From Planctomycetota bacterium (GTDB taxonomy: Bacteria; Planctomycetota; UBA8742; UBA2392): a DNA stretch of 53,064 nucleotides. The notes beneath the pieces were generated by a model. The model saw only the letters and a list, made by a program, of their open reading frames with translations, made no database searches and was not told the origin of the DNA. The stretch covers positions 1 to 53,064 of the forward strand of contig JAMQHL010000002.1 of NCBI GenBank assembly GCA_025993795.1. The letters are read 5' to 3'. The position numbers and the translations under genes were made by a program. Numbering within the stretch: position 1 is the first letter of the stretch; each line of letters starts with the position of its first letter. Below are positions 1-53,064 of the stretch, piece by piece.

Positions 1-257
1 CCGGCGGCATGACACCCAGCTATGCGGCATTGCAGTCGGCTTGCCAGACCTATCCGGCTGATCTGGACAAGTTCTTCTTCGTCACCGACGGCTACCCCAA
101 CATCACCGGCAGCTCAAGCCAGATTCTGGCCGACTTTCCGGCCTGGTGGAACAAGTTTGACGATTGCCAACTGATCTGCATCTGCATTGCAGGCGGTGGC
201 GCCAGCTTCATGCAGCAACTGGCAGCACTTGGCGGCGGCACCTACATCGCCGCATAG
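1..257 (+). CDS. von Willebrand factor A domain protein, C-terminal fragment
   Basis: Only the last 85 or so codons are inside the window; the frame is open to the left edge (reading from base 3), so the gene starts upstream. The fragment begins with GGMTPSYAAL, which matches the second metal-binding loop of a MIDAS site. It continues with FFVTDGYPN, the third loop (TDG), and ends with a typical vWA beta strand and helix (LICICIAGGG, then FMQQLAALGGGTYIAA). It stops directly after the domain, so vWA is the C-terminal domain of the protein. vWA domains bind protein partners through a metal ion; neither substrate nor partner can be told from this piece. The protein at 20643-22121 ends in the same way, also in a vWA domain. 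A strong hairpin follows the stop codon. The domain call is firm, the function unknown. Confidence 0.75.
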   Translation, partial: GGMTPSYAALQSACQTYPADLDKFFFVTDGYPNITGSSSQILADFPAWWNKFDDCQLICICIAGGGASFMQQLAALGGGTYIAA

Positions 258-282
258 GTACACGTGCTGGGTCATGATTTCA

Positions 283-308
283 GGGGAGCCTGCGGGCTCC
301 CCTCTTCA
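283..308 (+). terminator. Rho-independent-type terminator after the vWA gene
   Basis: A perfect 8-bp stem, GGGGAGCC (283-290) and GGCTCCCC (295-302), closes a TGCG tetraloop and is followed by the pyrimidine-rich TCTTCATT. It lies 26 bp after the vWA stop and separates that gene from the DUF1513 gene. The T tract is interrupted, so termination may be only partial. Confidence 0.65.
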
Positions 309-406
309 TTACCCGGTGTTCAAGCATGAAATCCGGACAAGCGGGACCCCGCAAGTGTTGCGGCAACACGGTGGTCACCCACGGCGAAGCATGCCAGAAT
401 AACCCC

Positions 407-1627
407 ATGACCCCAAGCCATCCCAATAACTCACGCCGCCGCTTCCTCGTGGGCTCTCTGGCCGCGAGCGCGGGCTTGCTCGCTGCCTGCGGCGCCGGCG
501 AAAATGCTGCGCCCAACTCGCTACCGGCCAACGCCGGCAGCGACCCCAAGGTTCCGCACGAGTTCAAGCGCGGCGCCCTGGGCAGTGTCATCGGCGGCGG
601 AGTTGCCGACGTGAACGGCGCCAAACAGTTTTTTGTCGGCATCATTGACCTTGACGCCGACAAACCCCAGGCACGCACGATCAGCGACATCGGTTTCCTG
701 GGCCACGGCTTTTCGCCAAACCCGGTCAAGCCGACCACAGCCGTCGTGTGCGAGAAACACGGACAGGGCTGCTGCGAAATTGACATGGTGAAGGGCAAGG
801 TGTTGCGGCGCATTCGCACCACCCAGGGCCGCGAGTTTTACGGCCACGGCGCGTTCACGCCCGACGGCAAGCTGTTCTACTGTACCGAAGCTGAGGTCGG
901 TGATTCCAGCTATGCCGGAGTGCTGGCTGTGCGTGACGGTGAGAGCTTTGAGCTGAAAGCCGAGAGCTTCCCGACGCACGGGGTTGCACCCCACGACTGC
1001 ATTCTGGTTGACAATGGCGCAACGCTGGTGATTACCAACGGCGGCGGCCCGATCAGCAGCCCTGACGAGCCCGCGGGCATCGCCTATGTCGATGTGAAGA
1101 CCGGGGCGGCCCGGCGCGTGCTGAAGTTCCGCGACGAGAAGATCAACGCCGGCCACATCGCGATTACTTCGCGCGGCGAACTGGCATGCGTCTCGGCGCC
1201 CCGCGAAGGCATTCCGCAGACCAAAGAGGGCGAGCCCAACCCGGCCTGGCTTGGCGCGATCAGTTTCTACGATCCGGCGACCGACAAGCTGGTAACGGCT
1301 GAAGACCCGATCCGCGCCAAAATGAAAGGCGAAACGCTGAGTGTCGCGATCCATGAGCCCAGCATGGTCGTCGCTGCCACGAACCCCTCTGGCGATCTTG
1401 TCACATTCTGGGACTTCAAGACCGGCAAGCTGGTGCACAAGATTGAAGGCGAGCTCCAGTGGCCGCGCGGTATCAGCCTGACCCTCGACGGCAACTATTT
1501 CGCGGTGACCTATGACCGCGAAACCAGGCTGGTGTTGCTGGATGCCGAGACGTTCCTGCCCGTGGCCGGCACGAGCGTAGACCGCAGCTTCATCAGCGGC
1601 AGCCACAACCTGGTCTACAAGCTGTAA
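407..1627 (+). CDS. Tat-exported DUF1513 family lipoprotein (beta-propeller-like)
   Basis: This 406-residue protein starts with a twin-arginine signal (SRRRFLVGSLAAS, residues 9-21) ending in a lipobox, LAAC, with Cys28 as the probable lipid-modified residue. It should be exported folded and anchored on a membrane. The mature part matches DUF1513: GHGFSPNPVKPTTAVVCEK, then REFYGHGAFTPDGKLFYCTE, THGVAPHD and a repeated beta-sheet pattern that suggests a propeller. In other bacteria DUF1513 proteins are often encoded beside iron-uptake genes; no such neighbour is present here, so a link to iron is not supported locally. I chose the ATG at 407 because the Tat motif follows at once; an upstream in-frame ATG at 326 would add 27 residues before the signal. 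CAGAAT stands 6 nt before this ATG, a weak -10-like box. Family call good, role unknown. Confidence 0.8.
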   Translation: MTPSHPNNSRRRFLVGSLAASAGLLAACGAGENAAPNSLPANAGSDPKVPHEFKRGALGSVIGGGVADVNGAKQFFVGIIDLDADKPQARTISDIGFLGHGFSPNPVKPTTAVVCEKHGQGCCEIDMVKGKVLRRIRTTQGREFYGHGAFTPDGKLFYCTEAEVGDSSYAGVLAVRDGESFELKAESFPTHGVAPHDCILVDNGATLVITNGGGPISSPDEPAGIAYVDVKTGAARRVLKFRDEKINAGHIAITSRGELACVSAPREGIPQTKEGEPNPAWLGAISFYDPATDKLVTAEDPIRAKMKGETLSVAIHEPSMVVAATNPSGDLVTFWDFKTGKLVHKIEGELQWPRGISLTLDGNYFAVTYDRETRLVLLDAETFLPVAGTSVDRSFISGSHNLVYKL

Positions 1628-1710
1628 GTGCGCGGCACCGAATCAGCGCCTTCGAATGCGCGCTTCTGTCGTCGTTTCCCAAGCGACGGGTGTTTGCTAA
1701 AACTTCTGCC

Positions 1711-3978
1711 ATGGCACGCAACCAGCCCAAACCCGCAGACGAAGGCGCAATCCTGCGCGAGATCGCCACGAAGAAAATCGAGGCTGAACGTATCCGGGTG
1801 CAACAGCTTACGCAGGAAAATGAAAAGCTGCGAACGATTGCAGCCGACCTGCAGAAGAAAATCAGCGTAGCCAACGCCAAGGTCAGCGAGCTCGAACGCA
1901 AGCTCAAGCTGGGCTTGAACGACGCCCAGAAAGAGTTTGACCAGGAGATCAAGGGCGAGCGCGAATCACTCAGCGCCGAGATCAAAGACCTGAAAGAGCG
2001 CCACCAGATCGAAATCCAGAAAGAGCGCGACCGCTGGGAAAAGCGCGTTGCCGACCTTGAAGCCAGGCACGCCAAAGATGTTGAGCGCCAGCAACAGCGC
2101 GGCGAACGCGAAATACAGAAGGTGCAGGGCACGGCTGAGTCGATAGAGCAGCGCCTTACCGACCTGCAGGAATCACTGGATAACGAACGCAAGGCCCGAC
2201 AGGAAGCAGAACAGCGCCTGCGGAACCTCGACCAGACCGCCAAGCGCATTGGCGTGCGCACAGGCCAGGTCACCGGGTTTGAAGTCGAAACGCCCGAAGA
2301 GTTGCTGGATGTACTGGGCGAACTGGATGCCGAGGCGCCGCTTAAGGTGATGCGCGCCGCGGTGCGCGACTTGCGCGGCGCCGCCAGCAACGTGGAGCGC
2401 GTGTTTGCCCGGGCGATCAAAGCCGACGAAGGCCGCAAAGAACTGCATGACGCAGGCATCCAGTTCAATGAAGCGCGTGGCCTGCCCAACACCGAAGACC
2501 TGCCACCCAGCGCCGCCATGCTGGTCGAGGAAGCCTTTAACCTGATTGGTGAAGAAGTTGGCGAGCGCATCAAGGGCCGCCACTACTCGGCGCTGATCAG
2601 CGCCATGGCCAATGAGCTTGTGCGCGTATTGCGCAATCAGCGCGAAGGCATGGACAAGTTGCAGCGCCTGGTGGAAATCGCGGAAGGCACAGAGCTGGCA
2701 ACCAGTGCGCGTCTGCTGCTCAAGGGCGCCACCGGCCACCAGCAGGAGATCGCCGCCGCCAAGCTGCTTCAGGATGAGTTGAAGCAGGTACAGGCCGAAG
2801 CGCGCGAGCAGAAGGGCAAAGTCAAGAAGCTCTATGCCAGCGCCGAAAGCGGCATGGCAGGCGAATGGGCGCTGAACGCACTGCAGGCAATTGCTTCGCT
2901 GCAGGCGTTGCCCGCACCCGACCGTGAGGCGATCCGGCGCCCGCTGTACAACCGCGTGGTCGAAAGCGCCAAGCTGGTGCAGGAACGCATCGACGCAGCC
3001 ATCAACCTTGGCGCAGGCGCCGAAGCCGCGCTGCGCGAAGCTGACGAAGCCTTCGCGGGCATGGAAGGCCTGGTCGCAAACATGAACGAGCTCGTGGTGA
3101 CAGCCCGCCGCCAGCTCATGAACAAGGTCGACGGCGAGCACGAAGCGCGCACCAAGCTTGAAGCGGCCCGCCGCGCAGTCGGCGAACTGGGCAAACGCGG
3201 CGCGCGCGCCATGGCGATTTTTGACGAAGCCTTCAAGGCGGCAGAAATGCTGCTCAACCAGTGGAAGGCAACCTACAAGGCCTACTCCGGCCTCGCGCGC
3301 GACGTTGACCGAATTGAAGGCAGCATCGAAGGCGCCATGCTTGACATCAACCAGCCCCTGGAAAGCGAACAAGGCCGCAAGCTCTACGGCATCATCCACG
3401 ACCTGAGCGAGCACCTGCCCGAGTTCCGCAGTCTCCAGATTCTGCGGCAGCGGATGTTCTTCCACCTCGAGAACGCCAAGCAGCGCCTGCCCGAGCTCAA
3501 GGCCGCTCGCGAAACCAGCCACCGCATCATGCGCGCCGTCGGCGAGCCGGACCACCACGACCATGCCCGCCAGTACCAGCTATCCATGGCAAGGCTGTAC
3601 GACACATGGGCCTACCTTGAAGAAGTGCGCGGCGGCACCCACAGCCAGCTCGCCGTCGCCGCCGAGCAGATTGAACCGCTGATCGGCGAAACGCTGCTGT
3701 GGCTCAGCAGCACCAACATCGACCAGGTCAGCGACTACGAACGCGATGAGGCCATGTACACCGCGTCTTACGTGCGCAAGCTCAAGCGCCATGTGTTAGG
3801 CATCCATGACCTTGCAAAGCAAAGCCGCGGCAGCGGCACGGAGCTCACGGCGCAGTTTGAGCACCGCCTTGACACCATGCAGTTCCCGCCCGAGTGGCAG
3901 CACATCCTGCGGCGCTTGAAGAAACAGGGTGGCCCGCAGGACGCCGACATCTCGCCGACCGAACACGAACCGCGCTAG
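1711..3978 (+). CDS. Large cytoplasmic coiled-coil protein of unknown function
   Basis: The protein has 755 residues from the ATG at 1711; a GTG at 1690 would add seven. There is no signal peptide and no membrane segment. Residues 10 to about 190 are a nearly unbroken charged heptad coiled coil (runs such as KIEAERIRVQQLTQENEKL), followed by an alpha-helical, Ala/Glu/Arg-rich body up to a charged tail. No ATP-binding P-loop is visible, so it is not an SMC ATPase despite the similar composition. I recognise no catalytic motif. The helical body has several His/Asp-rich turns (GEPDHHDHARQY near residue 612) that could bind metal, but this is a guess. It lies 38 bp before uup in the same direction, so the two could be co-transcribed. 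A scaffold or cell-envelope organising role would fit, but is inference only. Confidence 0.8.
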   Translation: MARNQPKPADEGAILREIATKKIEAERIRVQQLTQENEKLRTIAADLQKKISVANAKVSELERKLKLGLNDAQKEFDQEIKGERESLSAEIKDLKERHQIEIQKERDRWEKRVADLEARHAKDVERQQQRGEREIQKVQGTAESIEQRLTDLQESLDNERKARQEAEQRLRNLDQTAKRIGVRTGQVTGFEVETPEELLDVLGELDAEAPLKVMRAAVRDLRGAASNVERVFARAIKADEGRKELHDAGIQFNEARGLPNTEDLPPSAAMLVEEAFNLIGEEVGERIKGRHYSALISAMANELVRVLRNQREGMDKLQRLVEIAEGTELATSARLLLKGATGHQQEIAAAKLLQDELKQVQAEAREQKGKVKKLYASAESGMAGEWALNALQAIASLQALPAPDREAIRRPLYNRVVESAKLVQERIDAAINLGAGAEAALREADEAFAGMEGLVANMNELVVTARRQLMNKVDGEHEARTKLEAARRAVGELGKRGARAMAIFDEAFKAAEMLLNQWKATYKAYSGLARDVDRIEGSIEGAMLDINQPLESEQGRKLYGIIHDLSEHLPEFRSLQILRQRMFFHLENAKQRLPELKAARETSHRIMRAVGEPDHHDHARQYQLSMARLYDTWAYLEEVRGGTHSQLAVAAEQIEPLIGETLLWLSSTNIDQVSDYERDEAMYTASYVRKLKRHVLGIHDLAKQSRGSGTELTAQFEHRLDTMQFPPEWQHILRRLKKQGGPQDADISPTEHEPR

Positions 3979-4004
3979 CCCCCGTTGCAGCCCGCGTTCT
4001 TTGA

Positions 4005-4019
4005 TATGCTCGCGGCATG
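4005..4019 (+). promoter_or_regulatory. TANNNT -10 box 6 nt before the uup ATG (leaderless-type start)
   Basis: TATGCT occupies 4005-4010 and the ATG begins at 4017, leaving 6 nt. No Shine-Dalgarno sequence fits in that gap. Transcription would begin at or next to the A of ATG. The spacing is the same at 24503 and 28192. Confidence 0.5.
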
Positions 4020-5927
4020 TCGATCCTCGCCCTGAACAACGTAACCAAGAGCTACGACAGCCGTGTGCTGTTCAAGGGCGTCAGCTTTGGCCTCGCCAGC
4101 AGGGAACGCGTAGGTCTCGTCGGACCAAACGGCGAGGGCAAGTCAACGCTGCTGCGATTGCTCGCCGGGCTCGAAACTCCGGACCAAGGCCAGCGCATCG
4201 CCGCCGCCGGTCTGCGCATCGGCTTCATTTCTCAGGAACCCAGGCTGGAACCCGACCTGCGCGTGCGCGATGCCGTCCGGGCCGGCCTTGGCAACCGCAA
4301 CGCACTGCACGCCCGGATTGAAGAGCTGCACGATTCCATGGCACGCCCTGGGCTGACGCCGGAAGCACTCTCTGAGCTGATTGACATGCAATCGCAGTAT
4401 GAGGCGCGACTGGCTGAAATGGGCGGCCACAACGTCGAGCACCGCGTCGAAGAAATGATCGGTCATCTCGGACTGCGCGAGCCCGACGCCCTGTGTGGAA
4501 CGCTGTCCGGGGGCGAGGCTCGCCGCGTTTCACTGGCTGCCATGCTGTTGTCACAGCCCGATGTCCTGCTGCTGGACGAGCCGACGAACCATCTGGACGT
4601 GGTGGCGATTGACTGGCTGGAAAGTTTTCTGCTGGCCAGCCGCACGCCGCTGGTGATGGTCACGCACGATCGCTATTTCCTTGATCGTATCGTCCATCGC
4701 ATCCTTGAGGTTGACCGCGCCAGGCTGTACTCGACCGATGGCGGCTACCACGACTTCCTGGTGCAGCAGGCGACGCGGCTTGAGGCGGAGTCAAACACCG
4801 AGCAGAACCGACTGGCGACGATTCGACGCGAGACAGTCTGGATACGACGCGGCGCCCATGGCCGTACCACCAAGGAAAAGGCCCGCGTGGGCCGCTATCG
4901 CGAGATGACACAGCAGGCTGACCTGGAGACAAGGCTTGACCTGGCGTTCGAGATTCCGCCGGGCCCGCGCCTCGGCGGCAAAGTCATTCGCATCGAGCAC
5001 GTAAACAAGAGCTACGGGGCACGCGCAGTTCTGCGCGACGTAACGGTCGAGCTCAGCGCGGGCATGCGCCTTGGCATCGTGGGCGCCAACGGCACCGGCA
5101 AGACCACGTTGCTGCGCATACTCACGGGCAAGCTGGCGCCCGACGCGGGCACGGTCGAAATCGGCGAAACCGTAAAGGTGGCAAGCATTGACCAGTCGCG
5201 CAGTGTGCTCGATGAAACCAAGAGCGTCGTCGAGGAAGTCGCGGGCCAGGCCGACGGCTTGGTGAAAGTGGACGGCCAGGTCCAGCGCGTTGCGCCGTTT
5301 CTTGAGCAATTCCTGTTTCCCGGCCAGCGCAAGCACACAAGAATTCGCGAGCTCTCGGGTGGCGAGCGCAACCGCGTGCTGCTGGCCAAGCTGCTGCTGC
5401 AGCACGGCAATGTGCTGGCGCTGGACGAGCCGACAAACGACCTCGACCTCCCCACACTGCGAGCCCTCGAAGAAGCGCTGTGCGCCTTTGGCGGCGTCGT
5501 GCTCGTCGTCAGCCACGACCGTTACTTTCTTGACCGGGTGTGCACGCGCATTCTCTATCTCGATGGCAGCGGCAACGCGCGCTTTCACGAAGGTGATCTC
5601 GAAGGGCTGCTGGCTGAGCTGCGCCAAGCCGGCCAGCCTGACACGCCGGCCCCGGTGCCGGCGCGCGAGCGCCCCGACGAAAAGGCCCGCCGGGCACGCA
5701 AGAAAGCTGAAAACGAACTCAAGCGGCTGCCCGAACGCATCGAGCAGCTTGAAGCCGAATGCCTCTCCCTCGACGACCAGATGGCCGACGCCGGCCTCTA
5801 CACGAAAGAGGGCGGCAAAGCCGAAGCGGCCAAGCTCGCCGCTCGGCGCCAGGCACTGGCGACTGAACTCGAGGCCCTGTATGCGAAATGGCAGGAGCTG
5901 GAGGCCCTGACGGCTTCAGCGGAGTAG
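4017..5927 (+). CDS. uup: ABC-F family ATPase, Uup type
   Basis: The 636-residue protein has two fused ABC ATPase domains and no membrane part, as in ABC-F proteins that act on ribosomes or on DNA structures. Domain 1 has Walker A GPNGEGKST (36-44), signature LSGGEARR (near 163) and Walker B LLLDEPTNHLD (near 184). Domain 2 has GANGTGKTT (near 356), LSGGERNR (near 447) and LALDEPTNDLD (near 466). Between them is the linker VWIRRGAHGRTTKEKARVGR, characteristic of Uup. Residues about 555-635 form the C-terminal coiled coil seen in Uup, rich in Lys, Arg and Glu. Glu40 in the first P-loop is somewhat unusual, but the lysine is kept. In Escherichia coli Uup affects precise transposon excision and ribosome-associated functions; which applies here is unknown. 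The start is a putative leaderless ATG. Confidence 0.93.
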   Translation: MSILALNNVTKSYDSRVLFKGVSFGLASRERVGLVGPNGEGKSTLLRLLAGLETPDQGQRIAAAGLRIGFISQEPRLEPDLRVRDAVRAGLGNRNALHARIEELHDSMARPGLTPEALSELIDMQSQYEARLAEMGGHNVEHRVEEMIGHLGLREPDALCGTLSGGEARRVSLAAMLLSQPDVLLLDEPTNHLDVVAIDWLESFLLASRTPLVMVTHDRYFLDRIVHRILEVDRARLYSTDGGYHDFLVQQATRLEAESNTEQNRLATIRRETVWIRRGAHGRTTKEKARVGRYREMTQQADLETRLDLAFEIPPGPRLGGKVIRIEHVNKSYGARAVLRDVTVELSAGMRLGIVGANGTGKTTLLRILTGKLAPDAGTVEIGETVKVASIDQSRSVLDETKSVVEEVAGQADGLVKVDGQVQRVAPFLEQFLFPGQRKHTRIRELSGGERNRVLLAKLLLQHGNVLALDEPTNDLDLPTLRALEEALCAFGGVVLVVSHDRYFLDRVCTRILYLDGSGNARFHEGDLEGLLAELRQAGQPDTPAPVPARERPDEKARRARKKAENELKRLPERIEQLEAECLSLDDQMADAGLYTKEGGKAEAAKLAARRQALATELEALYAKWQELEALTASAE

Positions 5928-5990
5928 CCGGGGACGATTCGCCTCCGCGACGAGCACAGGCCGCAGCTGTTTCGCCGAGATTGCCGACTT

Positions 5991-7580
5991 TCACGGCTGC
6001 ATTGCCTTCCAGAGCGCGGGGTGAAAGCGCTTCAGGGCGTTGAACTCTGCCGGAGAGCGTTGCTGCATTCTTTCTAACAGCGCCTGTTTCAGCTCCGGCC
6101 GGAACTCCGCGGGCAGCCAACCCCTGAAGATGGTTGCCGGCCGATTTTCTTTCGTTGCCGCTTCAAGTTCTGCCAGTAGTGCGCGGCCGGCGAATACACT
6201 CTCCTCGATCAACGTTCCGTGCTTCAGCTTCAGGGCGGCGTAGGCGCGCTCCATGCCACCCAGCAGCTCGCGCAACACGACCAGCCATCTCCGTTGTGGT
6301 GGCCCGGCGCGCAGACGCGACGTGCCTTGCTGTGCCATTGCCGTCGTAGCCGACGACACCGCAATGCGCAGCCGCCAGATATCGCAGAACTCTGGAATGT
6401 AGATTGCCGATGCCGCAATCTCGAACTCGGTACGCGAACGCTCGATCAACTCGTGGGCCGCCAGCTCGTGGCCGCAAAGCAGTTCAAGCCCCGCCTGCGA
6501 AGCGAGTGTGGCCGCGTAACGCTGGTGGGCGTCATACTCTTGCGCGATCTCTGCGGCTTGCGCGAACAGTTTGCGCGCGTCCTCAAGGCGGCCGGTCCGG
6601 CTGCAAACGTCGGCGAGGTTTGACGAGCAGAACGCGTACGAGCCACGCATGCCTGCCATGCGAAAAAAGTCCATCGATTCGCGGATGAATTGCTCAGCCT
6701 CATGCAGCTCGCCGGTCAGCAGCAGTTGCCGTCCGAGATTCGAACGCGCCTGGGCGGAACCCACGTCGTTGCCGATACGACGAAATGCTTCAATCAGCGC
6801 GCGATACTCGGTAATTGCCTCATCGCGTCTGCCACTGGCCGAAAGCAGGTTGGCAAGGTTGCCGCGCGTCGCCAATGTCAGGCCTCGATAAGTGTTGCCC
6901 TCAAGCAGTTTCAGCGCGTTCCGCAGGGTTCGCTCGGCCCCCTCGATATCGCCGTCCATATCCTGGAAGTTCGCCCCCGCCGCCATCACCCACCCGACGA
7001 TACCCGCGTCTGACGACCGTTCAGCTGCGGCCACAGCGTCGCGATGCCAGCGAGCCGCCCCGGCAACGTTTCCCATCTGCAATGCGACCAGCGTTCGAGT
7101 CACAAGGGCCTCGGCGACCTGACGGTAGGCCTGCTCTGTCGTTGCCAGCTCAATGCATTGCGCCAAGGACTCGTCCGCGAGCATCGCCTGCCCCACCGTC
7201 CGGTATGCCTGCGCGCTCTCCATGGCTGCCGCTATGTGAAGAAGCGGCCAGAAGCACGGCAGCGCAAGCATGCGTTGTGAGATTGCCAGCACCGCATGAG
7301 GCTGGTGCGCGCGAAGAGCGTAACCCAATGCGCGATACAGATACTGGGTTTCCAGTTGCTGCAGTTCCGCGATTTGCGACTGTGCGGCGCCGTCCTGTGC
7401 GGCGCCGGCGTGATCGGCTAGCTCACGGGCGACCCGGTCAATCTGGCCGCGAAACTCGCCTTCAATCACCCCAATCGCCGCAAGGTGCAGCAAAGAGCGC
7501 GCGGAAGGCACCTGAAGATGATACGCCACCTCGCGATAAATCGCGTGCCGGAACAGGTAGATGTCTTCCGCCGAAGGCAC
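5991..7580 (-). CDS. TPR-repeat protein with an N-terminal FRHAxxRExAY motif (paralogue 1)
   Basis: The protein has 529 residues and starts at a GTG (7580), giving MPSAEDIYLFRHAIYREVAY. This opening is almost the same as that of the genes at 28192 and 29607, which fixes the start. In large STAND-type ATPases and LuxR-like regulators, an FRHxxxRDAAYE segment lies between the ATPase and the TPR array. Here the ATPase is absent and the segment forms the N terminus. The rest is alpha-helical with about ten TPR-like units of about 40 residues (for example GLTLATRGNLANLLSASG and GSAQARSNLGRQLLLTGEL). TPR arrays bind other proteins; the partner is unknown. No signal peptide is present, so it should be cytoplasmic. 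It is transcribed away from the beta-helix gene and converges on uup. Confidence 0.82.
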   Translation of the reverse strand: MPSAEDIYLFRHAIYREVAYHLQVPSARSLLHLAAIGVIEGEFRGQIDRVARELADHAGAAQDGAAQSQIAELQQLETQYLYRALGYALRAHQPHAVLAISQRMLALPCFWPLLHIAAAMESAQAYRTVGQAMLADESLAQCIELATTEQAYRQVAEALVTRTLVALQMGNVAGAARWHRDAVAAAERSSDAGIVGWVMAAGANFQDMDGDIEGAERTLRNALKLLEGNTYRGLTLATRGNLANLLSASGRRDEAITEYRALIEAFRRIGNDVGSAQARSNLGRQLLLTGELHEAEQFIRESMDFFRMAGMRGSYAFCSSNLADVCSRTGRLEDARKLFAQAAEIAQEYDAHQRYAATLASQAGLELLCGHELAAHELIERSRTEFEIAASAIYIPEFCDIWRLRIAVSSATTAMAQQGTSRLRAGPPQRRWLVVLRELLGGMERAYAALKLKHGTLIEESVFAGRALLAELEAATKENRPATIFRGWLPAEFRPELKQALLERMQQRSPAEFNALKRFHPALWKAMQP

Positions 7581-7609
7581 AGTCGCGCCCAGTCTTGCAG
7601 GGGTACGTC

Positions 7610-7616
7610 AGTATAA
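7610..7616 (-). promoter_or_regulatory. Possible -10 box for the TPR gene at 5991-7580
   Basis: On the minus strand TTATACT lies about 29 nt before the GTG start and is close to the -10 consensus. No good -35 is seen at the right distance, and no Shine-Dalgarno sequence is seen in the predicted short leader. The rest of the 248-bp divergent spacer (7581-7828) holds nothing else I recognise except the ribosome binding site of the next gene. Confidence 0.3.
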
Positions 7617-7828
7617 GACGCCAATGCCCCGGTGGTGTGCCGTAACAAATTTCCTGATCCCGTTGCCGGCACTTCTCTTGGCGGCGCGGCCTGGGTTGTG
7701 GTTGGCATTGACGGGCGCGGGCAAAGCCTCGCGCTCATTTTTGCTGGCTACGGCAACCCTGCCACCTAGACTGATGTCTTCGACGCCAAAGGAAGTCATG
7801 CAGACCGGTCCGACCGGCGGAGCCTTGG

Positions 7829-9556
7829 ATGCGTTATCTGGCGCTACTTCTACTGTGCGGGACCCTTTCTGCAGCCGAGATCTTTGTTGCGCCCTCGGGC
7901 AATGACACTACCGGCACCGGTGCCATTGGGGCACCCTATGCGACGCTTTCGCGGGCGCATCAGGCGGCGGGCTCAGGCGACACCATCACTTTTCGCGCGG
8001 GCACATACACCGGCGGCCTGTACATCACCAAGAGCAACCTGACGTTCCAGGGCTACACCGGCGAAACGGCGGTGATTTCGCTGCCGAACAACGTCAACGG
8101 CCAGGACGTTGCCTTCTACCTTGGCACAGCCGGCAACTGCACGGTGCGGCGCCTGACGTTGCAGGGCGGGTATTACTACGCGATCAAGATCGATACCGGG
8201 CCCTGCCTGGTGGAAGACTGCCGCATCCATGGCAGCGGCCGCGACTGTGTGAAAATCCCCGGCGCCGACAACATCACGATCCGCCGTTGCGAGATCTATG
8301 ACAGCGGCTTGCGTGACCCCAGCAACGCCGAGGGCATCGACAACGTCAACGGCGACTACATGCTGGTGCAGGACTGCTACATCCACGACATCGCCACCAA
8401 CGGCGTGTATCCCAAGGGCGGCAGCATCGGCAGCATCATCGAGCGCTGCCTGATTCGCAGCTGTGGCCAGAAGGGCATCAGCATGGCGCAATCCAGCGGC
8501 CTGCAGTTCTACGACACCACGCAGAATCCTGAGTATTACTCATGCCGCGACTGCATTGCCCGCAACAACATCATTGAAGACTGCGTCGGCAGCGGCATTG
8601 ACCTTGAATCAGCCCTGCGCGCCAGGGTCTACAACAACACCATGGTCAACGTGGCGCAGAGCCAGCAGGGCGGCATACGCATCGCCAGCGCCGACAAGGG
8701 CGGCACGGTGGGCATCGTGCAGTGCCGCGACTGCGAGATTCGCAACAACATCATCGTACTGCCCGGCGCCGGCACGCGGCCCGCCGTCTTCATGGGCAAC
8801 AACAGCCATGCCGGAACCCTGACCATGAGCAACAACCGCTACTACAAGACCGGCGGCAGCGCGGTCTTCTGGTGGGAACCGACAAGCTACAGCCTCACGC
8901 TCGCAGCCTGGAAAACCACAAGCGGCACTGACACCAACAGCACCGAGGGCGACCCGCAACTCGCAGCGAGCTGGCACCTGAACACCGGCAGCCCGTGCAT
9001 TGACGCGGGCATGACGCTCTCCGGCTTCAGCGACGACTACGACGGCAACGCACGCAGCGGCACCTGGGACATCGGAGCCGACGAGACCGGCGGCACGGCC
9101 CTGCCCACCCCGCCTGCAGCGGGCACAGTCGGCACCGGTGGCGGACAGCCGGGGGCCGGCACACCCGCCGCACCGACCGGCCTGGCCTACACCGGCACCG
9201 TGGACCTGACCTGGCAGGACAACAGCAGCAACGAAACAGGTTTTCGCATAGAGCGAATGCCCAGCGGCGGCGTCTTCACCACCCTGGCGACGGTGGCAGC
9301 CGACGTCACCAGCCACAGCGACACCACTGCCACTAGTGGCACATGGATCTACCGGGTGATCGCCTACAATGCCGCCGGCGATAGCTCACCAAGCAACCAG
9401 GTTTCGGTGACGGTTGGCGGGGGCAGCGGCGACAAGAAGAAAGGCAGCAGCGGCGGCGGCGGTTGCAACGTCAAGCCTGCAAAGGGCCTGCCTTTCGCGT
9501 TGCTGGCAGCAGCAGCAGCGGCCCTGTGGATGAAACGCCGAACGAGTGTTGCTTAG
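7829..9556 (+). CDS. Secreted right-handed beta-helix protein with Fn3 domain and surface-sorting tail
   Basis: This 575-residue protein has a signal peptide (1-16), then a parallel beta-helix (about 17-415). The helix begins with IFVAPSGNDTTGTG and AGSGDTITFRAGTYTG, the entry typical of DUF1565/pectate-lyase-like proteins, and continues with stacked coils rich in Cys, Asn and Ile. A Gly/Pro linker leads to a fibronectin type III domain (about 447-531). The tail is Gly-rich with Cys546, then a short hydrophobic stretch (554-568) and KRR. This resembles the tripartite MYXO-CTERM/GlyGly-CTERM signals that send proteins to the cell surface. Such folds often bind or cleave polysaccharide, but I see no clear catalytic set. 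GGAG at 7819-7822 is a good ribosome binding site for this ATG. Its 3' end overlaps the convergent gene 9471-14480 by 86 bp. Confidence 0.82.
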   Translation: MRYLALLLLCGTLSAAEIFVAPSGNDTTGTGAIGAPYATLSRAHQAAGSGDTITFRAGTYTGGLYITKSNLTFQGYTGETAVISLPNNVNGQDVAFYLGTAGNCTVRRLTLQGGYYYAIKIDTGPCLVEDCRIHGSGRDCVKIPGADNITIRRCEIYDSGLRDPSNAEGIDNVNGDYMLVQDCYIHDIATNGVYPKGGSIGSIIERCLIRSCGQKGISMAQSSGLQFYDTTQNPEYYSCRDCIARNNIIEDCVGSGIDLESALRARVYNNTMVNVAQSQQGGIRIASADKGGTVGIVQCRDCEIRNNIIVLPGAGTRPAVFMGNNSHAGTLTMSNNRYYKTGGSAVFWWEPTSYSLTLAAWKTTSGTDTNSTEGDPQLAASWHLNTGSPCIDAGMTLSGFSDDYDGNARSGTWDIGADETGGTALPTPPAAGTVGTGGGQPGAGTPAAPTGLAYTGTVDLTWQDNSSNETGFRIERMPSGGVFTTLATVAADVTSHSDTTATSGTWIYRVIAYNAAGDSSPSNQVSVTVGGGSGDKKKGSSGGGGCNVKPAKGLPFALLAAAAAALWMKRRTSVA

Positions 9557-12500
9557 GTTGCAATAACGGCGGCGGTAGCTGTATCACTGCTGGCCGCCGG
9601 GGCCAAGACGCCACGGGTGCAACGCCGCACGTCGGTCGGCGCCCCGCGATCGCACGCAGCGCCAGCAGCAGTGCCGCCAGCAGCATTGCCGTCGTGACGC
9701 AAAAGCCTGGCGTTGTGTTTGCCGAGCAACCGCCGTCGTCGCCAGCGGAGTTGCTGCCGCCGCCGCCGCCGCTACCGGACGGAACAACGTCAAACGCCGC
9801 CGAAGTACCGGGCGCCAAGCCCGGCGCCGTAAACTCCAATGCATAGGCGGTACCGGGAAGGTCAATGGCCAGCCCGGCAAACACGACGAAGCCATTCGTC
9901 GCGGTAGCCATCGTTGCGCCCGACAGGACAGCACCGGGCGCCCCCGACAGCGGGGAAATCGACGCCGTCACTTGCGTGGTGTTGTCGCTTGTCAGTGTGT
10001 TGCCGAACGCGTCCCGCACCGCCACTTGCGGCTGCCCGGTAAAGGGCTGGCCTTCAGTCGCCCCGGTGGGCTGCACAACTATCGCCAGTGCCGACGGCGT
10101 TCCAGCCGAAACCGCGAACGGTGCGCTCGTAACAGTCCCAAAACCGCTGGCCGAGAACTCAAGCCGGTAGCCCGACGCGGCAATATCGATCTGCAGGTCA
10201 ACAAAGCTGACCACACCAGAGCTCGCGGTGCGCGTTAGCGTACCAATCAGCACAGCACCAACGCCGCCGGTTCCGGCAACGATCGTCGCCGCAACCTGCG
10301 TGCTGTTGTCTGCGGTGTCCAGCGATCCGCCCGCGTCAAGCACTTCAATCACAGGCTGGGCGGATAGAAGAGCGCCCGCGGTGCCGCTGCCCGGCTGCGC
10401 CGCGATTGAAAGAGACCCCGGGGGCAATGCGAGCACATCGAACATCGGCGAAAGTACCGGCACGAGCGCCCCCGAAGTGAACTCAAGCTGATATGCAGCT
10501 CCGGCCAGGTCGATCGAAAGGCCGCCGAAGCTTGCGACACCCATCGCGACCGTGGCTTGCGGCGTTCCCGACAGTACGGCGCCGGCCGTGCCGGTGCCTG
10601 TGGCGATGGCGACGTTGATCTGGGTGCTGTTGTCATGGCTTCGCAGGTTGCCGAACGCGTCCCTGATCTCAACTTCTGGTTGCGCAGTGAACGGCACCAT
10701 GGCGGTCGAAACTCCCGGAAACGCAATCACGACCAAGCTCGCCGCGGCACCGGCTCCGACATCAAATGGCTGCGACACCGCGGCCGTCAGCGTGCCTGAC
10801 GTGAACGTCAACATGTAGCCGACGCCAGCAAGGTCAATGCGCAGGTTCGTGAAGGTCGCCGCGCCCGCAACTACGTTCATAGTCAGCGTGCCAAGCAGTA
10901 CCGCGCCGCCGGGGCCGTTCGTGATTGCCGCCGTTACCGTGCCGACATAATTGATGTCAATCTGGTTGTTCGAGTCGCGGACTTCGACGACGGGCTGGCC
11001 AGTGAGCGCAGCGCCCGATGTGGCACCGAAGGGCTGCGCGACGAACACGACCTGGACCGCCGGGGAAGTGACGAACACGTTCATCGACACGGGCTGGCCC
11101 TGGTTTCCGTCGCCGTCGTCCATTCGGAATTCGACGGTGCGTGTGAGCAACGAGGGGGCGATTGCGACGTTGTGGAAGCGTATCGCCCGTAACAATGCGC
11201 GCACCTCAACGTCCGTTGCGGCTGCATTGAAATCAACCTGCAGAAGGGTTGTGCCCACGCCGCCGGAGAAAGTTCCGATCAGTGTACCGCCGTACGTCAC
11301 GTCGCTGCCGCTGATACCAATCTGCCCCGCGCCAACGCCCTGGTTCTGGATGGTGATGCGGTCGTCTGCCGTGGCGTTGGACGTGATCTCAACCCTCAGC
11401 CAGCCGGTGTCGAAGTCGGCCGAGTCAACATCCCACACGTCGGCCAATGCATCCAGTACGACGGGGCCGACGTTGTGGTCATAGTTCGCGGACGCCACAG
11501 ACAGTGTGACGTGCGGCGAAAAGTCCAGGTTCACGTGCCATAATTCCGTGCCGGCCTGCGGATCGAATGCCCAGTACAGAAGACTTGAACCGAGCGCTCC
11601 ACCGTACTCGGGCGAACTCCATGTGGTGCCCGGCGCAAGATCGGCCAGTAGCCGGGTTCCCGCCTGGGTACCGACTGTGATCCAGAGTTCCTCGCCGTAC
11701 GCGGGCGAAGTTGCCGCGAAACACACGCGGTTTCCCACCACGCCCAGGGCTGTCGACTGGAGGCCGCTGCCGGCGCCAGGCCACGCATCCGCAAGCATGT
11801 AAGTTCCGGCGGCCGTGCCATCACTGACCCACAACTCGAGTCCCGCGCCCGTCGCCGACGCGGGGAAGTACCAGGAGTTACCCACCACGGCTGTCAGCTT
11901 GGTGCTTGAGTACGTCGACCCGCCCGTACCAAGCGAGACAATCATCGAAGTGCCCGCTTGCGTTCCGTCGCTTTGCCATACTGCGACATTGCCGGCGGTG
12001 TGCGTCAGGAACCGTACGCTGTTCCCGACCGGTGTGACGAGGCTGACCTGCTGGCTCAGCAGCAGGCTGGTTCCCGCGACCGTACCGTCGGTGCTCCAAA
12101 ACTCGTTTGTTCCCTGGTTGACGACCCTGAAGAACACGTACCCGTTGGCGACGGCAAACTCAGAATAGCTCGGAGTACCCGTGATCGAGGTCAGGCGCAG
12201 CGTGCCCGCGGTCGTTCCGTCTGAAACCCACGCCTGTCGTCCATTTGTCCCGTCGTCGGCCAGGAACACAACCTTGTTGCCCACCACTTGAGGGTTGTTG
12301 GGCCCGGAACTACCGCTTGGGTTAATGTCGAGCGGCGAGACCGTGCCGGCCGTTGTTCCATCCGAAACCCAGAGTTCGACCCCCGTGGGGCCATTGCCAG
12401 ATAGAAACACCAAACCCGGTGTAGCGACCATCCACGCGATGCTGGAGGGACTGGTTCCGCCGATTTGCTGAGTGTTTGCGCTCGTGCCATCGGTGCGCCA

Positions 12501-14480
12501 CAGCCGAACGTCGCCACTGAAGTAGAGGTAGCCCCCCATCTCCGCCGAATAGCTCCCCAGCAAGGGCGACACATTCCCGACCATCGTGGTTCCGGCTGCG
12601 GTTCCGTCCGACTTGAACAGGCGCGCGCCCGATCCGCTGTCTCCCCTGAAGTAGAATTCACCGCCGTACACAGTCGGGTCGAAGCTGGTGCTGAAACCGG
12701 TGCCGGTAGGATGCAGGTTCACGACCATCTGTGTCCCGGCTGGCGTGCCGTCGGTGCGCCAAAGTTCGTACCCGTCGGTGCCGTTCGTCGCGCGGAAGAG
12801 CGCGTATCCGCCGATCTCGTAAGTGGGCGTTGGCGCGCTGTCGGCGGTCGAAGTAATGATTGGAGCCTTTTGCGTACCCGCGACCGTGCCGTCGCTGATC
12901 CACAGGGTGGACACGCCCGAAACGGTCACGACATCCACGAAGTTGCCGCCAAAGGTCCGGAACGGCACCGGGTCTATGGACGTCCAGGTGCCGCCGGAGC
13001 CGGGCGTGAAGTTACCCAGCAGCGCAGGCGCACCACCGCCCGTTCCCCACAGCTCGCGTCCGTTCGTTGAGTCGAACGCCGCAAAGAACATGTTGTCCCC
13101 GGCCGCCGCCACTTTCTCCGGCGAACTGCCGCATGTTCCCAGGAACTGCGTGCCGCCCAGCGTGCCATTCGAACGGTAGATGCCTGTGTTGCCCGCGGAC
13201 GTGCCGTAGAAGAACAGGTACGTCCCGGAGCTGATGATCACGTTGAAAGTCGTGCTGGCGCTGCCTGCCGAGAGATTCAACGCCAAGGCTGTGCCGGCGC
13301 TGGTTCCGTCCGTGCGCCAAAGTTCCCTGCCATTCGTGCCGTCATCCGCGGAGAAGTAAAACTCGGTTCCGTGGGCCACTACCGTCCCCGGGCTGGAGCT
13401 TGCGGCGCCGGGACGGATGTCGTGCACCATTTGGGTGGTGCCGGCTGTCCCCTGGCTTCGCCATAGCTCAGCGCCGTTCGTTCCGTCGTTCGCGCGGAAG
13501 TACAGATCGTTGCCAACCACGGACAGGGCGACCGGATCCGACGCCCCCGCGCCCGGGTTGATGTCCAGCATCACGGTCCCCGCTGGCGTGCCGTCGGAGA
13601 TCCAGAACTCCCTCCCCTGCGTGTCACTTGCTGCTGCGAAGTACAGCCGGTTGCCAGTAAAGGCATGGTAGGTCATCGAGATGCTGGTGGCGCCGGCGTG
13701 CGTGTCGGCAAGCATGACTGTGCCGGCTGTTGTTCCGTCAGTCACCCACAATTCGGTGCCGTTGACCCCGTCGTTGGCCGAGAAGATGAGTCGGCCGTTC
13801 ACCTCGCCCAGCACGCTCACGCTGCTGGCAGTGGCACCCGTTCGGATGTCCCGCAACATGAAGGTGCCGGCGCTGGTGCCGTCGGAGATCCAGGGCTCGG
13901 CGCCGGTCGTCGACGTGCTGAACACGAAGAAGAGGCTGTTGCCCAACGGCGTAACCGACTGCAGCGAAGAATTTGGCGTGCCTGGGTTAAGGTCAGCAAC
14001 AAGCGATGTTCCGGCGGATGTACCGTCCGAAACCCATAACTCGAACCCGGTGGCAGCGGTAGATGCGTGAAAGAACAGGCGGTTGCCCGCGGGCCAGATG
14101 TCCATGATACTGCCTATGCCGTGCACACCGAATGACGTGACAGGCGTTGAGCCCCCGGTCAGCCCGTTCGACATCCATAGCTGAGTCAGGGCGCCGTAAT
14201 CGTGTCCACTAAAGTATAGTGCGCCGGACCACACGCACAGGTTGTCTGTGGTGACCGTATCATCGACAAGCGCCGTGCCGGCCACCGTCCCGTTCGTGGC
14301 CCACAAATCGTAACTGCCCCTGAAGTAGAGCTGGCCGTTGAACTCAACGAAGAAGTCCGGGTCGGGGTTTCGCGTACCCGGTCCCGGGTTCAGGTCACCA
14401 AGCAACGTTGCCTGAGCCGAAGCCACTCCCCCAACGAGGGCAAGCAGCACGAGTAGCGCGCTCTTGATGGCGTTTCGCAT
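9471..14480 (-). CDS. Giant secreted ELWxxDGT-repeat protein with Ig-like domains
   Basis: The 1669-residue protein has a signal peptide (MRNAIKSALLVLLALVGGVA, cut after AQA). Residues about 27-1010 hold some twenty copies of a 45-50 residue repeat around ELWVSDGTTAGTVML, the ELWxxDGT repeat (TIGR04534), likely beta-propeller blades. About 1010-1140 is a cadherin-like segment ending RMDDGDGNQG. Four Ig-like units of about 105 residues follow, each with a Q-P-x-V-E-V-R-D core (QPVVEVRDSNNQ, QPEVEIRDAFGN, QPVIEVLDAGGS, QPQVAVRDAFGN). The end has a Gly-rich stretch, Cys1585, Cys1594, a hydrophobic segment (1595-1608) and GRR. Unusually, 54 more residues follow the Arg pair, the last of them coded antisense to the neighbouring gene. 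This may be a lost stop or a frameshift. It is probably a cell-surface or adhesive protein; no enzyme motif is seen. Confidence 0.85.
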   Translation of the reverse strand: MRNAIKSALLVLLALVGGVASAQATLLGDLNPGPGTRNPDPDFFVEFNGQLYFRGSYDLWATNGTVAGTALVDDTVTTDNLCVWSGALYFSGHDYGALTQLWMSNGLTGGSTPVTSFGVHGIGSIMDIWPAGNRLFFHASTAATGFELWVSDGTSAGTSLVADLNPGTPNSSLQSVTPLGNSLFFVFSTSTTGAEPWISDGTSAGTFMLRDIRTGATASSVSVLGEVNGRLIFSANDGVNGTELWVTDGTTAGTVMLADTHAGATSISMTYHAFTGNRLYFAAASDTQGREFWISDGTPAGTVMLDINPGAGASDPVALSVVGNDLYFRANDGTNGAELWRSQGTAGTTQMVHDIRPGAASSSPGTVVAHGTEFYFSADDGTNGRELWRTDGTSAGTALALNLSAGSASTTFNVIISSGTYLFFYGTSAGNTGIYRSNGTLGGTQFLGTCGSSPEKVAAAGDNMFFAAFDSTNGRELWGTGGGAPALLGNFTPGSGGTWTSIDPVPFRTFGGNFVDVVTVSGVSTLWISDGTVAGTQKAPIITSTADSAPTPTYEIGGYALFRATNGTDGYELWRTDGTPAGTQMVVNLHPTGTGFSTSFDPTVYGGEFYFRGDSGSGARLFKSDGTAAGTTMVGNVSPLLGSYSAEMGGYLYFSGDVRLWRTDGTSANTQQIGGTSPSSIAWMVATPGLVFLSGNGPTGVELWVSDGTTAGTVSPLDINPSGSSGPNNPQVVGNKVVFLADDGTNGRQAWVSDGTTAGTLRLTSITGTPSYSEFAVANGYVFFRVVNQGTNEFWSTDGTVAGTSLLLSQQVSLVTPVGNSVRFLTHTAGNVAVWQSDGTQAGTSMIVSLGTGGSTYSSTKLTAVVGNSWYFPASATGAGLELWVSDGTAAGTYMLADAWPGAGSGLQSTALGVVGNRVCFAATSPAYGEELWITVGTQAGTRLLADLAPGTTWSSPEYGGALGSSLLYWAFDPQAGTELWHVNLDFSPHVTLSVASANYDHNVGPVVLDALADVWDVDSADFDTGWLRVEITSNATADDRITIQNQGVGAGQIGISGSDVTYGGTLIGTFSGGVGTTLLQVDFNAAATDVEVRALLRAIRFHNVAIAPSLLTRTVEFRMDDGDGNQGQPVSMNVFVTSPAVQVVFVAQPFGATSGAALTGQPVVEVRDSNNQIDINYVGTVTAAITNGPGGAVLLGTLTMNVVAGAATFTNLRIDLAGVGYMLTFTSGTLTAAVSQPFDVGAGAAASLVVIAFPGVSTAMVPFTAQPEVEIRDAFGNLRSHDNSTQINVAIATGTGTAGAVLSGTPQATVAMGVASFGGLSIDLAGAAYQLEFTSGALVPVLSPMFDVLALPPGSLSIAAQPGSGTAGALLSAQPVIEVLDAGGSLDTADNSTQVAATIVAGTGGVGAVLIGTLTRTASSGVVSFVDLQIDIAASGYRLEFSASGFGTVTSAPFAVSAGTPSALAIVVQPTGATEGQPFTGQPQVAVRDAFGNTLTSDNTTQVTASISPLSGAPGAVLSGATMATATNGFVVFAGLAIDLPGTAYALEFTAPGLAPGTSAAFDVVPSGSGGGGGSNSAGDDGGCSANTTPGFCVTTAMLLAALLLALRAIAGRRPTCGVAPVASWPRRPAVIQLPPPLLQPKQHSFGVSSTGPLLLLPATRKAGPLQA

Positions 14481-14777
14481 GGTCAGTTTTCACGGCTGAT
14501 AAGAAAAATCGTACACCGGTACTGAGACTAGTCCCAGTGAAACCGTGCATTTTTCTGCGTAACTCGAGTCTTCAGACGCAGTGCGCTTACAGCACCCGCT
14601 TGCGCCGGCCCAAGCCATGATTGGTTTGTTGGGCGAAGTGCGCGCCGGGCATGTGTCGGCAGCCCGGCTGGACTTCACGTCCCCTTGCCGAAGGTCTGCT
14701 AGAGCCTAGACTTCGTCACGAAGTAGTTTGCCATGGTTCTGCCCGTCGTATGAGTTGTGAAGCGTCCCGCGAGCCGG
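14481..14777. other. Intergenic spacer with three dyads; no gene supported
   Basis: This 297-bp spacer lies between the ELWxxDGT gene start and the aldolase stop. It holds an 18-bp imperfect palindrome at 14521-14538 (ACTGAGACTAGTCCCAGT, two mismatches) about 41 bp before the ELWxxDGT start, which could be an operator. A 7-bp inverted repeat (GCCGGGC 14644-14650, GCCCGGC 14662-14668) and a 15-bp palindrome at 14710-14724 complete the set. The small open frames here have no coding character that I can see. Confidence 0.5.
14710..14724 (-). terminator. Palindromic hairpin after the aldolase gene
   Basis: ACTTCGT, C, ACGAAGT is a perfect dyad 53 bp past the aldolase stop in the direction of transcription. 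As RNA it gives a 5-bp stem with a 5-nt loop. There is no U tract, so its role as a terminator is uncertain. Confidence 0.3.
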
Positions 14778-15704
14778 CTAGGCCTTGCCGGCGCTGCCTA
14801 GCAGTTTCATCTTTTGCTTGATCAGTTCCTTTACTGCGTCGCGGGCCGGGCCGAGGAACTTGCGGGGATCGAACTCGCCGGGCTTGTCGTGCATGAGCTT
14901 GCGCAACACGGCTGTCCACTTGAGGCGCAGGTCGGTGTCGATGTTCACCTTGTTGATGCCGTTCTTGATGGCGTGTGCGTAGCTTTCGGCGTCGAGGCCC
15001 TTGGCGCCTTCGATTTTGCCGCCGTACTGGTTGATCATTTTGACGCTGTCGGCGTCCACGCTGGATGCTCCGTGCAGCACCAGCGGAATCCTGAGCTTGT
15101 CCTTGATGACCTTGATGCGGTCAAAGTCGATCTTGTTCTCGCCCTTGAACTTGTATGCGCCGTGGCTGGTGCCCACCGCCACCGCGAGCGCGTCACAGCC
15201 GGATTCGGCGTGAAAGCGCACGGCTTCGGCGGGGTCGGTCAGGCGCGCGTCGCGCTCGTCGACGTTGACGTCGTCCTCGATGCCGCCCAGTCGGCCAAGC
15301 TCGGCCTCTACGGTGATGCCGCCGTGCGAGTGCGCGTATTCGACGGCCTGTCTGGTGAGCGCAATGTTCTCTTGCAGTGGATGATGCGAGCCATCAATCA
15401 TCACGCTGGTGAAGCCGGCATCGACGCACATCTTCACGTCGTCCATGTTCGCGCCATGGTCAAGGTGCAAGGCAACCGGCGCCTTGATCTGGTCTGCCAT
15501 CGTGCGTGTCATCGACACAAGGTTCTTGATGCCGCCGTACTTGATCGCACCCGTGGACAGCGCCACGATCACGGGCGACTTCATCTCCTCGGCGGCATCG
15601 AGCGCCGACTGCAGGAACTCAAGGTTGGAAAAGTTGAACTGGCCGATCGCGTAGTACTCGCGGTTGGCTTTCTCGTACATCTTGCCAAGGATTTCGAGCG
15701 GCAT
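14778..15704 (-). CDS. fba: Class II fructose-bisphosphate aldolase
   Basis: The 308-residue enzyme interconverts fructose 1,6-bisphosphate with dihydroxyacetone phosphate and glyceraldehyde 3-phosphate in glycolysis and gluconeogenesis. It is a zinc-dependent TIM barrel. The catalytic Asp82 and zinc ligand His83 are in LHLDHG; other zinc ligands are His181 (GTSHG) and His211 (LHGASS). The phosphate-binding loop GASS and the NKVNIDTDLR segment (251-260) are present. The length is normal for the family. The ATG at 15704 has a GGAG ribosome binding site 6 nt upstream (15711-15714 on the plus strand). Tagatose-bisphosphate aldolase is a close relative and cannot be fully excluded. PEP carboxykinase lies two genes upstream on the same strand, so the local theme is gluconeogenic carbon flow. 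Confidence 0.93.
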   Translation of the reverse strand: MPLEILGKMYEKANREYYAIGQFNFSNLEFLQSALDAAEEMKSPVIVALSTGAIKYGGIKNLVSMTRTMADQIKAPVALHLDHGANMDDVKMCVDAGFTSVMIDGSHHPLQENIALTRQAVEYAHSHGGITVEAELGRLGGIEDDVNVDERDARLTDPAEAVRFHAESGCDALAVAVGTSHGAYKFKGENKIDFDRIKVIKDKLRIPLVLHGASSVDADSVKMINQYGGKIEGAKGLDAESYAHAIKNGINKVNIDTDLRLKWTAVLRKLMHDKPGEFDPRKFLGPARDAVKELIKQKMKLLGSAGKA

Positions 15705-15735
15705 GGTGGTCTCCGGTTTCGCGGCCAGTGTTTAA

Positions 15736-15765
15736 CCACGAAGGGCCGTGAAGGGCACGAAGAAA
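15736..15765. repeat. Three tandem copies of a 10-bp ACGAAGGG-type unit
   Basis: CCACGAAGGG (15736-15745), CCGTGAAGGG (15746-15755) and CACGAAGAAA (15756-15765) lie end to end between the oligoribonuclease stop and the aldolase start. Short runs of this kind are frequent between genes in several planctomycete and verrucomicrobial genomes (general knowledge, not checked here). Confidence 0.5.
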
Positions 15766-15772
15766 ACTGCGG

Positions 15773-16312
15773 CTAGGGTCGCATTGCCGTTTCGCGGTAG
15801 TACTTCAGTTCGGCAATGCTGTCGCGGATGTCGGCCAGTGCAGTGTGGTCTTTGCCCGGCTTCTCGAACTTCGGTGTGGCCGGGTACCACGCGCGGGTGA
15901 GCACTTTCAGTGCGCTGACGTCCACTTGCCGATAGTGCAGGTATCCCTCAAGGGCGGGCATGTACCTGACGAGAAACCGCCGGTCCTGGTGAATGCTGTT
16001 GCCGGCCAACACGCCCTCGCAGGGTTTGCAGTGTTTGGCCACCATCGCCAGCGTTTCAGCCTCGGCCTGTTTCAGTTCGGTGCGGCTTGCGCGCACGCGG
16101 TTGATCAAGCCGTTTTGCGTGTGCATGTCGCGCACCAGGGGGCTCATGCGTTCCAGCGCCTCTTCGGGTTGAAAAATGACAGCGTGGTACTCGGCGACGG
16201 GCGAAAGGTCCGCGCCGGTGATGATGCACGCGATTTCCAGAATGACATCGCTGTCCGGGTTCAGCCCGGTCATCTCAAGGTCGATCCAGACAAGTTTGAG
16301 TTCTGCTTCCAT
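15773..16312 (-). CDS. orn: Oligoribonuclease
   Basis: This 179-residue DEDDh 3'-to-5' exonuclease degrades the 2-5 nt RNA left by other RNases and the linear products of cyclic-di-GMP breakdown. The motifs are complete: WIDLEMTGL with Asp11 and Glu13 (Exo I), NSIHQDRRFL with Asp110 (Exo II) and KDHTALADIRDSI with His156 and Asp161 (Exo III). The length is that of E. coli Orn. In many proteobacteria orn is single and essential. The ATG at 16312 directly precedes the conserved strand, and no upstream start gives a better fit. No clear Shine-Dalgarno sequence is seen, because the leader is made of the repeat at 16315-16405. It may be co-transcribed with the aldolase gene 68 bp downstream. Confidence 0.95.
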   Translation of the reverse strand: MEAELKLVWIDLEMTGLNPDSDVILEIACIITGADLSPVAEYHAVIFQPEEALERMSPLVRDMHTQNGLINRVRASRTELKQAEAETLAMVAKHCKPCEGVLAGNSIHQDRRFLVRYMPALEGYLHYRQVDVSALKVLTRAWYPATPKFEKPGKDHTALADIRDSIAELKYYRETAMRP

Positions 16313-16314
16313 TC

Positions 16315-16405
16315 GTTCTGGGTTCCGGGTTCAGCGTTCCGAGTTCAGCAGGATGGCGCGGGTGAGCGGGCTTCAACTCAGAACTTAGAACTCGGAACGC
16401 AGAAC
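16315..16405. repeat. REP-like inverted repeat of GTTCYGRGTTC units
   Basis: The left arm (16315-16346) is built from GTTCTGGGTTCCGGGTTC-like units and the right arm (16375-16405) is close to its reverse complement. The two arms flank a 28-bp GC-rich centre. As RNA or single-stranded DNA this would fold into a long imperfect hairpin. It fills the whole space between pckA and orn. It resembles a repetitive extragenic palindrome; copy number elsewhere cannot be seen. Confidence 0.6.
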
Positions 16406-16410
16406 TTTCT

Positions 16411-17988
16411 CTATCCCTTCGGGCCCGCGTTCCGCACCGCTTCGCTTACGCCGTCTTCGAATTGCTTGAAGTTGTCGCGGAACAAGCCCGCCAGGTGCCT
16501 GGCCTTGGCGTCGTAGGTTGCCTTGTCGGCCCAGCCCTCACGCGGGTCCATGATCTCGGTCGGCACATCCGGGCAAGCAGTGGCATACTTCAGGCCCAGC
16601 ACAGGATGGGTTCTGAACTCAACCTTTTCAAGCTTGCCCTCAAGGGCCGCATTCAGCATCGCGCGCGTGTGCTTGATCTTCATGCGCTGGCCCTCGCCGT
16701 ACCCTCCGCTGGCCCAGCCCGTGTTCAGCAGCCAGCAGTTGGCGCCGTGCCGGGTCAGCTTCTCGGCCAGCAGCGTGGCGTACACACCCGGGTGCCGCGG
16801 CATGAAGGGCGCGCCAAAGCATGAGCTGAACGTGGCGCTGGGTTCTTTCACCCCGCGCTCGGTGCCTGCGACTTTGGCTGTGTAGCCCGAGATGAAGTGG
16901 TATTGCGCCTGCTCGGGCGTCAGCTTGCTGATCGGGGGCAGCACACCAAACGCATCGCATGTAAGGAAGACGACGTTCTTCGGGTTGCCGCCGCGGCCGC
17001 TGGGTTCGTGGTTCGGGATCATCTCGATTGGGTAGCTGGCGCGGGTGTTTTCGGTCAGCTTGTTGCTGTCGAGGTCAATGGCGCGCGTGTGTTCATCAAA
17101 CACGACGTTTTCAAGCACGGTGCCGAACCGCCGGGTCGTGGCGTAAATCTCGGGCTCGGCTTCGGGGCTGAGGTTGATCACTTTGGCGTAGCAGCCGCCC
17201 TCGAAGTTGAACACGCCGGCATCGCTCCAGCCGTGTTCGTCGTCGCCGATCAACTTTCGCTTGGGGTCGGCGCTGAGCGTGGTCTTGCCCGTGCCGCTAA
17301 GCCCGAAAAACAACGCACTGTCGCCTGCGGGCCCGATGTTGGCGCTGCAATGCATCGGCAGCACGCCGCGCGCCGGCAACAGGTAGTTCATGATCGTGAA
17401 GACGCTCTTCTTCACTTCACCGGCGTACTTGGTGCCGCCGATCAGCACCACTTTCTTGCTGAAGTTGGCCAAGATGAACGCTTCGCTGTTCAAGCCGTCC
17501 GTGGCACCCTTGGCTTCAAAGTACGGCGCATGCAGCACGGTGAAGGCAGGCTTGAAGCTGGCCAGTTCGTCGCCGCTGATGCGAACGAACATGTTGCGCG
17601 CGAACAGGTTGTGCCACGCCGCTTCGCAGATGATGCGTACGGGCAGCCGAAACTCGGGGTCCGTGCCCGCGTAGCAATCCAGAACAAAGGCTTCGTCGCG
17701 CTGGTTGTAGTAGTCGAGTACCTGCTGGTGCAGTTTGTCAAAGGTCTGGGGCGTGATCGGCCGGTTCACCTTGCCCCACCATATGGTGTCGTTGGTTTCG
17801 GCGTCCTGGACCGTGAACTTGTCGTTGGGTGAGCGGCCGGTGTACTTGCCGGTGTTGACAATCAGCGCGCCGTGGTCGCTGAACGTGCCTTCGCCGCGTC
17901 GCACCGCTTCTTCAAGCAGGCGCGCAGCCGTCAGGTTGTGGTGGATGGTGGATGGCTTGGTAATGCCGTGGGGCTTGAGCAGTGTCAT
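16411..17988 (-). CDS. pckA: Phosphoenolpyruvate carboxykinase (ATP)
   Basis: The 525-residue enzyme converts oxaloacetate and ATP to phosphoenolpyruvate, ADP and CO2, the committing step of gluconeogenesis. The ATP family is shown by the P-loop GLSGTGKTT (229-237), the metal-binding GDDEHGW (near 248-254), the substrate loop NTGKYTGRSPNDKF (45-58), and ENVVFDEHTR and ENTRASYPIEMIPNH further on. The length matches the usual 520-540. I place the start at 17988 (MTLLKPHG) because AAGGA lies 6 nt before it. The frame is open further upstream, to 18183, but that extension is Arg/Pro/Cys-rich and lacks family similarity. It lies upstream of orn, separated by the inverted repeat at 16315-16405. Confidence 0.96.
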   Translation of the reverse strand: MTLLKPHGITKPSTIHHNLTAARLLEEAVRRGEGTFSDHGALIVNTGKYTGRSPNDKFTVQDAETNDTIWWGKVNRPITPQTFDKLHQQVLDYYNQRDEAFVLDCYAGTDPEFRLPVRIICEAAWHNLFARNMFVRISGDELASFKPAFTVLHAPYFEAKGATDGLNSEAFILANFSKKVVLIGGTKYAGEVKKSVFTIMNYLLPARGVLPMHCSANIGPAGDSALFFGLSGTGKTTLSADPKRKLIGDDEHGWSDAGVFNFEGGCYAKVINLSPEAEPEIYATTRRFGTVLENVVFDEHTRAIDLDSNKLTENTRASYPIEMIPNHEPSGRGGNPKNVVFLTCDAFGVLPPISKLTPEQAQYHFISGYTAKVAGTERGVKEPSATFSSCFGAPFMPRHPGVYATLLAEKLTRHGANCWLLNTGWASGGYGEGQRMKIKHTRAMLNAALEGKLEKVEFRTHPVLGLKYATACPDVPTEIMDPREGWADKATYDAKARHLAGLFRDNFKQFEDGVSEAVRNAGPKG

Positions 17989-18057
17989 GACTGTCCTTGT
18001 CTGCCACGGCCAAGCGTTGGGGCAACGGCCACCGAGCCTCCGTGGAAGCGTGCCAGT

Positions 18058-18080
18058 GTAGCGAGGGCAAAGCCTGCTAC
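18058..18080 (-). terminator. Hairpin between the ComEA-like gene and pckA
   Basis: GTAGC (18058-18062) and GCTAC (18076-18080) form a 5-bp stem with further partial pairing (AGGGC with GCCT) inside. It lies 93 bp past the ComEA-like stop. The rest of this 184-bp spacer holds only the pckA ribosome binding site. No U tract is present. Confidence 0.3.
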
Positions 18081-18172
18081 AACGCGGCGCTGAAAGATCG
18101 ACGCAAGAGCCGAAGCCTTCGAGGGTTAGGAGGCAGAAGGGGAGAGATTGTTGAATTGCCGGCCAGACGTGA

Positions 18173-18544
18173 CTACCGATCATCGGCGAAAATCAGGTAC
18201 GGCCGAAGCCTTTGCAGCGTTTCGGCAGGAACGCCGCCCGCAGCCGCTGCGAACTCTTCGAGCGTGCGGATTGGCTTGCCCTGCCTGGCGGCGATGATGC
18301 GCCCTGCCTTGCGCTCACCAATGCCGGGAAGCGCCATCAGCTCGGCGGCGTCGGCGGTGTTCACGTTCACGCGTGCCGGCGGCAGGTCGGTGTGATGCCG
18401 CGTGATTTCCTGCGGCCCGCGGCCGCCGGCGATCATCACGACGCACAACGCGACAAGCACAGCGCACAGCAAACCGAGCACCGCTACCTCAGGCCGGGTA
18501 AGCCGGTACCACGCAACCTCGGGCTCAGCTACTCTTTCGGCCAT
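18173..18544 (-). CDS. ComEA-like membrane-anchored helix-hairpin-helix DNA-binding protein
   Basis: The 123-residue protein has a short cytoplasmic N terminus, one membrane segment (about 20-40) and a C-terminal ComEA-type domain (about 59-117). That domain contains VNVNTADAAELMALPGIGER, a double helix-hairpin-helix that binds DNA without sequence preference. ComEA proteins hold incoming DNA on the outer face of the cytoplasmic membrane during natural transformation. Other proteins with this domain are not linked to competence, and no other competence gene is in the window. The ATG at 18544 is chosen because TAGACT on the minus strand lies 8 nt before it and because an upstream start would overlap ruvC by more than 100 bp. 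Its ATG overlaps the divergent ruvC ATG inside CCATGG. Confidence 0.82.
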   Translation of the reverse strand: MAERVAEPEVAWYRLTRPEVAVLGLLCAVLVALCVVMIAGGRGPQEITRHHTDLPPARVNVNTADAAELMALPGIGERKAGRIIAARQGKPIRTLEEFAAAAGGVPAETLQRLRPYLIFADDR

Positions 18545-18558
18545 GGGACCGCAGTCTA
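18530..18558. promoter_or_regulatory. Overlapping divergent start region for ruvC and the ComEA-like gene
   Basis: On the plus strand TACTCT (18530-18535) is 7 nt before the ruvC ATG (18543). On the minus strand TAGACT (plus 18558-18553) is 8 nt before the ComEA-like ATG (18544). The two start codons overlap in CATG. Each proposed -10 box lies inside the coding sequence of the other gene, and no Shine-Dalgarno site fits either start. Recognisable -35 boxes are lacking. Confidence 0.45.
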
Positions 18559-19034
18559 ATTTGAGCGTGTTGGGCGTCGACCCGGGCACTCGCGTTGTCG
18601 GGTGGGCGGTGGTGCAGCAACAGGGCCGCAGCTTTCGCCTGGTCGCGTGTGGTGCCATTCACGCGCGTGGCGAGACGCTTGAGCAGCGGCTGGCACAGGT
18701 TCACGCCGGGTTGCTTGAGGCGGCACAATCGCACCACACGGCCGAAGCCGCCGTTGAAGAAGTGTTCGCGGGCAAGAACATCAAGAGCGCGCTGGCCGTC
18801 GGGCAGGGGCGCGGCGTGGCGCTGGCAGCTCTTGGCGCCGCCGGGCTGAGTGTGAGCTCGTATGCCGCCAAGGTCATCAAGCGCGCTGTCACCGGCAACG
18901 GCAGCGCAAGCAAACAGCAGGTAGCGCGCATGGTCGCCCTGCAACTCGGCCTTGCCAAGCCGCCCCAGCCTGCCGACATCACGGACGCCTGCGCGGTGGC
19001 GTTGACTCATCTCGTGAGATGCCCCCGGGAATGA
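18543..19034 (+). CDS. ruvC: Holliday junction endonuclease RuvC
   Basis: The 163-residue enzyme cuts Holliday junctions during recombinational repair, working with RuvA and RuvB, which are not in this window. The acidic catalytic residues fit the RuvC family: Asp13 in LGVDPGTRVVGW, Glu72 or Glu73 in AAVEEVFAGKN, and Asp145 and Asp148 in PADITDACAVALTH. The SKQQVARM helix near 123 is typical. The length is normal (E. coli 173). The ATG at 18543 gives the expected short N terminus before the first beta strand; the frame is open upstream but that part is antisense to the ComEA-like gene. A leaderless start is likely. Confidence 0.94.
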   Translation: MGPQSNLSVLGVDPGTRVVGWAVVQQQGRSFRLVACGAIHARGETLEQRLAQVHAGLLEAAQSHHTAEAAVEEVFAGKNIKSALAVGQGRGVALAALGAAGLSVSSYAAKVIKRAVTGNGSASKQQVARMVALQLGLAKPPQPADITDACAVALTHLVRCPRE

Positions 19035-19049
19035 CGGCTTTCACCGAAA

Positions 19050-19089
19050 CTGCCGCAACTCACGATGCGACATATGCGATTTGCGGCAG
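19050..19089 (+). terminator. Perfect 9-bp inverted repeat downstream of ruvC
   Basis: CTGCCGCAA (19050-19058) and TTGCGGCAG (19081-19089) can pair over a 22-nt loop containing CATATG. It starts 16 bp after the ruvC stop and is followed by GTTGTCGTTTCC. It may end ruvC transcription or be a regulatory stem ahead of the next gene. The long loop is not typical of a simple terminator. Confidence 0.4.
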
Positions 19090-19224
19090 AGTTGTCGTTT
19101 CCGTGCCCATCGCCGATCGGAATTCTACAGACAACCTGAACCAGCCAAAGCAAGCTTCGTTTGCATGGTCTCTCTGCACAGGGCAGGGATCTTTGACAAC
19201 GCCAAAGGCACGGAGGAGGTTCGA

Positions 19225-20496
19225 ATGTCGAGCATGAGTGGTCGACTGGGCGGACGACTCGTCCTGCAAATGGCAGCAATTGTGGGATTGAGTCTTTTCT
19301 GCAGCACCATGGCGGCGCAGGCTACGGGCAGCCAAGCCGCCAACATCCAGTTCGCGCAAAGTTGGGGGCCGATCCCGACCGGGTTCAACGAACTGAATGA
19401 CTACTTCGCAGCACCCGGCTACATCACACTTCTTGAATTGTGGGCTCCCGGCTGAAGCATTTGCCAAAGCGGAGTTCCGCACATGAATTCGATCCATTCG
19501 GCGAACTCAGGATCGGATTTCCAGGTAATCGCAGTAGCACAAATCGGCTGGAACGGTTGCACGCAGGCCTCCATCGGGACGACGGGATCGTCTTGGGGCA
19601 TGCAGTTTCCGTATGCAGCCACGAGTTCAGTACCCGCGTATTACTACGGGTCGGGCTCGCTGAGTTTCGGGACGGCCTTTGCCTTTGACCGCACCGGCAA
19701 GTTGCTTTGGAAGGGACCGGCAACCCAGGTCACCAACACCATGGTACAGGGCTGGATTGCGAACAACCCTGGCGGCGGTGGAGGCGGCACCAATCAGCCA
19801 CCCGTCGCCAATGCCGGCACCGACCAGACGGTCTATGAAGGGGCCACCGTTACGCTCAATGGCAACGGCAGCACCGACCCCAACAATGACCCGCTGACCT
19901 ATGCTTGGGCGCAAATCGCGGGCAGCACCGTCACGCTGCAGAACGCCAACACTGTGGCTGCCAGCTTCGTGGCGCCCACCACCGGCAGCACCAAGACATA
20001 TACGTTCAGGCTGACCGTGAACGACGGCAGGGGCGGCACAGACACGGACGACATCGTGGTCACGGTCAACCCGCTCAACTTCGCGCCAAATGCTGACGCG
20101 GGCGCCGACCAGGGCGCGACGTACAGCAGCGTGGTCACACTGTTCGGGAACAACAGCAGCGACCCGGACAACGACCCGCTGACCTACGCCTGGGTCCAGA
20201 CGATTGGCGGCCCCGTTACGCTGAGCAACGGCAACACCGCGACGCCGAGCTTCACGGCGCCGGCGGTGAATGACACCCTCACGTTCCGGCTTACGGTCCA
20301 GGATCCGCTGGGCCTTTCTGACTCCGACACCGTCGTGGTCCACGTCAACGCCGGCGGAGTCATTCCGATCGACCCGTTGTCCGGCGGCGCCTCCGGGGCT
20401 GGCGGCGGCGGTTGCGCGGCGATGGGCGGCGGCAGCGGCGTGTTCGGGCTGTTGGGCCTGCTGGGCCTGAGGCTGCGCCGGCGCAGAAAGCAGTAA
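19225..20496 (+). CDS. Probable secreted selenoprotein: thioredoxin-fold UxxC domain, two PKD domains, surface tail
   Basis: One frame runs from ATG 19225 to the stop at 20496, broken only by TGA at 19453-19455. Read through as selenocysteine it gives 423 residues. A strong AGGAGG (19214-19219) lies 5 nt before the ATG. Residues 1-33 are a signal peptide. Residues 35-175 look like a TlpA/thioredoxin domain: ITLLELWAPG, then TGA (residue 77), then SIC (Cys80) QSGVPHMNSIH, later FQVIAVAQIGW and FAFDRTGKLLWKGP. The TGA thus sits exactly where the first Cys of CxxC is expected. Two PKD/K319-like domains follow (about 180-365; each with DADQ- or NAGTDQ-type starts and DPLTYAW). The tail has Cys397, a Leu-rich segment and RRRR. 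It should act outside the cytoplasm as a surface redox protein. The alternative is a pseudogene with a nonsense mutation, or two separate small genes. Confidence 0.75.
19453..19490 (+). promoter_or_regulatory. Candidate bacterial SECIS hairpin directly after the in-frame TGA
   Basis: GCGG (19469-19472) and CCGC (19477-19480) close the loop AGTT, with G as the second loop base, 17-20 nt past the TGA. Weaker outer pairing (CAT 19458-19460 with ATG 19483-19485, and GAA 19454-19456 with TTC 19488-19490) brings the TGA to the base of the stem. Bacterial SECIS elements lie at this distance and have a G among the first loop bases. The lower stem is interrupted, so this is a candidate only. Confidence 0.5.
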
Positions 20497-20513
20497 CTTC
20501 TCAACCAGATCCA

Positions 20514-20543
20514 CATGGCCCGCCCCGGCAGGGGCGGGCCATG
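20514..20543 (+). terminator. Strong hairpin after the selenoprotein gene
   Basis: CATGGCCCGCCCC (20514-20526) pairs perfectly with GGGGCGGGCCATG (20531-20543) over a GGCA loop, 13 bp in all, 18 bp past the stop. No U tract follows, so it may act as an mRNA-stabilising end or a Rho-linked terminator. Confidence 0.65.
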
Positions 20544-20611
20544 CAACATCCAGTCCACGGGAGTATCCCGGAAATTTGACCTGGCCGTGACATTTGCCGC
20601 TTGTGATTGAC

Positions 20612-20637
20612 TATGCTGGAAACCCGTAGACCGGAGA
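20612..20637 (+). promoter_or_regulatory. -10-like box and ribosome binding site for the vWA protein at 20643
   Basis: TATGCT (20612-20617) is a TANNNT box and GGAG (20633-20636) is a Shine-Dalgarno site 6 nt before ATG 20643. Here the box is 25 nt from the ATG, so the transcript would carry a short leader, unlike the genes with a 6-nt gap. No clear -35 is seen. Confidence 0.4.
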
Positions 20638-20642
20638 CGACC

Positions 20643-22121
20643 ATGGGACGGCTTCTGCTCGCGCTGCCGCTGTTGCTCAGCGTTGCCGTTGGTTCAACCA
20701 TTGCGCAGAACGCCAACTCTGTTGCGCTGCTCGGCGCCAAAGAACCCGAGCACCGCATTGAGGGTGCCCGTCGCCTTGTCAAAGACGGCGACAAGAAATC
20801 CGTTCTCGCGCTGCTCAAGGCACTTACCACCGAGCGCGACGGTTTCGCCGGCCGCGAAATGGGCCTCACACTCAAGGACCTCAAGGACAACGACGGCCTC
20901 GCACAAGCCGAACGCACCATCACCGGCTGGCGCAAGTCTGAAGAGATGTTTGCTGCCTACTGGGCGCTCTCGGGCATCGCCCACGGCACCACAGAAAAGG
21001 GCGACGCCATCCTCAAGACCGCGCTGACCAAGAAGCATGCAAAAGAAGTCAGCCTCGCCGCCTGCGCCCTTGAAGCAATCGGCGAGTCAGGCCGCATCGA
21101 ACTGGCCGAGCAAGTGCTGCCGGTTCTCAGCGCCTATGCGCCCGAGCACGACAAAGGCAACGTCTTTGAGACGCTGTCGGCCATCACAGCCGCGCGCAAG
21201 CTCTGCCCGGCAGATGGCATTGATGTGCAGAAGCCGTTCATCATGGCGCTGATCAACGTGCTGGAAAAATCCCAGGACGACCGCATCAAGTACTTCGCTG
21301 CGCTGGGCCTGAACCGCATCACCGGCAAGCCAGCGTATCTGGACGGCCGCTGGTGGCGCAATTGGTTGCTCAAGGGCGACGCCGAAGAATACCAGGGCAA
21401 GTCCGTCGCCGCACCGACGTTCTTCAACGCCGAAGCCGTGGGCAAGCGCGTGATCTTTGCGATTGACGTAAGCGGCAGCATGGAATGGCCCGCAGACATG
21501 GACCGCGTGCGAAACCCGGAAACGGGCAAGGGCGCCGACAAGGGCCCCGACTATACGGGCGTGCGCACCAAGCTGGACCTGGCCAAGGTCGATCTGCTAT
21601 GGAGCCTGGAGCACCTGCCCGAGGACTACTACTTCAATATCATCACCTACGAAACCAGGCACAAGCTGATCGACGAAGCTGTGACCGGGCTGGTGGAAGC
21701 GAACGCCGCAAACAAGTCCAAGCTCAGCAACGCGGTGCGCGCACTGAAGGCCAACGGCGGCACCAACATTCACGGCAGCCTGATTCGCGCATTTGGCGTC
21801 GTGCGCAAGGGCCAGGTGAAAGACGATCCTGCGCTCGACCGCACAGCCATGCTGGAGGGCGTAGACACGATCTTCTTCATGACCGACGGCACTCCAAGCT
21901 GGTGCGACGAAAGCACGGACTACGCAAGGGTCGACCCGAAGTGGGGCACAATCGGCAACGGCCGCTTCTGCGAGCCGGCAAACATCCTGGCTGATATCGC
22001 CCGCGTGAACACGTTCCGGAAGGTAGTGATCCACGCCATCGCAATCGGCAAAGATGCCGACAAGGACCTGATGAAGAAGCTGGCCGAACAGAACCACGGT
22101 ACGTTCATCGAACGCGGTTAG
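20643..22121 (+). CDS. Secreted vWA protein with N-terminal helical (HEAT-like) region
   Basis: The 492-residue protein has a signal peptide (1-21), then an alpha-helical region (about 22-250) with HEAT-like units such as EHRIEGARRLVKDGDKKSV and VSLAACALEAIGES. A C-terminal vWA domain (about 268-492) follows. The metal-binding MIDAS residues are complete: DVSGSM (Asp275, Ser277, Ser279), the Thr in GGTNIHGSL, and the Asp in FFMTDGTPSW. vWA domains bind ligands through a divalent ion. The combination of HEAT repeats with vWA is found in planctomycete proteins of unknown function. I prefer the ATG at 20643 to TTG 20607, since it has a ribosome binding site and starts the signal peptide. It converges on the kinase at 22214-24469 with a 92-bp gap that holds only a weak hairpin. 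Confidence 0.82.
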   Translation: MGRLLLALPLLLSVAVGSTIAQNANSVALLGAKEPEHRIEGARRLVKDGDKKSVLALLKALTTERDGFAGREMGLTLKDLKDNDGLAQAERTITGWRKSEEMFAAYWALSGIAHGTTEKGDAILKTALTKKHAKEVSLAACALEAIGESGRIELAEQVLPVLSAYAPEHDKGNVFETLSAITAARKLCPADGIDVQKPFIMALINVLEKSQDDRIKYFAALGLNRITGKPAYLDGRWWRNWLLKGDAEEYQGKSVAAPTFFNAEAVGKRVIFAIDVSGSMEWPADMDRVRNPETGKGADKGPDYTGVRTKLDLAKVDLLWSLEHLPEDYYFNIITYETRHKLIDEAVTGLVEANAANKSKLSNAVRALKANGGTNIHGSLIRAFGVVRKGQVKDDPALDRTAMLEGVDTIFFMTDGTPSWCDESTDYARVDPKWGTIGNGRFCEPANILADIARVNTFRKVVIHAIAIGKDADKDLMKKLAEQNHGTFIERG

Positions 22122-22213
22122 CGCCAGGGCGCCAAAGCAACATCACACAGGGCCTCGGCTTCCGGCCGATGTCGCATCAGGCGCTCCCTGCCTGCCATTG
22201 CCACGCCATCTGC

Positions 22214-24469
22214 TCAGAAGTGTACCCAGCCCCAGGCACGTGCGATCAACAGCACGCTGGACGCCACGCCGGCCAGCATGAATGGCGCCCACGCTGCGAA
22301 GTAGGCGACCTTTCCGGTCTTCGGCGACTGGGGTTCCAGCCGGTACTGGTCGTACCTGCGCACCAGCTCATCGCTGGCCTTGACGATCAACTTGCCGGCT
22401 CTGAGGCGGAAGAACCAGCTCCAGAGCACACCGCTCCACATTGGCGTCAGTGCCATCAGGTAGTGCGTCGCCGACACTTCGTGCCCGAACTTGTCCAGCA
22501 GCCCCGGCGAAATCATGCCGATCCACGCCAGGCTGCCCATCGCACCGAACAGCACGGCGTTGCTGGCAAAGCTGCGGGCCATGGGCGCGACGCGTTCACG
22601 CTGCTCGCGCGTCATGCGCCTGCTCAGCAGCATGCGCATGGCGCGATTGACTTCGCGCGTCGGGTGCCCGATCTGCGCGATCACCCACACGCCTGCCAGC
22701 ACAGCCAGCAGGTGCAGCACAAGTGTGCCGCGCCGGAAGTCAGCAGGCATGCGCTGGATGCGCCATTCCCAGCCCGCTTGGTCCATGAAGAACGCCGCAA
22801 GAATCAGCACCAGCACGACGACCATCCAGCGAAAAAGCATATCGCGGCGGTCCTGGCCTGAAATCGCGTCGAGCGCATCCAGTTTGCGGTAGCAGCCCTG
22901 CTCAAGCGCGCCAACGGCCAGGATTGCCAGCAGCGCGCCGCCGAACATCTGGATTGCGACAATCGCGGCACCCACACTGCGCAGCGCCACGGCATACAGC
23001 AGCGTGAGATCTACCGCCGCCAGGTACATCCACTTGGCGCGGCGCGAGGCCTCCGCCACAAAGTACCCGCGCAGACCCTCGGGCGTGATGCCCGATCGCT
23101 GCCAAAGCAACAAGCCGTGCGTCGCGTCGAATGCTGCCCAGGGCTTCAGGTACAGCCACACAGCCATCGTGCCAAACGCCAGCACCGTAAGCCCGCTCAG
23201 GATGCCGGGGTCATACAGGTGCGTGCTCAGGTACAGGTTATCCGCGCCGACCAGAATCAGCGCCGTGGCCAGAAACGTCGAGGCCACCACAAGAAACGCG
23301 AACGTCTTGCCCAGCAACGAAAAGAACAGGCCCTCATCGGCAGATCGTTCGACTTCTTCTTCATAGACTTCGAGGGCCTTCTGCAACTCCCGTATCGTCG
23401 CATAGCGATGGTCACGGTCCGGCGACAGGCACTTCATCACGATTGCTTCCAGCCCGCGCGGCACCACGGCCCCACGGTTGCGCTGACTCGGCGGCGGCGG
23501 CGGCTGTGTGGCAACTTTGCGAATCAGGTCGGTGGCGGTGTCGGCTTCGTAAGGCGGCGCAAGCGCCAGCATTTCGTACAGGATTGCACCCAGCGAGTAG
23601 ATGTCGCTGCGCTCGTCAATCAGGTCGCGTTCGCCGCGGGCCTGCTCCGGCGGCATGTACGCCGGTGTGCCGATGACCTGTCCGTCGATGGTTTCGCTGC
23701 CGGGCGTCTGGATCCGCGACGTGGTGATTTTGCTGACCAGCTCGGGGCGGTCGCGCACTTTCGCGAGGCCCCAGTCCATGACCATGACTTCGCCGTAGTC
23801 GCCGATCATCACGTTGTCAGGCTTGAGGTCGCGGTGAATCACGCCGTGGTCGTGGGCGTAGGCCATGCAGTTCAATAGCTGGCCAAAGATGTAAAGCCGC
23901 CGCGTAAGCGGAAACTTCTCACGCGTGTCGGCATCGCCGACCTTGAGCTGGCGCAGGACGCGCGCCAGCGAGTTGCCCTCCACCAGCTTCATCGTGAAGA
24001 AGGTGCGCCCGCCGGGCTCATGGCCCAGTTCATGCACCGGCACGATATTGGGGTGGTTGAGCTGCCCGGTAATCTGCGCTTCTTCAATGAAGCGGCCGAT
24101 GCTGTGGCTGCCGGTGCGGTCGCTGCGCGTGATCTTCAGCGCCACGTCGCGGTGCAGGTCACGGTCAAAGGCGCGCATCACGACACCCATGCCGCCGCGG
24201 CCGATCTCGCCCTTCACTTCATAGCGACGGCCGCCAATCGCGCCGTGGGGTGCGGCCACGCGGCGCGTTTCGGCTTCGCTGTCGCGCTGGGTGGCGGCAT
24301 CGGTCGGTGCGAAATCAAGCAACGTTTTCTGCACGTCGGTGTTGTTGTAGACCGACATCTGCCCGATCTCGAGCAGCGTCTCGCTGCTCTCGGGCAGATT
24401 TACGACGCCGCCGACCTCCAGCAGCGTCTCGCCTTTCTTGGGCGGCTCATGTGTGGTTTCTTCAGACAT
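22214..24469 (-). CDS. Membrane Ser/Thr protein kinase with C-terminal polytopic domain
   Basis: The 751-residue protein has a cytoplasmic N terminus with three similar motifs, ETLLEVG (Thr15), ETLLEIG (Thr31) and KTLLDFA (Thr49), which may be phosphorylation or FHA-binding sites (inference). The kinase domain spans about 83-370: Gly loop GEIGRGGMGVV, Lys112 in VALK, catalytic HRDLKPDN (Asp214), DWG instead of DFG (Asp232), then GTPAYMPPEQ and DIYSLGAILYEM. All residues needed for activity are present. From about 380 the chain has nine or ten hydrophobic segments, a polytopic C terminus that could sense a membrane or outside signal. I place the start at 24469 (MSEETTHEPP); the open frame further upstream is antisense to the aldo/keto reductase gene. 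Its start is 33 bp from that gene's ATG. Confidence 0.9.
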   Translation of the reverse strand: MSEETTHEPPKKGETLLEVGGVVNLPESSETLLEIGQMSVYNNTDVQKTLLDFAPTDAATQRDSEAETRRVAAPHGAIGGRRYEVKGEIGRGGMGVVMRAFDRDLHRDVALKITRSDRTGSHSIGRFIEEAQITGQLNHPNIVPVHELGHEPGGRTFFTMKLVEGNSLARVLRQLKVGDADTREKFPLTRRLYIFGQLLNCMAYAHDHGVIHRDLKPDNVMIGDYGEVMVMDWGLAKVRDRPELVSKITTSRIQTPGSETIDGQVIGTPAYMPPEQARGERDLIDERSDIYSLGAILYEMLALAPPYEADTATDLIRKVATQPPPPPSQRNRGAVVPRGLEAIVMKCLSPDRDHRYATIRELQKALEVYEEEVERSADEGLFFSLLGKTFAFLVVASTFLATALILVGADNLYLSTHLYDPGILSGLTVLAFGTMAVWLYLKPWAAFDATHGLLLWQRSGITPEGLRGYFVAEASRRAKWMYLAAVDLTLLYAVALRSVGAAIVAIQMFGGALLAILAVGALEQGCYRKLDALDAISGQDRRDMLFRWMVVVLVLILAAFFMDQAGWEWRIQRMPADFRRGTLVLHLLAVLAGVWVIAQIGHPTREVNRAMRMLLSRRMTREQRERVAPMARSFASNAVLFGAMGSLAWIGMISPGLLDKFGHEVSATHYLMALTPMWSGVLWSWFFRLRAGKLIVKASDELVRRYDQYRLEPQSPKTGKVAYFAAWAPFMLAGVASSVLLIARAWGWVHF

Positions 24470-24474
24470 ACGCG

Positions 24475-24496
24475 TGTGCGACGCACAAGTTAGCAT
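24475..24496. promoter_or_regulatory. Shared divergent promoter with 13-bp palindrome
   Basis: Only 33 bp separate the kinase ATG (24469, minus) and the reductase ATG (24503, plus). TAGCAT (24491-24496) lies 6 nt before the reductase ATG. On the other strand TAACTT (plus 24492-24487) lies 17 nt before the kinase ATG. The two boxes share TA. Next to them is a perfect palindrome, TGTGCG-A-CGCACA (24475-24487), which could be an operator acting on both genes. Confidence 0.45.
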
Positions 24497-24502
24497 GCAG
24501 CG

Positions 24503-25474
24503 ATGCGCAAGTGCCCACTCTTTCCTGGCGGACCCGAAGTCAGCGTGATCGGCCTCAGCCTTTCGGCCCCGCCGACCGCTTCGCTGCCGTTGGGGCAACT
24601 TGCGATTCTGGCCCCCCAAACCGAAGACCCTGCTGCCAACGGTGAAGACGCCACCGCGGCGACGGTTGCGCATGCCGTTGCCCTTGGCGTCAACCTGATC
24701 GACACCGACTGGATTACCGCCAACGGCCATGCCCAGGAGCTGTTTGGCCGCGCAATCAAGGGGCTGAATCGTGATTCCCTGTTCATCACCTCCAAGGCGG
24801 GCCCGCGCCTGGCCTTCAAGGGCGACCTGACGCTGGATAACTCGCGTGCAAACCTGATCAACCAGTGCCACGACAGCCTGTTTCGCATCAAGACCTCACA
24901 CATCGACCTTTACCAGGTTCACTGGCCCGACAGCACCGCGCCCGCGCAGACGGCGCGCGGCTTGCAAGACCTGATGTCTGGCGGCCACGCGCGCTTTGCC
25001 GGCGTGTGCAACTATTCGCTTGACCAGGTTACGGCTCTCGCCGCGCTCGTTGAACTGCGAGGTGTCCAGGCGCCGCTGAACCTGCTGAACCGCCGTGCGC
25101 TGGACACGCTGCTGCCCTGGTGCCGCAAGCACGGCGTCGCTTTTCTTGCGGCGGACCCGCTGCACTCGGGCCTGCTGGCAGGGCGCTATACCGGCGACGA
25201 AGTGTTCACCGATGAAGACCGCGACGAATGGTTCACGCCGCCAGCGTTCAGCCGCGCGGTCGAGTTCGCGAAACGCCTCGAAGCCTGGGCGCAACCCCGC
25301 GCCATGACCGGCCCCCGCGCCGCCGTAGCCTGGGCGCTTGCACAACCCGGTGTCACGAGCGTGCTGTGCCCGGCACATTCGCCGGAGGTTATCTCGGAAC
25401 TTGCCCGTGCCGCGGAAGCACCGCTTTCCGCGCCGGACCTCGCCGCGATTGAGGCGCTTGCGGAATCGGTTTAG
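24503..25474 (+). CDS. Aldo/keto reductase family protein lacking the catalytic Tyr
   Basis: The 323-residue protein has the TIM-barrel pattern of aldo/keto reductases, which use NADPH to reduce carbonyl groups. Conserved parts include GVNLIDT, HAQELFGRAIKGL, SLFITSKAG, IDLYQVHWPD, and FAGVCNYS, and near the end VAWALAQPGVTSVLCPAHSPE. Of the usual tetrad Asp-Tyr-Lys-His, Asp67, Lys98 and His140 are present. The position five residues after the Asp, normally Tyr, is Thr72 (IDTDWITANG). The enzyme may therefore be inactive as a reductase, use another proton donor, or be a subgroup with a different reaction. It is transcribed away from the kinase gene with a probably shared promoter, so the two may be co-regulated. 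The ATG has no Shine-Dalgarno site. Confidence 0.85.
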   Translation: MRKCPLFPGGPEVSVIGLSLSAPPTASLPLGQLAILAPQTEDPAANGEDATAATVAHAVALGVNLIDTDWITANGHAQELFGRAIKGLNRDSLFITSKAGPRLAFKGDLTLDNSRANLINQCHDSLFRIKTSHIDLYQVHWPDSTAPAQTARGLQDLMSGGHARFAGVCNYSLDQVTALAALVELRGVQAPLNLLNRRALDTLLPWCRKHGVAFLAADPLHSGLLAGRYTGDEVFTDEDRDEWFTPPAFSRAVEFAKRLEAWAQPRAMTGPRAAVAWALAQPGVTSVLCPAHSPEVISELARAAEAPLSAPDLAAIEALAESV

Positions 25475-25537
25475 CCCGCCTTGCAAGGCTGCCGATTCGT
25501 AGTACCAACGGGGCACGCGTCGCTGACTGGAAACTGA

Positions 25538-27784
25538 ATGCGTCTTTTCTTGCTTATGATGCTGATGGCGTTGCCGCTTGCGGCCAACGAGATCGGCATC
25601 TCCGCGCCGGACGGCAAGTCGGGCTGGCTGTTGCTGGAAAACCCGGCCGGCGCCAGCGACGACAAGACGTCAGAGTTCGCGGGCGACCCCGGCTTTCCCG
25701 TTCCTGACGTCAACGCCTGGCCCTACAGCGGCAGCAGCAATGGCGCGTGGCCGACCTGCGAGTTGTGGCGGTATGACAGCGCATCAGAAAAATACACGCG
25801 CGTCACGCACGTGCTGGGCAAAGGCGAAACCAGCGGTGCCTGGCGACGCACGCTGACCGAAGTGTTTGAAATCAACGCCACGCCCTATGTGCTGCACTAT
25901 GACCCGTTGCAGTCGCTCAAGGGCCTGACACAGGTGCTTCGGGCCGACGCCCTTGATGCCGCGGGCGGCGCCGTGCCGGCGGCATCGATCGTTTTGAACT
26001 CGGCCGAGTTCATGGATGCAGCCGTGGTCTCACCGGACCGCCGGCATGTGGCATTCCGGTCGTTTCGAAGCGTCGCCGGCAAGTTCCTGTCGCGGCTCGT
26101 CGTGTACGGCACCGCAGACTGGAAGCCGGTTGCGCAATCGCCCGACATGCACGCGAGCCGGCCCGTATGGATCGACAATGAGACGCTGGCGGTAGTGGCG
26201 TGGGATGGAGCCATTCCGCGACCCGCGCAACGCGACGCATCCAGAAGCTTTGTGAAGTTGATGGAAAGCCATGAGCCCGTCGCCGGTCGCCTGCTGCGCC
26301 TTGAGATCACCGCCGGCCAGTGCGTTGCCACCGAGTTGTTGAAAGGCACGTTCCCACCGGATCGCCTGACGTCAACGCTGCTGCGCGACGCCCTCGGCTT
26401 CGGGCTCGTGGTTGCGCGCGGCGACGACGCGGGAATCGTCGTAGAGATGCGCGAGCCGACCGCGCAGGGCCGCGTACGCGAGCTCGCGCGCTTTGAAAAG
26501 TCTCGCGGCATGGCCGTCTCGCTGGGCCAGATACGCTGCGCCGGCGTGCGCACGATCGACGGCGCGCAAACGCTGGTCATCGCAAAGTGCGAACGCTGGG
26601 GTGAAGCGGCCACGCCGCTTGGGCGCATCGCGCTGCCGTTCGGGGACAAGATGCTATGCACCGAGGCGGCAATCCGCGCGCTTTCACCAGATGCCCACGG
26701 CGGCATGCTTGACCTTGGCCGCGGTGTCAGCGCGTTCATTGAGCCCGTCGTCAACCCTTCGTTCAACGCAGCCAGCCCCGGCGCCACGGCGCTGCTGCGC
26801 CACGCGCTGTTTGTGCCCGGCTGGAAGCAGTGCGACAGCCTGCGCAACCCGCGCCAGCTTACGCGCCTGAGCCGCATGGTGCAGCGCTTTGACGAGGTCT
26901 CGCGCGCCTGCGGTGGAAATATTCCCAGCACGCTGCTGATCTTCGACATCGACATCGCCGCCAACGAAGGCCAGAACCAGAAGAAAGGCCGCTACATTGA
27001 GCTGTACGGCCGCGAGGGCCGCAGCGGCAAAGGGCGCATTCGCACCGAGGACAGCCTTGGCGGCTCGTGGCTGGTGCAGTCCGTCGATGAAGATGCAGGC
27101 ACTGACTACTACTACGATTGCTCCTTGCCGGGCACCGTGCGCCGACGCAAGGGGGCCGATGCCGGCAAGGTGTACGACGACCTGATCGTGCAGCTTGAGA
27201 CGCGCAAGCTGCTGACACTGACAGGTGTAGAACGCAGGCTCGACGACAGCGGCGTGCGCTTTCTGGGCCGTGACATCTACCGCGACCCCACCAGCGGCGC
27301 GAGCTGGCGGGTATGGGTCTATGAGCGCTTCGGCCGGCAGCTTGAAAACGGCGGGCGCGAGCGAGTAGAGCTGCGCTTCGTCGCCAGCTTGCCCGAAGGC
27401 ACAGCCGGCGACTGGAGGTTCCCCCACGCGCTTGCCCGCGCGCGCCTGAAGTTTGCGCTGGCCGGCAACAAGGATGCCGCCGTGACCGACCTGGCGTTCG
27501 AGCCGGACAAGTTTATTGAACTGCCCAACCTCACCGACATCGCCAACAAAGAACCCGCGACGTCAGCCAGGCCCGCATTGCTGATGCCGGCGGTTTTCCG
27601 CATCTATGAAGAAGGCGGCACCAAGCCCGTAGAGCGGCTGGTTGCGCGGGCCGTGCAGCCGCCCGCCGGCACCGATGGCGTGGCCCACCCACAGGACCTG
27701 GTCAGGGGCGGAAGAATCAGGCCCGGGTATGACGTGCCGCTGGTGAACTACGCCAGCAAGCCGTGGCGAGAAGTGCAGCGCTGA
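25538..27784 (+). CDS. Secreted protein of unknown function, 748 residues
   Basis: A short signal peptide (1-16, ending LPLAA) precedes a beta-rich chain. The first half resembles a TolB/WD-like propeller in texture (VVSPDRRHVAFRSFRS, VWIDNETLAVVAWDG), but I cannot name a family. The second half has an alpha/beta mix, ending with an Arg-rich tail (YASKPWREVQR). No transmembrane anchor or sorting tail is seen, so it is probably periplasmic or released. No catalytic motif was found. It starts 63 bp after the reductase gene, a gap that holds the 12-bp palindrome GCCTTGCAAGGC (25478-25489). Co-transcription is possible. A weak GGAA precedes the ATG. Confidence 0.75.
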   Translation: MRLFLLMMLMALPLAANEIGISAPDGKSGWLLLENPAGASDDKTSEFAGDPGFPVPDVNAWPYSGSSNGAWPTCELWRYDSASEKYTRVTHVLGKGETSGAWRRTLTEVFEINATPYVLHYDPLQSLKGLTQVLRADALDAAGGAVPAASIVLNSAEFMDAAVVSPDRRHVAFRSFRSVAGKFLSRLVVYGTADWKPVAQSPDMHASRPVWIDNETLAVVAWDGAIPRPAQRDASRSFVKLMESHEPVAGRLLRLEITAGQCVATELLKGTFPPDRLTSTLLRDALGFGLVVARGDDAGIVVEMREPTAQGRVRELARFEKSRGMAVSLGQIRCAGVRTIDGAQTLVIAKCERWGEAATPLGRIALPFGDKMLCTEAAIRALSPDAHGGMLDLGRGVSAFIEPVVNPSFNAASPGATALLRHALFVPGWKQCDSLRNPRQLTRLSRMVQRFDEVSRACGGNIPSTLLIFDIDIAANEGQNQKKGRYIELYGREGRSGKGRIRTEDSLGGSWLVQSVDEDAGTDYYYDCSLPGTVRRRKGADAGKVYDDLIVQLETRKLLTLTGVERRLDDSGVRFLGRDIYRDPTSGASWRVWVYERFGRQLENGGRERVELRFVASLPEGTAGDWRFPHALARARLKFALAGNKDAAVTDLAFEPDKFIELPNLTDIANKEPATSARPALLMPAVFRIYEEGGTKPVERLVARAVQPPAGTDGVAHPQDLVRGGRIRPGYDVPLVNYASKPWREVQR

Positions 27785-27841
27785 GCAGGCGCCATGGCCC
27801 GCATCGCGAAAGCCCGTTCAACGAGCGCCCGGGGCAGGAAT

Positions 27842-27859
27842 GCCCACGCCAAAGTGGGC
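27842..27859 (+). terminator. Hairpin after the 748-residue protein gene
   Basis: GCCCAC (27842-27847) and GTGGGC (27854-27859) form a 6-bp stem with a GCCAAA loop, 58 bp past the stop. No U tract is present. The rest of the 161-bp spacer before the tRNA holds only the tRNA promoter. Confidence 0.35.
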
Positions 27860-27905
27860 GCCCAAGCCGCATGCAACGAGGCCCAGCCAGACGGCCTCTG
27901 CCCCC

Positions 27906-27934
27906 TTGACCGAACACAAGGCCAAGGTAACCAT
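27906..27934 (+). promoter_or_regulatory. Promoter of the initiator tRNA gene
   Basis: TTGACC (27906-27911) is a near-consensus -35. It is followed after 17 bp by AACCAT (27929-27934), or after 16 bp by TAACCA, as a weak -10. Transcription would start about 5-6 nt before the mature tRNA. Confidence 0.5.
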
Positions 27935-27945
27935 TGTCCAACCAC

Positions 27946-28021
27946 TGCGGGGTGGAGCAGATGGCAGCTCGCAAGGCTCATAACCTTGAGGTCGCTGGTT
28001 CGAGTCCAGCCCCCGCTACCA
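27946..28021 (+). tRNA. Initiator tRNA-fMet (anticodon CAT)
   Basis: The 76-nt sequence folds as a cloverleaf with an encoded CCA end and anticodon CAT at 27979-27981 within CTCATAA. Initiator features are present: T1 and T72 do not form a Watson-Crick pair, and the D stem GAGC/GCTC has the A11-U24 pair. The anticodon stem is CAAGG/CCTTG, so it has two G-C pairs next to the loop rather than the three of E. coli. That is a variant seen in some bacteria. An elongator Met or Ile-CAU tRNA would be expected to have a paired 1-72 position. Confidence 0.92.
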
Positions 28022-28028
28022 AAGGACA

Positions 28029-28058
28029 GCGCCCGGTCGAATTCGGCCGGGCGCTTCT
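28029..28058 (+). terminator. Terminator of the tRNA-fMet gene
   Basis: GCGCCCGG (28029-28036) pairs with CCGGGCGC (28047-28054). The inner part (TCGAATTCGG) adds one wobble and two G-C pairs around an AATT loop. TTCT and TTCT-containing sequence follow. It lies 7 bp past the tRNA. Confidence 0.7.
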
Positions 28059-28093
28059 AACTTCTAGCCTCAAACCGGCTTGCGCGCCTGATC

Positions 28094-28137
28094 GAGGTCG
28101 GTGGTTCGACTCGCTCTCCGCCGTACCCCGCTACCAA
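28094..28137 (+). repeat. Degenerate partial copy of the tRNA-fMet 3' half
   Basis: GAGGTCGGTGGTTCGACTC (28094-28112) resembles GAGGTCGCTGGTTCGAGTC of the tRNA, and CCCCGCTACCAA (28126-28137) repeats its acceptor end exactly. About nine extra bases break the T stem, so it is not a working tRNA. It may be a duplication scar or a former attachment site at the tRNA 3' end. Confidence 0.5.
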
Positions 28138-28179
28138 CACTTGGTTCTTCCTCGCTTATCGGTACCCGGCGCGCGCTGC

Positions 28180-28194
28180 TAACATGCCCCCATG
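28180..28194 (+). promoter_or_regulatory. TANNNT -10 box 6 nt before the TPR gene at 28192
   Basis: TAACAT (28180-28185) is followed by six bases (GCCCCC) and then the ATG. No Shine-Dalgarno site is present. The arrangement is the same as at 4017 and 24503 and suggests a leaderless transcript. Confidence 0.5.
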
Positions 28195-29610
28195 CACGCC
28201 GAAGATGCCTATCTCTTTCGCCACGCGTTAGTGCGTGACGCCGCCTACGAGCTGCAACCGCCCGGCGAGCGTGCGTGGTTTCACTCGTTGGCATTCCACG
28301 CATTGGAAGCATTGCTGGGGGGGCCGCCAGACGATCTGCCTTCGGACGACGTCGACCTCGATGACGCCCCGCTGCGCCCTGCGGATGCACAGGCTCATGA
28401 GTTGGCCGGGCACGCCAGGCTGGGCACTCCCGCCGACCCGGCGCTGGCCGCCGCTCGCGCCATCTACCTTCGGCGCGCGGCGCTGTATGCGATGCGGAGC
28501 TACCGCAACGTAGAAGCGGCCGACTGCTGGCTGGAACACTCCGAGCTCGTCAGCGGCGCCGCCCGTGGCGAGTCCCTGCGCCGCGCGGCCCAGGCCAGAC
28601 ACAAGATGGCCCAGGAACTGGAGGCCGAGCGCCTGCTGGGGCTCGCGCTGGCGTGCAGTCACCAATCCGGTGCCCGTCGGCTCGAGGGCCAGGTCCTGGG
28701 GAATCTCGCTTCCATCCTTGAAGCCACCGGCTGCGCCGGACGGGCCGAGGAGCTGTATGGACTTTCGCTGGACGCCCTGCGCGAAGTGGATGACCAGCGA
28801 TCCGTGGGAGGCGTCCTGACTCAACTCGGAAACCTGTACCGGGTTACCGGTCGAATTCTGCAGGCGGAGGAAACGCTTGGCCTGGCGCTCAGTATTGCGC
28901 GCGCGACGGCCAATCGCCGAGCTGAATGCATCGCGTTCGGTGTTCTGGGGCAACTGTACCAGAATACCGAACGCGAAGACGAAGCGGAGCGCGTCTACCT
29001 TCAGGCCTGTGGCATGGCGCGGGAAATCGGCGACTCGTGGCTGGAGGGGCGGATACTGTCCAACCTGTCGCTGTTGTTTGAGGGTGGCGGGCGCCTAAAT
29101 GAGGCTGTCCGGACGCTTGAGCAGGCCATGGAGCTACACCGTGAAGTCGGCGACCGCCGCGCCGAGGCCACGGCTCTTGGATTTGAAGCGGTCAGGATGT
29201 CCCAGCAAGGCAACCCGGAAGGTGCAATCCTTGTGTTTGAACATGCGGTGGAGTTGCACCGGGAGACGGTCAATCGCTTGTTTGAAGGCGGTATGTTGGG
29301 CAACATCGCGTGTATTCACCGAAGGTGCGGCAGGCTTGATCAAGCCAGGCAGACCTTCGACAAGTCGCTGGCGATCCTGCGCGAACTGGGCCCCAGTCGG
29401 TTTCTCGCCGCTCACCTGTGCGACTACGCGATGCTGCTGGTGCAACAGGGCGACAGCACGTCCGCCCGTGAACACTGGCGCGAAGGTGCAGACATTATCC
29501 GAAGCTTCGAAGACCACCGTCTGATGCGGGAGACGAGACAGGAGATGCTCAAAGTCTGCCACACAGCAGGCTCGTTGCCGCTCGACGGAACCCAGAAAGG
29601 CGACGGGTGA
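28192..29610 (+). CDS. TPR-repeat protein with N-terminal FRHALVRDAAYE motif (paralogue 2)
   Basis: The 472-residue protein opens with MHAEDAYLFRHALVRDAAYE, the same opening as the genes at 5991-7580 and 29607. After about 100 residues of linking helix come about eight TPR units of 40 residues each with a regular pattern: GRAEELYGLSLDALREVDD, QAEETLGLALSIARATANR, EAVRTLEQAMELHREVGDR, GAILVFEHAVELHRETVNR. The N-terminal motif is otherwise found between ATPase and TPR regions of STAND-type signal proteins; here it starts the chain. The protein is cytoplasmic, with no enzyme domain, and probably binds partners. Its stop overlaps the start of the next paralogue (GTGA), so the two are translated together and may form a complex. 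It follows tRNA-fMet, whose terminator separates them. Confidence 0.87.
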   Translation: MHAEDAYLFRHALVRDAAYELQPPGERAWFHSLAFHALEALLGGPPDDLPSDDVDLDDAPLRPADAQAHELAGHARLGTPADPALAAARAIYLRRAALYAMRSYRNVEAADCWLEHSELVSGAARGESLRRAAQARHKMAQELEAERLLGLALACSHQSGARRLEGQVLGNLASILEATGCAGRAEELYGLSLDALREVDDQRSVGGVLTQLGNLYRVTGRILQAEETLGLALSIARATANRRAECIAFGVLGQLYQNTEREDEAERVYLQACGMAREIGDSWLEGRILSNLSLLFEGGGRLNEAVRTLEQAMELHREVGDRRAEATALGFEAVRMSQQGNPEGAILVFEHAVELHRETVNRLFEGGMLGNIACIHRRCGRLDQARQTFDKSLAILRELGPSRFLAAHLCDYAMLLVQQGDSTSAREHWREGADIIRSFEDHRLMRETRQEMLKVCHTAGSLPLDGTQKGDG

Positions 29611-31052
29611 ACGCCGAGGACGCTTATCTTTTTCGCCATGCGTTGATGCGTGATGCGGCGTACCAGATGCAGATGCCGGGTGACCGGGCGAAGTTGCATG
29701 AGCTAGCGGTGTACTTGATTGAAGCGGCCACGGGTGGGCGCCCCCCCATTCCGGCACCGCTGGATAGCGTCGACCCACCCAAATTGGCGGCCCATATCCT
29801 GGACAGCGTGGCCGAAAACCTCGCTGAACACGCGCTGAAGGCAGGAGATGGGGAAGCAGCAGACAAAGCACAAATGCACGCCGTTCGCAAGCTGTATCTT
29901 CACCGAGCCGCCGAGTACTACGAGACAACATTCCAGCGTCGCGCTTCCGCCCGCACGTGGCAGCAGCTTGCGTTGCTGTTGGAAGGCGTAGCTCGCGCCG
30001 AGGCGCTGAGACGCGCCGCCTCGATGCTCACACTTGCCGGGCAGACAGGCGATGCCGAACTGCTTCTTCAGTCGGCGCTTGAATGCCTGCAGGAAGCCGG
30101 CAGTCCGCGGTTTGAAGGGTTCGTTCTACGCGATCTGGCAGTGGTTCAGAGGGATGTTGGCTCGTCCGAACTGTCGCAGGCGACATTTGACAAAGCGCTG
30201 ACCGCGCATCGTCAGGCCGGAAACCGGCGAGGCGAGGGTACAACTCTCGCGAACCTGGGGTTTCTTTGCGCCAACACCGGGCTAATCGAGCAGGCCGAAA
30301 GTGCCTACGAGGCTGCACTCACGATCCACCGCGAAGTGGGTAACCGGAATGGTGAGTGCGTTGCACTGGGGAGCCTTGCCTCGCTTTGCAGGAAGACGGG
30401 TCGCATCGAGAAGGCGAGCGAGTTGGCCGCGCAGTCTCTTGCCATCGCCTTGGAGACCGGTGATCGGACCCTTGAGGGCTGGTCCCGATCCGAAATGGGG
30501 ATTCTACAGTGGGAACTCGGCAAGTTGCAGCTAGTCGAAGAGTCTTTCACGCAGGCACTCCAAATCATGCGTGAAATCGGCAACAGAGTGCATGAAGGCG
30601 TGATCAGGGGGAACCTGGCGAACCTTTGCATGGCGACCGACCGCTTTGAACAGGCCGAGCGGGAGTACGAGTACTCGCTCGCTATTCACCGTGAGAATGG
30701 CAGTCAGCGCAGCGAGGGCCTCACGCTCGGAAATCTGGCAATTCTCTATCGTGAAACGGGTCGCCTCGCCGAGGCAGATCAGGTTTTCAAGCAGGCGTTG
30801 GCTATCCACCAAGCGGTCAAGAATCCATGGTTTGAAGGCATCCACTTGTGTGAACTTGCACGGAATCAACTGCTGGGCAAGCACGAGAACGATGCGCGAG
30901 TTTCATGGCAAGCGGGGGCCAGCATCCTCGGCACGGTTGGCGACAAACGAGAACTTGAACGGCAAACCGCCGCTATGCGCGAGGCCTGCGCCAAAGCAGG
31001 AATCGAGCCGTTCGAGATCCTTGAAGGAGATGCAATCGATGAACGCCAATGA
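29607..31052 (+). CDS. TPR-repeat protein with N-terminal FRHALMRDAAYQ motif (paralogue 3)
   Basis: The 481-residue protein starts at GTG 29607 inside the stop of the preceding gene (GTGA overlap), with AAAGG 6 nt upstream. It opens with MNAEDAYLFRHALMRDAAYQ, the family signature. The TPR array is long and regular: QAESAYEAALTIHREVGNR, LVEESFTQALQIMREIGNR, QAEREYEYSLAIHRENGSQ, EADQVFKQALAIHQAVKNP. No ATPase, signal peptide or membrane segment is seen. The three paralogues differ in linker and repeat number, so they have diverged; the overlapping pair looks like a tandem duplication. The function is unknown; a protein-binding adaptor is likely. A copy of a 31-bp repeat begins directly after its stop codon. 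Confidence 0.88.
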   Translation: MNAEDAYLFRHALMRDAAYQMQMPGDRAKLHELAVYLIEAATGGRPPIPAPLDSVDPPKLAAHILDSVAENLAEHALKAGDGEAADKAQMHAVRKLYLHRAAEYYETTFQRRASARTWQQLALLLEGVARAEALRRAASMLTLAGQTGDAELLLQSALECLQEAGSPRFEGFVLRDLAVVQRDVGSSELSQATFDKALTAHRQAGNRRGEGTTLANLGFLCANTGLIEQAESAYEAALTIHREVGNRNGECVALGSLASLCRKTGRIEKASELAAQSLAIALETGDRTLEGWSRSEMGILQWELGKLQLVEESFTQALQIMREIGNRVHEGVIRGNLANLCMATDRFEQAEREYEYSLAIHRENGSQRSEGLTLGNLAILYRETGRLAEADQVFKQALAIHQAVKNPWFEGIHLCELARNQLLGKHENDARVSWQAGASILGTVGDKRELERQTAAMREACAKAGIEPFEILEGDAIDERQ

Positions 31053-31083
31053 CCTGTCCTTACCAGAAATGCCGTCTTGGCGG
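31053..31083 (+). repeat. 31-bp direct repeat, copy A
   Basis: It begins with CCTGTCCTTACC and contains AAATGCCGTC. It matches 28 of 31 bases with copy B at 32635-32665. It starts on the base after the TGA of the upstream TPR gene. Confidence 0.75.
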
Positions 31084-31100
31084 GTTTGAAAACGGCGGTT

Positions 31101-31157
31101 TGCTACAATCTGGACAGAATTGGCCGAGTCCGAGAAACGCCAAGAAATAGGGCCAAT
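31101..31157 (+). promoter_or_regulatory. Extended -10 promoter and leader hairpin of the lipoprotein gene
   Basis: TGC-TACAAT (31101-31109) is an extended -10 with no clear -35. The transcript would start near 31116. Its first bases include ATTGGCC (31119-31125), which pairs perfectly with GGCCAAT (31151-31157), so the leader may fold at its 5' end. Confidence 0.5.
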
Positions 31158-31224
31158 GGAATTTTCGGCAGGGACAGCTGAAAGCGGCGAAGAGTAAAGC
31201 GCAAGCATTGCTCTGTGAGGGCTC

Positions 31225-32631
31225 ATGCGAACTCTGGTTCTTACTCTGATGCTGCTGGGCGTTGCGGCTTGTGCCGGCGACGGCGGCGGCGGCGGCGGCG
31301 GCTCAGGCAGCGGGCTTCCAGAAGTGACTGCGCTCGCCGCCACGCAGGGCGACATGCAACTCACCCTCTCATGGACGAACCCGACGTTCGCCGAGTTCGC
31401 AGGCGTGGAAGTCCGGCGCGATACAGCCGCCGCACCCGCGCAGGTGACCGACGGCGTGCAGGTGTACGTCGGCGTCGGAAGCGGCGCGACCGACAGCGGC
31501 CTCACCAACGGCGTGCGCTACCACTACACCGCGTTCGTGCAGGAATCCGGCGGCAAGTACTCGGCTGGTGTCAGCATCAGCGCTGTGCCGAACCCGAGCG
31601 GCCCGGTTCAAATCACCTTTGCGGGGGTCGGCGGCGGGGGCGGCAGCCACGGTATCTTCGACCCTTCGCTGGCCACGGACCCGCTCAGCGGACGGATCTG
31701 GATGAGCTATTCCGAAGTGCTCGACTCCGCCATGTGGCCAGGGCAGAACATCTGGATCCAGACGCGCCTCGCGTACTCAGACGACGCCGGCCTGACCTGG
31801 ACCGACAGCGGCAACGTCATCAACGCCGCGCAGGACGTCACGCTGCCGCTGGCGCCACCGAACAACGCGGGCACTTGGGTACATGAAGTCTCAACGCTCG
31901 TGCGTGACCCGTATGCCCCGGCCTCCGAGCGCTGGAAGCTGATGTGGCACCGCTACCTGTTAGTCAACGGCGTGCGCGCGTTCGATCACGGCTGGATCGC
32001 TTTGCGCAGCGCGCCCGACCCGTCCGGCACATGGTCGGCCGAGCGCAAGCTGTTCGTCGGCTCAATCTACGACACCGCGGACAACGTCATCATCGGTCCG
32101 CCCGAAGTGCAGCTCGACCAGTTGCACGCTGACCTGAACAGCGCCGTCGTGTTCAGCGAGCCGGGCCTGCTGGTGAACTCCAGCGGGCTGTACGTGAGCA
32201 TCCTGGCAGCCGACGGAACAGTCGCGGCCGGCCGCGTGATCCTCGTGCGTCTGCCGACAGGCGGCAGCACCTGGGAGTACCGGGGATCGTTCCTGGTGAG
32301 TTCGACCGACGGCCCCGCGCTGGGCTACGACGGACTGTCCGCGCCCGCGCTGTATCAGCAGGACGGCGGCTACAACCTGATCGTCACGCCCCAGACGGCC
32401 AGCTTCTACGAGGGCACGCTGCTGTTCCGCATCACTGACCTGGACGCCGCGACCATTGAGCGCTCCGGCGGTGTGCCGCAGGCTTTCTTCACACACTTCG
32501 GCACCAGTGGCAGCTTCAACGGGGCCTCAACATACGTTCCCGAAGCCACAGCCAGCGGGCTGATCTATTGCGAGGTGCAGACCGTAGCGCCGCTCGTGTT
32601 CGAGATGTACGCCAGCCGCCGCAACCCGTGA
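31225..32631 (+). CDS. Lipoprotein with Fn3-like domain and BNR/sialidase-like repeats
   Basis: The 468-residue protein starts with a lipoprotein signal (MRTLVLTLMLLGVAAC), Cys16 being the probable anchor. A Gly-rich spacer (18-30) and an Fn3-like domain (about 32-125; LSWTNPTFAEFAGVEVRRD, then RYHYTAFVQESGGKYSAG) follow. The rest is beta-rich with Asp-box-like pieces such as AYSDDAGLTWTDSG (S-x-D-x-G-x-T-W) and GSTWEYRG, as in BNR/sialidase propellers. The SxDxGxTW motif is structural, so enzymatic activity is not implied. It is likely a surface or periplasmic carbohydrate-interacting protein, by inference. GAGGG (31217-31221) lies close before the ATG. It stands between two copies of a 31-bp repeat. 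Confidence 0.8.
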   Translation: MRTLVLTLMLLGVAACAGDGGGGGGGSGSGLPEVTALAATQGDMQLTLSWTNPTFAEFAGVEVRRDTAAAPAQVTDGVQVYVGVGSGATDSGLTNGVRYHYTAFVQESGGKYSAGVSISAVPNPSGPVQITFAGVGGGGGSHGIFDPSLATDPLSGRIWMSYSEVLDSAMWPGQNIWIQTRLAYSDDAGLTWTDSGNVINAAQDVTLPLAPPNNAGTWVHEVSTLVRDPYAPASERWKLMWHRYLLVNGVRAFDHGWIALRSAPDPSGTWSAERKLFVGSIYDTADNVIIGPPEVQLDQLHADLNSAVVFSEPGLLVNSSGLYVSILAADGTVAAGRVILVRLPTGGSTWEYRGSFLVSSTDGPALGYDGLSAPALYQQDGGYNLIVTPQTASFYEGTLLFRITDLDAATIERSGGVPQAFFTHFGTSGSFNGASTYVPEATASGLIYCEVQTVAPLVFEMYASRRNP

Positions 32632-33142
32632 CGCCCTGTCCTTACCGGAAATGCCGTCCTGGCAGTTCGCCCGATGCTCTGGTTCATCGGCGAACGTGTC
32701 CGTGAGTCTGCGCTTCGCCCGGCAGGCCTTTCCACGAAGGCTCCTGCGCCGACAGCCGCACGCCTTCGGTCCACTGCAAACTCGCGCTGTACTCAAGTGC
32801 GGGTCGGGCCACCGCTAGGACGCCTGGAGCAAGGCTTCTAACCGAATCCGGGCGGCCTGGTATGTTCCACAGAAGCCCTGCGTCAGCAGTTTGCGTCGCC
32901 CTGCATGATCGCAAGCTGGACGATGCGATCCACCAGACAGCACGCTGCGGATGAGTGTGGTCAGAGGTACGGGCCCCAACTAACATGTCGTTGGACTGGA
33001 AAGTGGAGCACGATTGCTGCCTGACATCCAGGTCGCCGGATGTTGACGTCGGTCCCGGGTCCCGCGCAGGCATACCGCGTTCCCATGCATTTCTGGTTGC
33101 ACAGTTGGTTTCCATGCATTTGTAAAGGCACGTGAGGTACGC
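32632..33142 (+). other. 511-bp intergenic region before the kinase-WD40 gene
   Basis: No gene is supported here. It holds copy B of the 31-bp repeat at its left end and, near its right end, two copies of CCATGCATTT (33083-33092 and 33112-33121), 29 bp apart, which could be paired regulator sites. GAGG (33134-33137) is the ribosome binding site for ATG 33143. Minus-strand open frames in this region lack recognisable domains and overlap the repeat. Confidence 0.5.
32635..32665 (+). repeat. 31-bp direct repeat, copy B
   Basis: It matches copy A (31053-31083) at 28 of 31 bases; the differences are A/G, T/C and G/A transitions. It starts 3 bp after the stop of the lipoprotein gene. Confidence 0.75.
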
Positions 33143-36100
33143 ATGCCTCAGGCTGGGGCAAAGTGGCCGGCCGTGGAACTTGGCGCGGAAGGGTTCGTGC
33201 GCCGCGTGCTGGCTTTGCTGGAGGCAGACTTCCGTTCGCTGGCGTTGCACGCGCTTGCGCTGTGGGAAGCGTCGGGCGCTGTATCTCCGGCATTGTTTGA
33301 GGCACTGGGCAACCTGCAACGGCCCTCATTCGGCTCGTTCAAAGGCCTGGTTGACGCCTTGCGCAAGGCGCGGTCGGCAGCTTCGCGCGGACAGGAACAG
33401 GCAGTTGCCCCGGAGTTGGGGCGACTTCTTGAGCTGCTTGACCAGCGTCCGGCGCGCGAAACACTTGAGTCACTTCGCCCGCTTGCAGATGTCTGCCGCA
33501 CCAAGGTGTCGGGTCTGACGCTGTTGGGCCTGCTGGCGATGCCGATTGCATTGCGCAACGACGTCGCGCACCAAGCGCCCGCGCCGGATGCGCCATTCTG
33601 GAACCGCGCCGCCGAGGCTCTCATGCCCCTCGTCGAGCTACACAAGGCTGGCCTGCTGGGCCTGCACGAACACCTGCTGTCGCTGTCGCCCGCGTCCCCG
33701 TGGTTTGCCGTGCGGCACGAGCGCGTACTGACCTTCAACGGTCTGACACACGACTACGCGGCGCGTTTCTCGGGTGACGACGGCGACCCCCTTGTGGATC
33801 CAGCGTTGGCCGGGCCGGTGCTGCAGTCCATCGCGCGCATGCTCGGCCAAGCCGAAACCAGCGAGCGCGAGCTTAAGAAGCTGCTCAAGCGCCTTGCCCC
33901 CGAGGAACTGCGCGGCGTGGTGCTCGACGACTATCTTGTCAGCCGACCTGTCGGCGAAGGCGGCTTTGCCACCGTGCACCTCGCGCGCCAGCTTTCGACG
34001 GGTCGGCGCGTTGCAGTCAAGATTCTGCGCGACAGTGCAACAACGGAAGATGCTGCGCGGTTTCAGAAGGAAGCGGAGTTTCTTTCACTGCTCAACCACC
34101 CGAACATTGTGCAGGTCATCGGGTACGGCGAGGGCACGTGGTTCGTGCCGCGCAACGTCGATCTTTCCGCAGAGGCCTGGTTCGAGCCTTTGTTTGCGCG
34201 CGGCAAGCCGGCGAAGACATTCATCGCGCTGGAGTGGGTAGAGGGTCGCACGCTGGAGGACGTATGGAAGCAGGTCGCTGCGCTCGACCCGGAGTCGCCC
34301 AGCCATCGAGAGATCACACTCTGGCTGGAGCAGGCGGCACGTGCGCTGGATGTGGTGCACGGCGTGGGGCTGATTCACCGTGACATCAAGCCATCGAACC
34401 TGATGGTGGCGGCCGACGGCAAGCTCAAGCTGATGGATTTTGGCATTGCGCGCTCGCAAAGCGCGGCGCGTACGATTCAGACACGCTCGGGCGAAGCACC
34501 GGGCACGCTGGCGTACATGTCACCCGAGCAGTTGCGCATGAGACACTCCGAGGCCGGAGTAGGATCGCCCACGGACGTTTACTCCCTGTGCGCGACATTT
34601 TACGAGCTCTACACGGGCACGCGGATCTTCGAGTGGGATCAGGACGACACGCGGATTTCACAGGGCCAGCTCGATGAGACTTCGCACTACAAGCGCGAAC
34701 ACGCGCAGCGCCCCGCAGCCCCGCGCATCGCCCTGCCAAGGGCCGCTTCCGAAGTGCGCGCATTGCTGCAGGGCGGGCTTGAACCCGAACCAAAGGATCG
34801 CCCAAGCGCAGGCGTGCTGGCCTCGGATGTTGCGTTGGCACTGGCCAGCCGTCCGATCCTGTATCGCCCGCCCGGGGCTGCGCGGCGTGTGCAGCTGGCG
34901 TACCGGCGCAACCCACTGCTGTGGAATGCAGCGGCGGCATTTGTGGCCTGTGCGATCGTGGGCATCGCCGCGTACATCTGGAACATCACGCAAGAGCAAG
35001 CGCGCACGGCAGAGCAGCGCGACATTGCCCTGGAGAACGCGAATAAAGAAGCCGCGGCCAAGAAACTGGCGCAGGAGAACGAGGCCGAGGCCAGGCGCAT
35101 GGAAGAGTTAGCCAGCCAGCGCGCCGAGGGTGAACAGAAGGCCAAGGAGGAGGCCCAGCTCAGGCTTCGAGAATCGCGGCGCAACGCGGCGCGTGTTCAG
35201 GTGAATCTCGCACAGACGGCGCGAAAGGAACTTCGCAGGCAGGCTGCTTTGTTGCATCTGCAGTCCGCGCGCGACCTGAGTGAGGACCTGGAAGGTGAGC
35301 CTCCGGACAACACATTGCGCGAAAGCGTCGGTCCGCTATGGCGTACGCGCGCGATCTTTGCCGGGCTGAACGCGGCAGCTTCGCCGGACCTTGGGGACTA
35401 CTACGGAAGCATCTCCCCGGATGCGACGGGGCGCCTCGCGGTCGAGCCGGTCCTGGGCGGTTTGGTCGTCTGGGACGTACTTACGGGAGACACCGTTGCG
35501 AGGTTCGGACATGACCACTCCGGCTTCGACTACTACCACGCGAGGTTCTCGGCCGATGGCAGCCGGATTTTTGCAGCCGGCGCAAGCCATGTTCTGGACG
35601 TCTGGGACGTTGCAACCTCAGAGCGCGTTGCAAGCCTCGAGGGCCATGCCAACGACGTGCTTGCGATGGCGGAGTTCAAGGCCGCCGGATTACTCGCCAC
35701 GGCGGCCGCAGACCGCACCATTCGCATCTGGGACACCGGCACATTGACAACCCGGGCCAAGTGGAACGCGCCACCTGAGGCTGGGCGCGCTCTGGCCTTC
35801 AGCAGCGACGGGCGGCTGCTGGCACTTGGCATGTACGAAGGGTCGGTAGCGATTCTCGATTCGACCAACGGTATGCAGCTTGCGCGCTGGAAAGCACACC
35901 AAGCCGAAGTCCGCGACATCGTGTGGCTCAGGGACGGCCGGCAGATCGTCACCGCAGGCGACGACGGCAAGATCCTGACCTGGAATGCAGTCACGGGCGA
36001 ATTGGTTGCAGGCTTCGTGGGCCACGACGGGCAGGTTCTGGACATTGCGCTCAGTGCCGACGAACGCGAGCTGTTGTCTGGTGGCGCAGACTGCACTGTC

Positions 36101-38491
36101 CGGGTCTGGGACGTTCAGTCAACCGCCCTGCTGCATGAAATGGCGGGACATTGGGGCGCCATCAACTTTGTCAGCTTCACGCCACATCAGGGCCTGCTCA
36201 TCTCGGCTGCGCTGGACGGCACGTGGCGGTTCTGGAACGCCGAAAAGGCCAAAGAGTGCCGCACACTTGAAGGCTTGCAACATTCGCTCTACGGGATGGC
36301 CGTAGTTCCTGGCGGAGAGGGTGTGGCTGTAATCGAACTGGAAGGTTCTGTGACGCTGCTGGATTTGCTGACGGGCGCGGTGCGTTGGCGTGTTTCGGCG
36401 ATTTTCGACACGCCCAGAGCCGTGTGCGCCAGCCCGGATGGGCGATGGATCGCTGTTGGCCAGAGCAACGGGAAGATCCTGATCTACCGGGTGCGCGACG
36501 GCTCGTTGGCGACAGATTTTGCGAGCGAAGGCGGTGCCGTGGCAACGCTGGCATTCAGTCCCGATGGGCGTGAACTGACAGCCGGTTGTGCCGAGAACAC
36601 GCTGATCCGGTTCAATACCGGAACCTGGCAGAGCGTGGGCCGCATCGGGCCCCTTCCATCAAGCATTACCGGCATGGACTTCCTGCCGCAGGGCGACGCC
36701 GTGCTGGTCACGTGCGGCGACCTTCACTTGCGGCTCATCAGCATCGCCGACGGGAAAGTGCTGCGCGAATACCCGCAGCGCCGCAGCCTCGTGTTGAACG
36801 GAGTCAGTGTGTCTCCCAATGGCGTGTGGGCGGTGAGCGGCAGTGACGGTTCCTCCGTTCGTGTCTGGAAACTGGACGAGAGCGAGGAGTACACGCGCCT
36901 CGACGTTGCCGGCATCGTCATGGTCAATGCCGTCGATATCAGCCCCGACGGCGCATTCGTGCTTGCAGCGCTTTCGGACGGCTCGGTGCGGGTGATCGCG
37001 ATGCGGGATGGCAAGGAAGTGCGCAGATTTGAGGGGGCCGGCGGCGAGATACGTCACGTCGCGTTTGCAATCGACGGCGCGTTCGCCATTGCCTGCTCGG
37101 ACGACAAGACCGTCACGTCTTGGGAAGTGCAGCCGACAACCGTGCGCGTGTCGTTCGATGCCAACACCAGCTACATGCGTTGCGCTGCCTACAGCCCAGA
37201 CGAGGCGCAAGTCGCGACATGCGGGAAAGACGGACGCATCAGGACTTTCCATGCGACTACAGGTGAGCAGTTGGCGGAATCGGCCGACCTGGGCCAGGAG
37301 GTGACGCGGGTGGAGTACGCGCCGGATGGCTCGTGCATCGCCTGTGCAACTACCAAAGGGCGAATCTGCCTGCTTCATCCCGGCACGCTCAGCGTGACTC
37401 AGGAACTCAACGGGCACAGCGACTGCGTCAACTATTTGCTGTTCAACAAGAAGGGCACAGAGCTGGCGTCATGCGGTTTCGATGGCACGATCCGGATCTG
37501 GAGTCTGCCGCACGGCACCGAGCGCCTGCGCATTGACGCCGGGGAAACGTTGTGGGCAATTGCATTTACGCCGGATGAAACCCAGGTCGTGACCGGCGGG
37601 CAAAAGGGCGTCATCAGGACATTCGCGTATGATTCGGGCCGGCCTCTGCGGACCATGGAAGGACACTTCGGGGGCATTCGCGGCCTTAAGCTCTCCAGCG
37701 ACGGCGCAACTCTGGTGACGTGCTCTTACGACAAGACGGCGCGCATCTGGGACTTCGAATCCGGCACGGAACGGCACCGGTTCGCACTGCATCGCTTCGC
37801 CTCGCCGCGCTGGGTGGACATCAGTGCCGACGACCAGAAACTGGTTTGCGGCGGGGACGATCGCACGGCGCGAGTCTGGGACATGGCGACGGGCCGTTTG
37901 CTCATCGTCTATGAGGAAATGGAAAGCGGCGCGCTTCACACGGTGCGCTTCAATAAGGCGGGCGACGAAGTACTGGTGGCCTGCGACGACAAGACGGCCC
38001 GCATCGTGTCGGTCAAGGCATGGGTGGACAACGTGCCGCGCGACGACCGTGCCGCGTTCGTTTCGCGCGTCGCCCGGTTGCGGCTGGATGCTGCGCAGGT
38101 GATGGCGCTGCCCAACTCGCGTGCCATTGAGTCCGGCGCCAAAGGGATCTGGGCCGACCCCTTGGCATCGGCCTACCTTGAACGAGCCGGGGCCGCCCAT
38201 GAGGCGTTTGGTGCGCGCGGCTTGTCTCAACGCGCGGAGGGCGTCTGGCGCTCGTTCTGCGAGTTGCGGACGCGCCTTGCGCAAGAGCGCGTGCAGCGCC
38301 TCGCGCGCCGGTGGCAAGACCAGTTCGAGGGCTATCGATTTCGCGACGAGCGCGACGCATCGGGCAACACCCGGCGAGTGCCGGTGCCGGCGCGATCCCG
38401 CAACGCTGCAGGCGAGTACGTGGGCGAGCCACATGGCGAAATCGATTACGAGCGCTGGTGGGACGAGGTGGTCAAGCCAACGTTCAACTGA
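33143..38491 (+). CDS. Giant Ser/Thr kinase with N-terminal HEPN-like domain, TM and WD40 propellers
   Basis: The 1782-residue protein has five parts. Residues 1-250 are helical and contain LAMPIALRNDVAHQ, in which RNDVAH (138-143) matches the RX4H motif of HEPN RNases. The kinase domain (about 262-570) has GEGGFATVHLA, Lys293, HRDIKPSN (Asp414), DFG (432-434) and YMSPEQL, so it should be active. One membrane segment (about 591-613) is followed by a charged coiled coil (615-690). About 900 residues (730-1640) of WD40 repeats follow, such as VTGELVAGFVGHDGQVLDIA and DCTVRVWDV, enough for three seven-bladed propellers. The C-terminal 130 residues are helical and charged. The kinase would face the cytoplasm; the propellers probably lie outside the cytoplasm. 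The HEPN call rests on a short motif and needs structural support. GAGG lies 5 nt before the ATG. Confidence 0.9.
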   Translation: MPQAGAKWPAVELGAEGFVRRVLALLEADFRSLALHALALWEASGAVSPALFEALGNLQRPSFGSFKGLVDALRKARSAASRGQEQAVAPELGRLLELLDQRPARETLESLRPLADVCRTKVSGLTLLGLLAMPIALRNDVAHQAPAPDAPFWNRAAEALMPLVELHKAGLLGLHEHLLSLSPASPWFAVRHERVLTFNGLTHDYAARFSGDDGDPLVDPALAGPVLQSIARMLGQAETSERELKKLLKRLAPEELRGVVLDDYLVSRPVGEGGFATVHLARQLSTGRRVAVKILRDSATTEDAARFQKEAEFLSLLNHPNIVQVIGYGEGTWFVPRNVDLSAEAWFEPLFARGKPAKTFIALEWVEGRTLEDVWKQVAALDPESPSHREITLWLEQAARALDVVHGVGLIHRDIKPSNLMVAADGKLKLMDFGIARSQSAARTIQTRSGEAPGTLAYMSPEQLRMRHSEAGVGSPTDVYSLCATFYELYTGTRIFEWDQDDTRISQGQLDETSHYKREHAQRPAAPRIALPRAASEVRALLQGGLEPEPKDRPSAGVLASDVALALASRPILYRPPGAARRVQLAYRRNPLLWNAAAAFVACAIVGIAAYIWNITQEQARTAEQRDIALENANKEAAAKKLAQENEAEARRMEELASQRAEGEQKAKEEAQLRLRESRRNAARVQVNLAQTARKELRRQAALLHLQSARDLSEDLEGEPPDNTLRESVGPLWRTRAIFAGLNAAASPDLGDYYGSISPDATGRLAVEPVLGGLVVWDVLTGDTVARFGHDHSGFDYYHARFSADGSRIFAAGASHVLDVWDVATSERVASLEGHANDVLAMAEFKAAGLLATAAADRTIRIWDTGTLTTRAKWNAPPEAGRALAFSSDGRLLALGMYEGSVAILDSTNGMQLARWKAHQAEVRDIVWLRDGRQIVTAGDDGKILTWNAVTGELVAGFVGHDGQVLDIALSADERELLSGGADCTVRVWDVQSTALLHEMAGHWGAINFVSFTPHQGLLISAALDGTWRFWNAEKAKECRTLEGLQHSLYGMAVVPGGEGVAVIELEGSVTLLDLLTGAVRWRVSAIFDTPRAVCASPDGRWIAVGQSNGKILIYRVRDGSLATDFASEGGAVATLAFSPDGRELTAGCAENTLIRFNTGTWQSVGRIGPLPSSITGMDFLPQGDAVLVTCGDLHLRLISIADGKVLREYPQRRSLVLNGVSVSPNGVWAVSGSDGSSVRVWKLDESEEYTRLDVAGIVMVNAVDISPDGAFVLAALSDGSVRVIAMRDGKEVRRFEGAGGEIRHVAFAIDGAFAIACSDDKTVTSWEVQPTTVRVSFDANTSYMRCAAYSPDEAQVATCGKDGRIRTFHATTGEQLAESADLGQEVTRVEYAPDGSCIACATTKGRICLLHPGTLSVTQELNGHSDCVNYLLFNKKGTELASCGFDGTIRIWSLPHGTERLRIDAGETLWAIAFTPDETQVVTGGQKGVIRTFAYDSGRPLRTMEGHFGGIRGLKLSSDGATLVTCSYDKTARIWDFESGTERHRFALHRFASPRWVDISADDQKLVCGGDDRTARVWDMATGRLLIVYEEMESGALHTVRFNKAGDEVLVACDDKTARIVSVKAWVDNVPRDDRAAFVSRVARLRLDAAQVMALPNSRAIESGAKGIWADPLASAYLERAGAAHEAFGARGLSQRAEGVWRSFCELRTRLAQERVQRLARRWQDQFEGYRFRDERDASGNTRRVPVPARSRNAAGEYVGEPHGEIDYERWWDEVVKPTFN

Positions 38492-38501
38492 TGGCAGGGT
38501 G

Positions 38502-38521
38502 CGCCGGAATCGGCGGTCTTT
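38502..38521 (+). terminator. Terminator after the kinase-WD40 gene
   Basis: CGCCG (38502-38506), GAAT and CGGCG (38511-38515) make a 5-bp GC stem with a tetraloop, followed by GTCTTTG. It lies 10 bp past the stop, in the 83-bp gap before the convergent HEAT gene. Confidence 0.5.
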
Positions 38522-38574
38522 GATCGCGCCGACCTCTGTGGCCTGGTCTCATGCCAGTCAGGGGCGAGCCCGCA

Positions 38575-39336
38575 TCAGCGCCGGTACTGCTGCTGCATTG
38601 CGGACAACGCTGCAAGCGCACAGTCGCGAAGTTCGTGGTCATCGCCCTTTGCGAGTTCCTGCAGGTAAAGCACGCCGGCAGAAAGTTGTGTCCGCGTCAA
38701 TAGTGCCACGGCGCGCATGCGCTGACTTCGTGGCACTTGCTCCGATCGCGCCACGTCAAGGACAGCCGTCTGCGCACGATCATCATCCAGGAATGCCAGT
38801 GCCTGGACTGCCAGGAAACTCTCTTCTGTAGCTTGGGCCGCAAGCTGCAACAGGTCTTCGATCAGGTCGAACTGTGGATGCGTCGTGCAGGTGCGCAGGG
38901 CTTCACGCCTGACTTCGCTGTGCGGACTGCGGATGGTTGACTTCAGCAAGTTCAGAATCTGCGTGTCGCCTTCCCTGACAGCAAGATGCCGCGCAACCTC
39001 AAACGCCGTGCGCCGCACGTCTGGCGATTCATGCGCCACCATCGCACCCGACAGTTCCTGCATGTCCGAGCGCGCATTGGGGTCGTCCCGAAGGGCTTCC
39101 AGCCTTCGCATGGTCCCACCGGAGTCCACGCCTTGCACTGGGCTGCGCGTTGATTCGCCTGCATTCATCGATAGGGGCGCCAGTGCCTCGTGTTGCAACT
39201 CGTCGCGAGACTGCACCACCGGGTCGCCGGCGAGCAGGTCAAGCCCACCGCCCATGAAGTGAAACGTGGCCAGTCCGGTGATCAGGACCAGTGCAGCAAA
39301 CAACAACAAGATGGCGCCCGGTCGCATTCGCTTCAT
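38575..39336 (-). CDS. Membrane-anchored HEAT-repeat protein
   Basis: The 253-residue protein begins MKRMRPGAILLL, with one membrane segment (about 6-27) close to the N terminus. A low-complexity linker leads to a helical domain (about 85-250) with HEAT-like repeats: SPDVRRTAFEVARHLAVREG, SEVRREALRTCTTHPQFDL and RSQRMRAVALLTRTQLSAG. This predicts a short cytoplasmic end and a helical domain outside the membrane, for protein binding. GGAG lies 8 nt before ATG 39336, so I prefer this start to the longer frame from 39429. The gene is convergent with the kinase-WD40 gene and divergent from the giant RHS gene. The function is unknown. Confidence 0.75.
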   Translation of the reverse strand: MKRMRPGAILLLFAALVLITGLATFHFMGGGLDLLAGDPVVQSRDELQHEALAPLSMNAGESTRSPVQGVDSGGTMRRLEALRDDPNARSDMQELSGAMVAHESPDVRRTAFEVARHLAVREGDTQILNLLKSTIRSPHSEVRREALRTCTTHPQFDLIEDLLQLAAQATEESFLAVQALAFLDDDRAQTAVLDVARSEQVPRSQRMRAVALLTRTQLSAGVLYLQELAKGDDHELRDCALAALSAMQQQYRR

Positions 39337-39409
39337 GGCCTGCACTCCAAGTCGGGATTGCACATTTGAGCTCGAACTACCCATTCGCATAAATCGCTTC
39401 AATCGCACT

Positions 39410-39439
39410 ATTCTATGGTGTCGTATCACAATTTTGCAA
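39410..39439 (-). promoter_or_regulatory. Promoter of the HEAT-repeat gene
   Basis: On the minus strand TTGCAA (plus 39439-39434) and TAGAAT (plus 39415-39410) are separated by 18 bp, close to sigma-70 consensus. The leader would be about 67 nt and contains the GGAG site. The region is AT-rich compared with its surroundings. Confidence 0.55.
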
Positions 39440-39444
39440 CTCTA

Positions 39445-39472
39445 TTGAAAGATAAGCTGAAAGATATACATT
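39445..39472 (+). promoter_or_regulatory. Promoter of the giant RHS gene
   Basis: TTGAAA (39445-39450) and TACATT (39467-39472) are spaced by 16 bp. The predicted leader of about 50 nt ends with GGGAG (39518-39522), 5 nt before the GTG start. This promoter lies next to that of the divergent HEAT gene. Confidence 0.5.
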
Positions 39473-39527
39473 TCCGGCCTCTGAGTCCAGCGAACTTCTT
39501 CAAGTCGTCGTCCTGCCGGGAGCAGAT

Positions 39528-42500
39528 GTGCGCACACTCTTACTCAGCATCGCGCTTGGCGCGATCGCCGCGGGATACTCGTTCCTGTACGCATCCCCGC
39601 TTGCGCCGACTGAACTGGCCGTGTCTGACACAGCGCAGTGGGCCGGCAGTTTTGAGTCCGGCGGCGGGTGGTCGACTCACCCCTTCTTCCGGGTTCGCTA
39701 TCAGTCAGAAACGCAGGCGCCGGCTGCCAAGTTGCGTGTCCAGGTTGCTCTGGACCCCGAGCTCACCGAGCTGATCTGGGACAGCGGCTTTACGCCGATC
39801 GCGCCGACGACCAACGGCTCGTTGACGCCTGCGTTGGCCTATGCCGGTGCAGCGCTGGGGGAATCCGTCACGTACTTCTGGCGCGCGGCGGTTCAGAATG
39901 CAGAGGGCGTGGCGAGTCCATTTTCGCCGGAAGCAGCGTCATTCACCGTGGCGGGCGCCGCCCGCCCCTGCGACCTGCGCGTCACTGTCGGCTCGGGCAA
40001 CGAACAGGCCCAGGGCAACCCGACATCGATCGGAACTGCGAATCCGAGCTTCAGCGCCGAATATGCTGGCGACACGAGCGGCGAGTTCCCGGTCGCTACC
40101 GGAGCAGAAGTGCAGGTGTCACTGACCAGCGACTTCGAGTGTATCGTTGCAACCAGCGACATCATTCAGTTCGCGCCCGTCGCGGCAGGATTGCGCAGTC
40201 CGCTGATTGCCTTGGGGTTGGGCATTGGAACGCAGCTTCAACCCATGACCCCTTACTTCTGGCGCATCCGGTTCGTTGTCCCCAATGGGCCCGAGGATCT
40301 CTGGAGCGAGTGCCCCGCCAGTTTCGTCCATATCCAGCCCGTTGCCGGTGAGGTCTCTCCGGGCGGTTTCAGCCGCACTGCCAGACACTTTGGCCTGGGC
40401 GAACAGGCCACGAGCGACATGGCGCTGGCCGACGTTGACGGCAACGGCACGTTGGATGCGATCGCTACTTCCAGCGTCCACGATCAGGGCCACCTGTTGT
40501 ATTCATCTTTCGCGTCCGCCACGCCCGCCCCCGCTGCGGTGTTTGGCGCGGCGCGTGGCGGCCGCTCACTGCTGGTCACGGGATCATTTGATCCGGACCT
40601 CACCGGGCTTTCGGGTGTAGTGATTGCCGACCAATTCGGCGTGCTGCATTACAAGTGGGAAAGCGGACAAGGCCTTCAGATGGTGGAAACGCTGGAAATC
40701 GGAGGCTATGGCGAGCCCGTGGCCGTCCAAGCTGCGCATGTAGATTGGAACGGGCGCCTAGATCTGGTGATCGCCTATCAGCATCACGTGGTCATGGTCA
40801 TGGCAGGCAAGACCGGATTCAGTGAGCCGCAATTACTATGTGAAACAGAACCGGTTGTGACCGGCCTGCTGGTACATGACCTGATCGAGTACGGCACCGG
40901 CAGGGGGCTGCCGCAAATCTTGGTGCTGGCAGGCGGCGTTGCCCGGCTTTTCACGACGGAAGGCGTACTCATCGGCGACATTGATGCTGCGGGTGCCACA
41001 GCCGTGACGCTTGTGGGTGGTCCGCCGGGAAGCGCGCCGCAGGTAGCGTTCGCGGGGCCGCGCGACATCGTACTGGGCCGGTATGTGTTGGAGCTTGGTG
41101 GATGGATCGTTGACACCCTTGGGCCGCACGGAGTGTCGGGTACATGCCACAAGCTTACTGCCCGCAATCTGAATGCGGAAGCGCCCCCCGAGTTGGTGCT
41201 CCAGTGCGTCGGGTTCACGGTCGTCGTGGGGCAGACGGTCGATGGCTTTGTACCACTGGAGTATGTCGGCCACGCCGGAGGTCCTGCCGAAGTAGCGTTG
41301 CTTACGGCCAACACCGACCTGGATGACTTCCCTGACATCATCATTGCCCGCTCAACGGGCCAGCACTCCGTGTTCCGGAACGAGAGCCGGCTGGGGGTGC
41401 AGATCGCGGGCTCCAGCCTTACCCACTTCGGCAGCAAGGACAGCTACGCCGAGTTTGAGGTCACGCTTGACGCAGCGCCGGTCGGCACCGTCACCGTGGA
41501 CTGCGAGACGTTTGAGCCGGGCCGGGGCGCCAACGGCGGCGACGACGACCGCCTGCCCGACTCGGCGGAATTCGCCCGCGGCCAGTCCAGCCCGCCGTAC
41601 ATGCCAACCAGCTCGCGCCTCGTGTTCACTCCCGGCCAGACGGTTGCGACCTTTCGGGTACAGGTGCTGCCCGGCTATCACGCCCCGGCTTGGACAATCC
41701 ATGCACGAATTGTCTCTGCTGTGGGCGCTGCGGTGGCGGGCAGCACGGCCGTCACCACCGTGTATGGCGTCGGCGCAGGGACCAGCGCCCCGGCGGCGCA
41801 GCCGGGCCTTCAGCGCGAATGGAGTCTGCGTGGCGAAGTCCACACCATGACCGTCGCCCAGGGCACCACGTACCTTGGCGGCAGCTTTGACGGGGTTGAA
41901 TGGCAGGCTGCCGGCATGGCAGTCCTGGACACGAGCGGTGCCGTGCAGTTCCAGCCGCCGCAGTTCCTGGCGGCACCGGACATCCGTGCGGTCCGCGCCG
42001 ACGCGTCCGGCAACGTGTACATCGGCGGACGATTTGAGATCGCGGTACCCGGGCAGCCCGGGGCCGTGATTCGCAACATCGCCAGAATTCGTTGGAATGG
42101 AACTTTGGACAGCGCATTCCGCCCGAACCCGCACATGCAGGGCACAACGTTTGGACTCGTGAATGCGATCGACCTGGACAAGTGGGGCCGCGTTTACTTC
42201 GGCGGCAAGTTCGACCGGCTTGACAACCCGCCTGTCTCGAACATGCACTTCCGAAATCTTGCGGTGGTCCATGCCAACGGCACCGTGCCCTCCGATGCAA
42301 ACCGGTTCGGTGTTGCGCAGGGAGGCGGCGGAAGCAACGGCGAAGTGCATTGCATGCGCATCGGCGAGACCGGCATCAAGGTCGGTGAATATTGCCTGGT
42401 CGTGGGAGGCAACTACCTCGGTGCGGTGTGGCTGAACAACTATCCCGTGATGGGCCTGACCATCTCCAACCTTGCGGCATTCAGCATCAACGGATCTCCG

Positions 42501-45500
42501 GGTGTCTACACACAGATACCTAGAGCGTATGGAGGTGCGGTCAACGCCGTCGAGATCGTGCCGGGCTCATACGGCACATCGTACTCGAATACGATCGTGT
42601 TCGGCGGCTCGTTTTCGGGCGTGTACTACGGCACCACTTACTACAACGTCTGGAACCTTGCTGTTACCAACCTGCTGGGCCAGCTTCCTGGTTCAAGCCC
42701 CGGCAGCCAGTCTTCGGTACACGCCCTTGCCTGCGACAGCCACGGCCGAATCTGGGCCGGCCGATCCGTGACACCGTCGTATGGGTCCGGCACCCCGGAT
42801 GCCCTGGCCGTGTACTCACTGAACGGCGGGCTGTTGGTCCGGCAGACTTTCACCTCCGGCTTGAACAATCGGGTCCTGGGCCTGGTAGCGGGCAACGACG
42901 AAGTGCTGGCCGTGGGCAGTTTTACCGCAGCCGGAACCACGCCCGCCGGGCACGTGGCCGCGTACTCGGCGCAGGCCGGGTTATTCGGCACGTTGCGGGC
43001 CAACCTGCGGGTATCGGTTGCCGACACCGTTCGCGGGGTTTGCGCAACGTGGTCGCCGACCGGAGCCTGCACCGGCTATGCGATCGCCGGTGCGTTTCAA
43101 GAGGTTGTTGCCCTGCGTGGCAACCTTGCGGCGATTGACGCACAGGGCAACCTGCTGGCCTGGTGCCCGGGCACCAACGGTCCGGTGCTGGCGATGACCA
43201 CTGACGGCGCCACCGTGTACTTTGGTGGCTCGTTCACAACGTGCGGCGGCTTGCCACGAACGGGTGCCGCTGCGGCAACGGCATCTGGCGATGCAATGCT
43301 GCCAAACGGCTTCAACCCGGCCGTGTCCGGGGCGACGGCAACTGTGCGGGCCATCGCATACGACGGCTCCGGTGCCCTGTACATCGGCGGCGACTTCACC
43401 CACGTTGGCGGCACGACCGGCTCATACCTGCGAACGGACGTGGCGCGCGTCAACAAGGCCACGGGCGTGCTGCAACCGTGGGCCGTGTCGCTTGATCCAA
43501 TACCGGGCAGGGGCGTGTACGCGCTGCTGCACGATGTCACTGCACAGCGCCTCTACATCGGCGGCGACTTTGACGGCACGACAACCATGGGCAGGCCCGG
43601 CATTCTGGCGGTTTCTGATGCAAGCGGCACGCTGGTAAGCTGGGATGCGCAACTTGCCGGGCCGTGTCGGGTCTGGGGCATTGCCGGCACGGCCAGCGAC
43701 ATCGTGTTTGTCGGCAACTTCACTTCGGCCGGCGGCCAGGCCCGAGACGGCGCAGCCGGTGCCGACCGTGTGACAGGGGCGGTAACGACGTTCCATCCGC
43801 AGACAGCGGGCAGTTTCCGGGCAATCGCCGCCACTGCGGGCACGGTGTATCTCGGGGGTGACTTCGCGTCGTTGTCCGAGGGCGGTTGGGCGTCGTTCAC
43901 GCGACGCGGAGTGGCGGCCCTGAGCCCAGCCGGGCTTGTGCAAGCATGGACGGCGGATGTTCTGGGCACTGGCCTGAATGAGAGGGTCAATGTCCTTCTT
44001 CTGGAAGGCACAACCGGTGCGGCTCGCGTCTGGGTCGGCGGCCGGTTCAGCGGCACAGCTCATGTCGGGCAGCATGACCTGACTTGGTTCCCCGGGTCGT
44101 GGTCGATCACGACCTCAAGTCTGCCGCCGGCCCAGTCAGGACAGCCATATGGACCGGTGCAAATCGTTCTGTCCGAGTTGCTGCCGTCCAGTTGGACCAT
44201 TCTGGCTCCGGCAGCGCCCGGGCTGCAGATCGACTCCAGCGGACAGATCTACGGAATTGTCCCGACCTTGCAGCACTGGCAGCCGCCACTGGTGGCGCCG
44301 GTGCAGGTCATGGCCGACCATGCGGGACAAATTTGCAGCAAGTGGTTTGTGCTGACGGTGTTGCCGCCGCCGCCGCCCACTGTCGTAAGTGTCGCGGGGC
44401 CGATGCAGGTCATGGAGGGCAACCAGCCCGCGCTGACACCTGCGCCTGTCTGGACTCTGACACTGAACCAGGCATTCGGCGCCGATGTTGTCGTGCACAT
44501 CGACTATGTTGATGGCCTCGCCCGGCGCGGCTACGAGTACGCGCCGCTGACCACGCAGGTGATCATTCCGGCTGGGCATTACACGGCCCAGTTTCCGGTG
44601 ACCATCTTCGGCAACACGCAACAGGACGTCGCGTTCCGCGATTTCACGCTGGTCCTGACGTCCGCCACAGCCAGCGTGCAGGTCACTAACCCGCAGTATC
44701 CCGTGTTGATTGAAGACGACGACTTCGCGATACCGCGGCCGGCATTTGTCCGCTGGCTGCAGGTGCGCGAAAGCGGCACAACGCCGGCAGACCCGTCAGG
44801 CGTGGTGGCAGATCAGCCCTTCCTGGCATGGTCGTTTGGCTCTGACTTTGTCGGCGAGGTGCAGGCTCGGTACCAGGTTCAGCTCTCCCACGATCCGGCA
44901 TTCAGCAGCCTCGTCTGGGACTTCACATCGGCCGCGCCGGACGCCAGCAACGTGGTTCAGGTGGGAGCGCCAGTTCCGATGGGTCAGGACTGCTACGCGC
45001 GCGTGCGCGTGTGGCCAACGGCGCCGGGCTCGCCCAGTGAATGGCGCACGATCAGCTACCATCGCAACTGGGCGCCGCCAGCCGCCACGCCCATTGAACC
45101 GGTTTCGACCGTACACAGCGCGCGCCCAGTACTGCGGTGGTCGCAGGCCGGCGACGCTGATGGCGACGCCCTGCACTTCGTCATCAGGGTCCATGAAAGT
45201 GGCGGGAGCACCCTGCACCAACTGGACTCAAGAACCGCCCCGGACCTGTTCGAAGTGCAGACGCCTTCGGGCTGGCAACCGATGACCGCCGGCGGCCTGG
45301 CGCCAGCCGCGGGCGTGACCACCGAAGTACGGTTGCGCACGCCCGCTTCATGGGCACTCGCATCCCAGCCTGTCTCATGGGTCTGGACGGTCACCACAAT
45401 CGATCCTTACGAAGCGGTGAACAGTTCGTCCGGCCCCAGCTTTGACATCGACCCGATGTACGAGATTGCCGGAGCTTACCATGACCCCAACGGCGTCGTC

Positions 45501-48500
45501 GGAAACCGCACGGTGCATGCGGTTGCACAGGGTGGACCAATTCTGGCCACCGCGACCACGGACCCCGCTACGGGGGGCTTTCGGCTGTTCATCCCGGTCG
45601 CTCTCACCGCGTCAGACGTGATCGCTGTATTTGTCGATCCAGCATCCGGCTCGCACGCGGCTGCCCTGCTGAGGTTCCCCGGCTCGGACCTTGTCGATCC
45701 ATCGGGGACGTTTGGGCGCGTATCGTTACACGCCGGCAAGGCCGTGATCGATGCCCGTGGCATGCCGGCGTTGACGCTGGCTGACCTTATGGCCATCCCG
45801 CACCAGCCTGGACTTCCGCTGGTGGCCACGCCCCCGGCCAATGACCTTGTGCTGCTGCCGACGTTTACCACCCTGGAGTTGCGTGCCGATGTTCAGGTTC
45901 GCGGGGCTGCTGCATTGCCCGGCGAACCGACTGTCCTCCGTTTGGCCGATCCCGGACAGAAGCTGCTGATCCACCCTGGCGCTGCACTGACCCTCAGCGA
46001 GGGCGGAACAGCCGACACAATGGAACTGGACAATCAAGGGTCGCTGACCGTGGGCCCGAACTCCGTGCTTGCGCTGAATGGCCCAGCCGGCAGCAGCGGG
46101 CGGTTGTGGGCAGCGTCGGGCGCCAGCGTGCTGCTCAATGCCGCGAACCTCGATGTTGACGGCGGCATGATCGACATTGGCGCGGCGACGGTCTCGGGCG
46201 GCGGTTTGTACGGAGTTGTGACGCGCCGCGCCGACCTGCGCATCGCGGCGTCGTGTTTTCAGGACGCCTTCCTCGATATCGGGGCCGACCTGACCGGTCT
46301 GAGCATCGACGGTCTATCGTTCGTCGGCGGTGCGTCCGGATGTTGTATCCGTTGGCGCTATAGCGCTGCACCGCTCGCTCGCCTGAACAGCGTCACCTTC
46401 GACTCCGTCACGGGCTTCAACGTCACGGCGCTGCCGGCTGCCGCGCGAGTTGAACTGGTCGGGTGCGCGGGTGACCACGCCGGTGAGGCCTTCGACGACG
46501 ACCCCGGAGAAGCCGCCGGTGCTGACCTGGTTGTCTGGCTGGCAGCCGAAATCGCCGAATTGGGCGCATACGCCGGCGACAGCCGCGTGCTGCTGACCTG
46601 GAATGCCGGCGCGCAGACCGGTGCGGGTTTTCAGTATGAGATTCTGGTTGCTGCACAGTATGCCGGGCCGTACACGCAGCTTGGCACCACTGGTGCACAG
46701 TTCTACGTTCATGACCCTGCCACCAACGGTGTCGAGCAATTCTACAAGGTACGGCCGCTGGCGTGGGGAAACCCCGGCAGCGACAGCGAGATCGTGGCTG
46801 CCACGCCCAGGGCCCCGGAAGTTGCGGGCGCATCTCCCACCATGGTTGATTCCGATGGCATCTGGCCGGCTGTCGTGTTCGGCAACTATACCCACTTCGG
46901 GGCAAGCACGGTCGTGAATACCGCTACCAGCGGAATGACCGTGCCGGCGAGCAGTATTCTTGCGCTGTCCAACGAACTGCTGTTGTTCGACATCGAAACA
47001 CAGGCTGTGGCCCTGGGGGCGGCATCGCTTGAGATCGTCACGCCTGACGTCTGGTTCGAGCACGGGTTCGCGACATACCAGGAACTGCTGCCCGTCGGCG
47101 TACAGGTCGTTGCGCCCCCGTCGCCAAACTATCCGAAGGTCAGTTTTGTCCAAACGGGTGGCGCCGTGGAGGAGAACGACATCACCGACGGCGCCTTTCT
47201 CGTGGCCGTCGAGTTCGATTCGCAGGGTGGCGCAGACATCGATCCGGACACGTTTGAGTGCGTGGTGGACCGCGACTTCTATGTCGGCGGCAGCACGTTA
47301 ATCCAAGCCGGCGAAAACATCGCCGGCTCGCAGTACGCGCTCTGGGGGACGCCCGCAACGACCGGCGCCACGTGGTCGGTTGAGCAGATCCTGGTGACGA
47401 CGGACATGCAAGAAGAGTGGATCGCGTCCGGAGAGCTGGTGGTTCGGGTGCGCGTGGCCAATGAGTACGGCTTCTGGACGCAGTGGCATTTCCTGCGCAT
47501 TTACATCGGTGGCAGCGGGCTGGCGATCATCTCCGGCGACCTGGTGCAGGGGCAGGCGAACCAGACCCTGTACGTCAATGGCGAATCCTTGAACGGTGCG
47601 GACTGGATAGAGTTCAGCGACGCAGAGATCACCGTCACGGACGTGAACGTGCTCCAGGGCGGCGGCTCATCCTATGGCAGCGGCGCGCGCTTTTTTGACG
47701 ACGGCACGCCGGACCTGTCGGCGTTGAACCAGCCGGTCGTGCTTGAGGTCAAGGTGGACGTCGGGCTCAACGCAAACGTCGGCAAGGGTACATTCGATGT
47801 CGTCGTACAAGGCAACCCGCCGACAGTGGTGTCCACGGGTTCGTACCGGCTTGTGCGCGACCAGAGTGTGCCTGCCGGCATGCCCGCCAGCTACCCCTTT
47901 CCGATGGCGAACGCGGCAGCTGTCAACGTCACGCTCCAGAACGGCGAGTTCACATGGCGCACTGTCGACGCAAGCACCAAGGGCCGCGCGTTTCCAATTG
48001 TTTTTGACCGCACCTATCGCAGTTCAAAGGTAGGCATCGACGGACCACTGGGTCGCGGCTGGTTCGGCACTTACCTGCAATATCTGATCATGAGGTACGA
48101 CACCGGCGCGCATCCAACGCCTCACTTTGACTGGTACACTCCCAACGGCGACAAGATTTCTTTCGTAGCCAGTTGGGACAGCCCTGCCAGCCGCTGGAAG
48201 TTTGCGACGCCCGTTGGCGTGGCGGCATCAGCCTGGCACAAAGATGTGGCGGTGACGCAGGGCGAGAAGTTGACGCAAGAGATCACAATCCAGACCGCGG
48301 CAGGCCTGCGCTTCACGTTTGGCGGTCCGGAAGTGCGCGCCAGGCTCAAGAATCTGGATTACAGGCTGTCCTTAGTCCGTGTTGCTGATACCAACAACAA
48401 CGAGCACACGCTGGAATACACCAAGCATGGCTGGTTCTTCCCGACATTTCAGTTGGACTACATCAATGGCGACGCATTCAGTGCCAGCGGCCACCCGTAC

Positions 48501-51500
48501 TCAGGTGAGTGCCTCAGGCTGGTCTACCACGCCAACGGCAAGATCGCGGAAGTCCAACGCGTTGCACGACTCCGGACTCCGCAAGTTGGACCACAAGTCC
48601 TGGGCACGTTCGAGTCAGTGAAGTTCTGGTACAGCGCCGCCCACGACCTGACGCTGCAGCAATTGCCGACCGGCCACCGCTGGAGCCAGCTCGCGCAGAA
48701 CCCGACGGAGCTCTGGAACGGATACATCTACCAGAACGGATTGCTGACAAGTGTCCTGTCACCGTCGCAGTGCGCCCCGTCGTTTGGCGCCAAAACTTGG
48801 GAGGGTACAGCCGGCCTGGTCAGCGGCCAGGAAGCCGACATCGTGAACACCTATACGCAGCAGGACGGCCCACACGGCGTCGAGCAGCGGGTGACGTCCC
48901 AGCAACTGCCGGGCGTGCGAATGTTGGTGATCGCCTACCAGAACAATCCCTTGTCACAAGCCGTGGAGACAGCCACGGTCACGCAGCCGGACAACTCGAC
49001 GCTTGAGCACACGCTCAACGACTTCGGGCAGGCGGACCAGGTCACCCTCTCCGACGGAGTCAACAGTTACGTCACCGAGTATGAGTACCATCAGGACACG
49101 CGGGCGACGGTGCGCACCACATACCCGGGCGACAGCTCGGTCTTTCTGCTGTATGCCCATAGTGAGCAGCCGATCTCGGCCGGCCTGTTCACCGTCCTTA
49201 CAGGAACGACGCCTCCACTGAACCAGTCCTGGGTGCAACTTGCCGGCATCACGGACTTGCAGTTGCACGCCAGAAAACTGATCAAGCTCCGCCGGCCGGA
49301 CGGCTTCTGCCGCTACGTCATTGTTGAGCCGGCCAGTGCAGGGCAACACCTGCTGGTTTACGGCGACCTCGCGGCCGAAGGCTGGACCAGCGGAGCGTGG
49401 GAGATGTACGACAGCAACACAAACCCGCTGTCGCGCTATAAGGTGATCCAGGAGCGGCGTACGGAGGGTCGCGGCTGGACTGCCCACGACCTAGTCACGA
49501 CCTATGCCCACCGCGATATCAAGCGATACGGCTATTATTACGCAGATACCCCGGTAGTCGTTGACAGTCGCGGCAACAAGGTTCGCATTGTCATGCAAGA
49601 AGTAGAAATGTGGGCAGCGCCAGAGCAGCGGAGCGAACTGGCCACCGTGACGCTTACGACATACACAGCGGCTCGGCCTGGAGGTAATTGCTCGCACACC
49701 GTCACCGCCAGCGTCATCAATGATCGTTATGGCCGCAAACAGCGCGAAGATGGGGCGCGCATTGTCGGCACGGAACCATCCCAAGTCCCGGACGGACTCG
49801 AGGACACACCGCCACGCGACCGGACATGCCATGCCTATAATGACGGTGATGCCCTTCAGGGCGAATGCGGACAACTTCATGCGACAGTTTCGGTAGATAT
49901 GACCCTAGGCCATGGCGGTCCTCCAGGAGGGGCCGTTGGCACTCTCCTCTACTATGAAAACATCACTGGTACGTTGGCCCGCGTGACCTCGCCACGCGGC
50001 AACAGCGCGCCTGACCCGAAATACTCGTCCGACAAGTTCGACACGCACTACAAGTACAACGCCGCTGGACAACTGGTTCACGTGAAGCACCCACCCGCCG
50101 GGGCCCCCGGCAGCGCGGCAAGCCCGGAGACATATTATTTCTACGACAAGAACGGCCGCGTCACATCTGAGATCAGCTACCTGTCTTCCACGCACTCCGG
50201 CACGTCATCGGGGTCTTCGTTGCCAGCCGACGCATGGAACATTGCCGACGGCGCCCTGCAAACCACCTTCGACCGGCCGAGCACACGGCGCGACAGAGGT
50301 TGGCTGCACACGATGTACACTTACAACGCGCGCGGCGAGGTCACTTCCATCACCACGGACGTTGACGCGGGGCCGATCACGGCCACGACACACTATGAGT
50401 ACGACGTCATGGGCCGCCTGACGCGGCAGACCGACCCCAACGCGCTCGTTACCGAGTACGAGTACGATGTTCGGGGCCTGATCAAGTCCGTGACCATTGC
50501 GGCGGGCGACGCTTCGCTGGAAGCGACAACGACCTACGAATACGACATTGCCGGAAACGTCACGCGGGAATGGTCACCGCTGGGCACGCTCGTTTCGCAC
50601 GAATACGACGGCTTCGGCCGGCGCACCCGTTCGGTCTCGCCGGCGGCTGGCGGCGTTCTGGTCAACGAAGTCACATACCCCAAGCCGACCGAACCCAACG
50701 TACTGAAGCAGGTATGGCAGGGGGTGACGAATCCATACCACGCGCCCCTGGGCCCGGCGCGCATGCAGCGCAGCCATCAGGACGAGTTCGGCAATACAAA
50801 CAAGCAGTGGCAACTTGCACGGGATCATACGGGCGCGCCCCTGGCGGCCGCCGTTACGCAAGACGGCTACCCCTGGGCAGAAACCTGCACGGAGTTAACC
50901 CCGCGCGGCGAAGTGCTGAAGTCCTGGGCAACGGTCGCAGGCGGGCAGTACAACAGCGCGACGCTGCTCGCCGACGTCGCAATCAACGGCTTCGGCTGGC
51001 TGGTTCGGGACAACCTTGCCTACTCGCATAGCACAGGGGTAGGCACCGACTTCAGCCACGACGCAGAAGGCAATGTCACGAAGACCGACTACAACTACAT
51101 CGTCTGGAATGGCGACCTGCCGCAGCGCCAGGCTGCGAACTCCAGGACGGAGTATGATCCTGCGGGCAACGCCTGGAAGAACTATGACCACTTTGGCGCG
51201 GCCACTGAATACCTCTGCAACAACCTGGGATGGGTTGAAACGGTGATCGGCGCCGACGGCCGCCACACCGAGACGGAGTACGATTTCGCCGGCCGCCCGA
51301 CAAAGCACTGCGTCAAACAGGGTTCGCAAGAAATTCACATTACCCACACGGAGTATGACATCTCCGCCCAACCGACCAGCCAGTCCGCTGGGCCCACCGG
51401 AATCGAGCAGCAGACCCTGTACGTGCATGACAAGCGCGGACGCCTGACCAAGCGCAGCCTGCCCGCCGGCGGCGAGTGGGTGTATGAGTACGACCTTGAG

Positions 51501-53064
51501 GACCGCCAGGTGCGCGTCAAGCAACCCGACGGCAAGTTCGTGCACAACAGATACGACAGCGCCGGTAACCTGGTATTGCGCGTTGTCACCCAGGGAACGG
51601 CGCTTGACCTGGGCACACTCAGTACCGGCCAGCAGCCAAGCGCAGAAGCGATCGAGATCTTCGAGTTTAACGAGTTCGGCGAAATCACCAGCGCCGAAAG
51701 CAAGGGCAGCTCCGGCGTCAGGCAGAACCTGCTTACTTTCGAGTACAACACGCTCGGCGCCATCGAGCGCCAGGAGTTGACTGTCTTTGACGGTGGGCAA
51801 CCCGTCTCGGTAGACGTCAATCCCCATTACCACAACAGCACAGAGCTGGGGTTCGAGTCGCTGTATGAACTGAACCCCTTCACGTTCAGCAATTGGTCCA
51901 TGGAATCCATCTACAACGCCCATGGCGTCAGCACCGAGTTGCACTTCTGGGACAGCCGTACACTCAGGTTCAGCAACACCGGGCTGGCATTCCAGCCAAT
52001 TGCTGTGCAAGACCCGCTGCTAAAAGACGGTACAGAGCTCTTGCACTACAACTTTGCGGGCCGTGACCTCGCGTACAGGCAGTTCGGCGAATGGTCCAAG
52101 GGCGGGGCAATCAGGGTTGCCTCTCCGCGCCCCGGCATCCCCGGCAAGTCATCGAACGTGGGAAGCGGCTGGCACATGGCCAACTCGGTCACCCGGTTCA
52201 CCCAGGACGAACGGCAGGGAACTTCCGAAGTTCGGCACCTGCACAAGTGGCCGCAGTCGCTGCAGCAAGTGCGCACCTTCTCGGCCGTTGAAACTCGGCG
52301 CGACCGCGGCGGCAACCCCGTGTTCGAGCGGCGCGTCGATCGCGGCGGCCTGTCACGCCTGTTCGCATACGACCTCGCCGGCCGCATGACGGCCGCCATC
52401 AGCGGCCATCACCTTCCCGCCGGTTACGCGCTGCCATCCACCGACCTGCCCGAACAAGATCCATACGTCGCCGGCGCCAGCACGCTCCAGCACCAGTGGC
52501 GCCGCGCGTACCAGCAGGACTCGGTCGATAACATCACCGGCTTCGACGACTACCTGTCGGGCAGCTTGTCTGCCAACACCACAATCACCATTAACTCGGA
52601 CAAGCGTAACGTCATCGAATCGCGCGATGACCTGTCGGGCCAGTTCTCTTATGAAACTTCCGGCCGCATCACCGGCGACCCGACCACGGGCCTTTCGTAC
52701 GAGCACAACTGGCGCGGCCAGATTGTTCGCGTGCTGAACGGGTCCACCATCATTCGCCGCATGGATTACGACTGCTTCGGGCGCATGGTCCACCAGGTTG
52801 ACGCCCCCGGCACAACCCATGAACGCGGCACGATCTTTGTGCCGAACATCGGCTTCGGCGGCGACGGCGCCGGCGCTGACACAGCCGCCGAAGTCACGTG
52901 GAAGTCCGTCTTTGGCCGGCGGGTCGCCCAGGAGATCGTCCAGTTCACGTACGGCCTGGGCGCGGTCACCGGCGGTATCGGCTGGAAGCGGCTGGTCGAG
53001 TTCGTGGCCTACTGCGGCGAATTCGCGCCCTACTACCGCTTCCTGCATGAGGATGCGCAGGGCA
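39528..53064 (+). CDS. Giant secreted mosaic protein with RHS/YD repeats, 3' end outside the window
   Basis: From GTG 39528 the frame is open to the right edge, more than 4512 codons without a stop. The N terminus is a signal-like MRTLLLSIALGAIAAG. In order I see: Fn3-like domains (up to about 280), a VCBS/FG-GAP unit (DVDGNGTLDAIA, near 302), a Calx-beta-like domain (about 627-720), delta-60-type propeller repeats with YLGGSFDG and VYIGGRF cores (about 788-1508), a second Calx-beta (about 1622-1730) and a carboxypeptidase-regulatory-like domain (near 1980). The RHS N-terminal domain has FPIVFDRTYRS (near 2823) and LGRGW. YD repeats run from about 3505 to the end (YEYDVMGRLTRQTDPN). RHS shells enclose a C-terminal toxin or adhesive tip, but this end is not visible. 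It could be a surface filament or toxin carrier. Confidence 0.88.
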   Translation, partial: MRTLLLSIALGAIAAGYSFLYASPLAPTELAVSDTAQWAGSFESGGGWSTHPFFRVRYQSETQAPAAKLRVQVALDPELTELIWDSGFTPIAPTTNGSLTPALAYAGAALGESVTYFWRAAVQNAEGVASPFSPEAASFTVAGAARPCDLRVTVGSGNEQAQGNPTSIGTANPSFSAEYAGDTSGEFPVATGAEVQVSLTSDFECIVATSDIIQFAPVAAGLRSPLIALGLGIGTQLQPMTPYFWRIRFVVPNGPEDLWSECPASFVHIQPVAGEVSPGGFSRTARHFGLGEQATSDMALADVDGNGTLDAIATSSVHDQGHLLYSSFASATPAPAAVFGAARGGRSLLVTGSFDPDLTGLSGVVIADQFGVLHYKWESGQGLQMVETLEIGGYGEPVAVQAAHVDWNGRLDLVIAYQHHVVMVMAGKTGFSEPQLLCETEPVVTGLLVHDLIEYGTGRGLPQILVLAGGVARLFTTEGVLIGDIDAAGATAVTLVGGPPGSAPQVAFAGPRDIVLGRYVLELGGWIVDTLGPHGVSGTCHKLTARNLNAEAPPELVLQCVGFTVVVGQTVDGFVPLEYVGHAGGPAEVALLTANTDLDDFPDIIIARSTGQHSVFRNESRLGVQIAGSSLTHFGSKDSYAEFEVTLDAAPVGTVTVDCETFEPGRGANGGDDDRLPDSAEFARGQSSPPYMPTSSRLVFTPGQTVATFRVQVLPGYHAPAWTIHARIVSAVGAAVAGSTAVTTVYGVGAGTSAPAAQPGLQREWSLRGEVHTMTVAQGTTYLGGSFDGVEWQAAGMAVLDTSGAVQFQPPQFLAAPDIRAVRADASGNVYIGGRFEIAVPGQPGAVIRNIARIRWNGTLDSAFRPNPHMQGTTFGLVNAIDLDKWGRVYFGGKFDRLDNPPVSNMHFRNLAVVHANGTVPSDANRFGVAQGGGGSNGEVHCMRIGETGIKVGEYCLVVGGNYLGAVWLNNYPVMGLTISNLAAFSINGSPGVYTQIPRAYGGAVNAVEIVPGSYGTSYSNTIVFGGSFSGVYYGTTYYNVWNLAVTNLLGQLPGSSPGSQSSVHALACDSHGRIWAGRSVTPSYGSGTPDALAVYSLNGGLLVRQTFTSGLNNRVLGLVAGNDEVLAVGSFTAAGTTPAGHVAAYSAQAGLFGTLRANLRVSVADTVRGVCATWSPTGACTGYAIAGAFQEVVALRGNLAAIDAQGNLLAWCPGTNGPVLAMTTDGATVYFGGSFTTCGGLPRTGAAAATASGDAMLPNGFNPAVSGATATVRAIAYDGSGALYIGGDFTHVGGTTGSYLRTDVARVNKATGVLQPWAVSLDPIPGRGVYALLHDVTAQRLYIGGDFDGTTTMGRPGILAVSDASGTLVSWDAQLAGPCRVWGIAGTASDIVFVGNFTSAGGQARDGAAGADRVTGAVTTFHPQTAGSFRAIAATAGTVYLGGDFASLSEGGWASFTRRGVAALSPAGLVQAWTADVLGTGLNERVNVLLLEGTTGAARVWVGGRFSGTAHVGQHDLTWFPGSWSITTSSLPPAQSGQPYGPVQIVLSELLPSSWTILAPAAPGLQIDSSGQIYGIVPTLQHWQPPLVAPVQVMADHAGQICSKWFVLTVLPPPPPTVVSVAGPMQVMEGNQPALTPAPVWTLTLNQAFGADVVVHIDYVDGLARRGYEYAPLTTQVIIPAGHYTAQFPVTIFGNTQQDVAFRDFTLVLTSATASVQVTNPQYPVLIEDDDFAIPRPAFVRWLQVRESGTTPADPSGVVADQPFLAWSFGSDFVGEVQARYQVQLSHDPAFSSLVWDFTSAAPDASNVVQVGAPVPMGQDCYARVRVWPTAPGSPSEWRTISYHRNWAPPAATPIEPVSTVHSARPVLRWSQAGDADGDALHFVIRVHESGGSTLHQLDSRTAPDLFEVQTPSGWQPMTAGGLAPAAGVTTEVRLRTPASWALASQPVSWVWTVTTIDPYEAVNSSSGPSFDIDPMYEIAGAYHDPNGVVGNRTVHAVAQGGPILATATTDPATGGFRLFIPVALTASDVIAVFVDPASGSHAAALLRFPGSDLVDPSGTFGRVSLHAGKAVIDARGMPALTLADLMAIPHQPGLPLVATPPANDLVLLPTFTTLELRADVQVRGAAALPGEPTVLRLADPGQKLLIHPGAALTLSEGGTADTMELDNQGSLTVGPNSVLALNGPAGSSGRLWAASGASVLLNAANLDVDGGMIDIGAATVSGGGLYGVVTRRADLRIAASCFQDAFLDIGADLTGLSIDGLSFVGGASGCCIRWRYSAAPLARLNSVTFDSVTGFNVTALPAAARVELVGCAGDHAGEAFDDDPGEAAGADLVVWLAAEIAELGAYAGDSRVLLTWNAGAQTGAGFQYEILVAAQYAGPYTQLGTTGAQFYVHDPATNGVEQFYKVRPLAWGNPGSDSEIVAATPRAPEVAGASPTMVDSDGIWPAVVFGNYTHFGASTVVNTATSGMTVPASSILALSNELLLFDIETQAVALGAASLEIVTPDVWFEHGFATYQELLPVGVQVVAPPSPNYPKVSFVQTGGAVEENDITDGAFLVAVEFDSQGGADIDPDTFECVVDRDFYVGGSTLIQAGENIAGSQYALWGTPATTGATWSVEQILVTTDMQEEWIASGELVVRVRVANEYGFWTQWHFLRIYIGGSGLAIISGDLVQGQANQTLYVNGESLNGADWIEFSDAEITVTDVNVLQGGGSSYGSGARFFDDGTPDLSALNQPVVLEVKVDVGLNANVGKGTFDVVVQGNPPTVVSTGSYRLVRDQSVPAGMPASYPFPMANAAAVNVTLQNGEFTWRTVDASTKGRAFPIVFDRTYRSSKVGIDGPLGRGWFGTYLQYLIMRYDTGAHPTPHFDWYTPNGDKISFVASWDSPASRWKFATPVGVAASAWHKDVAVTQGEKLTQEITIQTAAGLRFTFGGPEVRARLKNLDYRLSLVRVADTNNNEHTLEYTKHGWFFPTFQLDYINGDAFSASGHPYSGECLRLVYHANGKIAEVQRVARLRTPQVGPQVLGTFESVKFWYSAAHDLTLQQLPTGHRWSQLAQNPTELWNGYIYQNGLLTSVLSPSQCAPSFGAKTWEGTAGLVSGQEADIVNTYTQQDGPHGVEQRVTSQQLPGVRMLVIAYQNNPLSQAVETATVTQPDNSTLEHTLNDFGQADQVTLSDGVNSYVTEYEYHQDTRATVRTTYPGDSSVFLLYAHSEQPISAGLFTVLTGTTPPLNQSWVQLAGITDLQLHARKLIKLRRPDGFCRYVIVEPASAGQHLLVYGDLAAEGWTSGAWEMYDSNTNPLSRYKVIQERRTEGRGWTAHDLVTTYAHRDIKRYGYYYADTPVVVDSRGNKVRIVMQEVEMWAAPEQRSELATVTLTTYTAARPGGNCSHTVTASVINDRYGRKQREDGARIVGTEPSQVPDGLEDTPPRDRTCHAYNDGDALQGECGQLHATVSVDMTLGHGGPPGGAVGTLLYYENITGTLARVTSPRGNSAPDPKYSSDKFDTHYKYNAAGQLVHVKHPPAGAPGSAASPETYYFYDKNGRVTSEISYLSSTHSGTSSGSSLPADAWNIADGALQTTFDRPSTRRDRGWLHTMYTYNARGEVTSITTDVDAGPITATTHYEYDVMGRLTRQTDPNALVTEYEYDVRGLIKSVTIAAGDASLEATTTYEYDIAGNVTREWSPLGTLVSHEYDGFGRRTRSVSPAAGGVLVNEVTYPKPTEPNVLKQVWQGVTNPYHAPLGPARMQRSHQDEFGNTNKQWQLARDHTGAPLAAAVTQDGYPWAETCTELTPRGEVLKSWATVAGGQYNSATLLADVAINGFGWLVRDNLAYSHSTGVGTDFSHDAEGNVTKTDYNYIVWNGDLPQRQAANSRTEYDPAGNAWKNYDHFGAATEYLCNNLGWVETVIGADGRHTETEYDFAGRPTKHCVKQGSQEIHITHTEYDISAQPTSQSAGPTGIEQQTLYVHDKRGRLTKRSLPAGGEWVYEYDLEDRQVRVKQPDGKFVHNRYDSAGNLVLRVVTQGTALDLGTLSTGQQPSAEAIEIFEFNEFGEITSAESKGSSGVRQNLLTFEYNTLGAIERQELTVFDGGQPVSVDVNPHYHNSTELGFESLYELNPFTFSNWSMESIYNAHGVSTELHFWDSRTLRFSNTGLAFQPIAVQDPLLKDGTELLHYNFAGRDLAYRQFGEWSKGGAIRVASPRPGIPGKSSNVGSGWHMANSVTRFTQDERQGTSEVRHLHKWPQSLQQVRTFSAVETRRDRGGNPVFERRVDRGGLSRLFAYDLAGRMTAAISGHHLPAGYALPSTDLPEQDPYVAGASTLQHQWRRAYQQDSVDNITGFDDYLSGSLSANTTITINSDKRNVIESRDDLSGQFSYETSGRITGDPTTGLSYEHNWRGQIVRVLNGSTIIRRMDYDCFGRMVHQVDAPGTTHERGTIFVPNIGFGGDGAGADTAAEVTWKSVFGRRVAQEIVQFTYGLGAVTGGIGWKRLVEFVAYCGEFAPYYRFLHEDAQG

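Follow-up and report, generated by a model that had tools for sequence, protein, structure and literature searches.

TlpA-like proteins with a UxxC motif are already known as selenoproteins. An inventory from 2026 includes UxxC selenoproteins under the names 'Thiol-disulfide isomerase-like protein' (cd02966) and 'Redoxin family protein' (PF08534), as well as other thioredoxin-fold selenoproteins and TsoB, a rhodanese/DsbD fusion (PMC13188914), and the model NF041054 describes a ResA-like selenoprotein with the motif WAxxUGC. Selenocysteine (Sec) use in the phylum Planctomycetota is known from the Porphyra planctomycetes, for which FdhA and FmdB were discussed and six putative antioxidant selenoproteins were given for P1 (PMC4807772). 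Using selenium comes at a high cost to the cell, and beyond the cytoplasm a selenol might be expected to be fragile. Among surface thioredoxins, the pneumococcal lipoproteins Etrx1 and Etrx2 (4hqs, 4hqz) are held by another type of anchor, lack PKD domains, and use Cys rather than Sec.

In this work we analyzed a 53,064-nt stretch of DNA (the window, which is the whole of contig C5) from a Planctomycetota draft genome of 3.29 Mb in 75 contigs (84.94% complete). It carries a gene with a single in-frame TGA at codon 77. We propose, with a probability of roughly 70%, that this UGA very likely encodes Sec and that the gene product is probably an exported UxxC thioredoxin-fold protein, likely reducing extracytoplasmic disulfides and predicted to be held at the surface by its PKD domains and a MYXO-CTERM-like tail. 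It shares with the UxxC entries of the inventory the thioredoxin fold, Sec as the first residue of UxxC, and a prediction based on UGA/Cys pairs and hairpins; it differs in its PKD domains and sorting tail, neither of which is mentioned for these entries in the available part of the inventory, and also in the absence of a Pfam thioredoxin match and in a Gly in the cis-proline column (PMC13188914). Compared with ResA, DsbE, and TlpA (1st9, 3gl3, 1jfu), the window protein has a Sec where these have Cys, shows no cis-proline in the alignment, and carries additional PKD domains and a tail. NF041054 likewise combines a ResA-like domain with Sec, but there the spacing is UGC rather than UxxC; this model gave no match to the window domain at E 0.01, and two paralogues (L022 and L023) matched it weakly, with 45.0 and 46.5 of 300 bits. 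A description of a selenoprotein with the PKD/sorting-tail architecture was not found in the open-licence literature, a search that leaves absence unproven; this layout and the pairing with a Sec-containing DsbD look new.

The interrupted frame and its predicted product

The frame extends on the + strand from ATG 19225 to the TAA at 20494-20496 (19225..20496, 423 codons plus stop), and the TGA at 19453..19455 (+) is its only internal stop, in the translated context LLELWAPG-U-SICQSGVPH. The initial annotation had described a 423-codon frame broken only by a TGA at the first position of a thioredoxin CxxC motif, with a good Shine-Dalgarno sequence, PKD domains, and a sorting tail. Translation confirmed the frame; a Shine-Dalgarno-like GGAGGAGG is located 5 nt upstream of the ATG (19212..19219, +); and the protein scored 122.8 bits against a gathering score of 27 with PF22352 in two stretches, PKD domain 1 at residues 197-281 (19813..20067, +) and PKD domain 2 at about residues 290-376 (20092..20352, +, limits set by eye). 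The tail (20386..20493, +) does show the expected order of a Gly-rich segment, a Cys, a hydrophobic run, and RRRRKQ, but it stays below both curated cut-offs (TIGR03901, 15.4 of 20 bits; TIGR03382, 15.5 of 15.85). A probable signal peptide recognized by eye (residues 1-33, ending in AQA; 19225..19323, +) would export the protein. Just 3' of the gene, an inverted repeat was seen by eye (20514..20543); its arms are 13 bp long, its loop is 4 nt, and it lacks a T run. Promoter and terminator scans detected none.

The tripartite tail, with its Cys, hydrophobic run, and Arg-rich end, is shared with the myxobacterial MYXO-CTERM proteins as far as these are described in the available part of the source, and differs in scoring just under both cut-offs in a genome with no confirmed myxosortase (PMC11980579). 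The three CPBP-type proteases found in the 84.94% complete genome were all below any curated myxosortase cut-off, and because of this and the tail scores, export and surface display are likely rather than shown. When tails were scored for two of the orthologues, the window gene and L026, the latter reached 20.9 bits, above the MYXO-CTERM cut-off of 20, as did a paralogue in the source genome (L021, 21.8 bits). Anchoring of the window protein at the cell surface is therefore likely on the evidence of the orthologue's tail; a CPBP-type protease would process the tail at its Cys, after which the protein may be displayed. Two other long frames of the window (7829-9556 and 9471-14480) also have Gly-rich, Cys-containing, hydrophobic tails, one scoring 17.1 of 20 bits with the MYXO-CTERM model and the other giving no match.

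The segment between signal peptide and PKD domains (residues 34-186 as modelled; 19324..19782, +) gave a thioredoxin-fold model (pLDDT 86.5, pTM 0.84), predicted to fold like ResA, TlpA, and DsbE. ResA, DsbE, and similar bacterial thiol-disulfide proteins are at the top of both structure-match lists (Foldseek matches and aligned entries). Pfam thioredoxin models did not match the domain, the whole protein scored below the cut-offs of the TlpA (23.6 of 230 bits) and ResA (14.1 of 170 bits) models, and no NCBIfam model reached its cut-off with the whole protein. The same was true of seven such domains from this genome, although domain pieces scored against whole-protein cut-offs make a hard test. 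The codon at 19669..19671 (+), directly followed by a predicted strand, encodes Gly in 7/7 orthologues, in an alignment column that the cis-proline occupies in most paralogues. Because of this Gly and the missing Pfam match, the chemistry of the window protein may differ from that of TlpA.

These features bear on the most serious alternative, that the product contains Sec but has a role other than disulfide reduction, its Gly-column site binding a metal or reducing peroxides or another small molecule. The cis-proline is reported, in the part of the source available, to exceed even the CxxC pair in conservation, and it may keep metals out (PMC2757866). The Gly at its column in all seven orthologues would suit such a role, as would the presence of human GPX8 (ranks 39 and 50 among the 50 Foldseek matches listed) and of a deiodinase core (one of the 50 aligned entries listed). 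Against this are the bacterial thiol-disulfide proteins that head both lists and the UxxC spacing, which is that of thiol-disulfide enzymes. In addition, the cis-proline column was assigned from predicted strands and from an alignment that has an insertion close by, and a different proline may therefore fill the site. We consider this alternative unlikely, though clearly less so than the others discussed below. In the preferred reading, a disulfide reductase, Sec77 would attack the substrate disulfide and Cys80 would resolve the intermediate, by analogy with the mechanism of the fold class. A third cysteine (in GWNGC) was considered as the resolving Cys and rejected, since it is Ala in L028 and L030.

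With respect to the surface redox enzyme that had been suggested for this locus, the redox part fits the UxxC motif and the predicted fold; the surface part is likely but unproven, given a window tail below the cut-offs and an orthologue (L026) tail that passes.

Conservation on both sides of codon 77

UxxC, CxxU, or UxxU patterns in open frame (preceded by 45 or more open codons and followed by 60 or more) occur at 12 places in the window, codon 77 included, so the bare pattern is weak proof of Sec. More weight comes from the relatives. Matches to the domain were found at E 1e-5 in 27 of 149 genomes, and seven of these, the source genome included, contain clear orthologues (at least 64% identity) spanning three genera of one family. 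Each orthologue has one TGA, in the same column and within UxxC (7/7), and all seven share the layout of signal, thioredoxin domain, PKD domains, and tail. Four loci (L053-L056) give the same proteins as L025, L026, L027, and L029 and were not recounted. When 392 genomes were drawn from the phylum, the same seven orthologues were returned at E 1e-15, the rest being weaker paralogue matches, and the four named records with the gene are Planctomycetota MAGs. In six orthologue pairs, dS ranged from 0.31 to 2.6 and was once saturated; since the TGA column persists in 7/7 orthologues despite much synonymous change between most of them, its presence at codon 77 is above chance. The dN/dS ratio, where computable in these pairs, was 0.00-0.25 upstream of the TGA and 0.03-0.19 downstream, and by these ratios purifying selection acts on both sides.

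A database relative that is 82% identical (P0002) has Cys at the position of codon 77. In three other entries (P0003, P0004, and P0006), the protein starts ten residues past the UGA position, where a gene caller would cut, and UxxC redox enzymes can thus hide as truncated PKD proteins. This exposes a gap in annotation.

These truncated entries could also be taken at face value: translation would end at the TGA, perhaps as a regulatory stop, and restart at ATG 19483 to give a PKD protein that lacks a full thioredoxin domain. The entries begin at the codon corresponding to ATG 19483, which has a GGAG 8 nt upstream. However, that codon varies among the seven orthologues (ATG in two, TTG in two, CTG in two, and CTT in one), the segment upstream of the TGA is itself under purifying selection, and the downstream product would have a sorting-type tail yet no signal peptide. 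Two separate products are thus quite improbable. Even less credible is that the TGA arose by a sequencing error, or by a recent nonsense mutation as the gene decays: the draft state of the genome (84.94% complete, 75 contigs) would allow for one, but the same TGA occurs in all seven genomes, the sequence downstream of it is under purifying selection, and the orthologue frames read contain no further stop or frameshift.

At the same-genus locus L053, the genes on both sides of the orthologue are retained. The neighbours were also tried as a clue to the substrate in the 6-kb flanks of L054-L056, where only the orthologue and overlapping frames were matched. In genome G001, another UGPC thioredoxin-like frame (L025, base 2432, +) is present, divergent from the same-genus orthologue of the window gene.

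Selenocysteine machinery and the hairpin after the UGA

Profile searches of the source genome found selA (530.2 bits, contig C43), selB (332.9 bits, C24), and selD (397.5 bits, C70), all above their curated cut-offs. A tRNA-Sec at 69.2 bits, also above its cut-off and with the anticodon TCA according to ARAGORN, is located on C43 about 0.7 kb from selA. The selD gene itself has a TGA in its redox loop (GAGUGCK). SelA was above the cut-off in all 16 family genomes. The tRNA-Sec and selA genes are on one strand (L002 8808-11026), separated by a glycosyltransferase-like frame, whereas other contigs carry selB and selD.

We also considered a changed code or general read-through, by which UGA would be read as an ordinary amino acid without selenium. 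The genome does contain several TGA-interrupted frames, but TGA still serves as the terminal stop of L026, L028, L030, and the genome's own dsbD, the TGAs that were followed are found at redox positions occupied by Cys in relatives, the full Sec machinery is present, and hairpins follow the TGA; such a reading is very improbable. Instead, SelB and Sec-tRNA-Sec would read UGA77, aided by a hairpin at nt 17-28 (counted from the T of TGA), as the comparative evidence suggests.

This hairpin (19469..19480, +) folds as GCGG-AGUU-CCGC, with the loop G at nt 22 and GU at nt 22-23. The SECIS element of Escherichia coli fdhF has GU at nearly the same place. With only 4 bp, the window hairpin alone is not significant (z -1.58, p 0.068; z -0.53 for nt 4-48). 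In the gene set the signal is stronger. Nt 13-36 are more stable than the mean of synonymous shuffles in 39 of 41 distinct UGA genes (mean z -1.60); the mean z in six Cys genes is -0.63, and three of these six are also below 0. For nt 4-48 the mean z is -0.99 in UGA genes and -0.53 in Cys genes. A scan for an unbroken stem of at least 4 pairs, a loop of 3-9 nt, G within the first two loop bases, and -3 kcal/mol found a hairpin with an apical-loop G in 38 of 44 UGA genes, where 16.2 were expected from synonymous shuffles, related sequences in these statistics not being independent; it failed in L022, L034, L057 (base 693), L059 (base 693), L064, and L077 (base 7421). When GU was required in the loop, 34/44 genes remained against 7.6 expected. 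None of the six Cys genes has the hairpin, a weak contrast because only 0.4 was expected in that set. The scan criteria were set after folding four thioredoxin genes of this genome and selD, and partly follow the published consensus; some of the signal in these four thioredoxin genes is therefore there by construction. The best common register among paralogues (pairs 17-20/25-28) keeps at least three of its four pairs in 23 of 39 sequences (14.2 expected), and two other registers gave 10 against 3.9 and 9 against 5.1. From sequence comparison, a SECIS-like hairpin is upheld for the gene set and is suggestive for the window gene alone. The proposal of the initial annotation that this is a selenoprotein is thus strongly supported by the Sec machinery, the TGA in 7/7 orthologues, the Cys relative, and the hairpins, and the close relatives give no sign of decay.

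DsbD and other TGA-bearing genes

The genome's own DsbD (L092, G000:C61) consists of DsbD_N, DsbD_TM, and two thioredoxin domains, and the C-terminal thioredoxin domain has a TGA (locus base 2572) in GYNUKNC, again a UxxC, followed by a 7-bp hairpin. TsoB is also a DsbD-type selenoprotein, but is a rhodanese fusion instead of this arrangement of domains, and the own DsbD scored 163.8 bits with its model (NF045694), far under the cut-off of 805. We also examined DsbD at loci L093-L112: the C-terminal thioredoxin domain was found in all 16 family genomes, the first UxxC codon being TGA in 12 and TGC in 4. The hairpin after the dsbD TGA covaries in eight rows drawn from the 12 UGA genes (identical L099 and L103 merged, L106-L108 omitted as too divergent, and L102 retained though it breaks most of the stem). 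Ten cells show changes on both sides of the stem, where shuffles average 4.4 (1/500 reaches ten), and the covariation score is 0.464 against 0.180 (reached by 0/500). Three pairs have such two-sided changes, a number that 291/500 shuffles also reached; with the stem partners slid, at most 3 cells were changed on both sides. In L106-L108 a second TGA was seen in another thioredoxin domain, which resembles the N-terminal one of the own DsbD.

Since this DsbD has a TGA at its UxxC, the protein that likely reduces the exported thioredoxins is itself a likely selenoprotein. We infer that the window protein is an extracytoplasmic thiol reductase whose active site would be recycled by electrons from Sec-DsbD. 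Two genomes (G006 and G011) speak against this pairing, as each has a Sec orthologue of the window gene together with a Cys DsbD.

A profile of these domains found 11 TlpA-like frames in the source genome, of which seven have one TGA, in each case at UxxC: the window gene, L021 (UGHC), L022, L023, L082, and L085 (all UGPC), and L083 (UIPC). A weak fifth match beside selD (L024) was dropped, its frame having a TAA and a TGA and no UxxC. At least nine redox or selenium genes of this genome bear a TGA, DsbD included, which is no record given the 39 genes of the largest prokaryotic selenoproteome in the available part of a 2022 review (PMC9312934). Among paralogue rows, the position of codon 77 is TGA (UxxC) in 42 and TGC or TGT (CxxC) in 6; the rows comprise the family loci plus L043, L045, and L046 of other families (L035 and L036 being covered by L069 and L062), and these numbers are no census because 10 stop-free loci of other families (L037, L038, L040-L042, L044, and L047-L050) were left out. 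The window gene belongs to a larger set of likely exported selenoproteins. We advance as a tentative view, somewhat short of even odds, that thiol chemistry outside the cytoplasm is based on selenium in this family, with Sec-DsbD passing electrons outward to some six or more UxxC thioredoxin-like selenoproteins that are exported, one of them displayed at the surface on a PKD stalk with Gly in place of the cis-proline and perhaps acting on targets other than ordinary protein disulfides. As this family keeps UGA both in DsbD and in a number of thioredoxins that are likely exported, and now and then has Cys instead, the worth of Sec in this setting is directly testable.

The remaining four TlpA-like frames of the genome have no TGA, and two of them (L084, G000:C52; L087, G000:C22) have no intact CxxC. 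Both are located about 1 kb from Sec-bearing paralogues and have lost one or both active-site residues.
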